This document shows, piece after piece, positions 1-64,000 of a stretch of DNA of 64,000 nt. Position 1 is the first letter of the stretch; each line of letters starts with the position of its first letter. The notes under the pieces were generated by a model that was not told where the DNA came from, did not search any database, and worked only from the letters and a program-made list of their open reading frames with translations. Made by a program: the position numbers and the translations under genes. The stretch spans positions 4,526,001 to 4,590,000 of the forward strand of contig NZ_CP021780.1 of assembly GCF_002192415.1 (NCBI RefSeq). The letters are read 5' to 3'. Source of the stretch: Paenibacillus donghaensis (lineage in GTDB: Bacteria; Bacillota; Bacilli; Paenibacillales; Paenibacillaceae).

Positions 1-38
1 TGTTTCTTCAGGTTGGTGACCTCTAGGATAGCACTCAT
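1..38 (-). CDS. peptide ABC transporter ATP-binding protein, second ATPase (5' end only)
   Basis: Only the first dozen codons are inside the window ([12 protein letters not shown]), typical of the OppF/DppF-type ATPase that follows the OppD/DppD-type one. Its ATG overlaps the TGA of the upstream ATPase gene as ATGA, which implies translational coupling. A GGAGG-type ribosome site lies in the end of the upstream gene. The rest of the gene is outside the window, so the family is inferred from this start and the operon position. Confidence 0.7.
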   Translation of the reverse strand, partial: MSAILEVTNLKK

Positions 39-1012
39 ATGATTCCCTCCTGTTGCAGCAGACAGCGGCAGCTGTGGCCTGGTTCAACCTCCAGCAGCTC
101 CGGCTGCACGGTCTCGCAGCGGTCAATCTTCACCGGACAGCGCGGGGCGAACCGGCAGCCCGGAGGCAGCTGAGCCGGATTCGGCACCTGGCCTGGGATC
201 GAGGTCAGCCGTTCGTTCTCTCCGGCAAGCTGGGGCAAGGAAGCCAGCAGCCCCCGAGTATAGGGATGCAGCGGCTTTTTGTACAACGTCTTAACATCCG
301 TCTCCTCCACGATCTGACCGGCATACATGATCACTACCCGGTCGCACATTTCCGCGACTACACCCAGATCATGAGTGATCATCAGGATCGACATGCCCTC
401 CTTCTGCTGCAAATCACGCATCAGATCCAGAATCTGCGCCTGGATGGTAACGTCCAGCGCCGTGGTTGGCTCATCGGCAATCAGCAGCTGCGGATTGCAG
501 ACCATCGCCATCGCAATCATCACGCGCTGGCGCATCCCGCCGGACAGCTGGTGGGCGTATTGCTGAGCGATTTTCTCCGGACGGGGAATGCCTACCTTGC
601 GCAGCATCTCTACCGCACGCTCGGCGGCTTCCTTCTTGCCCAGCTTCAGATGGAAGCGGGCCGATTCCGAGATCTGCCGCCCGATTTTGAACACGGGGTT
701 GAGCGATGTCATCGGTTCCTGAAAAATCATCGCGATCCGGTTGCCGCGAATATCCCGCACCTCATCGGCTGACATATCCAGCATATTCCGGCCTTCAAAA
801 CTGATCTTTCCCTCCGCAATCCGGCTGATCCGTTTAGGCAGCAGCTGCATAATCGACAGTGAGGTGATGCTTTTGCCGCAGCCGGATTCGCCTACAATAC
901 CAAGCGTTTCGCCCTTGCGTACAGACAGGCTGATGCCGTCCACCGCCCGGATGGTGCCCGCATCCGTCACGAATTCCGTGCGCAGCCCGGAAACTTCGAG
1001 CAATTCTTCCAT
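35..1012 (-). CDS. oligopeptide/dipeptide ABC transporter ATP-binding protein (DppD/OppD type)
   Basis: Cytoplasmic ATPase that powers peptide import, 325 residues, the usual length. Walker A GESGCGKS is at residues 41-48, the signature LSGGM at 156-160, Walker B LLIADE at 176-181 and the switch histidine at 214. The C-terminal oligo_HPY region has a cysteine cluster (Cys286, 292, 299, 315, 317) typical of DppD/OppD ATPases. The start is preceded by GAGGAGGG. It follows the M20 peptidase gene by about 60 bp and overlaps the next ATPase by 4 bp. With the solute-binding protein and two permeases upstream it makes a complete importer of the peptide/nickel/opine class; the substrate is not readable from sequence, and peptides are favoured by the peptidases around it. 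Confidence 0.93.
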
Positions 1013-1023
1013 CCTGATCCCTC

Positions 1024-1068
1024 CTCTAGAACGTGAACTTAAGAATGTTACAGTTCATCTTATATAAC
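1024..1068. repeat. short copy of a GAACTTAAGAATG inverted-repeat element
   Basis: The stretch TAGAACGTGAACTTAAGAATG followed closely by GTTCATCTTATATA matches the two ends of a longer copy at 44276-44378, and half of it recurs near 55546. This copy has lost the middle. It sits in the gap between the peptidase and ATPase genes of the peptide operon. Confidence 0.5.
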
Positions 1069-1070
1069 GA

Positions 1071-2363
1071 TTAGTTGTGTTGCCCGCCTTCAACGCCCAG
1101 ATACTTCAGTGCGGTCAAGGCATATACTTTAGCCGATTGGATAATCTGCCATACCGGCGCTTTTTCATTAAAATTATGGATCGTAGACAGCTCAGCCGGG
1201 CCATATTGCAGCACCGGAATCTGGTGTGTACGGAAATGACGCGCGTCGCTGGACGCCCATTGCAGCACGCCGTAAGCGTCCTCGCCGCTCACTTCGCTAA
1301 TGCTCTCCACCAGATCGCTGACAATCGGCTCCTCGGTGGAGGTCCAGTTGGCGTTGCCCTGGAAGCCGAACCCTTTGACCTCCGATTCGATGCCCGCTTC
1401 CAGCAGCAGAGAGCTGGCCCGCTCCAGCACGGTGCGGTAATCCACGCCAAACGGCACACGTGAATCGACCTGGATCGTACAGCGGTCAGCGACCACATTC
1501 ACCTTGGTTCCACCCTGGATCGTCCCGATGTTGACGGTGACATGATCGAACACCTGATAGGCGGTATCGCCGTACTCCTCGCGCTCTTTCACATATTCCT
1601 GCGAGATGCGGATAATCTCCTTCACCTCTTCCGGGAGGTCGGCCTTGATATCCCATAGCCGCTGGAGTGCTTCAATCCCTTTGGCTGCCTTGACAATCGC
1701 ACTGTCGCCCACTATAGGCTGCAGGCTGCCGTGGCCCGGCGTGCCTTCGACGGTGAACTCGAACCAGCAGCTGCCCTTCTGGCCAATGGTCGGGTTCTGC
1801 GGGCCGGAGGGCTCGGCGATCACAGCGGCGGTGCCTGTAATCAGACCACGCTCCAGCACCCACGGCACACCCAGGTGGCCGCCGGTCTCTTCGTCCGGCA
1901 CAATCAGCAGAGCGAGCTCGCCGCTCAGTGGAACACCCAGCTTCGCCAGCAGCGCTGTTGCGAAGATCAGCCCGGCCAGTCCGGCTTTCATGTCCGAAGC
2001 GCCCCGTCCCAGCATATATCCATCCTTGATCTCGCCGCAGAACGGATCGAAATCCCAGCGCGATCGGTCACCGGCAGGCACCACATCCGTATGGCCGCAG
2101 AAGATCAGCTTGCGGTCCGCGCCAGCGCCAGTCCCGCCTTTACCTTCCAGCGTGGAGACCAGATTCAGCATCGTATCCGTTGCTAGATGCACCTCAGTGC
2201 CAATACCCGCTTCTTTCAGATAATTGATAATAAATGCGCTAATCTCGCGGGAATCTCCTTCCGGGTTCTCCGACGGGAATTGAATCAGTCGGCTGCACAG
2301 CTCCAGCAGCTCGTCCTGCTGCTCATCAATAGCTTCCAGTACCTTGGCTTTCCAGTCTATCAT
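1071..2363 (-). CDS. M20 family metallopeptidase (ArgE/DapE/ACY1-like deacylase)
   Basis: Predicted zinc-dependent amidohydrolase of 430 residues that would cleave an N-acyl amino acid or small peptide in the cytosol. Metal-site motifs are visible: GHTDVV with His91, ASDMK with Asp124, the PDEE acidic pair at 157-159, and a late ASSDARH and STIHNF. The frame is open for 95 more codons upstream, but that part lies in a repeat element. The ATG chosen has AAAGGAG at good spacing and begins MIDWKAK. It lies between the solute-binding protein gene and the ATPase genes of the importer, so it probably acts on the imported substrate. ArgE, DapE and dipeptidase branches cannot be told apart here. Confidence 0.87.
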   Translation of the reverse strand: MIDWKAKVLEAIDEQQDELLELCSRLIQFPSENPEGDSREISAFIINYLKEAGIGTEVHLATDTMLNLVSTLEGKGGTGAGADRKLIFCGHTDVVPAGDRSRWDFDPFCGEIKDGYMLGRGASDMKAGLAGLIFATALLAKLGVPLSGELALLIVPDEETGGHLGVPWVLERGLITGTAAVIAEPSGPQNPTIGQKGSCWFEFTVEGTPGHGSLQPIVGDSAIVKAAKGIEALQRLWDIKADLPEEVKEIIRISQEYVKEREEYGDTAYQVFDHVTVNIGTIQGGTKVNVVADRCTIQVDSRVPFGVDYRTVLERASSLLLEAGIESEVKGFGFQGNANWTSTEEPIVSDLVESISEVSGEDAYGVLQWASSDARHFRTHQIPVLQYGPAELSTIHNFNEKAPVWQIIQSAKVYALTALKYLGVEGGQHN

Positions 2364-2418
2364 TAGTATCGGCTCCTTTGGACGGTGAATATTTCCAACC
2401 GCCATGCTCTGAATTTGC

Positions 2419-2549
2419 AAGTATAAACGGCTTAGCCGTCCTCGCAAAGCGTATGCTCCCGAAGCAGCGATACTACGTATCGCTTTCAGGCATCCGCTTC
2501 TGCGGGAAATAGAAGGATAATTTATTGCGAATAGCCTATTTCTAATTTT
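2419..2549. repeat. hairpin repeat element H, long-loop copy
   Basis: Imperfect hairpin whose arms read AAACGGCTTAGCCG and GGCATCCGCTTCTGCG, followed by GGGAAATAGAAGGATAATT and an AT-rich tail ending in TTTTAAAA. The same arms and tail occur at 8512-8609, where the element is an insertion. Here the loop is longer (131 bp overall). It fills most of the gap between the M20 gene and the solute-binding protein gene. Confidence 0.6.
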
Positions 2550-2607
2550 AAAAAGAGGGACAAGGGCCTCTCCGCCCTGTCCGCTCTTTTTGCACAATAC
2601 CGCTATG

Positions 2608-4206
2608 TTACTCTGCCTTGGACAACGGGTAGAAACGGATAACCTCATCCGGGTAGAACGCGTAGCCGCTAATCTTGTTGCTCATGCCCACGATCCGGTT
2701 GTATTCGTACAGGTAAGCCCATGGTGCTTCGGTGTTGATAATTTCCTGGGCCTTCATGTACAGCTCACCGCGTTTGGCCGCATCGGTCTCTGTGTTGGCT
2801 TGTTCCCACAGCTTGTCTACTTCGGCGTTCTGGTAGTTGTTGTAGTTAGAAGAACCTTTGCCGTACATCAGGAATCCAAGGTGGTAGCCGGGATCATTGA
2901 CAAAAGAAGTCCATTTCGAAATATAAGAGGTCAGATTCTTCTCTTTCTGCTGCTCCAGGAACTGCGCACGGGCCAGCTTGTTGATGTTCATCGTTACCCC
3001 GATTTTGGCCAATTCGGCTTGGATCAGGACAGCATCATCTTCCCAGTCGTCGAAACCAGAGCCCAGGGTGAAGTCAAAAGTAAACCCTTGCTCATAACCA
3101 GCTTCCTTCAGCAGCTCTTTGGCTTTGTCGAGATTGTATTCATATACATATCCGGCATCGGTGAAGCCCGGCGTGTTGCTCGCTACGGAACTCTTCATCT
3201 GCTTGGCCTGTCCGTACATTACACCGCTCAGCAACTCGTCATACGGGATGGCGTAGTTGATTGCCTGGCGCACTTTTTCATTGTCAAAAGGCTTGATCTT
3301 GTTGTTCATGGCGAAGTACAGGATGCGGTTGCTGGCATTCGATTTGATCGTCAGCGCATCGTTGCTCTCAAGTGAAGTTACATCCTTCGGAGGAATCTCG
3401 ATCGCCATGTCCACATCGCCTTTGCCGAGCAGCAGCACACGGTTGGAGGCTTCCTTAGTGAACTTCATCGTCACCTTGCCCAGTTGGGCAGGACCCTGCC
3501 AATATTCTGCATTCGGCGTGAACACCGCTTCGCTTGCCGGGTCCCATTTGTCCAGAACGAACGGGCCGGAGCCTGCCGCATGGGTCTTCAGATAGTCCGC
3601 GCCTTCGGCTTCCACAGTCTTCTGATCGACGATGGAGAAGGTGTACATGGAGATAATTTGCAGGAACATATGGTTGGGAGCGGTCAGGGTAATTTCTACA
3701 GTGGAGTTATCCTTGGCGGTTACCGACTTGATCGAAGCCATCCCATAGAGGAAGCTGCCGGAGCTGGACTTGCCCACCCGGTCAAAAGAGTACGCTACAG
3801 AAGCAGCATCCACCGGATTCCCGCTCTGGAATTTCACTCCGTCACGAACTTTGAACGTATATACGGTATTGTCGTCAGACACTTCCCAGTTCTCGGCGAG
3901 CATCGGCTTGATATCCTCGGTGTTGGCGATATCGGAGCCGTTCTCGCTCTTAATGCCATAGGTAACCAATTGGTCGTAGGCGGCAAGCACCAGGGTGTCC
4001 GAAGTGAGGTCATTGGCTTCCGCCGGGTCCATCGTGGTTCCGCCCTCGGAATAAGCTACGGTCAGAAAAGGCTTGGCTGCAGTCCCTGTACCTGCTCCGT
4101 CTGTGCCGGAAGTGGCTGCGGGGGTCTGAGGATTGGCGCTGCTTGCACAGCCGGCCAGCAATACTGAAAACGCGATGAAGGTGGACAACAACTTAACTTT
4201 TTTCAT
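2608..4206 (-). CDS. peptide ABC transporter substrate-binding lipoprotein (SBP family 5)
   Basis: Extracellular lipoprotein of 532 residues that would capture the substrate of the importer. The N-terminus has two lysines, a hydrophobic stretch and the lipobox LLAGC with Cys20 as the lipidated residue, followed by a Ser/Thr/Ala/Gly-rich linker to about residue 45. The rest is the extended two-lobe fold typical of DppA/OppA proteins (VAYSEGGTTMDPAEANDLT near the start, GQAKQMKSSV in the middle). GGGAGG precedes the ATG. It lies downstream of the two permease genes and about 110 bp from dppC-like; that gap holds an imperfect GTGCC/GGCAC hairpin. Confidence 0.92.
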   Translation of the reverse strand: MKKVKLLSTFIAFSVLLAGCASSANPQTPAATSGTDGAGTGTAAKPFLTVAYSEGGTTMDPAEANDLTSDTLVLAAYDQLVTYGIKSENGSDIANTEDIKPMLAENWEVSDDNTVYTFKVRDGVKFQSGNPVDAASVAYSFDRVGKSSSGSFLYGMASIKSVTAKDNSTVEITLTAPNHMFLQIISMYTFSIVDQKTVEAEGADYLKTHAAGSGPFVLDKWDPASEAVFTPNAEYWQGPAQLGKVTMKFTKEASNRVLLLGKGDVDMAIEIPPKDVTSLESNDALTIKSNASNRILYFAMNNKIKPFDNEKVRQAINYAIPYDELLSGVMYGQAKQMKSSVASNTPGFTDAGYVYEYNLDKAKELLKEAGYEQGFTFDFTLGSGFDDWEDDAVLIQAELAKIGVTMNINKLARAQFLEQQKEKNLTSYISKWTSFVNDPGYHLGFLMYGKGSSNYNNYQNAEVDKLWEQANTETDAAKRGELYMKAQEIINTEAPWAYLYEYNRIVGMSNKISGYAFYPDEVIRFYPLSKAE

Positions 4207-4316
4207 CTGTGATTCCTCCCTTTTCTATACCTGCCTGTGTTGTAAGCTTGCTGCTATATATTTACCGGGAAATCATGCCGTGCCAGAGTCCGGGAGTTTC
4301 CCACCCAGAGGCACTG

Positions 4317-5216
4317 CTATTTGCCCGAACGCAACCGTGGATCCAGTACATCGCGCAGCCCGTCGCCGAGCAGGTTGAAACCAAGAATGGAAGTCGCAAT
4401 CGATAATCCGGGAAAAGTAACCAGCCACCACTGCCCGGAAATAATATATTCCCGGCCTTCGGAGATCATCGCGCCCCATTCGGCAATCGGAGGTTTGACC
4501 CCGAGACCCAGGAAGCTGAGGCTGGATGCCGTCAGCAGGGCGAAGCCCATGCCCAGTGTCGCTTGTACCATCAGAGGAGCGAGCGCATTCGGCAGAATAT
4601 GCTGGAACAGAATCACCTTATCCTTCACCCCGATCGCGCGGCTGGCTTCAATATATTCCTTCTCCCGCAGCGAGACGGTCTGGCCGAACATCAGGCGGGC
4701 GAACTCGGGGATGCCGACGATTCCAACCGCGATCATCGCGCTGGTGAGTCCAGCGCCAATGGAGGCGGCAATCGCCATCGACAGTACAAGTGACGGGAAC
4801 GACAGCAGCACATCCATCACACGCATAATGATCGTGCCTGTCTTGCCGCCATAGTAGGCCGCGATTCCGCCGAGCGGAACACCAATGACGAAGGAAATAG
4901 CTACGGCAATCAGGCCGGTCCAGATACTGATGCGTGCCCCGTACAGGATGCGGCTGAGAATATCCCGCCCGAAATTGTCCGTACCGAACCAGTGAAGGGC
5001 TGAGGGGCCTTGCAGCTTGTTCGCCATATCCGTCAGATAGGGATTATAAGGTGCAATCCAAGGAGCGATAATCGCCGTCACGGTCCAGATCAGGATGAAG
5101 ATAAGTCCTACCGTCGCCAGGCGGTTGCGCAGAAGCAGGGTCAGAAAGGTTTTGGGCTTGGGGGGCGCGGCGGACTTGCCTGCCTGGCCCCCGGCTGAAT
5201 GTGCTGCGGTGCTCAC
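4317..5216 (-). CDS. peptide ABC transporter permease (DppC/OppC type)
   Basis: Inner-membrane permease with about six membrane segments and the EAA-loop region (ASRAIGVKDKVILFQHILPNAL) that docks the ATPase. The cytoplasmic N-terminus is basic and proline-rich. Start choice: a GTG preceded by GAGGAGG gives 299 residues beginning with STAAHSAGG. An ATG 12 codons upstream overlaps the stop of the preceding permease but has no clear ribosome site. Function follows from family and operon position. Confidence 0.9.
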   Translation of the reverse strand: MSTAAHSAGGQAGKSAAPPKPKTFLTLLLRNRLATVGLIFILIWTVTAIIAPWIAPYNPYLTDMANKLQGPSALHWFGTDNFGRDILSRILYGARISIWTGLIAVAISFVIGVPLGGIAAYYGGKTGTIIMRVMDVLLSFPSLVLSMAIAASIGAGLTSAMIAVGIVGIPEFARLMFGQTVSLREKEYIEASRAIGVKDKVILFQHILPNALAPLMVQATLGMGFALLTASSLSFLGLGVKPPIAEWGAMISEGREYIISGQWWLVTFPGLSIATSILGFNLLGDGLRDVLDPRLRSGK

Positions 5217-5244
5217 GGGGAATCTCCTCCTCTCTTGTCGCGGT

Positions 5245-6255
5245 TTATTCATAGCGGATGCGCGGATCGATCAAGCCGTAGATCAGATCAACGGCGAGGT
5301 TGATCCCGCAGTATAATATCGCACTGACCAGGGTAAAAGCCTGTATCGGCGCATAATCCGCAGCCAGAATGGAGTCCGTCACATAGCTGCCGATGCCCGG
5401 CCAGGAGAAGATGGTCTCCGTAATCACGGCGCCGCCCATCAGGTAACCGAATTGCAGACCCAGTACGGTCAGCGTAGGAATCAGGGCGTTCGCCAGTGCA
5501 TGCTTGTAAATGACAGCTGATTCGCGCAGCCCTTTGGCTCTGGCGGTGCGCACGAAGTCCTGGTCGATAATCTCCAGCATGCTGGAGCGGGTCATCCGGG
5601 CGACAATCGCCATCGTGCCGGTGCTTAGACAGATCGCCGGGAGCAGCAGGTGGGTCAGACTGCTTCGCAGTGCAATCATGTCTCCCGACAGGAGACTGTC
5701 CAGTACGTACAGCCCGGTAATGTGTACCGGCGGATTGAGATCACCGCTGATCCGTCCCATCGGTGCCGGCGCCCAGCCGAGAATCGAATAGAAGATGTAG
5801 ATAAACATCAGCCCCAGCCAGAAGATCGGCACACACGCACCAATCAGCGAGAACACCCTGGAAATGTGGTCCACGATCGATTCCTTGCGGGTGGCGGCTA
5901 CGATGCCTACCGGAATCGCAATCAGGATGGCGATCAGGATACTGAACAAGGTCAGCTCAATCGTTGCCGGGAACCGGGTGGACAGATCACTGGCTACGGA
6001 GTGTCCGGTATGATAGGCATAGCCGATGTCACCCTGGAACAGCTGGCCTACATAACTGAAGAATTGAGTGTACAGTGGTTTGTCCAGCCCCATGTCCACG
6101 CGGATTTTGTTAACAATCTCCTCCGGTGCCTGCTCGCCTGCCATCATGATGGCGGGATCACCCGGCAGCACTCTCGACAGAATGAAGGTGATCAGGATGA
6201 TGCCCAGCAGAGCCGGAATCATCTGGAGCAATCTTTTTATCGTATAAGCAAACAA
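5245..6255 (-). CDS. peptide ABC transporter permease (DppB/OppB type)
   Basis: First gene of the importer half of the cluster, 336 residues from a TTG start that has AAGGGGGTGG five bases upstream. An ATG 12 codons earlier is possible but lacks such a site. The N-terminus FAYTIKRLLQMIPALLG is the classic DppB opening, a first membrane helix with RLLQMIP. Motifs include ILSRVLPGDP after helix 1 and the EAA loop RTARAKGLRESAVIYKHAL. It heterodimerises with the DppC-type permease. Confidence 0.9.
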   Translation of the reverse strand: MFAYTIKRLLQMIPALLGIILITFILSRVLPGDPAIMMAGEQAPEEIVNKIRVDMGLDKPLYTQFFSYVGQLFQGDIGYAYHTGHSVASDLSTRFPATIELTLFSILIAILIAIPVGIVAATRKESIVDHISRVFSLIGACVPIFWLGLMFIYIFYSILGWAPAPMGRISGDLNPPVHITGLYVLDSLLSGDMIALRSSLTHLLLPAICLSTGTMAIVARMTRSSMLEIIDQDFVRTARAKGLRESAVIYKHALANALIPTLTVLGLQFGYLMGGAVITETIFSWPGIGSYVTDSILAADYAPIQAFTLVSAILYCGINLAVDLIYGLIDPRIRYE

Positions 6256-6408
6256 TGAATCCACCCCCTTACAGCTTCTGATGTCATCCACAGCAATACT
6301 TGGCCGGATCAGACCTTTGATGTCAGGTACCTTGCTGCGTGCTGCAGCTCATTTGTATTTGTGCTAATTCTACATAGATTTCTGCAGCCGCTCTACGTCC
6401 CGTTCAGC

Positions 6409-6440
6409 TAAAAAAAAGCACAACCGTTTGTCGATTGTGC
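6409..6440 (-). terminator. rho-independent terminator of the pucR-like gene
   Basis: On the minus strand the stem GCACAA / TTGTGC is followed at once by eight T residues. It lies about 60 bp past the regulator's stop codon and upstream of the permease genes, so the importer genes need their own promoter. Confidence 0.8.
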
Positions 6441-6502
6441 ACTACAGACCGGCCATAGTGTCATATTACCTAACACTATCTGCCATAATTTTCGTGATTT
6501 CG

Positions 6503-8029
6503 CTATTTCTCCTGCAAATAATGGTAGATCAGGCACAAATGGCAAACAAATTGCTCGCGGGGATCGCTCAGGTCGAACCCGGTAATGTCGCGGATCCGCT
6601 CCAGGCGGTATTTGACGGAATTGCGGTGGATGAACAGACTATTGGACGTTTCGACCAGACTGCCACGGCACTCCAGATAATGATAGAAGGTCAGCAGCAT
6701 ATTGCTGTCATGCTCCTCATCATAGCGCAGCAGCTTGCCCAGCTTGCGCTCGAATAAGGCGGCGAAGCCGGGGCCGCTCGTGCCCTCCAGCAGATGATAG
6801 ACCTCGATCTCCTCATAATTCGTTACACCGCCCGCTGCCGCGCCCAGACGCCTGGAGACGGACAACGCCTTGCGGGCTTCATTGTAGCTGGCATGGATAT
6901 TCCACAGCGGCTCAGCTGTCCCGATTCCGCTGCGGTAGCCGCCAAGTCCCTCGTTCTTGTCCAGCAGCCAGCTCTTCAGCGTGTCTCCCCAGCTCTCTTC
7001 GGCAAGGCCTGCCCCGGCGAACCTGCGGGCTTCCGGGGTCGGCAGGAACAGCACCGCCCGGTTGGAGCGGAACTCCATATGCGGCAGCACGCCCCGCCGC
7101 CGGGCTTCGCGGTCCAGCAGCCTGATCAGTGTCTCCTCCTTCGGCGCGGTCTCGCCTTCGATAACCGCTACCTCCCAGCTGTGCTCGGGATTCATGCCGA
7201 GCTGGCGGGCGCGGCGCTCCACCTCATGGCGCGAGGGCAGCGGCGGGGTCAGCAGCTCGTCGATGAAGTTGCCGCGCAGCCGGAATTCGGTATCCTCAGC
7301 CACCTTGTTGCGCATCAGCTCCAGCGCGAATACAAGCCGGGCCTGCTCAATGCCGACCTCCTCCATGTCATCCAGCTGCTGCTTGTCCACCAGCAGCTTC
7401 GCAACCAGCCGCCGATCTACGTTGATGCTCCAGCTGAGCGGCGCGTCCGCTGCGCCCCACTCATAATCGGAGGGGGAGGAGACGATAATTCGGCGGTCAT
7501 TATCCACCAGGGCAACCGGGGCCTTCAGGAACTCGGACACATTGTCGCTGACCGCCTGGATGCCGCTGTTCTCCAGCACCATCGTGGTCAGGGTGCGGTA
7601 GACCTCCTCTGCACGGCGCAGCAGCATCGCCTGCCGGCCGAGCAGCAGCTCCATTACCGGCTGGGTAATATCGGTATAGGGAATATCCGGCGGAATCTCC
7701 ACAATCGGCAGCCCGCAGATATTGCTGGCTTCAAGCGCGGCTTCGGGGATCTCCTTCAGGAAGCGGGCTGGCTTGATTGCCAGCGCGGCCGCGCCTAACT
7801 GGTCCAGCGTATAGACCAGCTCGGTCAGCAGCGAAGGGTCATGGCGGATGGAGTAAGCGGTGGTCAGCAGCATCACACCTTCACTGATCCAGCCTTGGAG
7901 GTCCGGCACCTCCATGATATCTACGAAGCGCACCACGCGGTCCAGCCCCTGTTGTCCGCTGACCACGCGCGCCTTGCCCAGAATGGGGAGCTGCATTAGC
8001 TCTCTTAATGTAATTCCACGTGTATCCAT
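6503..8029 (-). CDS. PucR family transcriptional regulator
   Basis: 508 residues with the PucR N-terminal domain (LRELMQLPILGKARVVSGQQGLDR onward, about residues 8-130), a middle GGDEF-like CdaR segment, and the C-terminal PucR helix-turn-helix (about 440-505: LLTFYHYLECRGSLVETS, then SLFIHRNSVKYRLERI). The family regulates catabolism of purines, amino acids and other nitrogen sources, often in response to the substrate. GGAGGGAG precedes the ATG. It lies between the enzyme half and the importer half of the peptide cluster, on the same strand, so it is the likely local regulator. The effector is unknown. Confidence 0.88.
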   Translation of the reverse strand: MDTRGITLRELMQLPILGKARVVSGQQGLDRVVRFVDIMEVPDLQGWISEGVMLLTTAYSIRHDPSLLTELVYTLDQLGAAALAIKPARFLKEIPEAALEASNICGLPIVEIPPDIPYTDITQPVMELLLGRQAMLLRRAEEVYRTLTTMVLENSGIQAVSDNVSEFLKAPVALVDNDRRIIVSSPSDYEWGAADAPLSWSINVDRRLVAKLLVDKQQLDDMEEVGIEQARLVFALELMRNKVAEDTEFRLRGNFIDELLTPPLPSRHEVERRARQLGMNPEHSWEVAVIEGETAPKEETLIRLLDREARRRGVLPHMEFRSNRAVLFLPTPEARRFAGAGLAEESWGDTLKSWLLDKNEGLGGYRSGIGTAEPLWNIHASYNEARKALSVSRRLGAAAGGVTNYEEIEVYHLLEGTSGPGFAALFERKLGKLLRYDEEHDSNMLLTFYHYLECRGSLVETSNSLFIHRNSVKYRLERIRDITGFDLSDPREQFVCHLCLIYHYLQEK

Positions 8030-8267
8030 ACCCTTCTCCCTCCTTCTGCTGTCTTCAGTATTTGATGAATTTTTCTGAAATATGCCAAAATTCGACTTCC
8101 CGATAGTTTAGCAGACATTGCCCTCACACTGTAAGGTAAATATTTAACAAATGTGATACTGCTGGATATTAAAGCGAGATTCATGGCTTGGTAGTGTGGC
8201 AGAAATATGGGGGGTTTGGGCCGAAAAGGACTCAATTGGCGTGGGCGTGGCGAGGAACGAGGGGGCC

Positions 8268-8744
8268 ATTAAAGTCGGCGAACGGCTAATAGTGTGATGA
8301 AATTGGGGAGGTCTGTTGGCTTAGAGGACTCAACGAGCGAGGGTTTGAACAAATTCCTGCAAAAGTACATCTTTTTAGCATAGTTGGCTAGTCCGCAGAG
8401 CAAATTCCTGCAAAAATACATCCTTTTAGAGTAAATAGCGCCCTTTTGGCTGATCGAGAGGTAAATACCTGCACTTTTGCAGGCATTTCCGTGCTTATCC
8501 GCCAAACGGCCAAGTAGAAATGGCTTCGCCGTCCTCTGCAAGAGGCGGCATCCATTTCTGCGAGAAATAGAAGGATAATTGATGGTGTGAAACATATAAA
8601 TTATATTTTAAAAAACCTGCACTTTTGCAGTTTTGATTCAGGTATGGCTCAGGCATAGCATTAACCAAAAAAATTAGCTACTCTTAAAGTTACTGTATAG
8701 GTCCAGCGAGGATTAGATTTTAGTTTGGAGCTTTCTGACTGAAC
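8268..8744. repeat. long intergenic repeat, copy 1 (F-F-R-R family IV)
   Basis: First of three neighbouring copies beginning ATTAAAGTCGG. It carries two modules of the type AATTCCTGCAAAAGTACATC (8350-8378 and 8401-8431) and two inverted ones with CCTGCACTTTTGCAGG (8461-8488 and 8610-8635). It is about 100 bp longer than copy 2 because a hairpin element sits between the third and fourth module. The whole 8.03-9.42 kb stretch shows no gene. Confidence 0.85.
8512..8609. mobile_element. hairpin repeat element H inserted in repeat copy 1
   Basis: About 98 bp that is absent at the matching place in copy 2, where AAACGGCT runs straight into AAAAAACCTGCAC. It forms an imperfect hairpin (AGAAATGG..CGCCG, CCTC loop AGAGG, CGGC..CCATTTCT) followed by GCGAGAAATAGAAGGATAATT and an AT-rich end. 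The element at 2419-2549 shares both arms and the tail. It has no coding capacity; a replicative or MITE-like origin is inferred. Confidence 0.7.
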
Positions 8745-9115
8745 ATTAAAGTCGGCCACCGGCTAATAGTGTGATAAAAATTGGGGAGGATTGTTGGCTT
8801 AGAGGACTCAACGAGCGAGGGTTTGAGCAAATTCCTGCAAAAGTACATCTTTTCAGCAGAGTTGGCTAGTCCGCAGACCAAATTCCTGCAAAAATACATC
8901 CTTTTAGAGTAAATAGCGCCCTTCCAGCTGATCGCGAGGTAAATGCCTGCACTTTTGCAGGCATTGCCCTATTCATCCCCTAAACGGCTAAAAAACCTGC
9001 ACTTTTGCAGGTTTTGGGTTCAGGTATGACAATTACCAAAATAATAGCTACTCTTAAAGTTACTGTATAGGTCCAGCGAGGATTTAGATTTTAGTTTGGA
9101 GCTTTCCGAGGGAAC
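8745..9115. repeat. long intergenic repeat, copy 2 (F-F-R-R family IV)
   Basis: Second copy, 371 bp, without the hairpin insertion. At its junction with copy 1 lies GTTACTGTATAGGTCCAGCG, which resembles the GTTACTACTTAGGTCC end of family I elements. Modules repeat the F-F-R-R order of copy 1. Confidence 0.85.
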
Positions 9116-9370
9116 ATTAAAGTCGGCCAACGACTAATAATGTGATGAAAATTGGGGAGGTCTGTTGGCTTAGAGGACTCAACGGGCGAGGGGTGAGCAA
9201 ATTCCTGCAAAAGTACATCTTTTTAGCATAGTTGGCTAGTCCGTAGACCAAATTCCTGCAAAAATACATCCTTTAGAGTAATTAGCGCCCTTTCGGCTGA
9301 TCGAGAGGTAAATACCTGCACTTTTGCAGGTTTCGGCTCAGGTATGGCAATAACCGAAAAATTAATTAGC
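9116..9370. repeat. long intergenic repeat, copy 3, truncated (F-F-R-R family IV)
   Basis: Third copy, alike over the first part and ending just after the third module (CCTGCACTTTTGCAGG), then diverging at ATTAATTAGCTGGG. No gene is seen in it. Confidence 0.8.
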
Positions 9371-9422
9371 TGGGCAGTGGTGCCGTAGAGTAGGTGTTCG
9401 AACCCTACTTATCCTGTGGCAC

Positions 9423-9462
9423 AAAAAATGCCCCCACGAACTATTTGTTCGCGAAGGGCATT
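9423..9462 (-). terminator. rho-independent terminator after the racemase gene
   Basis: Minus-strand stem AATGCCC / GGGCATT with an inner CGAAC/GTTCG pairing, followed by TTTTTT. It closes the four-gene enzyme operon about 95 bp past the racemase stop. Confidence 0.8.
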
Positions 9463-9556
9463 CATGGAGCGTTGTACCGTTGTGTGTTTGTACCGTTGTG
9501 CTACTGCTGTCGGTTATGCCATCGCGCAGTCATGCGTCTATCCTTGTACTTCACAT

Positions 9557-10207
9557 TTACAATTCCGGCTCGTTCCAGACCGCCGCCGCAGCAGCTGCGG
9601 CCCCAAGCGCCAGGATCGGATCAAAAGCGCGCACGCCCAGCTTCTTCTCCAGCTCGGCCGCAAGGCCGATCGTAGCGAAGCCGGTGCAGGCCAGCACGAT
9701 CGCCTCCGCGCCGCGCTCGACCAACCGGGCTGCGCCGGCCAGCGCACCCGCACGCCCTGCGGGCGTGTTCAGGTCCAGCGTCGTGGTTACGCCGTCCGGG
9801 CGGTCCATGCCGACGCAGGCGCTGCCCAGAATGTCCGTTATCCGCGGCGGGATCTCGTGCAGGATGGTCAGCACGCCTACGCGCCGCGCGGACGTCAAAG
9901 CCAGATGCGCCGCGCACGAGCCTGCGCCCAGCACCGGTATCCGCACGGCGGCCCGCGCTTCGTCCAGTGCCGGATCAGCCGCGCAGCTGATCCCGATCGC
10001 GCTGCAGCCGCTGCGTTCCAGCTCCTGGGCCAGCGCCAGGATCTTGGGCACCGAGGCGGCTTCCGTCTCCGCATCGAACACGCCCTGAGGCTGGTCCGGG
10101 ATGCAGCGGCTCAGCACCCGCAGGCCGAATCGCTCCTCAATCAGCGCGCCATGCCTGTGAATGGCAAGCTCGTCCTGCAGCGTAATCACACGTATCATTC
10201 CCAGCAT
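9557..10207 (-). CDS. aspartate/glutamate/hydantoin racemase family protein
   Basis: 216 residues. The two catalytic cysteines of the family are in place (GISCAADP and VLACTGFATIG), one in each half of the pseudo-symmetric fold. Members interconvert enantiomers of Asp, Glu, hydantoins or similar acids without cofactor. The start used has GAAGGAGGTGG upstream and begins MLGMIRV; the frame stays open 17 codons further without a better site. It is the last gene of the DUF1177-AroM-M29-racemase operon and suggests that the imported material contains D-residues, which is inference. Confidence 0.8.
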   Translation of the reverse strand: MLGMIRVITLQDELAIHRHGALIEERFGLRVLSRCIPDQPQGVFDAETEAASVPKILALAQELERSGCSAIGISCAADPALDEARAAVRIPVLGAGSCAAHLALTSARRVGVLTILHEIPPRITDILGSACVGMDRPDGVTTTLDLNTPAGRAGALAGAARLVERGAEAIVLACTGFATIGLAAELEKKLGVRAFDPILALGAAAAAAAVWNEPEL

Positions 10208-10340
10208 ACAGCCACCTCCTTCAGCGAGTTTTGGTGAACTTGATGATGCAGCATCCACATTTATCGGGAGAAGCTATGCCCAAGCTTTCTGCTGACTCCA
10301 CAGCTTCCATCTCCACAGCTGAATATAGCCGTATTCTATC

Positions 10341-11285
10341 CTAAACCAGCTCGCCCGCACGCATAATCAGAACCTCGTCCACATACACATCCGGCTTCTG
10401 CACCACCGCGTCGATATGCACCCCGGCAGCCACAATGCCGCCGAATGTATTGTTGCTGCCAAAAGCGACATGGATCGTCCCATAGACCTTCTCATCCTCC
10501 AGCACCACACCCGTGATCCTGGCCTGGTCATTCGTGCCGATGCCGAACTCACCCAGCAGCCTGCCGTCACCGTCGCCCAGCATGGCCAGCAGCCGGTCAC
10601 CGGATTCTCCTTCCGCTGCGACCAGCCGTCCCTGCTCCACGGTCAGCAGCACCGGTGCCGTCAGGGCACCAATGCCAGCGATAGAGCCGTCCACAAGGAT
10701 CTGCCCTTCAGCGCGGCCTTCCAGCGGCGCAATATAAGCTTCGCCGGAGGGCAGATTGCCGGACTCGCCGGGGTTAAGATACAGGCCGGTGCTGAGAATA
10801 CCGTCCCGCCCGGCAATCGGGAAGGACAGGCGGAAGCCGTCCTTCTCGATGCGGACCTGCTGCCCACCGGTCAAGATGGCGGCGACCTTCTCCGTCAAGG
10901 CCTGCACCTGCAGATAATCTGCGGTGATGGCGCCCTGGCTGAACATGTCGTCGGTCATGCCCGGCATGGTCGCCAGTCGGGTGCCCGCTGCTGCTGCCTG
11001 CTTGCGCGCAGCGGTATGCGTCAACGAGTGAACCGTGATGCACACGGCCACATCTGCCTTCGCCATCGCCTCCGCGACAGGAGCGGGCGGCTCTTCCCCG
11101 GACCGGCTGCGGTCCGGCATGATGAGGAGCAGCGACTCGGCTCCGAGTCTTTTGCCAGCCTCATAAATCGATTCCCCCAGCTCCCGCTTCGAGTCATCTG
11201 CTATAACCGCAAGCACCTCATGGCTCGCCAGCCCAAGACAGGTCCGCAGCACGTTCATACTATTCTTGATCCGCTGTTCATTCAT
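10341..11285 (-). CDS. M29-type aminopeptidase family protein
   Basis: 314 residues, shorter than classical M29 enzymes (about 410). The C-terminal half keeps the metal-binding pattern of the family: EFGIGTN, VLEDEK, GTIHVAFGSN, and GVHIDAVV, which supply two Glu, two His and an Asp. The N-terminal half is a Rossmann-like segment. It would remove N-terminal residues from short peptides in the cytosol. GGGAGGAA precedes the ATG. It sits 18 bp after the AroM gene. The shorter form may be a separate subfamily with its own substrate. Confidence 0.7.
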   Translation of the reverse strand: MNEQRIKNSMNVLRTCLGLASHEVLAVIADDSKRELGESIYEAGKRLGAESLLLIMPDRSRSGEEPPAPVAEAMAKADVAVCITVHSLTHTAARKQAAAAGTRLATMPGMTDDMFSQGAITADYLQVQALTEKVAAILTGGQQVRIEKDGFRLSFPIAGRDGILSTGLYLNPGESGNLPSGEAYIAPLEGRAEGQILVDGSIAGIGALTAPVLLTVEQGRLVAAEGESGDRLLAMLGDGDGRLLGEFGIGTNDQARITGVVLEDEKVYGTIHVAFGSNNTFGGIVAAGVHIDAVVQKPDVYVDEVLIMRAGELV

Positions 11286-11303
11286 TGTGTCATTTCCTCC
11301 CGA

Positions 11304-11975
11304 TTACACCATTTCGGCTACCAGCTTGCCCATTAAGGTATTGGACAGCACTACAGGAATTCCTGCGGCGGCAACCCACTCTCTATGCTGCTCCACATAG
11401 CCCATGCAGTCAAGCACAATCAGGTCGGCGCGGCCCTTCAGCTGCTCCGCGGCCGCACGGAAGTCCTGCTCACTGCCCGTATAAGGCGACGCCGCGGCAA
11501 AAACAAACCCAGCCATCCCCGCCCCGCCGAACTTCTCATGCATCGCCTGCTCCTGCTCAGGCAGCGGTCCGATCAGCCCCAGACGCCGCCCGCCGGTCAT
11601 GGCGAGAACGGCCCCCGGAATGATTTTGTCAGGCTCGATCAGATGGGCCCCGGACGTGTGCAGACCGGGAAAAACCCCTGTGCAGAGCAGCAAAATCGTA
11701 CCGATGCCGTCAGCCTCCATCTGATCAATTTTGCCCTGCAGCCTAGCCGTTATTCGTTCTCTGGAGACCACGACGGCAGTTCCGTCTGTCATTTTGGAGG
11801 TCAGGACGTACTCACCGTCGCCGGGAGCGTAACGTTCATGGATCTGCTCTGCCGTAAGACCGTCAAGCACTCCCGCCTGGACCAGCCGGGCGCGTCCTTC
11901 CAGGTACTTCTCAATCAACGGAGCGACATCATGCCTCGGCGCTTGTCCGATTGTAATCAGTCCGATCTTCCTCAT
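11304..11975 (-). CDS. AroM family protein
   Basis: 223 residues resembling E. coli AroM, a protein of unknown function despite its name. The opening RKIGLITIGQAPRHDV is the family hallmark, and LLLCTGVFPGL and VLDCMGYV place cysteines like those of the Asp/Glu racemase superfamily. The downstream of two in-frame ATGs is chosen because AGAGGAG lies at normal distance from it and touches the upstream one. It is sandwiched between DUF1177 and M29 genes with gaps under 20 bp. A racemase- or isomerase-like role is only inference. Confidence 0.8.
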   Translation of the reverse strand: MRKIGLITIGQAPRHDVAPLIEKYLEGRARLVQAGVLDGLTAEQIHERYAPGDGEYVLTSKMTDGTAVVVSRERITARLQGKIDQMEADGIGTILLLCTGVFPGLHTSGAHLIEPDKIIPGAVLAMTGGRRLGLIGPLPEQEQAMHEKFGGAGMAGFVFAAASPYTGSEQDFRAAAEQLKGRADLIVLDCMGYVEQHREWVAAAGIPVVLSNTLMGKLVAEMV

Positions 11976-11990
11976 GGCCCGCATCTCCTC

Positions 11991-12941
11991 TTACAGCGTA
12001 GATACCGCCGGTTTGCCAAGCGACTGCAGTACCTTCATCGGGCCGTACAGCTCATTGATGCGGGCGAATTCCGCCTTATTGTAGAAGGAGCAGATGCCTG
12101 ACGTATATTCCTTGGCTGTCTCCACCGCGAACCGGACCGCAGAAGCAATATCCACCTCATGGCTGGCGCCGGTGCCGCAGCCCGGAACCATCGACTGGGC
12201 GGTAATCGCCAGGCCAACAACCGGAGCATCGGTAGCCACCGCAGGCTGCAGAATGGAGTTAATATGGTACAGATCATTGCCATAAGGCGTAATATCCTGG
12301 GTCGTCACCGGAAAAGTAACCGCGAACTGGCCTGTCGTCATCTCCATAATCCGCAGCAAATCCTCGCTCACGCGCAGAATATACCCTTCCTTGACCGTAG
12401 GTGAAATCGCGATCCCTTTATGATTGATCACGCGGTTGCCTTTGGTGGTGTCAATGGATAGAATCGCTTCCATCTCGGGCAGCACCTCATGCTCATTCAT
12501 CTGCATAATATCGACCGGCGAGTCCATGAAGTCGACAGGCTCATGCGCCAGCGTTGGAGCATCCGGGCAGATATGGGTCGTAATCAGAATATCCCCCTTC
12601 AGCACATCACCTTTGGTCTGCATGTCGGCCAGCTTCAAGGCTGCCGCAATCGCAGCGACCGCACCGTCTGCATCCGAGACAATCCCGACACGGCTCGGCC
12701 GGGCGCCAATGCCACCCAGTCTGCCGACAATGCCGAAGGTAGGTGCTGCTCCGCCTATGGATTTCCCGGCGCTGCCCGGAATGTTGATTTTAACGAAATC
12801 AGTGCTTCCTTTGGCCCCCTCCACTTTCTGAACCTGAACGGTAACCTGCGGATATTCGCTAAATAACTGCCGGACATGCTCCCCTGTGACAAAAGCGCTA
12901 TCCAAAACGTTAAGAACGGTTAATGTTTGTTGAAGTGCCAT
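11991..12941 (-). CDS. DUF1177 domain-containing protein
   Basis: First gene of the enzyme operon, 316 residues, matching the family along its whole length (MALQQTLTVLNVLDS start, GGAAPTFGIVGRLGGIG, DILITTHICPDAPT, MVPGCGTGASHEVDIASA). Conserved His, Asp and Cys residues suggest an enzyme. No reaction is known to me for this family. GAGGAGGAA precedes the ATG. Its promoter must lie in the 255 bp between it and the divergent serine hydrolase gene; no consensus promoter stands out there. Confidence 0.82.
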   Translation of the reverse strand: MALQQTLTVLNVLDSAFVTGEHVRQLFSEYPQVTVQVQKVEGAKGSTDFVKINIPGSAGKSIGGAAPTFGIVGRLGGIGARPSRVGIVSDADGAVAAIAAALKLADMQTKGDVLKGDILITTHICPDAPTLAHEPVDFMDSPVDIMQMNEHEVLPEMEAILSIDTTKGNRVINHKGIAISPTVKEGYILRVSEDLLRIMEMTTGQFAVTFPVTTQDITPYGNDLYHINSILQPAVATDAPVVGLAITAQSMVPGCGTGASHEVDIASAVRFAVETAKEYTSGICSFYNKAEFARINELYGPMKVLQSLGKPAVSTL

Positions 12942-13196
12942 AAGAGTTCCTCCTCAGCGTTGGCAGTACAGGACTGCTGGTGTAATGTTAGGGTTTATAC
13001 TATCGCAAATTCGGAAACGTCCACAATGTACACACCTGCCAAACCTAACCCGCTTTTCTTGTCCCGAACAGATAAACCTCACTCAGCCCTGCATTCCCAT
13101 GTAAAAGATTCGCCAACTCTTTACTGTACAGCCTCCGTTAACTAGCGTAAAATTGTTGAATAGTTACTATATTGGATTCTTTTAGGGGGTCATAAT

Positions 13197-14222
13197 TTGA
13201 ATTTTGGTAGATTAGCATCACAATTGGCTGAGACGGCTACAGAGAATACTTATTCAGGGACATATCTGGTACAGCATAACCAACAGGACATTGCCGCAGG
13301 CAGCTTCGGCTATGCCAATCGGGCAGAGCTACTTGTGAACCGCAGCGACACACGCTTCGGGATTGCTTCAGGCTGCAAGCTGTTTACAGCGATTGCGGTC
13401 TGCCAGCTGGTGGAGCAGGGCAAGCTTAGCCTCGACAGCCCATTAGCGGCTTGCATGGATACAGCGCAGTTTCCGCTGTTTGATCCGGCCATAACGGTTC
13501 ATCAGCTGCTCACGCACAGCTCGGGGATTGCCGATTATTTCGATGAAGAATTAATGGATGACTTCGAGGAGCTGTGGATAACGAAGCCGATGTACACTCT
13601 GCGGCGGCTGGCAGACTTCGTGCCGATGTTCAGCAGTCAACCGATGAAGTTCACGCCTGGCGAGCGGTTCCATTACAACAATGCGGGCTTTATTGTGCTT
13701 GGGCTGCTGGTGGAGGAGCTTAGCGGAATGCGGTTCACGGATTATGTGGAGCAGCATATTTTTAGAGCCTGTGGAATGGAGCACTCCGGCTATTTCGCCA
13801 TGGATGCACTGCCGGGCAATACAGCGTTAGGTTACATAGAGGATGAACAAGGCGGCTGGCGGACCAATGTGTATTCCCTGCCGGTCCAAGGAGGGTCGGA
13901 CGGCGGGGCCTTTGTGACCGCTCCCGACATGCTGCTGCTCTGGCAGGCGCTGCTTGACCACCGCTTGCTGAGTCCAGAGCTGACTTCTCTGCTGCTGACA
14001 CCACATATGCATGAGGAGAATGAGGAGTATTATGGCTACGGGGTGTGGATCACCAAACGCGGAGATGAAGTGTTCAAATACCATGTGATGGGCTACGATC
14101 CTGGCGTCTCCTTCCACTCGGCCGTCTATCCCGCTTCTGGCGTCAGTGCAGCTATGCTGAGCAATGCAAGCCGCGGCCCTTTCCGGCTGCTGGAGACTGT
14201 AGAAGAATTTATTCTTGAATAA
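13197..14222 (+). CDS. serine hydrolase, class C beta-lactamase/PBP4*-like
   Basis: 341 residues from a TTG start with AGGGGG six bases upstream. The three active-site motifs of the family are present: SGCK (the S-x-x-K nucleophile) near residue 58, YNN (Y-x-N) in RFHYNNAG near 160, and HVMGYDPG in place of K-T-G near 300. There is no signal peptide, so it is probably cytosolic and more likely an esterase or D-amino peptidase than a resistance enzyme. It is divergent from the DUF1177 operon; a role on D-peptides would fit the neighbour but is inference. Confidence 0.85.
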   Translation: MNFGRLASQLAETATENTYSGTYLVQHNQQDIAAGSFGYANRAELLVNRSDTRFGIASGCKLFTAIAVCQLVEQGKLSLDSPLAACMDTAQFPLFDPAITVHQLLTHSSGIADYFDEELMDDFEELWITKPMYTLRRLADFVPMFSSQPMKFTPGERFHYNNAGFIVLGLLVEELSGMRFTDYVEQHIFRACGMEHSGYFAMDALPGNTALGYIEDEQGGWRTNVYSLPVQGGSDGGAFVTAPDMLLLWQALLDHRLLSPELTSLLLTPHMHEENEEYYGYGVWITKRGDEVFKYHVMGYDPGVSFHSAVYPASGVSAAMLSNASRGPFRLLETVEEFILE

Positions 14223-14503
14223 AATATCGATCCCTCCCAAACCCTCCCTTCCAAGGGAGGGCCCCAAAGGGTTGCACCCTCTGGACACCCGCAAGCTTGG
14301 CGAATGAGTCTGGCGGCACTGTGTTTTGGAGGGTGGGAGGGTGGAGCGCTTATCCCTGCGGGACCGCTTGAACGCCGCAGGGGCTGGCCCGCTATCCCTG
14401 ACGGGATGCAGGCCTGAGATTAAGGTCTAAGGCGAGCTGTTCCTGCGGAATGCGCAAGACCTTACCCACAACAAAACTAAATAATAGTTTCCTATCCATG
14501 CAC

Positions 14504-14549
14504 AAAAAGCGCAGCAGAACAGTTCCGAACTGTTCTGTTGCGCTTTTTT
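14504..14549. terminator. bidirectional terminator
   Basis: Nearly perfect stem (AAAAAGCGCAGCAGAACAG against CTGTTCTGTTGCGCTTTTTT) with the centre TTCCGAA. It has A5 on one side and T6 on the other, so it can stop transcription from both directions. It lies about 280 bp past the serine hydrolase gene; that gap shows no gene. Confidence 0.85.
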
Positions 14550-14715
14550 AGTTTGGAAAATGGTTGCTACTTAAGCTCCAGTTAGGATGTAGAGTGCTCC
14601 CTGGAAACTTTGGAGTCATTAGATGCGAAACTGCAACTAATTTCAGCCAAAACGTCCATTATCAGCCAAATAGGTGCAAATCTGCAACTAATTTCGAGTA
14701 AAACAGGCCTATGAC

Positions 14716-16153
14716 GATGGCGTAAAATAGTTTGTGTAAGGACCGGGGAGTCTAGTAAACGACAAAAAAGTAGGGTATCCTTGGGATTGCGAAAGTCACC
14801 AAGAAAAGGAGCCCTACTCAATGACCAGTATACAACAAAACCCGTTCCATGATCTACTCGAAAATAGCATCCAAAGTTTTCTGAAAGAAAAGATTGAACT
14901 CATGCTCCGCGAAGAAATCAAAAATTATCTCGGTGTCGAACATCCGGAAGACTCCAATACTCGCAACGGATATTACACCCGCACCTGGGAAACACGCCAC
15001 GGCCTGATCCCCGACCTGAACGTCCCACGGGATCGGCAGGGTCAATTCCAAACGGAGCTCTTTGAGCCCTACCAGCGCCGGGAGGCGTGGCTTGAAGACA
15101 CCGTGATCCACATGTATAAAGGGGGCATGAGCACCCGGGATATCGCCTCGTTTATCGAAAAAATGTTCGGGACCTCGTACTCGCCAACCACCGTGAGCAA
15201 CATCACCGGCACGGTGCTGGAAGATGTTGCCGCCTGGCAAAATCGTCCGCTCTCTAAGCGTTACTCCGTCATCTATCTGGATGGCATGTACGTCAAACTG
15301 AAGCGTCAAACCGTGGCCAGTGAAGTCATCTACATCGCGATGGGGATCGACGAAGACGGGCACCGGGAAATTCTCAGCTTCGCTATTGGCGGCAAGGAGA
15401 GCGCGTATGGCTGGCGGGAAGTGCTGCAAGACCTGCACCGCAGAGGCGTGCATGAGGTGCTGCTGGGCGTCTTTGACGGGCTGGCCGGGCTGGAGGAAGC
15501 CTTCAAGGAAACCTACCCCAAAGCCGATGTCCAGCGCTGTGTGACCCACAAGATGCGCAACACGCTGCCCAAAATTCGGGATACCCACAAGACCGAGATG
15601 GTCGGCGATTTGAAGACCATTTACACCGCACCGGATAAGGATGTGGCACTTGCCAACTTTGATGTGGTGCTGAAGAAATGGGGCAAAATCTATCCCAAGG
15701 AACTAGAGTCCTGGGGGGACAGCTGGATGTGTTGCTGCGCTTTTACGACTACCCACCCCAGATCTGGTACGCCATTTACACGTCCAACCCGATCGAGCGA
15801 ACCAACAAAGAAATCCGCAAACGGCTGCGTCCCATGAACAGTTTGACCAATATGGATGCCGCCGAAAAGATTGTCTATTTGGAAGCGATTGGGTACAACG
15901 AGAGATGGAGCCGACGTGTCCTACGGGGGTTTGGGGACCCCAAAACGAAAGCCGTTTTGAGTAAAAAGTTTGCGGAAAAGTATCCCCCAGCCCAAGACAG
16001 CTAAGAACAAAACCGACGGCAGACGTAACTGGATATGAAAGGAAATTTTCGCAGGGGGATCCCCCCTGACCCTTTGAATACCATTCATATCCATTGTCCC
16101 AATGGATATCCTACAACCCTTAAAAATAATTACACAAACTTCTTGACGCTACC
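14716..16153 (+). mobile_element. IS256-family insertion sequence, 1,438 bp
   Basis: Terminal inverted repeats read GATGGCGTAAAATAGTTTGT on the left and GGTAGCGTCAAGAAGTTTGT on the right (as its complement), followed by GTAA in both. The 8-bp target copy CCTATGAC lies at 14708-14715 and again at 16154-16161. It holds a single transposase gene, which is frameshifted. The target is the apex of a family I repeat element. Confidence 0.93.
14821..16004 (+). pseudogene. IS256-family transposase, frameshifted
   Basis: Mutator-type transposase of about 394 residues if repaired. The first frame carries Asp154 (IYLDGMYVK) and Asp219 (GVFDGLAG) of the DDE triad; the third residue, the Glu of SNPIERTNKEIRKR, is in another frame. 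The break is at a run of six G at 15713-15718, where one more base (TGG xGG GGA CAG) restores LESW-x-GQLDVLLRFYDYP. As given, the first frame ends without the Glu, so the protein would be dead. A programmed slip or a base-calling error in the G run are alternatives. Confidence 0.88.
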
Positions 16154-16241
16154 CCTATGACGCTCAAAATCCTAAATTAGGTGCGTTATCACACTTATTT
16201 GCTTCAAAACGGAAAAATTCGGCTAATTAGATGCATTTTCG

Positions 16242-16549
16242 GTTACTGCTTAGGTCCACTGAGGATGTGAATGCTGCACTAGATCCTTTCAAAGAAATTA
16301 GATGCGAAAACGCACTTAATTTCAACGTAAACGGCTGTTAGAAGGGAAATAAGTGCGAATATGCAACTAATTTCGAGTAAATTGCTTGTTCAGCGCTCAG
16401 AATCGGAGATTAAGTGCATTATGGCACTTATTTGCTTCAAAACGGGAAAAATCGGTGAATTAGATGCAGATTCGCAACTAATTCCGTGATTGGACTGATG
16501 TGGCGATCAAAATTTGATGTTCCTTTCCTATGGGGTCCTAAGTAGTAAC
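16242..16549. mobile_element. F-F-R-R family I element, intact, with 8-bp target duplication
   Basis: 308 bp bounded by GTTACTGCTTAGGTCC and GGTCCTAAGTAGTAAC. The 8-bp CATTTTCG occurs directly on both sides (16234-16241 and 16550-16557), and removing one copy plus the element restores the R4 module of the surrounding element (GATGCATTTTCGCAATTAA). Inside are four modules: two of type AATTAGATGCGAAAACGCAC and two inverted. No protein is encoded. This is direct evidence of transposition. Confidence 0.85.
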
Positions 16550-16650
16550 CATTTTCGCAATTAAATCGGTGGTCTGGACGTATGAAAACGATCATGGAGC
16601 TGAGTCTGAGCTGTTCTTATCATACGTAGTCCTATGTAGTAACAAAAAAT

Positions 16651-16927
16651 GTAACTACTTAGAGCCTTGCCCTTCCGAAGCAGGTTTGAGGTTACCAAAG
16701 AGTAACGCTAAGGTGGCTACAGGGAAAAACTGCCGTTAAATCCAGACAAATGTGCGGTTTCCATGGGATATAGGGAGAAGTTACCGCTAAATTGTCCATC
16801 CAGAGCGTATTGAGTGGATCAGACGGAATTAGCGGTAAAAACTTCCTATAACCTTATCGAATCGCCTTACTGAGATGAAATAGCGGTAGAATTTCCCTAT
16901 AATTCCTTGCTGGTCCTAAGTAGTAAC
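16651..16927. repeat. F-F-R-R family II element
   Basis: Ends GTAACTACTTAGAGCC and GGTCCTAAGTAGTAAC match family I, but the inside is different: two modules like TAGGGAGAAGTTACCGCTAA (16721-16742, 16769-16794) and two inverted ones like TTAGCGGTAAAAACTTCCTA (16826-16851, 16877-16902). No matching target duplication is seen. No gene lies in this stretch. Confidence 0.75.
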
Positions 16928-16948
16928 GATAAATTAGACTTCAGCAGC

Positions 16949-18280
16949 CTAATACCGCGTAACGCCATCCTTCGTCACCAGAGCGAACACCAGCGGCTGC
17001 GGCGGAACCGGCTCGGCGCTGATCCGGTAGGCTTCCAGCACCTTCGCTCTGGCTTCCTCCACCTTCGCCTCACTGGCTTCGTTGACATGCAGCACCGCCA
17101 GAATCTCGCCTTCCGCTACCACGTCGCCGACCTTCTTGGACAGCTGAATGCCAACTGCCAGATCAATGACCGACTCCTTGGTTTCACGTCCGGCGCCCAG
17201 CAACATCGCGGCCACGCCAATCTCCTCGGCCTGAATGCCTTCCACGTACCCGCCGGTCACGGCGGTCACCTCCACCAGCAGACTTGCCGCAGGCAAGGTA
17301 TCCGGGGCATCAACCTGAGACACGTCTCCGCCCTGCGCGCCTACCATCTGCTTGAACTTCGCCAGTGCGCTGCCATCTTCGATATGGGACAGCAGAATGA
17401 TCCGTGCCTCGGCTTCATCCTTGGCTTTGCCGCCAAGCACCAACATCTGGCTGCCCAGAATCAGGCAGACCTCCTGCAGATCCTTGGGCCCCTGGCCCTT
17501 AAGCGTCTCAATGCCTTCCTTCACTTCCAGAGCATTGCCGATGCCGAAGCCCAGCGGCTGATCCATATCGCTGATTATCGCAACCGTGTTGCGGCCCAGA
17601 TGCGTGCCGATGTCTACCATGGCCTGTGCCAGTGCGATGGAATCATCCAGCGTCTTCATGAACGCGCCGCTGCCGGTCTTCACATCGAGCACAATCGCAT
17701 CCGCTCCGGCGGCGATCTTCTTGCTCATGACCGAGCTGGCAATCAGCGGAATCGATTCCACGGTTGCCGTCACGTCACGGAGCGCGTAGAGCTTCTTGTC
17801 GGCTGGGGTAATATTGCCGGACTGGCCGATGACGGCCGCCCCGATCTCCCCCACCTGGTCAAAAAACTTCTCCCGCGTCATCTCCACCGAGAACCCGCTG
17901 ATCGACTCCAGCTTGTCCAGCGTTCCACCGGTGTGGCCCAGGCCGCGCCCGGACATTTTGGCCACCGGTACGCCCGCAGACGCCACAAGCGGCGCCAGGA
18001 CAACGGTTGTTTTGTCGCCCACACCGCCGGTAGAGTGTTTATCCACCTTGATGCCGGCAATCGGACTAAGGTCTATCTGGTCGCCGGACATTGCCATTTC
18101 GAGGGTCAGGTCGCCGGTCTCGCGGGCATTCATGCCCCGGAAATAGACGGCCATCGCCCAGGCTGAAATCTGGTAATCCGGGATTTCACCCTGGCTGTAG
18201 CCTTGGATCAGGAAGGCGATTTCTTCGCGGCTCAGCTCGCCGCCATCTCTTTTTTTCTGGATCAGATCTACGGCTCTCAT
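16949..18280 (-). CDS. pdp: pyrimidine-nucleoside phosphorylase
   Basis: 443 residues. Cleaves uridine, thymidine and deoxyuridine with phosphate to base and (deoxy)ribose 1-phosphate in the cytosol. The phosphorylase signature [18 protein letters not shown] is at about residues 109-126, and the phosphate-binding [11 protein letters not shown] at about 80-90. The last gene of the nucleoside-salvage operon; its ATG overlaps the stop of the broken pnp copy by one base (TAATG). The sugar phosphates feed DeoB in the same operon. Confidence 0.95.
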
Positions 18281-19154
18281 TATAGCTGCACCTCGCGAAC
18301 AAAGGCGCGGACAAGACCGATGAACTTCGGCTTGGTCAGATTCGCTACCTTCACTACCTGCTCATGGGTGAGCGGCTCCAGCTCCTCGCCAATCGCCATG
18401 TCCGTGATACAGGTGATGCCAAGCACACGCAGCTTGCTGTGGCTGGCTACAATTACTTCGGGAACCGTGGACATGCCTACGGCATCCCCGCCCAGATACG
18501 CCAGCATGTTCAGTTCGGCGGGAGTTTCATAAGTCGGTCCGCTGATGCTCGCATATACGCCTTCCTGCAGCACAAGAGCTTCCCCGTCACTGCCCTTGAC
18601 TTCAGCAGACAGCTTCTTGGCAAGTAGGATGTATTCCGGGTCGTAAGCACGGGACATATCCGGGAAACGCACACCCAGCTCCGGGTCGTTTGGTCCGATC
18701 AATGGGTTGTCGCCTGTCATGTTCAGGTGGTCGGTGATCAGCATTAGGTCACCGGCCGTGAACGTCTTGTTCATGCCGCCGCCCGCATTCGTAATGACCA
18801 GTGTTCCCACACCAAGCTTCGCCAGCACGTATACCGGCAGGACCACCTTGCGCATAGCGTATCCTTCATAGTAGTGGAAACGCCCCTGCATAATGATGAC
18901 GTCTTGCCTTCCAGCTTGCCGATCACGAAACGTCCGGCATGTCCTTCCACCGTGGAGCGCGGGAAGTGGGGAATCTCTTCATAAGGCAGGTATACGGCAT
19001 CTTCAATCTGGTCGCCCAGATCGCCAAGCCCTGAACCGAGGATCAGCCCGATGACCGGAGTGTATCCGCCCAGTCTGGATTGAATATAAGCTGCAGCTTC
19101 TTTGACCTGTGTGCCGTAGGCCACAGCGTCTGAAGCGGTATTGGTTGGTGTCAT
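18280..19154 (-). pseudogene. second purine-nucleoside phosphorylase, frameshifted
   Basis: A paralog of the upstream punA gene. The N-terminal part (MTPTNTASDAV, then GLILGSGLGDLGDQIED) and the C-terminal part (QGRFHYYEGYAMRKVVLPVY through the end) lie in two frames. The break is near 18903: GGC AAG ACG should read GGC AAG GAC, so one G is missing and KDVIIMQGRF is lost. The start follows GGAGGATCACAT. If repaired it would be about 291 residues with all phosphorylase motifs intact. It may be a true recent mutation or a sequencing error; overlap with pdp is kept. Confidence 0.85.
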
Positions 19155-19212
19155 ATGTGATCCTCCATGGAAAATAGATTGTAATGTCGCTTTCAGCACA
19201 GCTGTGCTTAGA

Positions 19213-20037
19213 TTACATTTTAGGAATTAGCGCCAGCACCAGCTTCAGGAAAGACTCGCGTACGCGTTCCGCAGTTTCCATGACTTCAGCATGGTTCAGC
19301 GGCTGATCCAGGATTCCGGCAGCCATGTTGGTGATGCAGGAAATGCCCAGCACTTCAATGCCGGCATGACGGGCAACTATGGTTTCCGACACTGTGGACA
19401 TCCCTACCGCATCCGCACCCTGGCGACGCAGCATGACGATTTCAGCCGGAGTTTCATAACAAGGACCAAGCAGACCGGCATATACGCCTTCCTTGAAGGT
19501 GAAGTTCTGGGCAGCAGCCGTTTCTTTGGCCGCTTCAATCAGGCGGCGACTGTATGCCGACGACATATCCGGGAAACGTACACCCAGCTGCGGATCATTG
19601 GGTCCGGTCAGCGGATTGCGTCCGGTCAGGTTGAGGTGGTCGGTGATCAGCATCAGGTCGCCGGGGGTGAACTCAGTGTTCACTCCGCCTGCCGCATTCG
19701 TTACCAGCAGACTGGCCACGCCCAACTCCTTCATGACCCGGACAGGAAACGCCGTAACTTCAGGACCATAACCTTCATACATGTGGAAGCGGCCCTTCAT
19801 CATCACAACACGGCGGCCTTCGATCATGCCGATCAGCAGCTCTCCTTCATGCCCTTCCACGGTCGATACCGGGAAATGGGGGATATCGTGATAAGGAATG
19901 CTAATTCCGTCTGTAATCAGTTCTGACAGCACGCCCAGCCCGGAGCCCAGAATCAGGCCAATCTCGGGTGCGACCGGACTCTGGTCTTTGATATAAATTG
20001 CTGCTTCTTGAATTTCCTTCTGAGTTATCGCTTGCAT
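19213..20037 (-). CDS. punA: purine-nucleoside phosphorylase
   Basis: 274 residues, the PNP-I (guanosine/inosine) trimeric class, like B. subtilis PupG. GLILGSGLG (phosphate loop) is near residue 27, PHFPVSTVEGHEGE near 54, VMMKGRFHMYEGY near 79, and VTNAAGGVN near 112. It converts purine nucleosides to base and ribose 1-phosphate. AAGGAGG precedes the ATG. It follows deoB by 55 bp and is followed by a broken paralog, as expected for a tandem duplication. Confidence 0.95.
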   Translation of the reverse strand: MQAITQKEIQEAAIYIKDQSPVAPEIGLILGSGLGVLSELITDGISIPYHDIPHFPVSTVEGHEGELLIGMIEGRRVVMMKGRFHMYEGYGPEVTAFPVRVMKELGVASLLVTNAAGGVNTEFTPGDLMLITDHLNLTGRNPLTGPNDPQLGVRFPDMSSAYSRRLIEAAKETAAAQNFTFKEGVYAGLLGPCYETPAEIVMLRRQGADAVGMSTVSETIVARHAGIEVLGISCITNMAAGILDQPLNHAEVMETAERVRESFLKLVLALIPKM

Positions 20038-20092
20038 GCTTATATTCCTCCTTGGATGTTCACTCGTATGCGGCGCAGCACCCTGCCCGCCT

Positions 20093-21271
20093 CTATTTCA
20101 ATTCTGCCAAAAAGCTTGTACCGTATTGGGGAGCCTTCGCCCCGAAGTTGTCGGCAATCGTTGCTGCCACATCGGAGAAGGTCGCGCGGATACCCAGGTT
20201 GCCTGGGTTCTTCAGCCCAGGTCCGTATACAAGCAGGGGCACATATTCACGGGTATGGTCCGTTCCTCTGTGGATCGGATCATTGCCATGATCGGCCGAA
20301 ATGATCAGCAGATCGTCTTCACCCAGCGTGGACAGCAGCTCCGGCAGCGCCTGGTCAAACACCTCCAGCGCCCGGCCATAGCCCTCCGGATCACGGCGGT
20401 GGCCATACAGCGAATCGAAATCGACCAGGTTCGTAAACAGCAGGCCGTTGAACGGCTGACGCAGCTGCTCAATCGTAATTTCGATGCCATGCTCATTGCT
20501 CTTCGTCGGATAGGTTGCCGTTACCCCTTCACCGGTAAAAATATCGTTGATCTTGCCGACAGCAATCACATCCTTGCCGACATCCTCCAATGCATTCATC
20601 ACGGTCGGCTCCGGTGGCTTCACCGCGTAATCGTGGCGGTTCGAGGTGCGCACGAAATTCCCCGGCTCACCTACATACGGACGGGCAATAACCCGCCCTA
20701 CAGAGAACTCGGGAGCCATCGTCAGCTCACGGGCAATCTCGCAGGCGCGGTACAACTCGTCTAGAGGAATAATCCCCTCATGGGCGGCCAGCTGGAATAC
20801 GCTGTCGGCGGAGGTGTAGACAATCCAGTTGCCTGTCTTCATCTGCTCCTCGCCGTATTCCACCAGGATCTCGGTGCCGGAAGCCGGCTTGTTGCCGATC
20901 ACCTTGCGGCCGGTAGCTTCTTCGAACTTCTCGATCAGTGCCGCAGGCAGACCGTCAGGGTAGGTGTTAAAAGGCACCTCAATCTTCAGCCCCATCAGCT
21001 CCCAGTGGCCGGTCATGGTGTCTTTGCCGACCGATACCTCCTGCATTTTGCCGTAATAGGCGGTTGGGGCAGCTACCGGCTCAAGCGGCGGCAGCGGGGC
21101 AATATTGGCTAAGCCCAGCTTCTGCAGGTTCGGCAGCTTCAGACCGGGAACTCGCTCCAGGATATGGCCCAGTGTATGGGAGCCGGCATCGCCGAAATCT
21201 GCAGCATCAGGCGCTTCGCCAATTCCGACACTGTCAAGCACTATGAATCCGATCCGTTTAAATGAGGACAT
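20093..21271 (-). CDS. deoB: phosphopentomutase
   Basis: 392 residues. Moves phosphate between C1 and C5 of ribose and deoxyribose, linking the phosphorylases to central metabolism. Alkaline-phosphatase-superfamily metal motifs are visible: [13 protein letters not shown] near the start with the metal Asp, DTMTGHWE with the nucleophilic Thr near 84, and [19 protein letters not shown] near 325-345. GGAGCGGG lies before the ATG. Order xerD-deoB-pnp is conserved in Bacillus. Confidence 0.96.
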
Positions 21272-21320
21272 TTACATCCCGCTCCTTTAATGGTTAGTTC
21301 TTCCTCTGTTATTTCCAACA

Positions 21321-21405
21321 ACAAGAAACGGCTGTACCGTCTTCTGAAGGGTGAACCTTCGAAGCTAGCGATGCACAAGATCGCTTTGCGGTATCCGTTT
21401 CTGCC
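21321..21405. repeat. hairpin repeat related to element H
   Basis: Arms AAGAAACGGCT.TACCG and CGGTATCCGTTTCT enclose a loop of about 55 bp. The arms resemble element H, but the GAGAAATAGAAGGATAATT tail is missing. It lies between xerD and deoB, where it could also slow transcription. Confidence 0.5.
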
Positions 21406-21499
21406 TTAAGGAAGGCCTGGGATGATCTTCCGCAGGCTTTCCTTACAGTATGATTACATCATAACTTTCTTACTCACAAAATGCATCTTTTACAGCCGG

Positions 21500-22393
21500 T
21501 TAATGCGCACGCGGGTGATGATTCTCATAGACTTCCTTCATGTTGCGGCGTGCGATTCCGTTATAAATCTGGGTAGTCGATATATCGGCATGCCCCAGCA
21601 TCTGCTGCACCGAGCGCAGATCGGCTCCGCCCTCCAGCAAATGGGCCGCGAACGAATGCCTTAAGGTATGCGGTGTGATATCCTGCTCGATATGAGCTTC
21701 ACGGGCATATTTTTTGATGATTTTCCAGAAGCCCTGCCGGGTTAGACGTCCACCCAGACTGTTCAGAAACAGCGCCGGCTCCTCCTGGTTCTTGCGCAGC
21801 AGCTTGTCCCGCATGGCCGCCGTGTAGACAGACACCGTCTCCGCTGCAATCGTGCCGATAGGTACAATCCGCTCCTTGCCGGAACCGCCGGTACAACGCG
21901 CGTATTTCATCTCTGTATGCACATCGCCCACATTCAGCGAGATCAGCTCGGATACCTTGATGCCTGTGGCATACAGCAGCTCCAGCATCGCCTTATCCCG
22001 CATTCCCTGTGCAGTCTCTTCATTCGGGGCAGCCAGCAGCCGTTCGATTTCGCTGATCGTCAGCACCATCGGCGGCTTCTTGTCCGGCTTCATCGCTTCC
22101 ATACCGAGCGTCGGGTCCTGGACAATCAGCTGCTCCTTCATTAAATAATGCACGAATGCACGCAGTGACACCACATTCCGGTTCACCGTTGCGGCGGCCT
22201 TTCCCGCTCCGCGCAGGGAGCTGAGATAGAGCATAATATGTGATTTTCTGATATCGCCCGGAAGAACTGCGCCACGCTCCTCGGCAAATCCCAGGAATTG
22301 CGAGACATCCCTGCCGTACGATTCCAGCGTATTCGGCGACAAGCCCTTATCTCCGGACAAATACCGCATAAACGGCTGCAAATATGACTTCAT
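21500..22393 (-). CDS. xerD: tyrosine recombinase XerD (catalytic Arg I replaced by Lys)
   Basis: 297 residues: a SAM-like DNA-binding N-terminus (about 1-85) and the catalytic domain. Resolves chromosome dimers at dif with XerC/CodV. Catalytic residues visible are the GGSGKERIVPI lysine, HTLRHSF (His and Arg II), LGHADISTTQIY with the nucleophilic Tyr. The first catalytic Arg, normally in ATG-(I/L)-RVSEL, is Lys146 here (AAG codon). The gene is otherwise intact. It starts the operon with deoB and pnp and follows yqzK-like and fur, the order known from B. subtilis. Confidence 0.93.
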   Translation of the reverse strand: MKSYLQPFMRYLSGDKGLSPNTLESYGRDVSQFLGFAEERGAVLPGDIRKSHIMLYLSSLRGAGKAAATVNRNVVSLRAFVHYLMKEQLIVQDPTLGMEAMKPDKKPPMVLTISEIERLLAAPNEETAQGMRDKAMLELLYATGIKVSELISLNVGDVHTEMKYARCTGGSGKERIVPIGTIAAETVSVYTAAMRDKLLRKNQEEPALFLNSLGGRLTRQGFWKIIKKYAREAHIEQDITPHTLRHSFAAHLLEGGADLRSVQQMLGHADISTTQIYNGIARRNMKEVYENHHPRAH

Positions 22394-22556
22394 CTATTCA
22401 CGCTCCTGTCTTTCGCAGCTACTCCCGGTGATATTGTGCAGCATTTCAAGCCTGAGCTTTGGCAGCTTTGCTCCAAGTTGGGACATGCCAAGGCATACAT
22501 CCACCTTACGCTTCATTCGACAGTCTTTGAGTTTTTTCCTGCTTGGGATGCTGTAT

Positions 22557-22790
22557 TCATTCCCCGTACCAATAGTAGAAACGCAGACGTTCTCCGGTGC
22601 TCAGCCCGTCTCCGCCTTGATGTACATTCTGAAAAGCCTTAACTGCCGTACCTTCCGGAATCCCGTAATTATCTGCCGGACTGATCCATTCCCCTACCCA
22701 GCTCATCACCGAATAGATCAGCCAGCTCAGCGCGATAAACAAAATAAACAAATACATCCGCCGCACAGTTTTGGGTATAGAGATGATCAT
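22557..22790 (-). CDS. YqzK-like membrane protein (DUF4227)
   Basis: 77 residues. One membrane helix near residues 13-34 (MYLFILFIALSWLIYSVMSWV) and a short outside domain ending RLRFYYWYGE, as in the DUF4227 family. Function unknown. It lies between fur and xerD as yqzK does in B. subtilis, which supports the call. The upstream leader holds five 64-bp tandem repeats. Confidence 0.75.
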   Translation of the reverse strand: MIISIPKTVRRMYLFILFIALSWLIYSVMSWVGEWISPADNYGIPEGTAVKAFQNVHQGGDGLSTGERLRFYYWYGE

Positions 22791-22807
22791 ATTGTGGCCT
22801 CCTCAAA

Positions 22808-23115
22808 GTTTTACAAGCATCAGCTTCATGGAATCCGCTTCGGTAAAACTCGCTTCGTAAGCATTCGCTTAGTTTTACAAGCATCAGCTTCATGGAATCC
22901 GCTTCGGTAAAACTTACTTCGTAAGCATTCGCTTAGTTTTACAAGCATCAGCTTCATGGAATCGCTTCGGTAAAACTCGCTTCGTAAGCATTCGCTTAGT
23001 TTTACAAGCATCAGCTTCATGGAATCCGCTTCGGTAAAACTTACTTCGGAAGCATTCAATTAGTTTTACAAGCATCAGCTTCATGGAATCGCTTCGGTAA
23101 AACTTGCTTCGTAAT
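22808..23115. repeat. five tandem copies of a 64-bp hairpin-forming repeat
   Basis: Copies start at GTTTTACAAGCATCAGCTTC at 22808, 22872, 22936, 22999 and 23063, spaced 64, 64, 63 and 64 bp. Each unit contains GTTTTAC and its inverse GTAAAAC around 30 bp apart, so each can fold on its own. The unit length is not a multiple of three and stops occur, so it is not coding. It lies just upstream of the yqzK-like gene. Confidence 0.9.
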
Positions 23116-23267
23116 TCTGCTCGTCCTCCACCTTATGCGCCGGGAGCCGGATTTATGAATGTGCCGCCACGGACACGCACGGCTACAGAAAATCTATTAT
23201 ACTGTGCTTAGCACAATAATCCAAGCAACCAGACAGATCCGCTGGTGCGCTCACTCCTACCCTCGCT

Positions 23268-23465
23268 CTTAAACTAACTGTATTTTGTACAACTAAAAAG
23301 CCACTTTTGACGGCAAAAGTCACTTTAACTGTATTTCCTGCAGCTATATTTCCTCCATAGCCCCAAATACGAGGTTTCGCCCCGATTTAACTGTACGAAA
23401 TACAACTAAAGTTACTTTTCAGACGAATCGCTTCATTTTAAATGTATAGAATGCAGTTAGTCGCT
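23268..23465. repeat. F-F-R-R family V element
   Basis: Four modules: AACTGTATTTTGTACAAC (23271 on), AACTGTATTTCCTGCAGC (23327 on), then two in the reverse sense, ACTGTACGAAATACAAC (23389 on) and AATGTATAGAATGCAGTTAG (23440 on). A second copy lies at 55354-55541. No gene is seen between 23,116 and 23,516. Confidence 0.75.
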
Positions 23466-23516
23466 GCGAGTGTGGTCTATTGACGTCTTTCGCATACGTA
23501 TTCTCGCAGTAACCAT

Positions 23517-23550
23517 TAAAAAGCCCCCTCCGGCGAACCGGAGAGAGCTT
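23517..23550 (-). terminator. terminator of fur
   Basis: On the minus strand GCTCTCTCCGG and CCGGAGGGGGC close on a TTCG loop, followed by TTTTT. It lies about 30 bp past the fur stop codon, so fur is probably monocistronic and yqzK-xerD need another promoter. Confidence 0.88.
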
Positions 23551-23579
23551 GTGCGGTAAATTCTCATTAGATCATTAGC

Positions 23580-24047
23580 TTACTCGGGAGTATTCCCGTC
23601 CGAATTGTTCTTGTCCTTACAGCGATGGCAGATGCCATGAAAATCAAGCCGATGGTCCAGGACCGTAAAATTGTATTCCTTCTCCAGGCGTTCCTCCAGC
23701 GGACCCAGCCAATCCTCGCGGATCTCATCCATCGTACCGCACTGCACACAGATTAAATGATGATGATGATGTTTGGCGGTATCCGTACGTAGATCGTAGC
23801 GGGCTACACCGTCACCGAAGTTAATCTTCTCCACGACATGAAGCTCGCTGAGCAGTTCCAAGGTACGATATACGGTGGCTAGACCGATCTCGGGTGCCTT
23901 CTCTTTCACTAGCATAAATACATCCTCAGCGCTGAGGTGATCCTCTTCGTTCTCCAGCAGCACTCTTAGGGTTGCTTCCCGTTGGGGGGTAAGCTTGTAT
24001 CCATGGGATTGTAGCTGTTGCTTGATTTTGTCTATCCGAGCTTCCAT
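23580..24047 (-). CDS. fur: ferric uptake regulator family protein Fur
   Basis: 155 residues. Winged-helix DNA-binding half (about 15-85, YKLTPQREATLRVL through ATVYRTLELL), then the metal-binding dimerisation half with HHHHHLICVQCG and HGICHRC, which give two C-x-x-C zinc pairs, plus His/Asp/Glu regulatory ligands. Represses iron uptake genes when Fe(II) is bound. Its place before yqzK-xerD-deoB is the same as for B. subtilis fur, so it is Fur itself rather than PerR or Zur, although the family call alone could not settle this. Confidence 0.9.
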   Translation of the reverse strand: MEARIDKIKQQLQSHGYKLTPQREATLRVLLENEEDHLSAEDVFMLVKEKAPEIGLATVYRTLELLSELHVVEKINFGDGVARYDLRTDTAKHHHHHLICVQCGTMDEIREDWLGPLEERLEKEYNFTVLDHRLDFHGICHRCKDKNNSDGNTPE

Positions 24048-24100
24048 TGTCTGCCTCCCCCTTGGAAAATTACCGCACCGGGCTTCAAACCACTTCTTCC

Positions 24101-24130
24101 ATTATAGGGGGTCGCGGTTTGAGAAGTCAA
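24101..24130 (-). promoter_or_regulatory. sigma-A promoter of fur
   Basis: Minus strand: -35 TTGACT (24125-24130), 18-bp spacer, -10 TATAAT (24101-24106). The transcript would start about 45 nt upstream of the fur ATG. A clear Fur box is not evident. Confidence 0.75.
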
Positions 24131-24245
24131 ACGGTTTTATGATAGATTTAGATCAGATTCAAGCTATCTGCTCATGTCAGCTTATTTGCCGTCCAACCCG
24201 GCTGTATCAATCAAGCAAGACTGAACAACATGGTCACAAACCAAC

Positions 24246-24287
24246 AAAAAACGGATACCCTCCTTATCTAAGGAAGACATCCGTTTC
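24246..24287 (-). terminator. terminator of spoIIM
   Basis: Minus-strand hairpin with arms AAACGGATG.CTTCCTT and AAGGAGGGTATCCGTTT followed by TTTTTTG. It lies about 80 bp past the spoIIM stop. The arms resemble those of the H hairpins, a shape that recurs at gene ends here. The remaining 24.05-24.37 kb holds only the fur promoter. Confidence 0.75.
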
Positions 24288-24367
24288 GCCACACCCCGCA
24301 CTTACCGCCCATTCGGCGTATGGATTTAACTTCGGTTCGATTACCGACCCGATTACCTATTGTTTGA

Positions 24368-25006
24368 TTACAATCCCACCGATACCAGCATGGGCGTCAC
24401 CCATCTCATCATAGAAGGCGTGACCCAGGCCTCGAAGCAGGAGATCCCCAGGATCAGCAGTGCCATGGCGAAGGAGAGCAAGGTGTAGCGGGTAAAAGGG
24501 CGGGTGATCGGCGTCCGCTTCGGCTGGCCTAGCACCCGGGTGCGGATCATCAGCAGCGAGAAGGCGATCGCGGCCGCGCTGCACACGAGCAGCACCGGAA
24601 TCAGCACCAGATTGTGCGGAGCGACAGAGACCAGCGCAAACAGCATGCCATGCCACGAATACTGGCTGACCAGGCAGCCAACGGTGAAGCCGATCATCAC
24701 GCCTTTGAGAAAATCAAGGATCAGGATGCCCGGCAGCCCGATTACCGACAGCCCCAGAATCCAGATTAGCCCGATCCATTTCAGGTTCAGCGCAGCAATA
24801 CTCCAGTATGAATCCGATGCAGACGCCAAGCCCTGCTGGTCAACGGTGACAAAGAAATTCCCCAGGTAATCGCTCAGCTCCTGCTGCTGGTCCATCGTCA
24901 GCGCACCGACAATCAATGCCCCGAATACTACGCCCACCAGAAATAATACAGCCACAAAAATATACAGAGGCGTCTGTTCCTTCACCATCAGCCTTAAGGT
25001 TCGCAT
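24368..25006 (-). CDS. spoIIM: stage II sporulation protein M
   Basis: 212 residues with about five membrane helices and no signal peptide. SpoIIM is part of the SpoIIDMP complex that drives engulfment of the forespore and localises SpoIIP and SpoIID. Family hallmarks are the central DFLKGVMIGFTVGCL and LVSVAPHNLVLIP. Its presence indicates a spore former. It lies downstream of the endonuclease Q-like gene, near fur, as in Bacillus. Confidence 0.9.
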   Translation of the reverse strand: MRTLRLMVKEQTPLYIFVAVLFLVGVVFGALIVGALTMDQQQELSDYLGNFFVTVDQQGLASASDSYWSIAALNLKWIGLIWILGLSVIGLPGILILDFLKGVMIGFTVGCLVSQYSWHGMLFALVSVAPHNLVLIPVLLVCSAAAIAFSLLMIRTRVLGQPKRTPITRPFTRYTLLSFAMALLILGISCFEAWVTPSMMRWVTPMLVSVGL

Positions 25007-25087
25007 AAGGGAGCTTCTCCTTTCCGGTTACATGTTACACCATATGAGAAAGACTTCCGTGTTATGACTTGTCCTTAAGTCGGGATG

Positions 25088-26287
25088 TTACTTGGGGTCC
25101 CTTACCACCTTGCCGTACGTGCCTCCGCCTCCAGCCGTAAGATCAAGCTGCCCGGAACGGGCTAGCACAATCGCAGCCGCCAGCTCTACACCCGCTACCA
25201 ATGACAGCTCTGCTTCGCCAGCTTCATGCAGAATATTCATCTCTGTGCCAAAAGCCTCCAGCAGCAGCCTCATCTTCGCCGGGCCCAGGCCCGGTATGAA
25301 GTCCAGCGGCACCTGATAATGATAAGGCGGGCGATGCTCCGGCACCTGCGGCCGCTCACGATCCGCGATGTCCAGCACCCGGTCGAATACGCCCTTCACC
25401 AGCTTCACACCGCCGCAGTAAGGGCAGCGTTCCGAAGTAGCGAAGGCCTCGTCGATAATGCTGCCGCAGCTGCTGCAATAGGTGCGGTGGTATTTGCCCA
25501 GCCGGGGGTTGAGGCCGAAGTTGGCGCTGACCCGCCGCCCTTCCTGACGCGCCAGCGCCAGCTTCAGCTCTGTGAAGGAAGGCTGCGCCAGCTCCAGCAC
25601 ATTGTATTCCCGGCCCAGCTTGCCCAGCGAATGGGCATCCGAATTGGTGAGGAATGTGTAGGGGTCCAGCTCCGACAAATAGCCGGCCATTTCCGAATCT
25701 GCACTGAGTCCCAGCTCCACGGCAGCAATCTGATCCAGATCGAAAATCTCCGCCATCCGTTCCGCAGCACAGCCATACAGACCTTTATGTGGCGTAAAAA
25801 TATGCGCCGGAATCAGCAGCCCTCCCCGGCCGCAGATCTCGCTCTGCAGCTCCTTGGCCGGAACATACAGCCGCTGCGAGCTGAGATTGACGTTCTTCAT
25901 ATGGCGGCTCATCCAGCCGCTGAAGTCGGTCATTGCCGCAAGATCCGGCAGGAAGGCCAGCACATGGCATTCCTTGCGTCCCGGCTCGCGGATCTCGATC
26001 TCCGTGCCGAGCAGGATCGTCGTCTGGCCGTAGGCGATGCCTCCACCCTCTGCCTCGGCCATCTCGCCGGAATCCAGCAGGCTGCGGATGTCACGCAGCA
26101 CGCCGGGCGCATGGCTGTCGATAATGCCGACCAGCCCGATTCCTTTGCGCTCAGCAGCCTCTTTGGCGATTCCGGCGAAGGTCAGGGCGCGGCTGCCGCT
26201 GATTTTGACCGCTTGTCCCTCAGACGTCTGGCCGATATGGACATGCAGATCACAGTAATAACTCTGCAGATCAGGTTCTACTGCCAT
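25088..26287 (-). CDS. endonuclease Q family protein
   Basis: 399 residues. PHP-type metal-dependent phosphoesterase domain (about 1-240, with YYCDLHVHIG near the start, GIIDSHAP, LIPAHIFTPH and LTNSDAHSLG), then a zinc finger CSSC..CPYC near 270-295 and a helix-hairpin-helix (IPGLGPAKMRLLLEAFG) near 335-355. EndoQ enzymes nick DNA 5' of deaminated bases (uracil, hypoxanthine); this role is inferred from the domain order. The start overlaps the nudF stop by 10 bp. Confidence 0.83.
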   Translation of the reverse strand: MAVEPDLQSYYCDLHVHIGQTSEGQAVKISGSRALTFAGIAKEAAERKGIGLVGIIDSHAPGVLRDIRSLLDSGEMAEAEGGGIAYGQTTILLGTEIEIREPGRKECHVLAFLPDLAAMTDFSGWMSRHMKNVNLSSQRLYVPAKELQSEICGRGGLLIPAHIFTPHKGLYGCAAERMAEIFDLDQIAAVELGLSADSEMAGYLSELDPYTFLTNSDAHSLGKLGREYNVLELAQPSFTELKLALARQEGRRVSANFGLNPRLGKYHRTYCSSCGSIIDEAFATSERCPYCGGVKLVKGVFDRVLDIADRERPQVPEHRPPYHYQVPLDFIPGLGPAKMRLLLEAFGTEMNILHEAGEAELSLVAGVELAAAIVLARSGQLDLTAGGGGTYGKVVRDPK

Positions 26288-26850
26288 TGTCCGGTCAGCG
26301 TATAGAGGTGCCAGGCATATACGGCCATAATCGTCTTCGCATCGGCGATCCGCCCGTCCTCGATATATTGATACGCTTCCTCCAGGTTCAGCTCGGAAAC
26401 CTCCAGAAATTCATCCTCGTCAAGCGACATATCTCCGGGTTCCGCATTCTCGGTCACATACAGATGAATAATTTCATCGGCGAAGCCCGGAGAGGTATAG
26501 AACGACTTCAGCAGCTTCAGCTCACCGCTGTGGAAGCCTGTCTCCTCCTGAAGCTCACGCCCGGCGGCAGCCAGCGGATCTTCTCCCGGATCCAGCTTGC
26601 CGGCCGGAATCTCGACCTCTGTGCGGTGCATCGGCTGGCGGTATTGCTCCACAACCAGCATTTTGCCGGCATTCAGCGCCAGTACCGCCACGGCTCCCGG
26701 ATGTTTGACTACCTCGCGGGTAGCCGTGTTGCCGTCAGGCATTCTAACCGTGTCCACCTGGAGGGTAATAATTTTGCCGTCAAAAATCGGTTGCGTCGAC
26801 AGTGTGACTTCATCCAATGCGGGGTTGCTGTTTATTTCAACTTTTTTCAT
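26278..26850 (-). CDS. nudF: ADP-ribose pyrophosphatase (Nudix hydrolase)
   Basis: 190 residues. Nudix box GKLDPGEDPLAAAGRELQEETGF at about residues 90-112 fits G-x5-E-x7-R-E-U-x-E-E-x-G-U. N-terminal strand-rich dimerisation domain as in the ADP-ribose pyrophosphatases. Hydrolyses ADP-ribose to AMP and ribose 5-phosphate. Translationally coupled to the endonuclease Q-like gene. Confidence 0.9.
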   Translation of the reverse strand: MKKVEINSNPALDEVTLSTQPIFDGKIITLQVDTVRMPDGNTATREVVKHPGAVAVLALNAGKMLVVEQYRQPMHRTEVEIPAGKLDPGEDPLAAAGRELQEETGFHSGELKLLKSFYTSPGFADEIIHLYVTENAEPGDMSLDEDEFLEVSELNLEEAYQYIEDGRIADAKTIMAVYAWHLYTLTGQWQ

Positions 26851-26926
26851 AGATTCAGGTCTCCTTTGTCTCGGTGCTGCATAGGGTGTATTATAGCAAA
26901 CTTAAGGGGAAAGAAGGAATTCACAC

Positions 26927-27109
26927 ATGAACGATATCTTCAAACGCACCAGCTCGTCCGCTGTACTTTTGGCAGGTAAACCCCATCAAATCAAGGCCGT
27001 CCTGGCCGGGTGGATCGAGCAGTATGGACGCGACATGCCCCTGTGCTACATTCTGCTGCTGCAGGATCAGAAACGGAGAACTTCATCTCCACAGTCCAAG
27101 GCCGGGTAA
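26927..27109 (+). CDS. mciZ: candidate Z-ring inhibitor MciZ
   Basis: 60 residues, divergent from nudF, with AAGGAA before the ATG. The segment AVLLAGKPHQIKAVLAGWIE resembles the core of B. subtilis MciZ (a V-L-V-G-K-x-W-E-I-R-x-K-L pattern), a sporulation-time peptide that caps FtsZ filaments. In B. subtilis mciZ also lies beside nudF, which supports the call. This protein is longer (60 against 40 residues) and its C-terminus is basic and unlike MciZ. The match is by eye, so moderate confidence only. Confidence 0.5.
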   Translation: MNDIFKRTSSSAVLLAGKPHQIKAVLAGWIEQYGRDMPLCYILLLQDQKRRTSSPQSKAG

Positions 27110-27155
27110 GCCCTTCAAGCCTTCCAAGCATTCATAGATCAACAAGACAAGATAA

Positions 27156-27194
27156 GGAGCTGCTCCCGGGTTGCAGCCGGGAACAGCTCCTTTC
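27156..27194. terminator. terminator between mciZ-like gene and pepT-like gene
   Basis: Stem GGAGCTGCTCCCGG / CCGGGAACAGCTCC with loop GTTGCAG, followed by TTTCGTT on the plus strand. On the minus strand it is followed by TTATCTT, so it can serve the convergent peptidase gene as well. Confidence 0.75.
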
Positions 27195-27210
27195 GTTGCC
27201 TTGAGGCCAA

Positions 27211-28338
27211 TCAGCCTTTGACGCTCTCATTCACAATCGAGACGACAAGCTCAGCCACTTTGACAATATCCTCGGCCCGGATCCGCTCCTGGGTCGTGTG
27301 GATATGCTCATACCCCACAGCCAGATTGACAGTTGGCACCTTCAGACCATTGAACACATTGGCATCGCTGCCGCCGCCGGATGCAAACAGCCGCGGAGTC
27401 AGCCCCAGCGCCGAAATCGCCCGCTGCGCCAGCTGCACGACTTCATCATGCTCATTGAAGCTGAAGGCCGGGTAGATAATCTCGCTGCGGAACTCGCATT
27501 CCGCCCCATACTCACGAACCGTCGTCTCCAGCGCTTCCCGCATGGATGCGATCTGGTCCTGCACTTTCTCCTGCACGATACTGCGTGCTTCCGCATCCAG
27601 CTGCACATGATCGCATACCACATTCGTTGGACCGCCGCCGGCGAATCTGCCGATGTTGGCTGTTGTCTCATTGTCGATGCGTCCCAGCTTCATCGCGGCG
27701 ATCGCCTTGCTCGCCACCTGAATGGCGCTGATGCCATCCTCGGGATTCACACCGGCATGCGCCGATTTGCCGAAGATCTGCATCGTAACTCTCGCCTGTG
27801 TAGGTGCGGCAACGGCAATGGCACCAACCTCGCCGTTGGAGTCAAGAGCGAAGCCGAAATCGGCATCCAGATGCTGCGGGTCCATGGCCCGCGCACCCAG
27901 CAGCCCGGATTCTTCACCGGCTGTAATCACGAACTGGATCTGTCCGTGCGGAACGCCCTGCTCCTGGATGACACGAATGGCTTCGAACAATGCGGCAAGT
28001 CCCGCCTTGTCATCCGCACCAAGAATCGTGCTTCCATCACTTGTAATCCAGCCATCCTCATTCAACACCGGCTTAATGCCCTGCCCGGGAACAACTGTAT
28101 CCATATGGCAGGTGAACAGCAGCTTAGGAGCGCTCACACCCTCAGTCGCAGGCCAGGTCACGAACAAGTTCCCGGAACCATGTCCGGTTCTTTCCTTGGA
28201 ATCGTCTTCGGTTACGGCCAGTCCCAGAGCGCCGAATTTCTGCTTCAGCACCTCTGCAATCTGTGATTCGTTTCCGGTCTCGCTATCTACACGGACAAGC
28301 TCCATGAATTCTTCAATCAATCGTTGTTCTGCTATCAC
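27211..28338 (-). CDS. M20/M25/M40 family peptidase, PepT-like
   Basis: 375 residues from a GTG start with GAGGGAAG upstream. Zinc-ligand motifs: FTCHMDTVVPG (His, Asp), STILGADDKAGLA (bridging Asp), TAGEESGLLGA (Glu pair), ALDSNG and the late GYEHIHTTQE (His). The insert dimerisation domain is near 180-290. The family cleaves an N-terminal residue from tripeptides in the cytosol, as PepT and B. subtilis YqjE-type proteins. Stands alone between two terminators. Confidence 0.88.
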   Translation of the reverse strand: MIAEQRLIEEFMELVRVDSETGNESQIAEVLKQKFGALGLAVTEDDSKERTGHGSGNLFVTWPATEGVSAPKLLFTCHMDTVVPGQGIKPVLNEDGWITSDGSTILGADDKAGLAALFEAIRVIQEQGVPHGQIQFVITAGEESGLLGARAMDPQHLDADFGFALDSNGEVGAIAVAAPTQARVTMQIFGKSAHAGVNPEDGISAIQVASKAIAAMKLGRIDNETTANIGRFAGGGPTNVVCDHVQLDAEARSIVQEKVQDQIASMREALETTVREYGAECEFRSEIIYPAFSFNEHDEVVQLAQRAISALGLTPRLFASGGGSDANVFNGLKVPTVNLAVGYEHIHTTQERIRAEDIVKVAELVVSIVNESVKG

Positions 28339-28434
28339 TGGACTTCCCTCTCTTTCGCGGATACGTTACAATGGTTGTACTAGGCATAATAACACTTATG
28401 CTCATTACTTAAACTAATCTCAAAGGAGTCACTC

Positions 28435-28536
28435 ATGCAACGTCAAAAATGGTTTAAAGTTGTCATCTACGTTATGTTGATTGCTATGGTCGCCTCTACG
28501 CTGTTTATGGTGATTGAGCCTTTCTTCGCGGGCTAA
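28435..28536 (+). CDS. prli42: stressosome-associated protein Prli42
   Basis: 33-residue membrane protein: a short basic head (MQRQKWFKVV), one helix (IYVMLIAMVASTLFMVI) and a four-residue tail. This layout and the sequence VxYxMLxxMxASTL match Prli42, which tethers the stressosome to the membrane. AAAGGAG is six bases before the ATG, and a strong terminator follows, so it is a real monocistronic gene. Confidence 0.82.
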   Translation: MQRQKWFKVVIYVMLIAMVASTLFMVIEPFFAG

Positions 28537-28561
28537 TCTTCCGCCAGCAGCGTTAACCATT

Positions 28562-28588
28562 AGCGGCAGGGATACCCTGCCGTTATTT
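28562..28588 (+). terminator. terminator of prli42
   Basis: AGCGGCAGGG and CCCTGCCGTT close on ATA and are followed by ATTTT. It lies 26 bp past the prli42 stop and just beyond the lipB end on the other strand. Confidence 0.85.
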
Positions 28589-28603
28589 TGGTATGTGCAC
28601 CGG

Positions 28604-29320
28604 TCATTCCTCTCTGATGGAGAGCAAGGGGGCTTGACCGGCTTCACAGCCAAATTCCTGCAGAAAAAAGGGCAGCAGCGCTTCGGCAACTTCCCTTACT
28701 TCAACCCTGCGGCCGCTGCATTCCTCCAGCGAGGTTACGCCGTAGTCGCTGATTCCGCAGGGGATGATGCCTGCAAATCCGTGTTCGGCTATCCCTGCCT
28801 TCACATTCAGAGCAAACCCGTGGCTGGTGATGAATCCCCGGCTGGATTTGGCTTTGTTGAATTTCACGCCTATGGCGCAGATTTTGCGATCGCCTACCCA
28901 AACCCCTGTATACTCCGGCTTGCGGTCGGCTTCGATCCCGCAGGAGGCCAAATATTCAATCACCACAGCCTCCAGGCTGCGCAGATAACCATGCAGGTCG
29001 ACCCTGCCCTCTTCACCGAGCTTCAACAGCGGATAACCCACCAGCTGCCCCGGTCCATGATATGTAATGTCTCCTCCCCTGTCGATTTCAAACAGCGTAA
29101 TGCCCCGCTCCTTCAGCTGCGCACTATCCAGCAGAAGATGCTCGGGATGATTCTGTGAACCTATCGTATAGGTAGGGGGATGCTGCATTAACAGAAGCCG
29201 CTCCGGCCGGGTACCGGCATCAATTTGTGCTACGGCTGTTTTTTGCAGCTCCCAGGCCTGGCCGTATTCCATCATAGACTCATAGAATATCTCTAATCTG
29301 CGGATAACCTTGCTGTTCAT
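28604..29320 (-). CDS. lipB: octanoyl-ACP:protein octanoyltransferase LipB
   Basis: 238 residues. Transfers octanoate from ACP to lipoyl domains, the first step of lipoate formation. The fold motif RGGDITYHGPGQLVGYPLL is near 72-90, the catalytic lysine is in ICAIGVKFNKAKSSRGF near 140, and the catalytic cysteine in IIPCGI near 172. The ATG chosen has GAGGAGG upstream; 22 more codons upstream are open but lack a site. It follows bkdB, whose product must be lipoylated, which makes functional sense. Confidence 0.92.
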   Translation of the reverse strand: MNSKVIRRLEIFYESMMEYGQAWELQKTAVAQIDAGTRPERLLLMQHPPTYTIGSQNHPEHLLLDSAQLKERGITLFEIDRGGDITYHGPGQLVGYPLLKLGEEGRVDLHGYLRSLEAVVIEYLASCGIEADRKPEYTGVWVGDRKICAIGVKFNKAKSSRGFITSHGFALNVKAGIAEHGFAGIIPCGISDYGVTSLEECSGRRVEVREVAEALLPFFLQEFGCEAGQAPLLSIREE

Positions 29321-29382
29321 ATCTGCAGCTCCCTCCTCTTCCATACTTCTGATTCCAAGTTTACCCTTTCCGCAGCCACCGA

Positions 29383-30951
29383 TCAATACAGCTTCGTATC
29401 GGCGTTGTACCCCTCCACATTGTCCTTGACACGCTGGAGGAACCGGCCGCAGATGACACCGTCCAGAATCCGGTGATCCAGAGACAGGCAGATATTAGCC
29501 ATCGAGCGAACGGCAATCATATCGTTGATCACTACCGGCTTCTTGACAATCGACTCGAAGGTTACAATCGCCGCCTGCGGGTAGTTGATGATCGGATAGG
29601 ACAGTATGGAGCCGAACGAACCGGTATTATTGACCGTAAACGTTCCTCCCTGCACATCATCCAGCTTCAGCTTGCCTTCCCGTGTTCTCTGCGCCAGCTC
29701 GTCGATCTCGCGGGCCAGCCCTGCGATGTTCTTCTGGTCGGCTTTTTTGATCACCGGCATCATCACCGAATCCTCGGTGCCTACCGCAAGCGAGATGTTG
29801 ATATCGCGTTTGATGATGATTTTGTCGACGGCCCAGACGGAGTTCATAATTGGGTAGTCCTTGAGCGCACTGACTACGGCTTTCATCAAGAAAGCCAGGT
29901 AGGTGAGGTTGATCCCTTCCTTGCGCTTGAACTCATCCTTCAGCTTGTTGCGCAGCGCGACCAGATTGGTCACGTCCACCTCAATCATCGTCCAGGCATG
30001 CGGGATTTCCGAGACGCTCTGCCGCATCCGGGTAGCAATCGTATTGCGGACCGGCGTTACATCGATCAGGAATTCCGAGCTGCTGCCGCGCCCGCCTTCC
30101 ACTTCAATCGTCGGAATCTTCGGCGATTCGCTTAAATGCAGACCGGACTGGCGCAGCGGCTCCGATATCTGCTGCTGCTCCTCCACAGTGGGCTGCTGCA
30201 TCTGGGCTCCGGCCGGTGGATTGACGGCAGAGGCTGGGGATTGATTGCTAGCAGAGACTGATGATTGATTGACAGCAGACGCTGGCGAAGCTGGGCCTGC
30301 CGATGGATTGACGGCAGAGACCGATGCAGAGGCTGCCGGAGTCGCGGCGGCACCGCTCTCCAGGTAGGTTAGCACATCCTTGCGTGTGATCCGCCCGCCG
30401 AGGCCGGTGCCCGGCACGGCGCTCAGCTCAAGGTTGTGCTCAGCTGCAAGCGTCAGCACCGCCGGTGAATAACGGGCACGCATAGGCGTGTCCCCGTGGG
30501 AAGCGGCGGAAGCAGCTGCGCCGGAGACAGACGGCGCGCCAGCTGTGGAGGCAGCCGCGGCACGGCTGCTGCCGGGTGTAGCCGCAGCCGGAGCTTGGCC
30601 GGCTGCGGTTCGCGCCGTCGGGCTTGCCGGCGGCGCGGCGGGTGCGGCAGGCTCCTGCGCCGGTGCAGGAGCGGTACCCTGGATGGCCGCTGGCGCAGCC
30701 ACGGCCACGGCAATGCGGCAGATGACCTCGCCCACATTGATGGTCTGGCCTTCCTCCGCGAGCAGCTCACCCATCACCCCGTCCAGGGTAGATGGCAGCT
30801 CCGCGTTTACTTTATCTGTGATCAGCTCACACAGCGGCTCGTATTGCTCAACAGGATCGCCCGGCTGCTTCAGCCATTTTCCGATAGTGGCCGACACCAG
30901 CGATTCCGCCAGCTGGGGCATGATCACGTCGATCAGCTTAGAGTTGTTCAT
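29383..30951 (-). CDS. bkdB: branched-chain alpha-keto acid dehydrogenase E2 (lipoamide acyltransferase)
   Basis: 522 residues. One N-terminal lipoyl domain (about 7-80, with the lipoylated Lys in ELITDKVNAELPS), an Ala/Pro linker, a peripheral-subunit-binding domain (ARYSPAVLTLAAEH, about 170-205), a second linker with degenerate SAVNPSA repeats, and the catalytic domain ending with the DHRILDGVICGRFL active-site His. GAGGAG precedes the ATG; 17 upstream codons are excluded. Accepts branched acyl groups to make CoA primers for branched fatty acids. Separated from bkdAB by a 1 kb repeat island. Confidence 0.92.
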   Translation of the reverse strand: MNNSKLIDVIMPQLAESLVSATIGKWLKQPGDPVEQYEPLCELITDKVNAELPSTLDGVMGELLAEEGQTINVGEVICRIAVAVAAPAAIQGTAPAPAQEPAAPAAPPASPTARTAAGQAPAAATPGSSRAAAASTAGAPSVSGAAASAASHGDTPMRARYSPAVLTLAAEHNLELSAVPGTGLGGRITRKDVLTYLESGAAATPAASASVSAVNPSAGPASPASAVNQSSVSASNQSPASAVNPPAGAQMQQPTVEEQQQISEPLRQSGLHLSESPKIPTIEVEGGRGSSSEFLIDVTPVRNTIATRMRQSVSEIPHAWTMIEVDVTNLVALRNKLKDEFKRKEGINLTYLAFLMKAVVSALKDYPIMNSVWAVDKIIIKRDINISLAVGTEDSVMMPVIKKADQKNIAGLAREIDELAQRTREGKLKLDDVQGGTFTVNNTGSFGSILSYPIINYPQAAIVTFESIVKKPVVINDMIAVRSMANICLSLDHRILDGVICGRFLQRVKDNVEGYNADTKLY

Positions 30952-31025
30952 GATTTCACTCCTCAAAGTTTTACTACAAATATAAGAGTTTATAGGTTCC
31001 ACACCATAAATTAGCCTTCTATTTC

Positions 31026-31343
31026 GTTACTACTTAGGTTCCAACGAGGTTTAGATGTTAATCCGGAACGTGATGGCGTAAATAAATGCGAAAGTGCAAC
31101 TAATTCCAGCTGAAACCTCTATCAGGAGGCAATTAAGTGCGATATTACAACTAATTTCGAGTAAATCAAGTTCTCTACGTTCAAACGCCGGAATTAAGTG
31201 CATTTTTGCAACTATTTGCTCCAAAACGGAAAAAGACGGCTAATTAGATGCAATTTTGCAACTAAATCAATTGCTTGGACTTAGGAAACCACTACGAAGT
31301 CAAATCTTCTATGTTCTCATCATACCAAGGCCTAAGCAGTAAC
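31026..31343. mobile_element. F-F-R-R family I element, intact, with 8-bp target duplication
   Basis: 318 bp from GTTACTACTTAGGTTCC to GGCCTAAGCAGTAAC. TCTATTTC flanks it on both sides (31018-31025 and 31344-31351). Modules: F1 31081-31107, F2 31131-31161, R3 31190-31222, R4 31243-31273. It is inserted 75 bp upstream of bkdB and so has changed the upstream region of that gene. Confidence 0.85.
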
Positions 31344-31353
31344 TCTATTTCTT

Positions 31354-31398
31354 AAAAAAACGGATACCGCCTCTTACAGAGAACCGCGAAGCCGTTTC
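31354..31398 (-). terminator. hairpin with T-tract between bkdAB and bkdB
   Basis: Minus strand: AAACGGCTTCGCGG, a loop, then GGCGGTATCCGTTT followed by more T. Shape and arms resemble the H hairpins. If active it stops transcripts from bkdAB before bkdB, so bkdB would need its own promoter. Confidence 0.5.
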
Positions 31399-31497
31399 TT
31401 CTTACACACTTCACATTACACACTTCACAGAATTTGATTTGCTTCGATAGAATTTGCTTTTTCCGTATTCACATACACATGCGCGCAATATAGTAAA

Positions 31498-31684
31498 TGC
31501 CTGCATTTGTACATCTTTTTCGAGCCACCGTAGGAGTTAAGCTCCAATTCCTGCAAAAATACATCTTTTTAGAGTAAATATCGCCTTCCAGCCTGCTTAA
31601 ACCGGAAATACCTGCACTTTCGCAGGTATTTACTCCAATTATACTCAAATTGTCTAAAATTCCTGTACTATTGCAGGCTTTCGC
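31498..31684. repeat. F-F-R-R family IV element, isolated copy
   Basis: Modules CCTGCATTTGTACATCTTTT (31498 on), AATTCCTGCAAAAATACATC (31552 on), then inverted AATACCTGCACTTTCGCAGG (31606 on) and AATTCCTGTACTATTGCAGG (31658 on). It is the same family as the triple copy at 8.3-9.4 kb, 22 kb away. Confidence 0.75.
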
Positions 31685-31745
31685 TCCTGGCTCCTGGCTC
31701 CTGGCTCCTGGCTCCTGGCTCCTGGCTCCTGGCTCCTGGCTCCTA
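31683..31745. repeat. tandem heptamer (GCTCCTG)8 plus one variant
   Basis: Eight perfect GCTCCTG units and a ninth GCTCCTA, then degenerating AGCTCCTAGCG sequences. Period seven in a non-coding stretch. The remaining 31,746-32,006 shows no gene. Confidence 0.95.
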
Positions 31746-32006
31746 GAACCTAGCTCCTAGCGCTTAGCCATAGCCTTTAAGGCATAGCTCTTAGCACAGC
31801 GCATCGTACATAGCTCCCAATACCCGGCTTCTGCAAGCTTCTACAAGCCAACGTTCCAACTCTAATTCCGGGCAGCAACTGGATAACTATGGTCAGTTAA
31901 AATTCCGTCTTTGGGTTGGATTCCGTCTTAAGTTGAATTACTTCTTAAGCTGAATTCCGTCAACGTCAACAGCAGAATCCCTACATCAGCCCGGCTTCTG
32001 CCGTGC

Positions 32007-32993
32007 TTAATATTGCGCCAGGCGCAGCATTTCGGCCTTCACCTTGTCCTTGTTGAGCAAGAAAAACTTCTCCATCGGCGGGCTGATCGGCATCGCCGGC
32101 ACGTCGGGGCCGCAGAGGCGGAAGATCGGCGCATCCAGCTCGAACAGACAATGCTCGGCGATAATCGCAGCCACCTCGCCGCCGATGCCGCCGGTCTTGT
32201 TGTCCTCATGGACGATCAGCACCTTGCCCGTCTGGCGGGCGGCCGCAATAATGGCCTCGCGGTCCAGCGGCTGCAGCGTACGCAGATCGAGAATATGCGC
32301 GGTGATGCCTTCCTCACGCTCCAGCTCCTCCGCGGCCTGCATTGCAAAATGCAGCGGCATGCTATACCCGATAACCGTGATATCGTCGCCTTGCCGCAGC
32401 AGGTTGGCTTCGCCGATCGGCACCGTATAGTCGCCTTCCGGCACCTCTCCCTTGATCAGCTTGTAGCATTTCTTGTTCTCGAAGAACAGGACCGGATCAG
32501 GGTCGCGTACCGCCGCCTTCAGCAGCCCTTTGGCATCATAAGCCGAATACGGCGCAACAATCTTCAGCCCCGGCGTGCCGAAGAAGATCGATTCCGGGCA
32601 CTGGGAGTGATACAGCCCGCCAAAAATACCGCCGCCAATCGGCGCGCGGATCACCAACGGACAATTCCAGTCGTTGTTGGAGCGGTAGCGGATTTTGGCC
32701 GCCTCGCTGATAATCTGGTTCGTGGCCGGCAGCATGAAATCGGAATACTGCATTTCGGCAATCGGCTTCATGCCATACATCGCCGCGCCGATCGCCACCC
32801 CGGCAATCGCCGACTCCGCCAGAGGCGTATCCAGCACGCGCTCCTCGCCGAACTGCTCCTGCAGCCCTTTGGTGGTGGTGAATACGCCGCCTTTGACGCC
32901 CACATCCTCACCCAGCACAAATACGGAATCATCCCGCTCCATTTCTTCCTTCATCGCCAGCCGGATTGCCTCGATATATTCAAGCATAGCCAT
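32007..32993 (-). CDS. bkdAB: branched-chain alpha-keto acid dehydrogenase E1 beta subunit
   Basis: 328 residues, transketolase-like pyrimidine domain plus C-terminal domain. Family motifs: LGEDVGVKGGVFTTTKGL near 27-44 and DTPLAESAIAGVAIGAAMYG near 55-74, with the Glu that activates thiamine diphosphate. It pairs with BkdAA as an alpha2beta2 decarboxylase for the keto acids of Val, Leu and Ile. Starts 3 bp after the bkdAA stop with GGGGAGG in that gene's end. Confidence 0.94.
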   Translation of the reverse strand: MAMLEYIEAIRLAMKEEMERDDSVFVLGEDVGVKGGVFTTTKGLQEQFGEERVLDTPLAESAIAGVAIGAAMYGMKPIAEMQYSDFMLPATNQIISEAAKIRYRSNNDWNCPLVIRAPIGGGIFGGLYHSQCPESIFFGTPGLKIVAPYSAYDAKGLLKAAVRDPDPVLFFENKKCYKLIKGEVPEGDYTVPIGEANLLRQGDDITVIGYSMPLHFAMQAAEELEREEGITAHILDLRTLQPLDREAIIAAARQTGKVLIVHEDNKTGGIGGEVAAIIAEHCLFELDAPIFRLCGPDVPAMPISPPMEKFFLLNKDKVKAEMLRLAQY

Positions 32994-32996
32994 CGT

Positions 32997-34028
32997 TTAA
33001 GCCTCCCCTTCAGACGCGGACTCGTCGTATACATGCAGCAGTGTGTCTTCCGGCTTCGGAAAAGGGGCATTGTCAGCATATTCAATCGCTGCCTTCAGCT
33101 CCAGATTGCACTCGGCAATCATGTCCTGCTCCTGCTCTTCGCTCCACAAACCCAGATCTATCAGGTAGTTGCGGAAAAAGGCTACGCCGTCTTTTGCCCA
33201 GTTCTCATCAATCTCTTCCTGGGTCCGGTATGCCAGATCATTGTCCGAGGTGGAATGCGGCGACAGCCGGTACATCATCGCTTCGATCAAGGTTGGCCCT
33301 TCACCGGCGATGGCACGCTCACGCGCTTCCTTGACGACACGGTAGACCTCCAGCGGATCATTGCCATCTACGCGGATGCCGGGGAATCCGTAGCCGAGCG
33401 CACGGTCGCTGACCTTGCCGCCCAACTGCTTGTGAGCCGGAATCGAAATCGCATATTGGTTATTCTGGCACATGAAGATTACCGGCAGCTTGTTGACACC
33501 GGCGAAATTGCACGCTTCATGAAAATCCCCCTGGTTGCTGGAGCCTTCTCCAAACGTCACGAAGGAGACAAATTTCTGGCGCTTCATCTTCGCAGCAAGC
33601 GCAAAGCCGACTGCATGCGGTACCTGGGTAGTTACTGGACTGGAGCCGGTCACAATCCGCAGCCGTTTGCTTCCGAAGTGGCCCGGCATTTGCCGTCCGC
33701 CGCTGTTCGGGTCCTCCGCCTTGGCGAATACGGACAACATCAGCTCGCGCGTGGTCATCCCTACGGTTAGTACGAAGGCATAATCGCGGTAATACGGTAG
33801 AAAGTAATCACTCTCCCGGTCCAGCGCAAATGCCGCCGCCACCTGTCCCGCCTCTTGGCCGATGCCGGAGACGTGGAAGTTGATCTTGCCGGCACGCTGG
33901 AGCAACAGACTGCGCTCGTCGTATTTGCGGGCGAGCAGCATATATCTGTACATATCGATGACCTGGCCGTCACTGAGTCCAAGTTGCTTATGTCTGTTAA
34001 CTGTTCCTACAGTACCTGGGTTGTTCAT
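32997..34028 (-). CDS. bkdAA: branched-chain alpha-keto acid dehydrogenase E1 alpha subunit
   Basis: 343 residues. The thiamine diphosphate motif is GEGSSNQGDFHEACNFAGVNKLPVIFMCQNN near 160-190 (G-D-G-like start and NN end), and the phosphorylation-loop equivalent YRLSPHSTSDND is near 265. TAGGAGG precedes the ATG. It is the first of the two E1 genes, 190 bp after lpd. Confidence 0.94.
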   Translation of the reverse strand: MNNPGTVGTVNRHKQLGLSDGQVIDMYRYMLLARKYDERSLLLQRAGKINFHVSGIGQEAGQVAAAFALDRESDYFLPYYRDYAFVLTVGMTTRELMLSVFAKAEDPNSGGRQMPGHFGSKRLRIVTGSSPVTTQVPHAVGFALAAKMKRQKFVSFVTFGEGSSNQGDFHEACNFAGVNKLPVIFMCQNNQYAISIPAHKQLGGKVSDRALGYGFPGIRVDGNDPLEVYRVVKEARERAIAGEGPTLIEAMMYRLSPHSTSDNDLAYRTQEEIDENWAKDGVAFFRNYLIDLGLWSEEQEQDMIAECNLELKAAIEYADNAPFPKPEDTLLHVYDESASEGEA

Positions 34029-34143
34029 GGTTAGGTACCTCCTAAAATTGGGATAAAGGCTTAAATTCCACCCTCACCACGTACCTGATCTTATAACCAG
34101 GTACTAATTCATGGCTTATGACCATTATAATCCCATTCTGCCC

Positions 34144-34170
34144 AAAAAGAAAAGCCTGGATAAAAGGCTT
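34144..34170 (-). terminator. weak hairpin after lpd
   Basis: Minus strand AAGCC / GGCTT with a nine-base loop and then TTTCTTTTT. Lies between lpd and bkdAA, so if it works it only attenuates the operon. Confidence 0.4.
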
Positions 34171-34217
34171 GCCGCCTTTCTAGTAATTCCTGCAGCCGGG
34201 AGTGGCGGCGCGAAAAC

Positions 34218-35639
34218 TTAGAAGCCGATGGACCGTCCATCTACCGCCAGCATCGCTTCGCCTACGATTTCGGAAAGCGTGGGATGGGCATGAACGGCTT
34301 CGCCCAGCTCCCATGGTGTTGCATCCAGCAGCTGCGCCAGTGCCGCTTCCCCGATCAGCTCGGTCACATGCGGTCCGAGCATCTGCACGCCCAGAATGTC
34401 GCCGCTCGCGCGGTCGGCGACCACCTTGACGAACCCGTCCTTATGGCCCTGCACAATGGCTTTGCCGATGGCCGAGAACGGGAATTTGCCGGTCACGACG
34501 TCCCGGCCGAGTGCCTTCGCCTCTTTCTCCGTGTGGCCGACACTGGCTACTTCAGGACGCGTGTAGACACAGCGCGGCACCTTGTGCGTCTCATAGGCGT
34601 GAAGTTTCTCTCCGGCCAGATGGTTGACGGCCCGGATACCCTCATGGCTGGCCGCATGGGCCAGCTGCAGGCCGCCGATACAGTCGCCGATCGCATAGAT
34701 ATGCGGCTCCCCGGTCTGCATATTGGCGTTCACCGCGATCACGCCTTTGTCGGTGCGGATATCGGTATTCTCCAGGCCAATGTTCTCCACATTGGCTACA
34801 CGGCCTACCGATACCAGCAGCTTCTCGGCGGACAGGCTATGGGCCTGGTCCCCCTTGCTGGCCTGCAGCGTTATGCCCTCTGCTGTGATCCGGCTGGAGG
34901 CCGCATCCACGGTCATCCCGGTCAGGACCTTGATCCCGCGTTTCTTGAGCAGCCGCTGCAGCTCACGCGCGATCTCTTCATCCTCCAGCGGCAGCAGCTG
35001 GTCCGCCGCTTCCACCACGGTCACCTCGACGCCGAAGTCGGCCAGCATCGAGGCCCATTCCACCCCAATCACGCCGCCGCCGACGATCAGGATCGAGGCG
35101 GGCAGCTCTTCCAGCAGCAGCGCTTCCTCGCTGCTGAGAATTACCTGCCCGTCCGGCTCCAGGCCGGGCAGCACGCGCGGGCGTGAGCCGGTGGCGAGGA
35201 TGAGGTTCGCGGAGACTACCGTCTCCATCTCTCCATCCGCAAGCTCTACCGCCACCGCCCCGCTGCGCGGTGAGAAAATCGAGGGGCCTATCACGCGCCC
35301 CTTCCCCTTCAGCACTTGAATTTTATTCTTGCGCATCAGGTATTGAACTCCCTGGTGCAGCTGCTCCACTACGCTCTCCTTGCGCCGCTGCACCTTCGGG
35401 AAGACCAGCTTCACGCCTTCCGTCTCGATGCCATAGCTCTCGCTGTCCTTGATATCTGCAAAGACCTCGGCGCTGCGCAGCAGCGATTTGCTCGGAATGC
35501 AGCCCCGGTGCAAGCAGGTGCCGCCTAATTTATCCATCTCAATCACAACAACGGATTTCCCCAGCTGAGCGGCGCGAATCGCGGCCACGTACCCTCCGGT
35601 ACCTCCGCCAAGTATTGCCACGTCACATGAAATCGTCAT
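34218..35639 (-). CDS. lpdA: dihydrolipoyl dehydrogenase (E3)
   Basis: 473 residues. FAD-binding GGGTGGYVAAIRAAQLG at 11-27, redox-active disulfide GGTCLHRGCIPSK near 39-51, NAD-binding GGGVIGVEWA near 180, second FAD motif IYAIGDC near 310, and the active-site His-Glu pair in VHAHPTLSEIV near 445. Reoxidises lipoamide on E2. As the first gene before bkdAA it corresponds to LpdV of Bacillus bkd operons. GGAGGAT precedes the ATG. Confidence 0.94.
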   Translation of the reverse strand: MTISCDVAILGGGTGGYVAAIRAAQLGKSVVVIEMDKLGGTCLHRGCIPSKSLLRSAEVFADIKDSESYGIETEGVKLVFPKVQRRKESVVEQLHQGVQYLMRKNKIQVLKGKGRVIGPSIFSPRSGAVAVELADGEMETVVSANLILATGSRPRVLPGLEPDGQVILSSEEALLLEELPASILIVGGGVIGVEWASMLADFGVEVTVVEAADQLLPLEDEEIARELQRLLKKRGIKVLTGMTVDAASSRITAEGITLQASKGDQAHSLSAEKLLVSVGRVANVENIGLENTDIRTDKGVIAVNANMQTGEPHIYAIGDCIGGLQLAHAASHEGIRAVNHLAGEKLHAYETHKVPRCVYTRPEVASVGHTEKEAKALGRDVVTGKFPFSAIGKAIVQGHKDGFVKVVADRASGDILGVQMLGPHVTELIGEAALAQLLDATPWELGEAVHAHPTLSEIVGEAMLAVDGRSIGF

Positions 35640-35812
35640 GATATGTATCCTCCAGTCATTCGTGCAATCTATGAACTATACTATTGTACTCTGTTTCGAA
35701 CGCTTTACAAAACCAACAAACGTCATATGTCCGTGGACTTTTTTACGATGAAGCGTTATCATAAAAAGGAATTCAAAGAGCCCCAAGCGGCTCTGGAGGG
35801 GTGGGGGTTCTG

Positions 35813-36124
35813 ATGAAATTGCTGATTTCACGCTTCATTGCCATCCTGATTCTGGTCGTTCCCGGCCTGATGGCCATGAACGGGTTTCTGATGATGAAAG
35901 ACGATATCTTCGATTACTACTCCATGCATGGCGATGAGACGACAACTCCCGTGTTCGCCTGGCTCCATTTCGGCGGCGGACTGCTGCTGTTTCTGGCGGG
36001 CATGAGCTTCCTCGGCGGCTGGATACTGACCCGTGACCGCAAAAAAGGCTACGCCGGTCCGCGGTTTCGCGAGAAACAACAGGCTCAGGCTGCCTCCGCT
36101 CCAGACGTCCCCAAAGCCCCTTAA
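35813..36124 (+). CDS. DUF2627 family membrane protein (YqzF-like)
   Basis: 103 residues with two membrane helices (about 6-26 and 48-72) and a charged tail, the DUF2627 layout (DDIFDYYSMHGDE, FAWLHFGGGLLLFLAGMSFLGGWI). Function unknown. The ATG is used; a GTG four codons upstream touches the GGAGGGG ribosome site and is less likely. It is divergent from lpd; yqzF lies near the bkd genes in B. subtilis too. Confidence 0.82.
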   Translation: MKLLISRFIAILILVVPGLMAMNGFLMMKDDIFDYYSMHGDETTTPVFAWLHFGGGLLLFLAGMSFLGGWILTRDRKKGYAGPRFREKQQAQAASAPDVPKAP

Positions 36125-36266
36125 ACCTATCATCCACACTACTTTTTCTGCTATATTTTATTCCAACCCTACCTATCCCAACCGTACCTATCCAACTCCT
36201 CGTACCCATCCAATCCGCTGATTTCGGCACAGCATACTTAAGAGTTCATTTAATTTAACTGTAATA

Positions 36267-36568
36267 CTGGTTACTGATAGATCTCAGCGGGGATTGTTGC
36301 TGCTGGAACGTTCGGAGTAAATAAAGGAAAAAGTAAGATACTACTTAGGTTCCAGCTTGGATTAAATATGTCCCACTTGAATGATCGGAGCATTTAGATA
36401 CAAAAGTGGTTACCACTTCGGTTCCTGCAAGGATTTAATATGTCCCACTCGAACGTTTGGGCAATTAAATGCAAAAATTGCTTACCACCTAGGTTACAGC
36501 AAGGATTTAATATGACCCACTTGAATGATCGGAGCACATAGATGCAAATGGGTTACCACTTAGGTCCC
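36267..36568. repeat. array of five left-end fragments of family I elements
   Basis: Versions of GTTACTACTTAGGTTCC start near 36269, 36338, 36409, 36481 and 36552, about 70 bp apart. Each is followed by a left arm and breaks off in the middle of module F1 (for example AGATGCAAAT) where the next end begins. This is what repeated insertion of one copy into the F1 module of the last would leave if the right halves were then lost. No gene lies in 36,125-36,811. Confidence 0.7.
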
Positions 36569-36705
36569 ATCAAGAATTTAGCCTGTTGCCCTGGAAAGTT
36601 CAGAGCAATTAGTTGCGAATATGCATCTAATTCCAGTCAAATCCTCCATCAGAGGGCGAATAAGTGCGTTTCTGCAACTAATTTCGAGTAAATCACCCCC
36701 TCTTA

Positions 36706-38250
36706 CAGTAATTTTGCAAAGAACCTGACATCAAAGCAGTCAGGGAATATTTACAAAAAAAAGAGACTCCATTATCGTAGAAGTATACACACACCCACGA
36801 AAGGAGATCTCTTGGTTAATAAAGTAGCTGAAAAGGTGTTGTTATGTCAAGTCACCCAATGGTTAGATCGCAATGCTTCCTTGCTGCTCGGCGACCGTTA
36901 TGCCAAAAAACTTCACTGGGGCAACACGGTGTTTCTCTTTTTAGAGGCCATATTTAGAGGACGAAAAGGGACTCAAGAGATTGCAGATCATGTAGAGAGT
37001 TCTACGTGGATGCAAGAATGCACCGGAATTCAATCCATTCACCAGTCGTCCTTGAACCGCAAGCTCGGCGAACTGCCCCCGGAGGTGCTCCGTGAGCTAT
37101 ACCTCTCTCGCCTGGAGCATCTGTTGGAACAGGAAGGACCGTCCCTGCCTAAAAAACTGAAAAAGTTGGGCCCCCTCGCAGCAGTCGATTCCACCAGCCT
37201 GACGCTGGGGCGGGTTCGCGGCCAATGGGCCTACCAGCAAACTGGAAAAAACGCCGTCAAGATGCATACCTGCTTGCACCTGACGGGCGAGCACTCGGCG
37301 ATTCCCATGGCTCCGGTGCTTTCTACCGCGACGGTGGCCGATATGGACACTGATGTGCTAGCGGCATTGGTTTGGCAAACAGGGATTACGTATTTGTTCG
37401 ACCGGGGGTATATTCACTACACTCAATATCTACAATGGCTCCAGGCAGGTATTCTGTTCGTCGCTCGCCTCAAGCAAAATAGCAAAGTGAAGGTGCTTAA
37501 AACGCGGAAGGTGAAGGCAGCGGGACTGGTGCTGGATGCGGATGTGGAGCTGACGTGTCCGAAGACGGGGAAAACCGGTGTATTTCGGCTCGTGGAGTAC
37601 AAGTATACGGACAAGAAAAAGAAGGCTCACCTGGTTCGTGTTCTCACCAATCGCTGGGATATCACGGCTCTCGAAGTCGCACAGCTGTACCGCTACCGCT
37701 GGAAAGTAGAACTCTTTTTTAAATGTATGAAATCCAACTTACACCTGAAAAAAATCTATAGCAGCCGGAACCCGGAAGCCGTATGGAACCTGATCTACCT
37801 CTACCTGATTGCGTATGTGCTCTGCGAAGAGCTCCGTCTGTGTTATGCACCGAAGCAGCGAATCGGCCGGGTGCTAGCCGTGTTCCGCTTGTATATAAAA
37901 GGAACGTTGGCGGATTTCCTGAAGCATCTAAACCGACCGAAAGAGCGAACGAGCAAAGGGCGAAGGAACAAGGGAGGCAGACCAGCGACTCGGCCGAAAG
38001 TGTTGAAGCCTAAGCCTATCCAATTTTAGGTAAGTTACAAGTGATGAACAACTGAAGCTAGACCAATCCAAAAAAATGAGGTGTGTGTAGGCTTAAGTGG
38101 AGGTGGCTTTTTTTTGCTTTTTTTGAGTAGACCCCAGACGCGTTCGCCTGGGGCCAGGGAAAGTGTACAAAATACGCCCCTCCCAAAACGTAACTTACAG
38201 TAAATAAGCCTACCACGCCTCCTCGTGTGATGTTCTTTGCAAAATTACTG
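36706..38250 (+). mobile_element. IS4-family insertion sequence, 1,545 bp
   Basis: Perfect 19-bp terminal inverted repeats CAGTAATTTTGCAAAGAAC. The 9-bp CCCCTCTTA is duplicated at 36697-36705 and 38251-38259. It carries one intact transposase gene, so it may be active. About 200 bp between the transposase gene and the right end contain only a T-rich stretch. Confidence 0.94.
36812..38029 (+). CDS. IS4-family transposase
   Basis: 405 residues, full length, from a TTG start with AAAGGAG five bases upstream. DDE residues: Asp126 (AAVDSTSL), Asp197 (YLFDRGY) and Glu300, the last in the IS4 signature Y-x2-R-x3-E-x6-K (Tyr293, Arg296, Glu300, Lys307). The C-terminus is very basic. No frameshift or stop. 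Confidence 0.93.
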   Translation: MVNKVAEKVLLCQVTQWLDRNASLLLGDRYAKKLHWGNTVFLFLEAIFRGRKGTQEIADHVESSTWMQECTGIQSIHQSSLNRKLGELPPEVLRELYLSRLEHLLEQEGPSLPKKLKKLGPLAAVDSTSLTLGRVRGQWAYQQTGKNAVKMHTCLHLTGEHSAIPMAPVLSTATVADMDTDVLAALVWQTGITYLFDRGYIHYTQYLQWLQAGILFVARLKQNSKVKVLKTRKVKAAGLVLDADVELTCPKTGKTGVFRLVEYKYTDKKKKAHLVRVLTNRWDITALEVAQLYRYRWKVELFFKCMKSNLHLKKIYSSRNPEAVWNLIYLYLIAYVLCEELRLCYAPKQRIGRVLAVFRLYIKGTLADFLKHLNRPKERTSKGRRNKGGRPATRPKVLKPKPIQF

Positions 38251-38733
38251 CCCCTCTTATGCTCAAAATCCCAAATTAGATGCCTTTTTGCATCTATTTC
38301 CTCTAAAACACAAAAAAGCGGCTAATTAGATGCATTTACGCAACTAAATCAATCAATCGAACTTAGGAGTCAACCATGCCGCTGAGTGTTCGTTGTTCAC
38401 ATTTGATATGGCATAAATAGCAGTGAGAGTAGATACCGAAGCCTAACTAGATAGTAACCAGAATCGCTTTATTCGGCTGCTGGTGGGTGCTGGCAGTGAT
38501 GGTGGTACTGGTGGTTGATCACGCTAAATTAGCTGCAGAATCGCAGTTCATTCCCCCTGTTTTGCGATCCCGCTAATTAGTTGTACGTTCGTGGTACTCA
38601 TTGGACAAACATTCTGTTACCTGCCAAGCAGCCACTTTATCCGAGTGAACCTTCAGCTAGTCTAAATGTCACTTACATCGCAAGGCTGAGTGGCAGCAGC
38701 GGCGGAGTGGGATGTTGGGATCTGTCTGCAATT

Positions 38734-38813
38734 TGCAGCTTCATCATGTCAGGTGCAGCTTCATCATGTCAGTCTGCACATTCATCATGTCAGTCTGCCG
38801 CTTCATATATCAG
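38734..38813. repeat. four tandem copies of a 21-bp repeat
   Basis: Units like TGCAGCTTCATCATGTCAG, the last degenerate, 20-21 bp apart. They lie just past the 3' end of the ABC exporter genes. The rest of 38,460-38,831 shows no gene, only a degenerate set of TTAGCTGCAGAATCGCAG-type modules near 38,527-38,595. Confidence 0.7.
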
Positions 38814-38831
38814 CCCTAATCCAGCCCCGGC

Positions 38832-40688
38832 TCAGCTAAGCGCCTCCTGCTGCTCCTCGGCATGCCCGTGCACCAGTTCGCTGTACAAGCCTCCCTGGCG
38901 CAGCAGCTCCTCATGCGAGCCCTGCTGCAGCAGTTTGCCGTCCTGCAGGACCAATATCCGGTCTGCGGCGCGGATCGTATTGAGCCGGTGGGCGATCACG
39001 AAGCTGGTGCGTCCCTTCATCAGCGCCTGCAGCCCTTCCTGAATCTTGATCTCGGTGACCGTGTCGATGCTGGACGTCGCTTCATCCAGCACCAGCATGG
39101 CCGGATTAGCCAGGATGGCCCGGGCAATCGCCAGCAATTGCTTCTGCCCCTGGCTGATGCCGCTGCCGTCGGCAGAGAGCATTTTCTCATAGCCATCGGT
39201 CATCCGCATAATGAAGGGGTGCGCGTTCGCCAGCCTAGCCGCCTCCTCCACCTCTTCATCCGTGGCATCCAGCCGGCCATAGCGGATATTATCGCGGATA
39301 CTGCCCTTGAACAGGAACGAATCCTGCAGCACAAAAGCCATTTGGCTGCGCAGGCTCTCGCGGCGGATCGTGGTCAGATCTTGACCATCCAGCGTAATCA
39401 GACCCGCACGGGGATCATAGAAGCGGGACAGCAGCCCGATCAGCGTCGTTTTGCCGGCTCCGGTAGGTCCGACCAAGGCGATCATCTCACCCGGCTTCGC
39501 CTCGAAGCTGATATCATGCAGCGTATCCGCTGCGCCTTCATAGGCAAAAGAAACCCCGCTGAACCGCACAGCACCCTCCACCTTGTCCAGTGTAACTGCC
39601 GCTCCTTCATCCTTGGCTTCCTTCTCCTCATCCAGCACCTCGAATACCCGCTCCGCTCCGGCAATCGCCGACAGGAGCGTATTCCATTGGTTCGCCAGGT
39701 CATTCAGCGGCCGGGTGAACTGGCGGGTATATTCCACGAAGACGATAATCACGCCAACCGTAATCGAGCCGCGGATCGCCAGCAACCCGCCGATGCCAGC
39801 CACAATTGCAAAGCTGAGGTTGTTCAGCCCATTCATCAGCTTGGGAATGAAGCCGGAGATCGCCTGCGCCCAATAGCCTGACAGCATAATCCGCGTATTG
39901 CGCTCACGGAAGCCGGTCAGCACCCGCTCCTCCTGGGAGAAGGCCTTGATGATCCGCTGGCCGGACAAGGTCTCCTCGATGAATCCGTTCATCTCGCCCA
40001 TATTGCGCTGGCGCTCCTTGAACAAGGGACCTGTGCGCCGCGTAATCCAGCGCATGCCAAGCAGCATCAGCGGCACCACAATGAAGGTCAGCAGCGTCAG
40101 CAGCGGACTGAGCCAGAGCATGACGCCAAGCGTGCCGACCAATGTCAGCACACTGGAGAAAATCTGAATCGCCGAGCTGTTCAGCGTGGAGCTGACGCTC
40201 TCGATATCATTGGTCAAGCGGCTCATTATCTCACCCTGCTGCCTGCGGTTGAAGAAGGAGATCGGCAGCGTATGCAGATGGGAGAACAGGTCCGTGCGCA
40301 TCCTGAGCACCGTTTCCTGGGCAATCTCGATCATCCAGATATTCTGCAGCCAGGAGGTCAGCGAGAACAGGATATAGACCAGTGCCAGGGAGAGGAGAAA
40401 CAAGCTCCATGAGCGCCCTCCCGCACCCTCCAGGTAATCATCCACCGCTTGCCCGATCAGGAATGGGCCCAGCAGGGCCAGGGCCGAGCTGAACACAACC
40501 ATCAGCAGCACAAGTATAAGCTTGGCTCTGCGTTTGGCTAGATACTGCCACAGCCGCTTCAGCGTGCCTGCCCAGTCCTTGGCTTTGGCCTTCGCCTTGC
40601 GCCCCCGGGGAGAACCGAAGCTTGCGGCTTCCCCCAGCTCAAAGTTCGGTCTGGGATGGCGGAAAGGCTCAAGTAATGCTTTGAACAT
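38832..40688 (-). CDS. heterodimeric ABC exporter, subunit with canonical Walker B glutamate
   Basis: 618 residues. Basic N-terminal extension with an Ala/Lys stretch (KAKAKAKDW), six-helix membrane domain (about 55-340), then the nucleotide-binding domain: Walker A GPTGAGKTT, Walker B VLDEATSS with catalytic Glu. The signature is ISQGQ instead of LSGGQ, which is the usual change in one half of asymmetric exporters such as BmrCD and YheHI. Overlaps the partner gene by 20 bp. Substrate unknown; multidrug or peptide export is the family norm. Confidence 0.88.
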   Translation of the reverse strand: MFKALLEPFRHPRPNFELGEAASFGSPRGRKAKAKAKDWAGTLKRLWQYLAKRRAKLILVLLMVVFSSALALLGPFLIGQAVDDYLEGAGGRSWSLFLLSLALVYILFSLTSWLQNIWMIEIAQETVLRMRTDLFSHLHTLPISFFNRRQQGEIMSRLTNDIESVSSTLNSSAIQIFSSVLTLVGTLGVMLWLSPLLTLLTFIVVPLMLLGMRWITRRTGPLFKERQRNMGEMNGFIEETLSGQRIIKAFSQEERVLTGFRERNTRIMLSGYWAQAISGFIPKLMNGLNNLSFAIVAGIGGLLAIRGSITVGVIIVFVEYTRQFTRPLNDLANQWNTLLSAIAGAERVFEVLDEEKEAKDEGAAVTLDKVEGAVRFSGVSFAYEGAADTLHDISFEAKPGEMIALVGPTGAGKTTLIGLLSRFYDPRAGLITLDGQDLTTIRRESLRSQMAFVLQDSFLFKGSIRDNIRYGRLDATDEEVEEAARLANAHPFIMRMTDGYEKMLSADGSGISQGQKQLLAIARAILANPAMLVLDEATSSIDTVTEIKIQEGLQALMKGRTSFVIAHRLNTIRAADRILVLQDGKLLQQGSHEELLRQGGLYSELVHGHAEEQQEALS

Positions 40689-42513
40689 GCGGCAATCCGC
40701 CTCCTGTCTGGGATTCCTGTATTTTGCGGTAGAGATCCGACTCTGCCATCAGCTCCCGGTGGGTGCCCCGTCCGATCAGCCTGCCTTCATCCAGCAGCAG
40801 AATCAGGTCAGCCGACACCGTGGAACTGATCTTCTGTGTAATTAGAAACGTAGTGCAGGACATCTGCTTAAGCGCTTGCAGCAGCTGTCCCTCCGTTACG
40901 GCATCCAGCGCACTGGTGCTGTCGTCCAGAATCAGGATCGCGGGCCTCCGGACCAGCGCCCGGGCAATCGTGAGCCGCTGCTTCTGCCCGCCGGAGAGGT
41001 TCACACCCCGCTGGCCGAGCATCGTCTCATAGCCATCCGGCAATCCCTCTATCGTCTTGTGGATCTGCGCAGCCTTCGCTGCCTGCCGGATCTCCTCCAG
41101 ACTGGCATGTTCGTTGCCCCAGCTGATGTTCTCGCGCACCGTACCACTGAACAGCAGCACCTCTTGGGGAACATAACCGATATTACGCCGCAGCCGGGAG
41201 ATTTCCATACCCGAGCTCTCTACCCCATCGATCAAAATAGAGCCAGCAGTCTGCTTATACAGCTGTGGAATCAGCGCCACCAGCGTGGACTTGCCGGAGC
41301 CGGTGGCTCCCATAATCGCAATCCGCTCCCCTGGACGCGCAGCGAAGGAAATGTCCTCCAGCACACGGATGTCGCTCTCGGGATACGAGAAGCTTACGTG
41401 GTTGAGCTCCACCGCTCCTTGGATAGGAGCGTGACCTGCTGCCTCCGGTGTTCCCTGCTGCCCTATGTACACCATACCGACTGCAGTAGCACTTGCCTGC
41501 TTCCACTCACCAGCCACACTTCCACCGGCTTGCTTCCGCTCACCAGCTTCCACACTCATTTCACTCGCTTCCGCCCCTTGCTCCATCACTTCGCCAATCC
41601 GCTGGGATGACGCCCGGGCGCGGGAGAAGGTGACGACGATCCAGGACAAGGCAGAGAGCGCCCCGATCATCCGGGTCGAATAATTAATCACAGCCACGGT
41701 CTGCCCAAGGGTAGCCTCCCCGGCGGCAATCTCAATGCGTCCAAACCACAGCACAGCCAGAATCGCCGCGTTGACGATCAACATAATAAACGGCATCGTG
41801 GTTTCGGTTAGCCGCAGCGCGGACATACTGGATTTCATCAGTTCTGTACTGAATGAGGCGAACCGGCCCATCTCATGTACCATCCGCACGAACACGCGGA
41901 TCAGCCGGATGCCGGTCAGATTCTCCTGAATGACTCCATTCACCGTATCCAGCCGGATTTGGACTATGCGGAACAAGGCGGAAGCCTTGCGCATGACCCA
42001 ATAGAGGAACCCGATCAACAGAGGCAGGGTGACTACCAGCAGCAGCCCCAGCTTCACATGCACCACGAGAGCCATAATTACGCTGCCCATAACGACCAGC
42101 GGCACCCGGGTCATAAACCGCAGGCTCATAAAGACGGTATCCTGCAGCTGCGACACATCACCCGTCAGCCGGGTAATCAGCGAGGAGGCCGCGAAGCGGT
42201 TGAATACTTCATAAGAGAACGACTGCACTTTAGCATACAGCTTGTCTCTGAGATCGAAAGCGAACCCTTGGCTGGCGTGGGAGGCCAGGAAGGAGCTAAG
42301 CACTCCGGCGCCAAAAGCCACTCCGGCACTGGCCACCAGCACCGTTCCCCAGAACCATACGACCGAAGCATCTTGCTTGCTGATGCCCTCGTCAATGATT
42401 TTGGAGATCAAGAGCGGCTGTGACAGCTCCACCGCAAGCTCAATCAACATCATCACCAGTGCGGCGATGGCGGCAACACGGTATTTTTTCAGATAAGACA
42501 GGATCAGGACCAT
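40669..42513 (-). CDS. heterodimeric ABC exporter, subunit with degenerate Walker B
   Basis: 614 residues. Six-helix membrane domain (about 10-310) and ATPase domain with Walker A GATGSGKST, canonical signature LSGGQ, but Walker B ILDDSTSALD, with Asp where the catalytic Glu belongs. Together with the partner's altered signature this gives one active and one degenerate ATP site, as in BmrC/BmrD and LmrC/LmrD. Between the two domains there is an unusual low-complexity linker of about 55 residues (316-370, rich in E, A, G, K). Starts 19 bp after the small gene upstream. Confidence 0.88.
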   Translation of the reverse strand: MVLILSYLKKYRVAAIAALVMMLIELAVELSQPLLISKIIDEGISKQDASVVWFWGTVLVASAGVAFGAGVLSSFLASHASQGFAFDLRDKLYAKVQSFSYEVFNRFAASSLITRLTGDVSQLQDTVFMSLRFMTRVPLVVMGSVIMALVVHVKLGLLLVVTLPLLIGFLYWVMRKASALFRIVQIRLDTVNGVIQENLTGIRLIRVFVRMVHEMGRFASFSTELMKSSMSALRLTETTMPFIMLIVNAAILAVLWFGRIEIAAGEATLGQTVAVINYSTRMIGALSALSWIVVTFSRARASSQRIGEVMEQGAEASEMSVEAGERKQAGGSVAGEWKQASATAVGMVYIGQQGTPEAAGHAPIQGAVELNHVSFSYPESDIRVLEDISFAARPGERIAIMGATGSGKSTLVALIPQLYKQTAGSILIDGVESSGMEISRLRRNIGYVPQEVLLFSGTVRENISWGNEHASLEEIRQAAKAAQIHKTIEGLPDGYETMLGQRGVNLSGGQKQRLTIARALVRRPAILILDDSTSALDAVTEGQLLQALKQMSCTTFLITQKISSTVSADLILLLDEGRLIGRGTHRELMAESDLYRKIQESQTGGGLPHVQSIT

Positions 42514-42532
42514 TTGGCATTACCCCATTTAT

Positions 42533-42742
42533 TTATTCGTAGAGTGCTTCACGCAGCCGGGTAGACATGCTTGATGCCTGTCCGGACTTCAGGATGACCC
42601 GGCGAAGCGCCTTGTTGCTGCGGCTGAGCTCAGCCATTTCCGCCACCATTTCTTCCAGCAGGGCAACAGCCCCGCCGGAGATTTCGCCGGTTTCCTGCAA
42701 TGCAGTAATTCGTTGCTTCCATTCCTCCATCGTATCAGCCAT
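42533..42742 (-). CDS. small hypothetical protein upstream of the ABC exporter
   Basis: 69 residues, begins MADTMEEWKQRI, with AAAGGAAGAG seven bases upstream. Mostly helical and charged, with a leucine-rich stretch (GAVALLEEMVAEMAELSRSNKALRRVIL) that could be a short coiled coil. I do not recognise the family. It is 19 bp from the exporter genes, so it is likely co-transcribed. Confidence 0.6.
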   Translation of the reverse strand: MADTMEEWKQRITALQETGEISGGAVALLEEMVAEMAELSRSNKALRRVILKSGQASSMSTRLREALYE

Positions 42743-42929
42743 TACTATGCTCTTCCTTTCCATAAACAGATTACCGCCAATTATAACACATTCCATAGGA
42801 TGAACTTTAGCAGGTACGTGTATCCGCTGCAGCCGAGAACATGTTTTCACTGGCTTCTCCCGCAAGGAATATGATACTCTAGTAAAGTCGGTTTTTGGCT
42901 TGATTACTCAGTTGGTAACGAAAGGAACG

Positions 42930-43505
42930 ATGAATGTGGCACAGTTGTTTTTCAAATACGGGGCAATGAACAGCGGAAAATCCATCGAAATCCTCAAGGT
43001 TGCACACAATTATGAAGAGCAGGGCAAATCCGTGCTGATCTTCACGCCTTCGCTGGATGACCGGGATGAGGTGGGCTATATCTCCTCACGAATCGGTCTG
43101 CGCAAGCAGGCCATTGCCATTGATGAGCATACCAATATCTATGACATAGTTAGTACAAATCTTCCTAAACCTCACTGTGTGTTGATTGACGAATGCCAAT
43201 TTCTCAGCAAGGACTGCATTCTCCAGCTGGTGCGGATCGTTGATGAGCTGAACATTCCCGTGATGGCCTTTGGACTAAAGAATGATTTTCAGAATAATCT
43301 GTTTGAGGGCAGTAAATATATGCTGATCTATGCGGACAAAATAGAGGAAATGAAGACGATCTGCTGGTTCTGCGAGCGGAAAGCCACCATGGCGCTGCGG
43401 GTCGAGAACGGCAAACCCGTCTACAGCGGCAAGCAGATTCAGATCGGCGGCAATGAGGCCTATTATCCGGTCTGCCGCAAATGCCATAAGAATCCGCCAT
43501 TGTAA
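42930..43505 (+). CDS. tdk: thymidine kinase
   Basis: 191 residues. ATP-binding GAMNSGKS near 11-18, the DECQF Walker B near 88, and the zinc-binding C-x2-C pairs (CWFC and CRKC). Phosphorylates thymidine to dTMP. Start uncertain: ATG at this position, or a GTG two codons later that gives the common opening MAQLFF and better spacing from AAAGGA. Links to the nucleoside salvage genes elsewhere in the window by function only. Confidence 0.93.
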
Positions 43506-43520
43506 CAAGAAGAGCGCAGC

Positions 43521-43557
43521 AAAAAGCATTCCTAAACCGTCCGGTCCGGGAATGCTT
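43521..43557 (-). terminator. terminator of the DinB gene
   Basis: Minus-strand stem AAGCATTCC / GGAATGCTT followed by TTT; also lies 16 bp past the tdk stop and may serve it weakly. Confidence 0.7.
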
Positions 43558-43580
43558 GTATCCTAAAATAAGGGCTATAC

Positions 43581-44105
43581 TCAAACGCTGATCCGGTACC
43601 GCTCTTCAAGCACCTTCAGATGATGATAATCATGGCCGATCAGCACACAGGCCTGTCCCCGCGCTGACAACGGTCGGTCGTTAACGGTTCCGATCCGGGT
43701 CCATTCCTCTTCCTGGAGGGCAGACATCAGCGCTGCTGCAGCTTCCCGCACAAGTCTGTAGCGCTCAATCAGCTGAGATAGCGGGAACCGCTCGAAATGG
43801 GTGGCATCCACATAGACATTCTCGTCGAAGCCGGGCAGCGGCGTCTGATCACCGCGGGCAATGACCAGCAAGCGGTAAGACATGATCTGGCAAGTGTCGG
43901 CCATATGTCCAATTAATTGCTTGATACTCCATTTGCCGGGCGCGTAGCGGTAGTCCCCCTGCTCTTCACTATATCCACCAAAGGTATCCAGCAACAGCTC
44001 CGTCTGCTGCTGAAATACGGCAGGAAGTTCTCCTTCCGGAGGTACCAGAGAAACATAGTGCTCCTGATAATCGGGATATTCATGGCTCTGCGGACGCTCT
44101 AACAT
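43581..44105 (-). CDS. DinB family protein (DinB_2-like)
   Basis: 174 residues forming the four-helix DinB fold. The metal-binding histidines are GHMADT near residue 66 and GHDYHHLKVLEE near 155-166. Family members are metal-dependent, often thiol transferases of the BST type in bacillithiol-using Firmicutes; that role here is only inference. Monocistronic, convergent with tdk. Confidence 0.8.
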   Translation of the reverse strand: MLERPQSHEYPDYQEHYVSLVPPEGELPAVFQQQTELLLDTFGGYSEEQGDYRYAPGKWSIKQLIGHMADTCQIMSYRLLVIARGDQTPLPGFDENVYVDATHFERFPLSQLIERYRLVREAAAALMSALQEEEWTRIGTVNDRPLSARGQACVLIGHDYHHLKVLEERYRISV

Positions 44106-44275
44106 AGATAAACCCCTCTCATGTTAACAATAGAACCTAGACTTAGATAAAAGAATATGTATTTGGCTACAGAAGCTCCAATTATCCCATATTACCCATC
44201 ATATGTAAAGAAAAATTCAGCGGATGAATGACAGGAGACGGGATCAATTCCAAATGGTACCATTTAAATGATCTT

Positions 44276-44378
44276 TAGAACGTGAACTTATAGAATGTTA
44301 CATACGGAGCCCTATGCATCAGGCTTTCTGACAACTCCGCTACTCCATTCTTAAGTTCATCTTATATAGCTATATTAT
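44276..44378. repeat. MITE-like inverted-repeat element upstream of sda
   Basis: About 100 bp bounded by GAACGTGAACTTATAGAATG and CATTCTTAAGTTCATC, nearly inverse of each other. A shrunken copy lies at 1024-1068 and a half end near 55546. It is 25 bp upstream of the sda start, within the leader or promoter area. Confidence 0.55.
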
Positions 44379-44403
44379 TCTGAATAACCGATGGAGGAAT
44401 CTC

Positions 44404-44577
44404 ATGGAATATCACTTTCATCCTTCTCCGCGCCCCTCATCCCTTGAGATGTTGTCTGACGAACAACTGTTGAACATTTATGAATTGGCGGTGCAGGTTG
44501 AGGCTTCACCTGAATTTATCGAAATCGTACGTAATGTGCTCACCAGCCGGAAAGTGCTGGATGTTGATAAGCGTTGA
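44404..44577 (+). CDS. sda: sporulation histidine kinase inhibitor Sda
   Basis: 57 residues. The core LEMLSDEQLLNIYELAVQ followed by SPEFIEIVRN matches the Sda helical hairpin (LSDE-x-L ... FIE), which binds KinA and blocks sporulation when DNA replication is disturbed. GGAGGAA lies before the ATG, and a strong terminator follows. An extra N-terminal stretch (YHFHPSPRPSS) precedes the core. No DnaA boxes are obvious in the short upstream region, so SOS or DnaA control cannot be judged. Confidence 0.75.
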   Translation: MEYHFHPSPRPSSLEMLSDEQLLNIYELAVQVEASPEFIEIVRNVLTSRKVLDVDKR

Positions 44578-44584
44578 ACGTGGC

Positions 44585-44632
44585 AAGTAGAAACGGTTAC
44601 CGTCCCTTTAGGGAGGGTAACCGTTTCTACTT
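44585..44632 (+). terminator. strong terminator of sda
   Basis: Perfect 15-bp stem GTAGAAACGGTTACC / GGTAACCGTTTCTAC, loop with CCCTTTAGGG, then TT. The arm again carries AGAAACGG, as in the H hairpins. A second hairpin (CCATCCTC / GAGGATGG then CTTATTTCATTT) follows at about 44643-44669. Confidence 0.8.
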
Positions 44633-44711
44633 GAAATAAGCCATCCTCTGCCCAAGCGGAGGATGGCTTATTTCATTTGCACGGTCCACAAGGCTGCTGC
44701 TGAAGCGTGCT

Positions 44712-45020
44712 CTACTCGATAAATTCGGTTTTGAACACATTCTCAAGTTTACCGCCAAGTCTCTTCTTCAAAGGCACTTTGATATCTCTGCCCAGCTCCT
44801 TGAAGAAAGTATCCACATCACATTTGACGTTCTGTGCCATGGCGATAACCGTTCCATCCTGTACAATATTCTGGTTGGCTTCAAGCGGCACGTCCACTTC
44901 GATGTCATATTTCTTGGTCAGAGTCTTGATGTACCGTGCAAAGATTTCCAGCAGCTCTTCGTTGTTGAAGTTCTCGATAGCGGCTTTGCCCTTGCTGGTA
45001 AATTTCATGTTAATTCTCAT
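44712..45020 (-). CDS. hypothetical protein, family not recognised
   Basis: 102 residues, mixed charged, no signal or membrane segment. Contains NNEELLEIFARYIKTLTKKYDI and a lysine-rich end (KVPLKKRLGGKLENVFKTEFIE). AAAGGGG lies before the ATG. It lies 124 bp after an XRE regulator on the same strand and may be its partner. Codon use looks slightly more AT-rich than the neighbours. Function unknown. Confidence 0.65.
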   Translation of the reverse strand: MRINMKFTSKGKAAIENFNNEELLEIFARYIKTLTKKYDIEVDVPLEANQNIVQDGTVIAMAQNVKCDVDTFFKELGRDIKVPLKKRLGGKLENVFKTEFIE

Positions 45021-45144
45021 TTGTGGATATCCCCTTTTCTGTCAAACCATTTTTTGTAGTTGTTTATGGATCAAGATGAATAGATGGCTGCAAGAGAGGG
45101 CAACATTATTCATTGTTGAAAGCAGTTGATACTAACACCCTCGG

Positions 45145-45804
45145 TTACTTGAATGCGCCTTTGATTTGATGTATTTTGAACTCAGTAAATTCCTTGAGTG
45201 CCCCTATAACCTGCTCCTGCTCTTCTTCCTGCAGCTCATAGATGTACTCCCGCAGCCATTCCCCAAACATAAAGGCCTGGCGCCCTTTCCGCGGCTGTTT
45301 CCTCAAAGAATCCAAACTGCCTTCAAACTTGTCATTCAGGACATCGTTAAGATTATATTTCTCAATCTTCTCAATTACCATTCCTGCCCCATATTCGGTT
45401 TCGTAAACAATCACCTCGTTGGCATCAAAGGAAACAAACGATGTCTCCTGGCCTTCCTTAGCCCGAAACTCCTTCAGCTTGTTGAAGGCCGTCTCATAGA
45501 TGTAGTCCTGGGACTGGTTATGCAGCGGCAACTGATACCCTTGCTTCAAGGTCTTGATATATTCCAGATCCGGCATATAATCAGCCAGATGGTACATCCG
45601 GTTCTTAAGGTCCGCCCCCAACGCTTCGATGATCTTGTCGAGATTGTCCTTCAGCGGAATGCTCTCGCCGCGTTCAATCTTGCTGAGCTGGGAGTAACTG
45701 ATCCCACTCTTGTCTTCAAGTCCTCTTAAGGTCAGTCCTCTGATCTTTCTGATGTGCCGGATGAAATTTCCCAGCTCACCAGGGCTGTTCTGTGAAGCGT
45801 TCAT
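45145..45804 (-). CDS. XRE family transcriptional regulator with C-terminal extension
   Basis: 219 residues. HTH_3 domain at about 10-65 (LGNFIRHIRKIRGLTLRGLEDKSGISYSQLSKIERGES), followed by an unassigned 150-residue domain with Asp/Glu-rich helices. GGGAGGTGA precedes the ATG. Such regulators are often in mobile or toxin-like loci; the 102-residue gene downstream is the only companion. No operator seen. Confidence 0.82.
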   Translation of the reverse strand: MNASQNSPGELGNFIRHIRKIRGLTLRGLEDKSGISYSQLSKIERGESIPLKDNLDKIIEALGADLKNRMYHLADYMPDLEYIKTLKQGYQLPLHNQSQDYIYETAFNKLKEFRAKEGQETSFVSFDANEVIVYETEYGAGMVIEKIEKYNLNDVLNDKFEGSLDSLRKQPRKGRQAFMFGEWLREYIYELQEEEQEQVIGALKEFTEFKIHQIKGAFK

Positions 45805-45834
45805 AGGAGTCACCTCCCTTCTATCATAACACAA

Positions 45835-46283
45835 CGCAACAATTTGTGTTTCATTATAACAATCATTCCCTGAAAATAATGTTCTGAAAGATAATTTTGG
45901 CGTTTTCAGAGCGGCTGGATAATGGAATATATTATTTATAATGGGTCCGGCGAGGATTTAGAAGCTGGATCTTCCAGCCGGGTGAGCGGAACGCCTGCGA
46001 TGGGCGCTTAAACTGCCTATCGTCAAGTGACTCGCAATGCCATCGTCTTAAGGGGAAACCCACCCCAAGACCAGGATGAACACACCGCTGCGCCTGGTGA
46101 AATGTACCGATGATCAAGGGTGCATTTACCGCACAAGCCAGACACCAAGCAAACCCAGCGCAGGAAAGCAGCAGAAGCAAGAGAAACGCCGCTCTCTCAG
46201 AGGTCGAAGAAAGAGAAGGCATGCAGGTCCTGCAACCGGCCCGGTGAAAAAGGCATTCGCGTCATGAAATAAGTAGTGGATTA
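45835..46283. other. intergenic stretch without a supported gene
   Basis: Contains GGGTCCGGCGAGGATTTAG near 45,940, a remnant of the GTCCAGCGAGGATTTAG arm seen in family IV repeats. Short open frames on both strands (about 63 and 96 codons) have no recognisable features, so I do not call them. Confidence 0.5.
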
Positions 46284-47078
46284 GTTACTACTTAGATCCC
46301 ACTAAGGATGTAACGTGATGCACTAGAGCATCCAGAGAAATTAGATGCGAAAGTGGTTACTACTTAGGACCCCATAGGAAAGGAGCATCAAATTTTGATC
46401 GCCACATCAGTCCAATCACGGAATTAGTTGCGAATCTGGTTACTACTTAGGTCCCCTAGCCCTCTTCGCTCGTAACCCTCGCTTCGATTTCAGACGGTTG
46501 CGGACTCAGGAGCCTCTATTTGCTGTACATAGGCCGTTTTGCAGGATTAACGGACCCAGGAGCCTCTATATCACAGAAAACCCTCGCTTTAGAGCCTGTT
46601 TTGACGACTTAGGGGCTATACGGTCCGTAAGACGTCAAAAGATCGCAGATAGGAGGAAATAGGGGCTATACGGTCCGCTAGAATGTAGGTTACCTAGTTC
46701 AAGGGCTTGGAGTGTCGCAGGGTCCTAAGTAGTAACCGAAAGTGCATCTATTTTCTCTGGAAACGGATGATATCGGGTAAATAAGTGCGAATCTGCAACT
46801 ATTTTCACGCAAATCGCTCATTCAGCGTTCAGAACACGAAATTAGATGCGTTTTTGCACTTATTTGCTCTAAAACAGAAAAAATCTTCTAATTAGATGCA
46901 GATTCGCAACTAATTCGGTGTGGACTGGACTTATCTGGCGATCAGACTTTGATGCTCCTCTCATATTGGGTCCTAAGTAGTAACCAGTTCTGCAACTAAA
47001 TCGGTGGATTGGACTTATTTGGTGTTGCAGCGGCTTAGTCTTGGGTGCTCCTATCCTACGGACGCCTAGGTAGTAACC
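46284..47078. repeat. nested cluster of F-F-R-R family I elements
   Basis: Starts with GTTACTACTTAGATCCC and contains module F1 (near 46339) split by another insertion, the rest of F1 and F2, R3 and R4 (46,745-46,920), a right end GGTCCTAAGTAGTAAC at 46969-46984, then an additional right half ending in CCTAGGTAGTAAC. At least three insertions are stacked here. Confidence 0.75.
46356..46736. mobile_element. composite element with F-F-R-R family III core, 8-bp target duplication
   Basis: 381 bp flanked by CGAAAGTG (46348-46355 and 46737-46744). Removing it with one copy restores TTAGATGCGAAAGTGCATCT, a proper F1 module. The inside begins with an inverted half of a family I element (to 46438), then a family III element: modules CGGACTCAGGAGCCTCTAT and CGGACCCAGGAGCCTCTAT, then inverted AGGGGCTATACGGTCCG twice. 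Confidence 0.8.
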
Positions 47079-47098
47079 AGAAATTAAACCCTGCAGTT

Positions 47099-47168
47099 CT
47101 GACAGGGGTGCTGCGTCTGCCAGAACTGCAAGAGACCGCGAGCCCTGCGGCCGCGGTCTCTTGCAGTT
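47099..47168 (-). terminator. hairpins past the surface protein gene
   Basis: Minus-strand stem AAGAGACCGCG / CGCGGTCTCTT, directly after the stop of the large gene, then a second pairing CTGCAGTTCTG / CAGAACTGCAAG. No long T run, so termination is less certain. Confidence 0.55.
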
Positions 47169-47171
47169 GGT

Positions 47172-50100
47172 CTATTCGATGATCTGCAGCAGATTCAGGA
47201 TCATCTGCGCACTTTCGGCACGCGTACCGTTCTGGGCTGCTTCGAACCGCTCGGCAGAGCGGCCCTGCATCAGCCCGAGGGCCTGCGCTTGCCCGATCGC
47301 TTCCCTTGCCCACGGCTTCGCCGCGGCAAGGTCCGTGAATGCCGGTCCGCTGAAGTCCGCCGCAGCCGGGGTCCCGGCTGCATAGGCGTACGCGCGGACC
47401 AGCATCAGCGCCATCTCCTGGCGCGAGATCGCCGCGCCAGGACGGAACGCGCCCGGCTGGCTGCCGTTCACGATGCCGGCCTGCGCAGCCAGGCCTACCG
47501 CATCGGCATACCAGCTGCCAGCCGCCACATCCGTGAAGGTGGACGCTGTGCCACCTTCACCGGCCAAGCCCAGCGCGCGCACGAGCAGCGCGGCGAACTC
47601 GGCCCGGGTGATGTTCCGGTTCGGCTCGAACCGGTCCACACTCACCCCCTGCACCAGCTGCTTGGCGGCCAGCTGCTTGACGGCAGCCAGCGCCCAGTGG
47701 CTGGCTTTCAGGTCACTGAAGCTCTTGTCATAGGCCAGCACCGCATAGGTGCTGAAGTGGCTGACAGACGCTGTCAGTGTGCTGCCCTCCCACTGGCTCT
47801 TGATGTATTCCAGCCCGCCATCCTCCGTGAGGACATAGAGGCCGAGCAGATTCCGGTCTTCCGTGGAATCTACATTCAGAGAGATCGTCAGCGGTGAGTT
47901 GAACTCCCGCAGTGTGAAGCTCTGGCCCGCTGCTGTTGTCAGCGTAAAGGACCAGTCCAGCAGCTCCGTTCCCGTCTTCAGCTGCGCTCCGGCAGCGGCT
48001 GCCGCACGTTCCAGCAGCTGTACCGCGCTGCTGGCAGAGAGCGTGTCTGCACGCAGCGTGATCTTGCTGTCAGCACCGGCCCCGGCCGGGGCCAGCGCAG
48101 TAAGCTGCGCGAGCAGCTGCGCCGGAATCACTACCGACATCCCTTCGGCATTCACGCGCAGCGGAGCATTGCCCAGTAGGTCGGCGGCATTACCCGGCAG
48201 ATTCAGCTCCGTGAGCCGGCCTTCCACCGTAACTACCGCCTCACCCGCTGTATTGCGGGCACCGCTTAATTGCTCGGCCGCTACGTCCACCACACCCGGT
48301 TGCTGCGTAGCTGCTGGCGTTGGCGACGGTGATGGTGTTGGTGACGGCGTCACCACGGGTCCCGGATTCCATCCCGGACCTGGGTCCGGTGTAAGCTGCG
48401 GTGTCGGCGTCGGCTGTGGCGTCAGTGTTGGCTTCACCGTCGGTGTCGGTGTTAGCGTCGGCGTTGGCTCCGCCGTCGGTGTCGGTGTTGGTGTTGGCGT
48501 TGGCGTCGGCGTCGGCTCTGGCTCTTCGCCGTCTCCCGCCGCAGTTACCGTCAGCACATAGCTGCCGTTCAATCCCTCATAACTGGCGCTGATCGTTGTT
48601 TTGCCTGCTGCCAAGGCGGTAAGCTGACCACCTGCGGTGATCCCGGCAACAGCCGGTTCAGAGCTTGTAAACACCACACCAGCCGGAAGCTCCCATAGGC
48701 GTCCATCGCTGTATACGGCTTGTGCAACTACAACCCCTGTGCTTCCCGCCTTCAGCTGCTCCGGCCCTTTCAGCTTCAGGCCTTGGATCACCGGATCAGC
48801 CATGCTGACTTGCAGTTGATAAGAAGCGGTGAACTCCTTGTATGTGACAGAGATCACGGTTGAACCCTCCTGAAGGGCTTCCACCCGTCCTTGTTCATTA
48901 ATGGTAGCGATCTGCTCATTGGAGCTGGCATAGCGAAGCCCTTCTCCTACAAGAGTCCGTTTGCCAGATGCATACACAGTCTCCGTTACCGTAAGGGACG
49001 TTTCCCCCGGCTTCAGCTGAGTTGCGCCCTTAAGCGACAGCCCCTGCAACACATCTACGGTAATGGTGCTCTCCGCGTACACATTCGGATAACCCTGAAC
49101 TGCGGCTCTAACCTTGGCCGTTCCCGGCTGCAGAGCAGTCACCAGTCCGTAGGTGTCTACGGTCACTGATGCGGGTTCAACACCCGGCACCACAGACCAC
49201 TCGATCTTCTGGCGGGTTGCCTGCTCCGGATACACGGCTGCATTCAGCTGCAATTGCTGTCCCGGCTCAAGCTGAGCAGCGATTGGGTCAAGCGTGACCG
49301 ACTGCGGCAGCACCTTGCCAATTACGAGGCGGTCAATCTCTGCTCCGTCCACTGTACGGGCAACAACCGTAATCTGATTGGCTTCAATCTCCACGGCGGT
49401 AAAAATCTGCTCATCTTCATCATAAATTTTCTCCTGCCATACCCGCTCCGTCAGCGCATAGAACTTCGGACCTGACGATCCGCCGATCACATAACGCGTG
49501 CCCTCTCCATCGGCAACCTGCTTGCCGCCTTTCATCGGATATGTCCGAAGGTAGATATGGTCATGTCCGTTCATTACAAGATCCACACCATGCTTGTCAA
49601 ACACCGGCACCCAGGTGGACTGCACCCGTTCATTCGAATAGATGCTGCCGTAAGGCCCCTGATGGAAAAATACCACCTTCCACTTCTTGCCGCTGGCGGC
49701 CAGGTCCTGATCGAGCCAGTTGGCCTGCTCCTCCATCAGACTGGCGGAGACTTCGGTATTCATTACTGCGAAATGCGTATCCTCCAGATCAAAGGAATAG
49801 TTGCTGCCTTTGACGCCGTCCGCACCGTTCTGCGGATTATGGAACTGGGCCAGGTAATCGCCGTTCCCGTTCGTGCCCATCACCTCATGGTTCCCGATAA
49901 TCGGCACCAGCGTCGTGTTCAGCAGCTGCGGCTGGGCGGCATCGAACCACCAGTTCCATTGCTCCTGCTCGAATCCTTTGTCGACCATGTCGCCCGCATG
50001 AACGAGCATCTCTGCATCCGGCATAGTGGCAAAAGCCTTCTCTACCGTATCCTTCCACAGATCAAAGCCTGCCTTGGAGTCTGCCTGCGAGTCCCCGATG

Positions 50101-53100
50101 AACAGGAACTTGGTCAAGTTATCCGCCGCACCTGCCTCATCGGCTGTAGTGAAGCTTCCCAACGCGCTTACTTGGCTGCCACCGTCCCCTACCCGGTACA
50201 CATAAGTGGTTCCGGGAGCAAGCCCAAGCGCTTCCGCCTTATGCACCCGCATGGTTCCGTCGTTGTTGGTGTTGTAAATTCGGCTGTTGCCGTTAATTCT
50301 CAGTACATTGCTGTCCTCAAATGTAGTGAATTCCGACTGCTTCACCAGTTCCAGCACCGTATCCGCCGTCAGCGGCTCGGTCTGCCAGGTGAACTGGCGG
50401 GAAGTCGCGGCATCGGCTCCCATCGTCACGTTGATATTGCGCGGAGCCGCAGTCCCGCTGTAAGCAGCCACGTTGAAGACCATCACCGGACTGAAGGCCT
50501 CGCCCTTCACCGCTTGCAGCTTATAGGATCCTTCTGCAACGGTTGCGGCAGAACTGGTTAACAGCCCGTCTGCACCTGAAGCCGCATCGGCCGTCTCCAC
50601 GCCATCCATGAGCAGCTTCACACCTTCTGCTGCCGCGCCGCTGCTATCTTTTACAGTGAATACTGCATTCAGGCCTTTGGCGATGTCATAATGATTCCAG
50701 CTCAGCTGCAACTGCGTCTTCACCGTGGTTTCCAGCGAAGCACCAATGGAGCTGAGCGGCTGTCCGCTGCCCTCCGTAGAGGTAACCGAACCGGCGGTAT
50801 TCTCAATCACCAGCGGCTTATCGGTCACTCCCGCAGCCTGTTCCAGCGTGAACGGACCGGCATAATCACTGCGCACGGTGTAGCGGATCTGGCCGAGCAG
50901 ATCACTGTCCTTCAGCTTGGCTTCGCTGATCCCGTTAAACTTCAGGGTGACTGTGCCAGTAGCCTCATCAATGACAGGCTCCAGCTGCTGCCCGTTTAAT
51001 CCGCTGCCTCGGACCACTTCCAGCTTCTCTACGGCCGCCGGATCAAATTGGAAGGTGATGAACCCCTCCTTCAGCTTGTCCGCTTTCTCTGCGCTAATGT
51101 CCACTGTATACGCATTGCCGGCATAGACGACCTCCGGCGTATCATACACGTAGAACGGAGAACCCAGATTTACAGTGAAGAACCATTCCTTAATCGTCTG
51201 ATTGCCACTTAAATCACGGATGGCCACCTTCACCTTGTGCCGTCCTTCCCCAAGCGGAACCTTGGGCTTGTAGCTAATCTGTCCTTTTGGCGGATAGAAT
51301 CCATGCTCCACCAGCTCGCCATCCACATAGACGCGGGTGGCGTCCGGATTAATTAGCGTAGTACCGGGGTGAGCTACGGGGTCATACCCGTCATCCTGGC
51401 CGGTAACGGATAGGGTCGGGGTTGCCGTTTTGACGATTTCATTCACACCCGGAACTATTTCCGTGAACACCGGAGGGGTTCTGTCTTCATTCAAAGGACC
51501 ATACACAGCGCGGATATCATCCACATAGATAGCTCCGGCATTTTTCTTCAGATTGCTGGTTTCCATGTAGCGCACGGGCATGTCCATCGATAGTGGTGTG
51601 GTTCTGCCCTTCGGCACGTTCACCTCTACATACTTCCAGCCTGTCCAGTTCACCCCGTTCACCTGATCGGTGAAATCAACAGGGCTTGCCGCATTGTTGC
51701 CGTCACGGATCTGTCCACGCAGCCAATGTTTGTTGCCGTCGCCATAGATCCACATGCCGATCTTCTCGGGATAGCCGGGAATCTGCACCCGGTTCTCGGT
51801 AGAGGTTGCTGTCACATACGCCCCCGAGGTCCCTGTCATTCCGCTAAAATCATATTCCAGCTTCAGCGATTTGCTGCCGCTGCGCACATAATCCAGATCA
51901 GTTACCTCGCTGATCAACACGCTTTTGGCAGCTGAACTGGAGGCTCTGTATTTGCCGATGCCGGACTCGAAATCCTCCATCACTACCGGAGGCAGTCCGA
52001 CATTGACTTCAAAAGAAGTCTCAACTTCTCCATAACGGACAATAATTCTGCCGTTCTGCCCATTCTCAGCGGTTGCCGTGAGCACGCCGTTCTCATCCAC
52101 CGAACCGATATTGCCTTCCACCTGCCACTCGAAGCTGTGGTTGTCAGCCTGAACCACCTGGCCACCACGCAGCGCCTTCACGCTCAGCTGTGCGATGGCT
52201 CCGCTGGTATAGGTCTTGATCTCGTCGGGAAACTTCAGCTCGGTCAGCGAATCCACTACTTCAAGGGCTCCGCTCCCCTCGGCAGCGCCCGCTGCCGCAG
52301 TAACTTTCCCTGTGCCTGCCGTCTTGCCTGCAGTGAACAGCCCATTGCTGTCAATCACGCCAAGCGCAGGATCTGCTTGCCAGCTCAGCGCGCCTTCAAC
52401 TGGCGTTGGATGCCCGTTCGCATCCACGCCTGCCGCTGTGAAGCTATAGCTTGCACCCTGCAGAATTCGCTCGGCATTCGGTTGAATCGCCAGCTTCGCA
52501 GCCGTGGCCAGCTCCGGCGCTGTGTTGACCAGCAGCAGCCCGTTGCCTGTCTTGCGCTCGAATCCGTCCGAGCCTTGATTCAGCATCTTCACTCCGCTGG
52601 TGCCAGGCATTCTGGCCGCAAAAGTCGACGAGCCGCCGCCATCCAGATTCATCGCCTGCACCGCGCCCATGTCCTTCAGCATCTGGGCCAGCTCCGGCGT
52701 CTCTACACCTTCACTGAAGCCGGGCGAGCGTCCATCCACTTCGAACAGGATGATGCTGCCATCCGCTTTGGTCCCGATCGCTGTGCGGGGATGCACCCCT
52801 GCCGGACCAACGTTGGTCTGCACCACGCCATCCTTGACCAGCGGACCTTGTCCGCCGATAGCCACGCTCACCTGATCCCACTCACCGTCCAGCTGGAAAC
52901 GGGCGGAGACTTCATCGCCTTGTGCCAAGCCTTGCAGCAACTGGCGGGAAGTGCCGTGTGCCGAGAGCACCACCTTGCCGGCTACCAGCGGAGTATCTCC
53001 CAGGTTGCTGCGGATCTCGGACACCTTCAGGCTCAGGGTCTGTCCGCTTTTGACCTCGCCGGAGATGATGTCCAGCACCACTTCGTCCCCTTCGGCGGTC

Positions 53101-53711
53101 GATTTGGTCGATGTATTATAATCTGCTGTATAAAGCACCAGCTGATCGGTATTTCGGTAACGGTTGATGCTGGTCAAATCACTTGTTTGTCCATTAATAG
53201 TCACCGTCCGGGTCAGCTTGGGCGTGCCGTAGATCGAACCGCCGTCCGCCTTCAGACCGAAGGTGTACCCCGAGCCGCTGTTCAGGATGACTCCATCGCC
53301 CATAAACAGACCATTCGGCACGCCTGTGGCAAAACCGGAGATTTCGTAGAAATCACCATTGATCCCAGCAACCACACGGTTGCCCGGCGCATCGGCATGC
53401 TTGGCCATTTCGGTAACACCTTTCATCCCGTAGACCTTGCCGTCTTTGGTGCCTGCCTGCAGTTCCAGATTGGGCTGCTGCGGATTGAACTCTACAGCAT
53501 GAACCTTCTGATAGCCGCGCGCATCCTGCAGATCTGTCCATGAATAGCTGGCTCCCGGAGCAAGCTCCGCCTGGCGCGAATCAATTACGGTACCATAGCT
53601 TTCCGATGCCAGAGCAGAATTGGAAGCGTCTGCGATCAGACCCGGCTGAACTAACGAGAGAAACAGAGATGCGATAATTGCAGCATTCCACAAACGTAAA
53701 TACCTTCTCAC
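47172..53711 (-). CDS. 2,179-residue SLH surface protein with phosphodiester glycosidase and metallophosphoesterase domains
   Basis: Secreted, cell-wall-attached protein. Signal peptide at 1-29 (GTG start after GGGAGGG). Residues about 80-397 are a phosphodiester-glycosidase (NAGPA/DUF2233) domain with NGDFYEISG and [11 protein letters not shown]. Two Ig-like domains follow (400-571), a carbohydrate-binding-like segment (577-740), an Ig-like part (745-848) and a cohesin-like domain (853-985). A purple-acid-phosphatase N-domain (about 1088-1192) leads to a metallophosphoesterase (1200-1465) with Asp1207, Asp1241, Asn1274-His1275, His1350 and His1383/1385. Then three Big_2-type domains (1470-1723), a Thr-Pro linker (1730-1805), a linker domain, and three SLH repeats (1997-2179) that bind pyruvylated wall polymer. 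Probably removes or recycles phosphate-bearing glycans; inference. Confidence 0.9.
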
Positions 53712-53813
53712 TTGGTTGAAACCCTCCCTAAGGATGTCGCTTTTTGTCAGATTAGCACGACATGATAGGGTAAATACTACCTTTGAAACGTAACCTCACG
53801 ATAAAATCAAACA

Positions 53814-53831
53814 ACAGTTATTGTTAACTGT
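53814..53831. promoter_or_regulatory. inverted repeat upstream of the surface protein gene
   Basis: ACAGTTA-TTGT-TAACTGT, perfect 7-bp arms, about 100 bp before the GTG. Could be a regulator site for the large gene; no regulator is known. No consensus promoter stands out beside it. Confidence 0.35.
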
Positions 53832-53907
53832 ATAAGATAACGCGGGAACAATAGGGCAGAATGTTAAGAGAGTATAGGCGGTTGGCCATTTGTGAATGAG
53901 CTTTTTT

Positions 53908-54530
53908 TTAATCCACCAAGTTTAAATGATCCAGACCATTCTCTCTAGTAATCTTCCATTGATCCTGACTGTAGGTGAGCTCATGCACACCCGTATTTCC
54001 CGCCGGGAACCAATGGCCAGTATTTGTCCAAGGAATCCCCAGCAGCAGATGATAGATTACGTTGATCACCCCGCCATGAGTAACGATCAGCAGATTCTCA
54101 TCGGGGTTGCCTGCTAACTGAGCAGCACATATCTTGCCTAAGGTATCTTGGATACGCGCAGCGAATTCAACTGGACTCTCCCCACCCGGAAACCGTTCAT
54201 CCATCTTTAGCGTTGAGAAAAACAACCCAGGATACCTCTGAAGCGCTAGCTCCTCAGGCATCCCCGCCAGCAATCCGTTGTTAGTTTCACGCCAATCTGC
54301 ACTGTGCTCAACTGGCAGCTGCAGCTCATCCTCGATGGCCTGCGTCGTCTGCACAGCCCGCGTCAAGTCGCTGGACAGAATTCTATGTATATTGTACTCA
54401 TCGCTGTGCTCTTTGAGATAACGTCCGAGTTTATGGGACTGCTGGATGCCTTCGCTCACCAGCCCTCTTGTACTCCACCCCCCCGGTAGCCTTCCTCATC
54501 CTTGCCGTGTCTGACTAGATAAATGTTCAT
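53908..54530 (-). pseudogene. histidine phosphatase (phosphoglycerate mutase-like), frameshifted near the start
   Basis: Opening MNIYLVRHGKDEEGYRG, with the catalytic RHG, starts at an ATG with GGAGG five bases upstream, and then runs to a stop. The rest of the protein (SEGIQQSHKLGRYL through VTHGGVINVIYHLLLG with the second catalytic His) is in another frame. The break is a run of seven G (C7 at 54478-54484); one more G restores YRGGWSTRGLVSEG. Repaired length is about 207 residues. As given, the catalytic His is split from the body. Confidence 0.87.
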
Positions 54531-54620
54531 ATGAACCTCCTGGATCGCTGCCCATAGGCAGGGAAATATTGTATAGTTTAGCTATGCGGGTTTCACCGCG
54601 GTCTGAGAGGAGCGAGTAGC

Positions 54621-55043
54621 ATGTTAGATGTTGGGCAGATCCGGGAGGTTATTCCTCACCGGTATCCTTTTCTGCTGATTGATAGGATCATAGAGCTAGA
54701 ACCAGGCAAACGTGCGGTGGGGTGCAAAAATGTGAGCATCAACGAGCCCTTTTTCACCGGCCATTTCCCCGAGTATCCTGTGATGCCCGGCATTCTACTC
54801 GTTGAAGCACTGGCCCAGGTAGGAGGAGTGGCGATGTTCCGCTCAGAAGACGCCGGCAGCAAAATAGGCCTGCTCGCGGGCATCGACAACTGCCGCTTCA
54901 AACGCCAGGTCACGCCGGGCGATCAGCTGCGGCTCGAATTCGAGGTCACCCGTGTCAAAGGCCAAATTGTAAAAGGCCACGGCACCGCCACCGTAAACGG
55001 TGAGCTGGTCTGCGCAGCCGAGATTATGTTTGCCATTGCTTGA
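54621..55043 (+). CDS. fabZ: 3-hydroxyacyl-ACP dehydratase FabZ
   Basis: 140 residues, single hotdog fold. Catalytic His in [12 protein letters not shown] (residue 48) and Glu in LLVEALAQ (residue 62). Removes water from 3-hydroxyacyl-ACP in fatty acid elongation. GAGAGGAG lies before the ATG. Stands alone and is followed by a 38-bp tandem repeat. Confidence 0.95.
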
Positions 55044-55052
55044 GGAGCAGAC

Positions 55053-55296
55053 GCGGTTGTGTCTACTGTGGTGTGTCTGCTGCGATTATGCCGTTTACGA
55101 CGCTACGGTTGTGTCTACTGTGATTATGCCGGTTATGACGCTGCGGTTGTGTCTACTGTGGTTATGCCGGTTATGATACTTCGGTTGTGTCTACTGTGAT
55201 TATGCTGGTTACGACGCTGCAGTTGTGTCTACTGTGATTATGCCGGTTATGACGCTGCGGTTGTGTCTACTGTGGTTAAGACGCTTCAGTTGTGCG
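55053..55296. repeat. 38-bp tandem repeat, about six copies
   Basis: GTTGTGTCTACTGTGATTAT units recur near 55057, 55109, 55147, 55185, 55223 and 55261, 38 bp apart except the first gap of 52. Variants alternate between GTGATTATG and GTGGTTATG. Non-coding; starts 10 bp past fabZ. Confidence 0.85.
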
Positions 55297-55353
55297 GTTG
55301 CCACTTGCCCTCGCGGGATTCGCGCAAGGTTCATCGCGGCTTACTCGCTGGGG

Positions 55354-55541
55354 CCTAACTGCATTCCGTACAGCTATATTGGCTGATTTGGCCGACGGGA
55401 GAGGTTTAACTGTATTTCGTACAACTAAATCTCTCCGTTTAGCCATTTAGGCCCATTTTGCTTAGAAATAAATGTACAAAATACAGCTAAATTCGTTTCT
55501 CGCCCATTTTCACGCCAAATAAATGTACGAAATACAGTTAT
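55354..55541. repeat. F-F-R-R family V element, second copy
   Basis: Modules AACTGCATTCCGTACAGC, AACTGTATTTCGTACAACTA, then inverted AATGTACAAAATACAGCTAA and AATGTACGAAATACAGTTAT. It is followed by half of the GAACTTAAGAATG element near 55,546. No gene is seen in 55,297-55,626. Confidence 0.8.
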
Positions 55542-55626
55542 CTAAGATGAACTTAAGAATGAAAGGGTAAAGTTATCAGAATACCTGCGATCGTTTCATC
55601 GTTGTCCCTTCATATGATGTTTATCT

Positions 55627-56232
55627 TTAGATACTAAAAACGAGATTGAGTCCCGTCTCTTCCCTCTTGAAGGGTTTGTTGAATTCCCTGAACTCCAGCT
55701 CCATTCCTGAGATATCATCAGGCAAAGGAGGAGTCACCACATAATTATACGATGCATGCCCGGATGTAGATGTGCTTCCACCATCACTCGTTTTACAGTC
55801 CTATGCCTCTCCTATGAACAGTTCAAAATGGCGGTGTTTATAAGAATTCTGATCCTGCAGCGCAGTCATATCCCAGTCCATGCTGAGCGTGATCACACTT
55901 ACATTACTGTATTGGCGGATCGAGGTTAAGGTAAAGAACAACCCTTCTTTTTCTATAGCTTGTAGAACAGGAATGTGTTGTCTGAATCCCATCGGCTCGA
56001 CGTAAGGTTTGAAGTATTCTTCACTTAGCAGTGTTCCAAAGACCGCTTTCAAGAAATCATCATAGAGATCATACTCCGACGCCCACTCCGAAATAAGCTC
56101 CAATGGCGGGAACCCCGGATTGTTGTCTGAGAGCTGCTTGCGTTGCTGTATCAATGAACACAGTTCCTTATCCACCGTGATAATCTGCGGATCATAGTGT
56201 TCTGTTGGTCTTACAAATGGCATCCGTTTCAT
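55627..56232 (-). pseudogene. unrecognised gene interrupted by an in-frame TAG
   Basis: An ATG with GGAGG six bases upstream opens a 143-residue reading frame (KRMPFVRPTEHYDPQIITVD ... HRHFELFIGEA), which stops at TAG (55801). The same frame then stays open for 57 codons with ordinary protein-like sequence (DCKTSDGGSTSTSGHASYNY ... PPLPDDISGMELEFREFNKPF) to a TAA. The second part reads as the natural C-terminus, so the TAG is probably a nonsense mutation; readthrough or a base error are alternatives. Family not known to me. Confidence 0.72.
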
Positions 56233-56337
56233 GATAGACCTCCATCTACTCCGTATTTTGGGAATTTGCACCTATCAATTTTAGCATAAAATGGATGGAT
56301 TACTCGAACTCGAATACCCTTTTTCAATATCAGTCAC

Positions 56338-56387
56338 AAAAAACCGCCTTCGATTGGATTGTGGGGAACCCAATTGAATAGCGGTTT
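56338..56387 (-). terminator. terminator of the SMR efflux genes
   Basis: Minus-strand arms AAACCGCTATTCAATTGGG and CCAATCGAAGGCGGTTT, then TTTTGTG. It lies about 15 bp past the second SMR stop. Confidence 0.75.
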
Positions 56388-56402
56388 AATGAACTTGCGC
56401 GC

Positions 56403-56714
56403 CTATGATACAAATTTCAAGCCAACGGATGCTCCCAGAATCAGTACGACAAAAACCAAACGCTTCCAGCTCTTGGATTCTCCATACAAAACCATCCCTA
56501 CAAACGCTGCCCCTACCGTTCCGATTCCGGTCCACATCGCATACGCCGTACCCATCGGGATCGTCTTCATCGCATACGTGAGCAGATAAAAGCTAAGACC
56601 AAAGGTAAACATCATATAAACTAGCGCATCCCACTTCTGCTGGGATAATCGCTTAATATTGATGACACCGAACACCTCCATGCAACCTGCTCCAACAAGT
56701 GCCAGCCAAGCCAT
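56403..56714 (-). CDS. SMR family efflux protein, second subunit
   Basis: 103 residues, four membrane helices with the essential membrane Glu in helix 1 (LVGAGCMEVFGV, residue 13). Pairs such as EbrAB, YkkCD and YvdRS work as heterodimeric cation/drug-proton antiporters or guanidinium exporters. Starts 13 bp after the partner gene. Substrate is not readable from sequence. Confidence 0.88.
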   Translation of the reverse strand: MAWLALVGAGCMEVFGVINIKRLSQQKWDALVYMMFTFGLSFYLLTYAMKTIPMGTAYAMWTGIGTVGAAFVGMVLYGESKSWKRLVFVVLILGASVGLKFVS

Positions 56715-56727
56715 ACTGAATTCCTCC

Positions 56728-57066
56728 TTATGTTGTCGCTTTCTCTGTATTGGCAGTAACCATCTTCAGTCCCACAACTCCCACAAGCAACACTACGATG
56801 AGTAGGATCTTGAGCAGCTTAAAAGGTTCACCGAAGACGAGGCTCTCTACCATAACGGTCCCACCTGTTCCAATACCGGCAAAAACTGCATATACCGTTC
56901 CAACCGGAAGCTGCCGCGACGCCAGCACAACCAGATAAAAACTGCAGGCCAAAGCTGCTACTGTAAATATCCATCCGGCTATAGTCTCTGAATGCTTCAA
57001 GCCTGACACCCAGAAAATTTCTAAAATTCCCGAAGAAAACACATACAACCAATTACGGTTTATCAT
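56728..57066 (-). CDS. SMR family efflux protein, first subunit
   Basis: 112 residues, four helices, helix-1 Glu in SSGILEIFWVSGLK (residue 16), and the conserved GTVYAVFAGIGTGGTV segment in helix 3. The two subunits have slightly different ends, as expected for an asymmetric pair. Transcribed from a strong promoter with an operator-like palindrome, under a TetR regulator gene upstream. Confidence 0.88.
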   Translation of the reverse strand: MINRNWLYVFSSGILEIFWVSGLKHSETIAGWIFTVAALACSFYLVVLASRQLPVGTVYAVFAGIGTGGTVMVESLVFGEPFKLLKILLIVVLLVGVVGLKMVTANTEKATT

Positions 57067-57092
57067 CTCAACATCTCACTTCCTTTACCTAA

Positions 57093-57106
57093 CTAACGGT
57101 CGTTAG
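57093..57106. promoter_or_regulatory. TetR-type operator
   Basis: Palindrome CTAACG-GT-CGTTAG (extended to TAACTAACGGTCGTTAGCTA) lies a few bases after the -10 box of the SMR promoter, where a bound repressor would block initiation. CTAACGNNCGTTAG-like sites are typical of TetR/AcrR regulators. Confidence 0.75.
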
Positions 57107-57110
57107 CTAA

Positions 57111-57139
57111 AATATACTTCAATTTGCGGTTTAAGTCAA
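57111..57139 (-). promoter_or_regulatory. sigma-A promoter of the SMR pair
   Basis: Minus strand -35 TTGACT (57134-57139), 17-bp spacer, -10 TATATT (57111-57116). It overlaps no coding sequence and sits 45 bp upstream of the first SMR start. Confidence 0.8.
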
Positions 57140-57174
57140 TATTCTTGTGAATCCTGTCCAGCCAACAATTAGAA

Positions 57175-57196
57175 CCCCTTCGCTAGAGCGAAGGGG
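57175..57196 (-). terminator. terminator-like hairpin after tetR-like gene
   Basis: CCCCTTCGCT and AGCGAAGGGG form a stem closed by AG, about 30 bp past the regulator's stop. The following minus-strand sequence TTCTAATTG is only mildly T-rich. Confidence 0.6.
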
Positions 57197-57228
57197 CCTT
57201 AGTTCAACCATATGATAAGAAAGTAACA

Positions 57229-57783
57229 CTACTCCTGAATCCCTCTCCAGAATATCGGGAGGATCGATTGCAGACGTCTCTGGTATTTATCGGCTCCTGC
57301 ATAGATCAGTTCCACCAAACAGCCGTCTACAATTGTTAAATAAGCGATCCCTACGTTTTTAGGGTCTTTGACCTGATTTCTGAGCATGTAAATGAGAACA
57401 CGCTCCATTCTCTCGATAAATGGGTTGGAGATTCCCATCACCTGCTGATGTAGCCGGGCGGGAGGAAAAAACAATACACGAAGTAAAAATTTCATGGTTT
57501 CATCGGTCTCATATTCTGTCTGCAACCAGTCAAAGAATCCTTCGAGCTTAATCCGCAGAGGCAGTTCTTGATTAAGAATAAAATAGCCAATAATCCGTTG
57601 GCGTATGGAGATACAGGCATACTCGACAACAGACATGAATAAATCATCTTTGCCCTTGTAATGCGCATAAATGGAAGGTTTCTTAATGCCTACATCCTCG
57701 GCAATATCCGCCAGTGAAGCCCCTTCATAGCCGTTACGGGCAAAATGTATTAATGCGGCATCGCGAATATTAGTCTCAGCCAT
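57229..57783 (-). CDS. TetR/AcrR family transcriptional repressor
   Basis: 184 residues. N-terminal helix-turn-helix (RDAALIHFARNGYEGASLADIAEDVGIKKPSIYAHYKGKDDL, about 7-48) and a ligand domain. It stands just upstream of the SMR pair on the same strand and is the likely repressor that binds the palindrome in their promoter; inducer unknown. Start at MAETNIRDA after TAGGTAA; 26 upstream codons are not used. Confidence 0.88.
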   Translation of the reverse strand: MAETNIRDAALIHFARNGYEGASLADIAEDVGIKKPSIYAHYKGKDDLFMSVVEYACISIRQRIIGYFILNQELPLRIKLEGFFDWLQTEYETDETMKFLLRVLFFPPARLHQQVMGISNPFIERMERVLIYMLRNQVKDPKNVGIAYLTIVDGCLVELIYAGADKYQRRLQSILPIFWRGIQE

Positions 57784-57914
57784 GAGATTACCTACTTTAT
57801 TATTAGAGTCTGCCGCCGGGGCAACCGGTGGCCCTTCTAATACTATCATTTGGCAGTTCATTGTACCAGCTTGCTAAAGAGCTCTTACTTGCTAACCGGA
57901 GGACAAGATTCTGC

Positions 57915-59429
57915 TTATTCCTCCTCCGTTCTGGTCTGTTGCTTATACTCAGTTGGACTGCATCCTGTGTATTCCTTGAATACTTTGGAGAAATAGTGCT
58001 GATCTCCGAAAGACAGAACCTCCGCGATTTCCCTCGCCTTCATCTCCGGTTTGGCGGCAATCAACCGGCGGGCCTCGTCTATTTTAAGCTGCGTATAGTA
58101 ATGCACGAAGGTACTCTGCGAATACTTCTTGAACATTCTGCTGATGTAAGAAGGACTCACATGAAATTCCAGCGCCACCTCGGAAATGGACAGCTGGGAA
58201 TAGAGCTGCTGACGCAAATATTGTTCCAGCTGCTGGAACAGCTCTTGGCTGCTTTTCTTGTTCTGGTGCAGCATTTCAAAGCTCTGGCCAGTCCACGAGA
58301 GCAGTGCTTCCCCGAAAGCCTCATAGCTCTCTGCCGCCAGAAGTTGCTGCACTTCACCGGCCAGTCTTGGCCGATCCCGTGAATGCTGATCGGAGCCTAG
58401 GCTGCCAAAAGCTTCCGCCAAGGACCAGATGAACCTTTCCAGCTCGGCCATCCGGATATTAGAATTCTGAAAATTCAGCACTTGCTGCTGGAGCAGCAGC
58501 GTAAAACGTTCTTTTTGCCGCTGTCCGATCATATCTGCGAAAAGTCCTGCCAGTTTCTCCATTTCCCTGCTGGACAGCACGCCCTGGGGCAGGGGATACT
58601 TGGTGTCCATAAGCTGGCCTGATACGGACAACTGTTCATTCATCAGCTTGTCCAGCTTCTCATAGCATGCAGCCAGAACCCGGCTCCTGACAGGCTGTGC
58701 CTCTGCCGCAATGGAGACACGGATGCCTTGAGCCAGCATCGCCCCGCTTACCGCCTCCATACAGCCGTAAACGGACGGGTAAACATCCAGCACCGAAGCG
58801 TTCACCAAGACAAGATATTGTTCCGGCAGCAAGGCAGGAAAGATCCAGCGTCCATGCGGTGCACAGGCTTCGTCAAGACAAGCCAACAGCATCTTCTGCG
58901 TCCAGCGGTCCGGTCCGGGTGCAGGTGTGAACGGCTGTCTGCGCAGAATCAGCATCACTTTATCCGCGGCATGAAAGTCCGCTCCAAGTTCCAGGGACGA
59001 GAGGAATTGCGGTTCCACAATGCCCTCCAAGAAATCTTTATCACTCCCCTGCTGCTCCTGCATATGCTTGACCAGCCGTTCCATAACGTCAACAAGCTGG
59101 TGGCGCTCCACAGGCTTCAATAAATAGTCAAACACCTGCAGGTTCAGCGCTTTACGTGTATATTCGAAATCGCTGTATCCGCTGATCAGCACCGCCTTCA
59201 GCTGCGGATTCACAAGCTTGCTCTGTTCAATCAGCGCAAGCCCGTCCAGCTTCGGCATACGGATATCTGTCAACAGAATATCGACAGGATGCGACTTTAT
59301 ATATTCCAGCGCCTCGACCCCGTTCGACACCATGGCAGTTATGCGGACTGGCAGCTCCATGGACTGCATCAGCGTCCAAATATTGCGCAGAATCGGCTTG
59401 CTGTCTTCGGCAATGATTGCGGTATACAT
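57915..59429 (-). CDS. response regulator with AraC-type DNA-binding domain (YesN-like)
   Basis: 504 residues. Receiver domain at 1-120 with acidic pair Glu8-Asp9, phospho-acceptor Asp55 (ILLTDIRMPK) and Lys near 105; a long middle part; AraC helix-turn-helix at about 400-500 (SISEVALEFHVSPSYISRMFKKYS, then REIAEVLSFGDQHYFSKVFKEYTG). GGGGAGG precedes the ATG. It follows the sensor kinase gene by 61 bp and probably activates the sugar importer genes on the other strand. Confidence 0.92.
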   Translation of the reverse strand: MYTAIIAEDSKPILRNIWTLMQSMELPVRITAMVSNGVEALEYIKSHPVDILLTDIRMPKLDGLALIEQSKLVNPQLKAVLISGYSDFEYTRKALNLQVFDYLLKPVERHQLVDVMERLVKHMQEQQGSDKDFLEGIVEPQFLSSLELGADFHAADKVMLILRRQPFTPAPGPDRWTQKMLLACLDEACAPHGRWIFPALLPEQYLVLVNASVLDVYPSVYGCMEAVSGAMLAQGIRVSIAAEAQPVRSRVLAACYEKLDKLMNEQLSVSGQLMDTKYPLPQGVLSSREMEKLAGLFADMIGQRQKERFTLLLQQQVLNFQNSNIRMAELERFIWSLAEAFGSLGSDQHSRDRPRLAGEVQQLLAAESYEAFGEALLSWTGQSFEMLHQNKKSSQELFQQLEQYLRQQLYSQLSISEVALEFHVSPSYISRMFKKYSQSTFVHYYTQLKIDEARRLIAAKPEMKAREIAEVLSFGDQHYFSKVFKEYTGCSPTEYKQQTRTEEE

Positions 59430-59490
59430 AGCTGTGCCTCCCCGTTTAGAGAGTATCTCCCTACCTGTTTATTGGGTTTGAAGCTACCTC

Positions 59491-61272
59491 CTAGTAGAAA
59501 TCTTTGGTAAGTGATGCGATCAGCTGGACCGTGGCCCCTTTACCCTCCTCCGGATGATCGTAAATGTTAAAAAACAAACGGTTCTTGTACATCAGCTTCA
59601 TGCGGTTCACTGTATTCACAATGCCCATATTATCGATCCCGGACGTATTGTGCTGAAGCTCGTATATCCCTGAGTCGGAGCCGTGGATATTGTCCAGAAT
59701 CTCCAGAATCTTACCCGGCTCAAAGCCATCCCCGTTATCTCTGATCTCAATGGCCCACAGTCCGTTGTACACCTTCACCTTCACCTGGATCTTCCATGGC
59801 GGATCGGTGCTTTTGAAGGCGTGTTCAATACAGTTCTCGACGAACGGCTGAATGACAAGGCGAGGCAGATGGATCAGGTCAAATGCCCTATCCTCGTCAA
59901 TCTCCCATTCCAGATCATCCTCGAAATTCTGCTGAACGAGCGCCAGATAATGCTGGGTATGCTTCAATTCCTCCGTCAAGCTCACATGCTGATAAGGAGA
60001 GGAAACAATGTAGCGCAGGCTGTCTGACAGATGCTTGCACATCTCCGATACGACGGCGTTTTTGCCCTCCTGTGCAGCGATGCTGATCAGATACAGGACG
60101 TTGTGGATAAAGTGGGGCGCAATCTGCGCCTGAAGCGCCGAATTCCGGGCTTTGACCTCTTCATGTAGCGCAAGCTTTTCCCGGTCAATGGACTCCTGCA
60201 GCCGTTCCAGCAGCTCTTGAAAAGCTTCATTCAGTTGAATCAGCTCATTGTTATGGGAGCGTGTGTCCACCTTCACCTTCATATTGCTGTAATTGATCCG
60301 CAGAATCTGGCCGCGCAGCTTGCGGATGGGCAGCAGCAGCTTCCTGGCAGAGAAATAGATATAGACGAAAGAGAACAAGATCAGCGATGTGATGAGCAGA
60401 ATGGAGATATTTTTAACCGAATTTACCGGTCCCAGCACAAAACTCTTCGGGGTAATAATATAGGTGGTCCAGCCTGTCTCAACCGATTGATCATAGGCAA
60501 CATAATTGCGGCGGCTGTCGAGATAGATCCCTCCGGCCGCTCTTGCCGCCGCAAATTCGGGAACCTGCTGTCCTTCTTGCAGCGCGGGCGAACTTGTGAT
60601 TAATTGCTTCTCCTGGTCCAGAATATAGACCTCACTGTCGGCGATGCCGGCCGCAGATCTTCTCAGATATTCCTGATTCAGCTGGATCGCCAGATAGCCG
60701 AATACCTGCCCGTTCTGATTCATAATCGCCCGCACAAAGGATATTCCACCCGCCTGGCGATACAAGGCGTAACCGCTTGCATTCCAAGTCGCGAGCTTTC
60801 CACTTTCCGCAAGGAACGGCACCAGGGAAGTAGGGTTTCCGGCGTAGCCGATATAAGAAGCGATCTCCGCACCTTTAAGATCATAAATAATCATATCCTC
60901 AATGTTCAGGCTCGGCCCAATGGCCTGGAACATGATATCCTTGAGCTTGCGGCTTCGCGTCAGCCCTTCAATCGTCAGCCTGGAGTAATCGCCGCCGGAC
61001 AGCAGCGTGAATACGTCTTTGTTCGAAAGAATCCGCTGGGACAGCTGATTCTGATTATTGATATAGATGTTCAGCTGATCGCTGACTTTGGCGGCTGCCC
61101 TCTGCATTTCATTCTCCGTCTTCCCCTTCAGCGGCTGGATGACCAGAAAGTTGACATAGATCAGGAAGCAGCCCAGCACAATCAGCAGGAGGAACACGAA
61201 GGTCAGAAAGAACTTGGTTTGCAGACTGGCCTGATACGGGCCGCTGCGGAATTTTCTGTTGATAATCGCCAA
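59491..61272 (-). CDS. sensor histidine kinase (YesM-like)
   Basis: 593 residues from a TTG with GGAGGATT upstream. Membrane helices at 20-44 and 286-308 enclose an extracellular dCache-like sensing domain; then HAMP (about 309-365) and the His-kinase domain with the acceptor His387 (QAQIAPHFIHNVLYL) and ATPase motifs (VENCIEHAFK, NGDGFEPG). It likely senses a sugar or glycan and signals to the YesN-like regulator. Confidence 0.92.
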   Translation of the reverse strand: MAIINRKFRSGPYQASLQTKFFLTFVFLLLIVLGCFLIYVNFLVIQPLKGKTENEMQRAAAKVSDQLNIYINNQNQLSQRILSNKDVFTLLSGGDYSRLTIEGLTRSRKLKDIMFQAIGPSLNIEDMIIYDLKGAEIASYIGYAGNPTSLVPFLAESGKLATWNASGYALYRQAGGISFVRAIMNQNGQVFGYLAIQLNQEYLRRSAAGIADSEVYILDQEKQLITSSPALQEGQQVPEFAAARAAGGIYLDSRRNYVAYDQSVETGWTTYIITPKSFVLGPVNSVKNISILLITSLILFSFVYIYFSARKLLLPIRKLRGQILRINYSNMKVKVDTRSHNNELIQLNEAFQELLERLQESIDREKLALHEEVKARNSALQAQIAPHFIHNVLYLISIAAQEGKNAVVSEMCKHLSDSLRYIVSSPYQHVSLTEELKHTQHYLALVQQNFEDDLEWEIDEDRAFDLIHLPRLVIQPFVENCIEHAFKSTDPPWKIQVKVKVYNGLWAIEIRDNGDGFEPGKILEILDNIHGSDSGIYELQHNTSGIDNMGIVNTVNRMKLMYKNRLFFNIYDHPEEGKGATVQLIASLTKDFY

Positions 61273-61343
61273 GCTGAATCCTCCTTCATTCTGTATGATG
61301 CTCCTACTTTACAACCAAACCAGTGAATGAACAAGTAGTATAC

Positions 61344-61373
61344 AGTTCAGAATAATACGGTTCAGAATATTAC
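61344..61373. promoter_or_regulatory. two 15-bp direct repeats between kinase and sugar importer genes
   Basis: AGTTCAGAATAATAC and GGTTCAGAATATTAC abut head to tail in the divergent region. AraC-type regulators bind such direct repeats. A -10 box TATAAT is at 61420-61425 toward the solute-binding gene, with no good -35, which fits an activated promoter. Centre lies about 60 bp before the -10. Confidence 0.6.
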
Positions 61374-61478
61374 ACAACAAGTGTCAAGCACAGCCATGTA
61401 CCTTAAACAGACATCCATCTATAATCAAAATGTAAGCGGATTCAATAGGCAGATCAAATATAATTCGGGGGCGATCCT

Positions 61479-62804
61479 ATGAATGACACAATGAAAAAAA
61501 TGGCAACAGGCCTACTGGCCGGTGTAATGACAGTATCGCTGGCAGCATGCGGCTCCGGCGACTCCGGCTCTAAGAATACCTCTTCAACCGGGAACGGAAA
61601 CAGCGGCAGTAAAGGCAGCAAGGTTACCATCGAGCTGGCCATCTCCAAGAGCTCGCAGGATTCGGCGTTTGTCGCCAAGGAACTGCTGAATGAGTTCGAA
61701 CAGGAGACCGGGATCAAAGTGAATCTTCAGCTGCTTCCGGCGGAGCAGACGGCAACTGTTCTGCAGACCAAACTTGCCGTTGACGAGACACCGGACATTG
61801 TTCAATACAACCTCGCCAGTGCCACAACAGATTTGAACCTGGAGCGCAACTTTGAAATTCTCGACAACGAGCCTTGGGTGAGCAGATTGCTGAATAAAGA
61901 AGTACTCTCCGCTTACGGGCATGTCTACAGCTTTCATGTCAGCCAAGATACAGGCATGCAGGGCGTTGTCTACAACAAGGATATGTTTAAAGAGCTGGGG
62001 ATCGCCATACCAAACAATTTCGAAGAATTCCTGGCGGTATGCGAGAAGATCAAAGCAAGCGGAGTTATACCGGTCTTCATGCCGTTCAAGGATAACTGGG
62101 CCGCGAACATTTGGCCGGCTGCCGCTTTTGCCGACTGGGCTGCGAAGAATGAACCGGCTCTTTTTGATGACATCAATGCCAACAAGAAGAAATGGGCCGA
62201 TGTTCCGGAGTTCGCGACCTTCCTGGAGCAGCAATATGACGTCTACAAGAAAGGTTATACCAACGCTGATATTCTGAGCGACAGCTATGATATGGCGGTT
62301 GGTAAATTTCTGGACAAAGAAGTGGCTATGATGTTCATGGGAGACTGGCTGATTGAGAATGTAACCGAAAAAGATCCGAATATGCACCTGGGTCTGTTCG
62401 CTATTCCTTCTTCCGACGACCCAAGTCTCGGCGCCAGCCCGCTGGGCGGACAATTGTTCATTCCGAAGAAAGCCAAACATATGGAGGAAGCCAAGAAATT
62501 CCTGGATTACATCGCTACCAAAGAAGTAGCCCAGAAGATCGTAGACACCCAGAGTTACGTATCCAACTTCAGTGATGTAACCACACCGGAGCTTCCGGAA
62601 TACAAACAGGAAATTGTCGATCAATACATCACACCCAAGAAAACCGCGCTGACCACCGACGCTTACATGATTGTAGACCGCGCAGAGCTGTACCGTCTGC
62701 TTCAAGATCAATTCGCCGGCGGACTGGACCCTGAGGGCGTTCTCCAAGCATGGGATGAGAAATTCAGCCAGCTGATGAAAGACAAGGGAGTCGAAGGATT
62801 CTAA
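61479..62804 (+). CDS. sugar ABC transporter substrate-binding lipoprotein
   Basis: 441 residues, SBP family 1 (carbohydrate). Signal peptide with lipobox SLAACG (Cys near 25) and a Gly/Ser/Asn linker to about 48, then the two-lobe fold with SQDTGMQGVVYNKDMFKELG and FMGDWLIENV. Start at the ATG after GGGGGCGATCCT; a second ATG four codons on is possible. Captures a glycan or sugar outside the cell. First gene of the importer operon, probably switched on by YesMN. Confidence 0.92.
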   Translation: MNDTMKKMATGLLAGVMTVSLAACGSGDSGSKNTSSTGNGNSGSKGSKVTIELAISKSSQDSAFVAKELLNEFEQETGIKVNLQLLPAEQTATVLQTKLAVDETPDIVQYNLASATTDLNLERNFEILDNEPWVSRLLNKEVLSAYGHVYSFHVSQDTGMQGVVYNKDMFKELGIAIPNNFEEFLAVCEKIKASGVIPVFMPFKDNWAANIWPAAAFADWAAKNEPALFDDINANKKKWADVPEFATFLEQQYDVYKKGYTNADILSDSYDMAVGKFLDKEVAMMFMGDWLIENVTEKDPNMHLGLFAIPSSDDPSLGASPLGGQLFIPKKAKHMEEAKKFLDYIATKEVAQKIVDTQSYVSNFSDVTTPELPEYKQEIVDQYITPKKTALTTDAYMIVDRAELYRLLQDQFAGGLDPEGVLQAWDEKFSQLMKDKGVEGF

Positions 62805-62817
62805 TTCACGATACCAG

Positions 62818-62858
62818 AGGCAGAAATAGAGTCCGGTTCCGGGCTCTACTTCTGCCCC
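62818..62858 (+). terminator. intercistronic hairpin between binding protein and permease genes
   Basis: Stem GGCAGAAATAGAG / CTCTACTTCTGCC, loop TCCGGTTCCGGG, without a T tract. It probably stabilises the upstream mRNA and lowers permease expression, a common arrangement in binding-protein operons. Confidence 0.65.
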
Positions 62859-62881
62859 AAGCTATAATGGAGTGTGAAGAG

Positions 62882-63754
62882 ATGAAAATATCAAAAAAAC
62901 TATACTCGTATTATCTGATCTGGCCCGCGCTGTTGATCTATTCTATTTTTTTCGTACTTCCTGCCCTTATTGGCTTGTTTTATTCCTTTACCGACTGGCG
63001 GCTGGACCGCGAGACGATCAAATTTATCGGCTGGGACAACTTTGAGCGTATTTTTACCGACAAAACGCTGCTGCTTGCCATGAAGAACACCTGTATCTTC
63101 GCAGTAGTTACCGTACTAGGCAAGAACCTGCTCGGCATCGCACTTGCCGTCGGTTTAAACATGAAGCTAAAATCCAAAAATTTTCTGCGGGCCATTTTCT
63201 ATTCCCCTTCGATCTTAAGCGTTTTGGTTATTAGCATTGTGTTTACACCTATGCTGCGCTCCGAAGGAACGATTAACCGCATATTCGACGCTGTGGGCCT
63301 GCATTCCTTAAGCCAAGCTTGGCTGACCAATCCTTCGATCGTTATCTGGACGGTTGCCGCTGTCTCCATCTGGCAGCATACCGGATTCCAGATGGCCATC
63401 TACCTGGCCGGACTCCAGTCAATCTCCAAGGACTATTATGAAGCCGCCACCATCGACGGGGCCGGTTCGTGGAGAAGTTTCGTCAGCATTACCCTGCCAC
63501 TCCTGCTCCCTGCGATCAATATCAATCTGATGCTCACCCTGATCGGCGGGCTTAAAGTGTTCTCCGAAGTGTTTGTGCTCACCGGCGGGGGCCCGGGCAA
63601 TGCTTCACAGGTAGTGGGTACCATCATCCTGCGCTCCTTCGGGGAAGGCAGCTGGGGGCTAGGGACGGCGGTTAATACGCTTCTGTTCGCCGCAGTTACC
63701 ATCATCGCCATTCCACTGCTGATCTTTATGCGCCGTAAGGAGGTATCGGAATAA
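62882..63754 (+). CDS. sugar ABC transporter permease (MalF/UgpA type)
   Basis: 290 residues, six membrane helices, EAA loop YYEAATIDGAGSWRSFVSITLPLL near 195-218. The ATG used begins MKISKKLY with GGAG upstream; five in-frame codons upstream are excluded. Its last bases overlap the next start (TAATG). Confidence 0.9.
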   Translation: MKISKKLYSYYLIWPALLIYSIFFVLPALIGLFYSFTDWRLDRETIKFIGWDNFERIFTDKTLLLAMKNTCIFAVVTVLGKNLLGIALAVGLNMKLKSKNFLRAIFYSPSILSVLVISIVFTPMLRSEGTINRIFDAVGLHSLSQAWLTNPSIVIWTVAAVSIWQHTGFQMAIYLAGLQSISKDYYEAATIDGAGSWRSFVSITLPLLLPAININLMLTLIGGLKVFSEVFVLTGGGPGNASQVVGTIILRSFGEGSWGLGTAVNTLLFAAVTIIAIPLLIFMRRKEVSE

Positions 63755-64000
63755 TGGGTTATTCACGTAAACTGGCTTGGCGCAACTACCTGGTCGAAGG
63801 ATTGCTGATTCTGTCCTCACTGCTGATCATTCTGCCGCTGCTCATCATGATCTTCGGAAGTTTTATGACCAGCACCGAGGTGCTCAAATTCTCTCTACGG
63901 CTCCCGGACAAATGGATGTTCTCCAACTATGCAGAGGTGTTCCGGGAAGGCGGTCTGGGGCGGGCTTTTCTGAACGGAATGCTGATTACCGGGATTTCGT
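63754..64000 (+). CDS. sugar ABC transporter permease (MalG/UgpE type), 5' part
   Basis: First 82 codons (MGYSRKLAWRNYLVEGLLIL then ILPLLIMIFGSFMTSTEVL). Starts one base inside the stop of the preceding permease, with AAGGAGG upstream. Continues beyond the window. Confidence 0.88.
   Translation, partial: MGYSRKLAWRNYLVEGLLILSSLLIILPLLIMIFGSFMTSTEVLKFSLRLPDKWMFSNYAEVFREGGLGRAFLNGMLITGIS

Follow-up and report, generated by a model that had tools for sequence, protein, structure and literature searches.

Intergenic DNA of Paenibacillus donghaensis carries quartets of a 20-27 bp bipartite site, two forward copies (F1, F2) followed by two inverted copies (R1, R2), with centres ~50-52, 60-62 and 50-52 bp apart, and this F-F-R-R arrangement is independent of the IS66-type transposon ends that enclose many of its members. 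The quartets are extragenic, near-exact in spacing and constant in the order of orientations; their spacing is maintained in descent, their sites are used as targets by IS66 elements, and the IS66 insertions form a layer of their own. Quartets are present in at least five GTDB families of one order. The window is the whole 64,000-nucleotide stretch analysed, positions 4526001-4590000 of the 8.54-Mb chromosome. A preliminary description of this DNA had reported intergenic F-F-R-R elements built from at least five families of modules (I-V); its observation is confirmed, with two separate phenomena mixed in it, and its interpretation as a whole is partly supported. The elements found in the window are the following.

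8349-9330, plus strand: three tandem family IV copies, first modules at 8356, 8834 and 9204.
14563-16643, plus strand: older family I copy, F1 at 14617 and F2 at 14668, interrupted after F2 by an IS256-family element and with R2 split by the element at 16242-16549 (extent by eye, end-motif matches).
14716-16153, plus strand: IS256-family element inside the older family I copy, with the 8-bp duplication CCTATGAC on both sides (sequence reading).
16234-16241, unstranded: left copy of the 8-bp target duplication CATTTTCG (flank comparison).
16242-16549, plus strand: family I quartet of 308 bp between ISBst12/IS66-type ends (end matches, quartet scan, target duplication).
16296-16322, plus strand: module F1, family I (module match, quartet scan).
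16347-16373, plus strand: module F2, family I, 51 bp from F1 (module match, quartet scan).
16407-16433, minus strand: module R1, family I, centre 61-62 bp from F2 (quartet scan, palindrome axis).
16457-16483, minus strand: module R2, family I, 50 bp from R1 (quartet scan, palindrome axis).
16550-16557, unstranded: right copy of the 8-bp target duplication CATTTTCG (flank comparison).
16651-16927, plus strand: family II quartet with the same kind of ends, 20-mers at 16718, 16769, 16831 and 16882 (ends, quartet scan).
23275-23459, plus strand: family V quartet without ISBst12/IS66-type ends (module match, quartet scan, end count).
31026-31343, plus strand: family I quartet with ends, 20-mers at 31086, 31137, 31192 and 31242, 8-bp duplication TCTATTTC (quartet scan, flanks).
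31500-31677, plus strand: family IV quartet (module match, quartet scan).
36552-38458, plus strand: family I quartet, F1 ~36607, F2 ~36658, R1 ~38274, R2 ~38325, with an IS4-family element between F2 and R1 and a degenerate right end.
36706-38250, plus strand: IS4-family element with the 9-bp duplication CCCCTCTTA (sequence reading).
46284-47077, plus strand: nested family I copies surrounding the family III element (ends, quartet scan).
46439-46736, plus strand: family III quartet with the same ends, 20-mers at 46500, 46550, 46609 and 46659 (quartet scan).
55356-55540, plus strand: family V quartet without ISBst12/IS66-type ends (module match, quartet scan, end count).

The positions given earlier for the five families agree with the sequence checks in the window. 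The 8-bp duplication around the element at 16242-16549 had been missed; outside both of its copies lie the two halves of the family I module of the outer copy. The family III element sits centrally in family I module sequence, and its 8-bp flanks are unequal (CGAATCTG, CGAAAGTG). Of the three family IV copies described at 8.3-9.4 kb, only the second is a regular quartet: R1 and R2 of the first are separated by 148 bp, and no more than F, F and R were found in the third.

Other sequence features adjoin these elements or recur in the genome. Left of the first family V quartet lies a tandem array (22807-23130) with a period of 127, about two units of 63-64 bp, AGTTTTACAAGC / TTCGGTAAAACT; similar AAGTTTTGTAAGC repeats occur in the syntenic region of other species. 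A (CTGGCTC)n simple repeat (31690-31760) follows the family IV quartet immediately, 5.4 copies of a 38-bp tandem repeat, TGTGTCTACTGTGATTATGCCGGTTATGACGCTGCGGT, occupy 55072-55290, and an open reading frame of 2179 aa on the minus strand (47172-53711) adjoins the nested elements. The 42-bp repeat AAGGTCAAAGGCGGGCTGTTCCTGCGGAATGCGCAAGACCTT stands in tandem at several loci of the genome, with a similar single stretch at window positions 14400-14460. Arrays of the GTCGCTCCCTATGCGGGAGCGTGGATTGAAAT type, with a period of ~66 bp, at ~149-154 kb and 6.544 Mb of the genome resemble CRISPR arrays.

The layout was confirmed by a scan for two direct and two inverted 20-mers at lags of 49-53, to which no module sequence was supplied. 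It returned 112 places in 1.264 Mb, 10 of them in the window, versus 0 in one local shuffle per region; part of the 112 places are 51-bp tandem arrays and not quartets. Distances were then measured between module matches over 1.264 Mb of this genome, with no spacing imposed. The F-F distance is 50-51 bp in family I (39/40), III (28/28) and IV (13/13), and 51-52 bp in II (9/9) and V (7/7). Measured between matrix centres, the F-R distance is 58-60 bp in all 40 family I cases, a value ~3-4 bp short of the palindrome centre, 61-62 in 13 of 15 for family II, 59-60 in 29 of 30 for III, 60-61 in 13 of 13 for IV and 62 in 7 of 7 for V; the exceptions of 107, 112 and 113 fit a missing module. The R-R distance is 49-52 bp in all but four cases (105 and 121 in family I, 81 twice in family IV). 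A layout common to differing module sequences, as had been proposed, is borne out; the preliminary description had missed that the spacing is alike in all five families.

The same distances were found beyond this genome. In five genomes of four other GTDB families, searched with one module over 30 loci (six per genome, duplicate clusters removed beforehand), 25 of 40 distinct clusters were F-F-R-R and one was FFFRR; with spacing left free, FF was 50 bp in 25/28, FR 60 bp in 26/27 and RR 50 bp in 23/27. Among 23 quartets hand-picked from many families and genomes out of matches already at lag 50-52, so that their outer distances are a selection criterion, the middle distance was 61-62 bp in 17 and 52 (three times), 64, 67 and 70 in the remaining six; we think that the value of 52 reflects a palindrome axis misplaced by 5 bp.

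Imperfect palindromy is clear in the modules of families I, IV and V, a feature that had also escaped the preliminary description: in the tested example, 0.69-0.75 of the arm pairs are complementary. Palindromy is lower in family II (0.56) and weak in family III (0.47). A common frame, TA near the left edge and CTA near the right edge with differing inner bases, runs through the module consensus of families I, II, III and V, and the family IV consensus fits this frame poorly. The module families may therefore not be wholly unrelated, and the frame would suit divergence of a recognition site from one type. Spacers of families IV and V are 0.58 and 0.59 identical versus 0.54 when shuffled, compared with 0.80 and 0.76 for their modules, which were chosen by score and are hence biased; spacing is free of that bias.

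The ends reported as shared by families I-III are real, and they are separate from the layout. They are the terminal repeats GTTACTACTTAGGNCC of an ISBst12-type IS66 transposon, because IS66 genes lie between them, 8-bp duplications accompany them and they resemble, in a comparison by eye, the ends of ISDge4. This ISBst12-group element has ends GTGACTACTCAGCA / GTAACTGCTCAGCA, one gene and an 8-bp repeat, as given in the excerpted text of PMC12898284. Since the ends belong to the transposon, 'same ends' and 'same layout' are separate facts. A related end GTTACTGTATAGGTCC had also been proposed for family IV; a left-hand copy is visible by eye, and no right-hand copy was seen. The end motif GTTACTACTTAGG, allowing up to 2 mismatches, has 17 matches in the window versus 0.40 expected, and a 16-bp form has 276 + 281 matches in the whole genome versus 9 + 11 for the reversed pattern. 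Exact 8-bp flank duplications accompany 16 of 53 adjacent end pairs (1.26 Mb), and none of the 53 has a duplication of 3-7 or 9-12 bp.

The search suggested earlier for a protein gene flanked by the same ends found IS66 transposase genes. Three intact IS66 copies in this genome have ends GTTACTACTTAGGNCC with at most 1 mismatch in either end, each within an exact 8-bp duplication centred in a module-I site (3/3); a fourth, weaker IS66 match is without such ends. The three copies are 51-52 per cent identical to their relative in another Paenibacillus (L134), where the same 16-bp ends lie 1634 bp apart around a 490-aa IS66-family transposase and no 8-bp duplication is visible. In other genomes, nine further loci have end pairs separated by 1.5-1.64 kb; six of the nine show the exact 8-bp duplication, and all six proteins tested from such loci are IS66 transposases. 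A single IS66 transposase gene lies between the same ends, with NF033517 in 10/10, at L134, L180, L181, L182, L100, L133, L152, L153, L155 and L158. The end-bearing copies of families I-III share with the ISBst12-group IS66 elements and their MITEs (PMC12898284, excerpted text) the terminal inverted repeats and the 8-bp duplication, and such ends enclose the single transposase gene of the group at the ten loci named. This group accounts only for the ends around many I-III quartets; such ends are not found on every quartet.

Insertion targets were tabulated after omission of pairs 60 bp or less apart and pairs with more than 1 mismatch in the 8-bp flank, which left 21 of the 53 pairs plus the three IS66 copies. 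Among these 24 insertions in this genome, all with at most 1 mismatch in the duplication, 17 are in module-I-like sites, with both halves recognisable in 15. By eye, the sequences bordering these ends seem palindromic in P. mesophilus, P. gorillae, Saccharibacillus and Paenibacillus sp. J5C2022 as well. The main text of PMC1525189 treats five other IS families that target REP sequences and does not name IS66; relative to that text, IS66 insertion into intergenic palindromic sites is an addition. In Paenibacillus sp. J5C2022 (L094, L102, L123), IS66-ended elements carry their own GAGCGATAGC modules among TTTGTACGATTTTTCGTACAAA palindromes with a 52-bp period, showing equal nesting with other sequences.

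Quartets occur apart from these ends. When ends were counted within 160 bp and with up to 4 mismatches, both flanked 9 of 28 family I, 6 of 8 family II and 14 of 21 family III quartets. Both ends were found around none of nine family IV quartets, with one end-like match near three of the nine, and no such end was found near the seven family V quartets; the claim that this is not an ordinary MITE family is upheld. At 6.55 Mb, a degenerate end pair with a near-duplication encloses a family IV quartet. A search with the family III module by itself gave 408 matches in this genome versus 6 in the reversed control; this module has 187, 142 and 185 matches in G017, G014 and G081, where a search for the end motif gave no match, and it is abundant in G103 and G116, two genomes in which the end motif falls short of its control.

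In a survey of 398 genomes of the class, matches to the family III motif stayed close to control level beyond the order, apart from weak exceptions (G282, 12 vs 1; G158, 9 vs 2; G293, 5 vs 0), and several families within the order are also at control level. Matches to the family V motif were confined to the genus, where 29 of 120 genomes have them. When 20 relatives were sampled over 40-120 kb each, five had quartets (G003, G011, G015, G031, G114), two had only 51-bp arrays (G006, G066) and one a 63-bp array (G097); in the other 12, neither quartet nor array exceeded the score thresholds of 72 and 76, and one of these 12, G040, has a quartet at the syntenic locus described below. Alignment of G034, G028, G015, G031 and G048 revealed no clean empty site, and a syntenic search around 55.4 kb gave matches mainly to the flanks of the quartet.

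One intergenic region was followed through the genus. A query covering window positions 30973-32008 and parts of the flanking genes had matches in 100 of the 100 genus genomes searched, and the region was read in 51 of them. A free-lag scan of the 51 gave 54 matches versus a mean of 4.05 in shuffles. Of these matches, 28 fall at lag 50-52, spread over 25 of the 51 genomes, and the remainder at other lags; only the former were counted as quartets. About six module types, grouped by eye, occur at the locus (GTGGAAAAAG, ATTGCAC, TAGTTGG, CCTGCAC/GTTGCA, CGGAC, GGGAATT and TAGCCGG type). Module type and distance from the gene vary by clade, and the quartets therefore look like separate gains that were later inherited. 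One orthologous quartet is common to ten species. F1 has been deleted in G135, and so the quartet appears to be dispensable at some loci. Orthologous quartets of five clades have 0.63 gap openings per 100 aligned columns versus 2.47 in their flanks, and 0.032 versus 0.096 gap openings per mismatch.

Gene positions were taken from a home-made ORF caller for 73 clean quartets, none of which lies inside a predicted gene. Their neighbours are convergent in 29 cases, tandem in 38 and divergent in 6, compared with 120, 624 and 120 for all adjacent pairs. The excess of convergent over divergent pairs has p = 0.0001 against equal numbers and p = 0.048 when weighted by intergenic length, the lengths being inflated by the elements themselves. 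The polarity of the quartet bears no relation to gene direction (18 cases, families I and IV, p = 1).

A helical repeat of ~10.2-10.3 bp per turn brings the distances into phase, as 5, 6 and 5 turns, so the four sites would share one face of the helix. Two distances, ~51 and 61-62 bp, are the basis of this argument. The periods of tandem arrays in the same genomes lend it some support: 14 arrays, several with a common motif and not all surely intergenic, have a period of 51-52 bp and one palindromic array has 63, among many other periods. The 63-bp array, in G097 (L176, 13022-14361), has 21 copies. The palindromic arrays of 51-52 bp have the inter-palindrome distance of the quartets; they differ in running head-to-tail, in ~3 to 27 copies, without the F-F-R-R order.

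Our preferred reading, held tentatively and a little short of even confidence, is that the quartet is a DNA platform whose four recognition sites, on one helix face, would hold a putative protein assembly, with the IS66 layer on top. Each site would bind a dimer or a two-domain DNA-binding protein, and the four bound units may act as a single complex to wrap, bend or bridge the DNA between genes, for the most part at gene ends. Protein binding, the shared face and the joint action at gene ends are all deduced from spacing and position. The recognition sequence would differ among families through a shift in preference of the protein or set of paralogues. In the IS66 layer, ISBst12-type elements insert mostly into the centres of module-I sites with 8-bp duplications, and elements with IS66 ends have carried many family I-III quartets through the genome. 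The broader conjecture, a helically phased four-site platform of constant 5-6-5-turn geometry with interchangeable sites and a diversified protein family, organising gene ends at up to hundreds of places per genome, is possible and rather doubtful.

Among known systems, the quartets resemble the REP/BIME/REPIN sequences, which are short extragenic palindromes in many copies and both orientations and are targets of IS insertion (PMC1525189, PMC3733652, in the parts consulted). They too are extragenic palindromes of 20-40 bp in many copies, weakly palindromic in family III, yet they failed two defining tests of REP/BIME: the module consensus sequences have no GTAG or CGTC tag, and no association with a Y1 (RAYT) transposase was found, modules I-V being absent within ~1.5 kb either side of the five Y1 matches in this genome. 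A REPIN with Y1 transposase was rejected on the latter count. The quartets further differ in a fixed number of modules in F-F-R-R order at nearly fixed spacing, where REP/BIME form variable dimers and clusters, and in having several module sequences per genome in one layout. REP/BIME sequences bind gyrase, IHF or Pol I. To our knowledge, no bacterial intergenic repeat has a four-site geometry of 5-6-5 turns. Searches of the open-licence literature for Paenibacillus/IS66 repeats, palindromic repeats, REPIN and BIME returned no description of these elements, and Rfam has 0 matches at gathering score in the window, which excludes a known RNA family for the window; the earlier failure to recognise them as a described repeat class agrees with these searches.

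The FF and RR pairs could alternatively be the two ends of an unrecognised transposon, joined in a non-autonomous element, with a transposase of its own for each module family. Consistent with such an origin are the inverted pairs at both sides, the large number of copies, the separate gains by different clades at one locus and recent expansions in the form of repeated near-identical family III quartets. It expects a gene between F2 and R1 in an autonomous copy, but the sole FF-gene-RR arrangement within 2 kb (1.264 Mb) is the 1.6-kb case produced by the IS4 insertion with its own 9-bp duplication, and was rejected as an autonomous element. Two wide family II pairings of 4.8 and 11.8 kb, each with a single F and several genes between, look accidental. 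Internal deletion would not yield a middle gap of ~60-62 bp in most quartets across families, the Y1 transposase matches have no module near them, and spacing is kept in orthologous copies. This origin is unlikely.

Less probable again are nucleoid or topology elements that would be read by structure, as cruciforms held by HU-like proteins, RNA or gyrase, in the manner proposed for REP325 of E. coli and the BIMEs. The palindromic modules of most families, their location and their copy number agree with this, and BIMEs have been proposed as domain barriers (PMC6907758, in the part consulted). However, half-sites within a family conserve sequence beyond mere complementarity, and family III is weakly palindromic.

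The folding check proposed in the preliminary description showed that family I forms a strong RNA fold (z -7.3 on the plus and -5.3 on the minus strand), and the position mostly at gene ends would also suit a bidirectional 3'-end transcript of 190 nt that forms a long interrupted stem or four hairpins and acts at mRNA ends or as a small RNA. Strong folding follows from the inverted order alone, as with any inverted repeat. Covariation was examined in 104 modules from 26 distinct family I quartets (28 before removal of near-identical ones). Two outer arm pairs have excess complementarity (z 4.7 and 4.3), but most pairs have none beyond column composition and two are depleted (9-22, 17 of 104 vs 33 expected; 0-31, 9 vs 18.8); nothing clear emerged in the other families, and a hairpin RNA kept by compensatory change was rejected. 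With the weak palindromy of family III modules, the indifference of polarity to gene direction and the lack of an Rfam match in the window, an RNA role is distinctly improbable. That the quartets are only the diverged internal repeats of one IS66 MITE family is highly improbable and was rejected: both ends on many family I-III quartets, 8-bp duplications in many end pairs and the few end-like matches of family IV speak for it, but families IV and V lack end pairs and family III is abundant in G081, G017, G014, G103 and G116, where the end motif is absent or below control.

For the preferred platform reading, a spacing that is near base-pair constant across several bacterial families while the site sequence varies points strongly to a multi-protein DNA complex that has not been described. 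IS66 transposons are a suggested addition to the insertion sequences that land on intergenic palindromes. The quartet, together with spacing mutants, would serve as bait for the protein and may offer a route to the function of intergenic repeats in Gram-positive bacteria.
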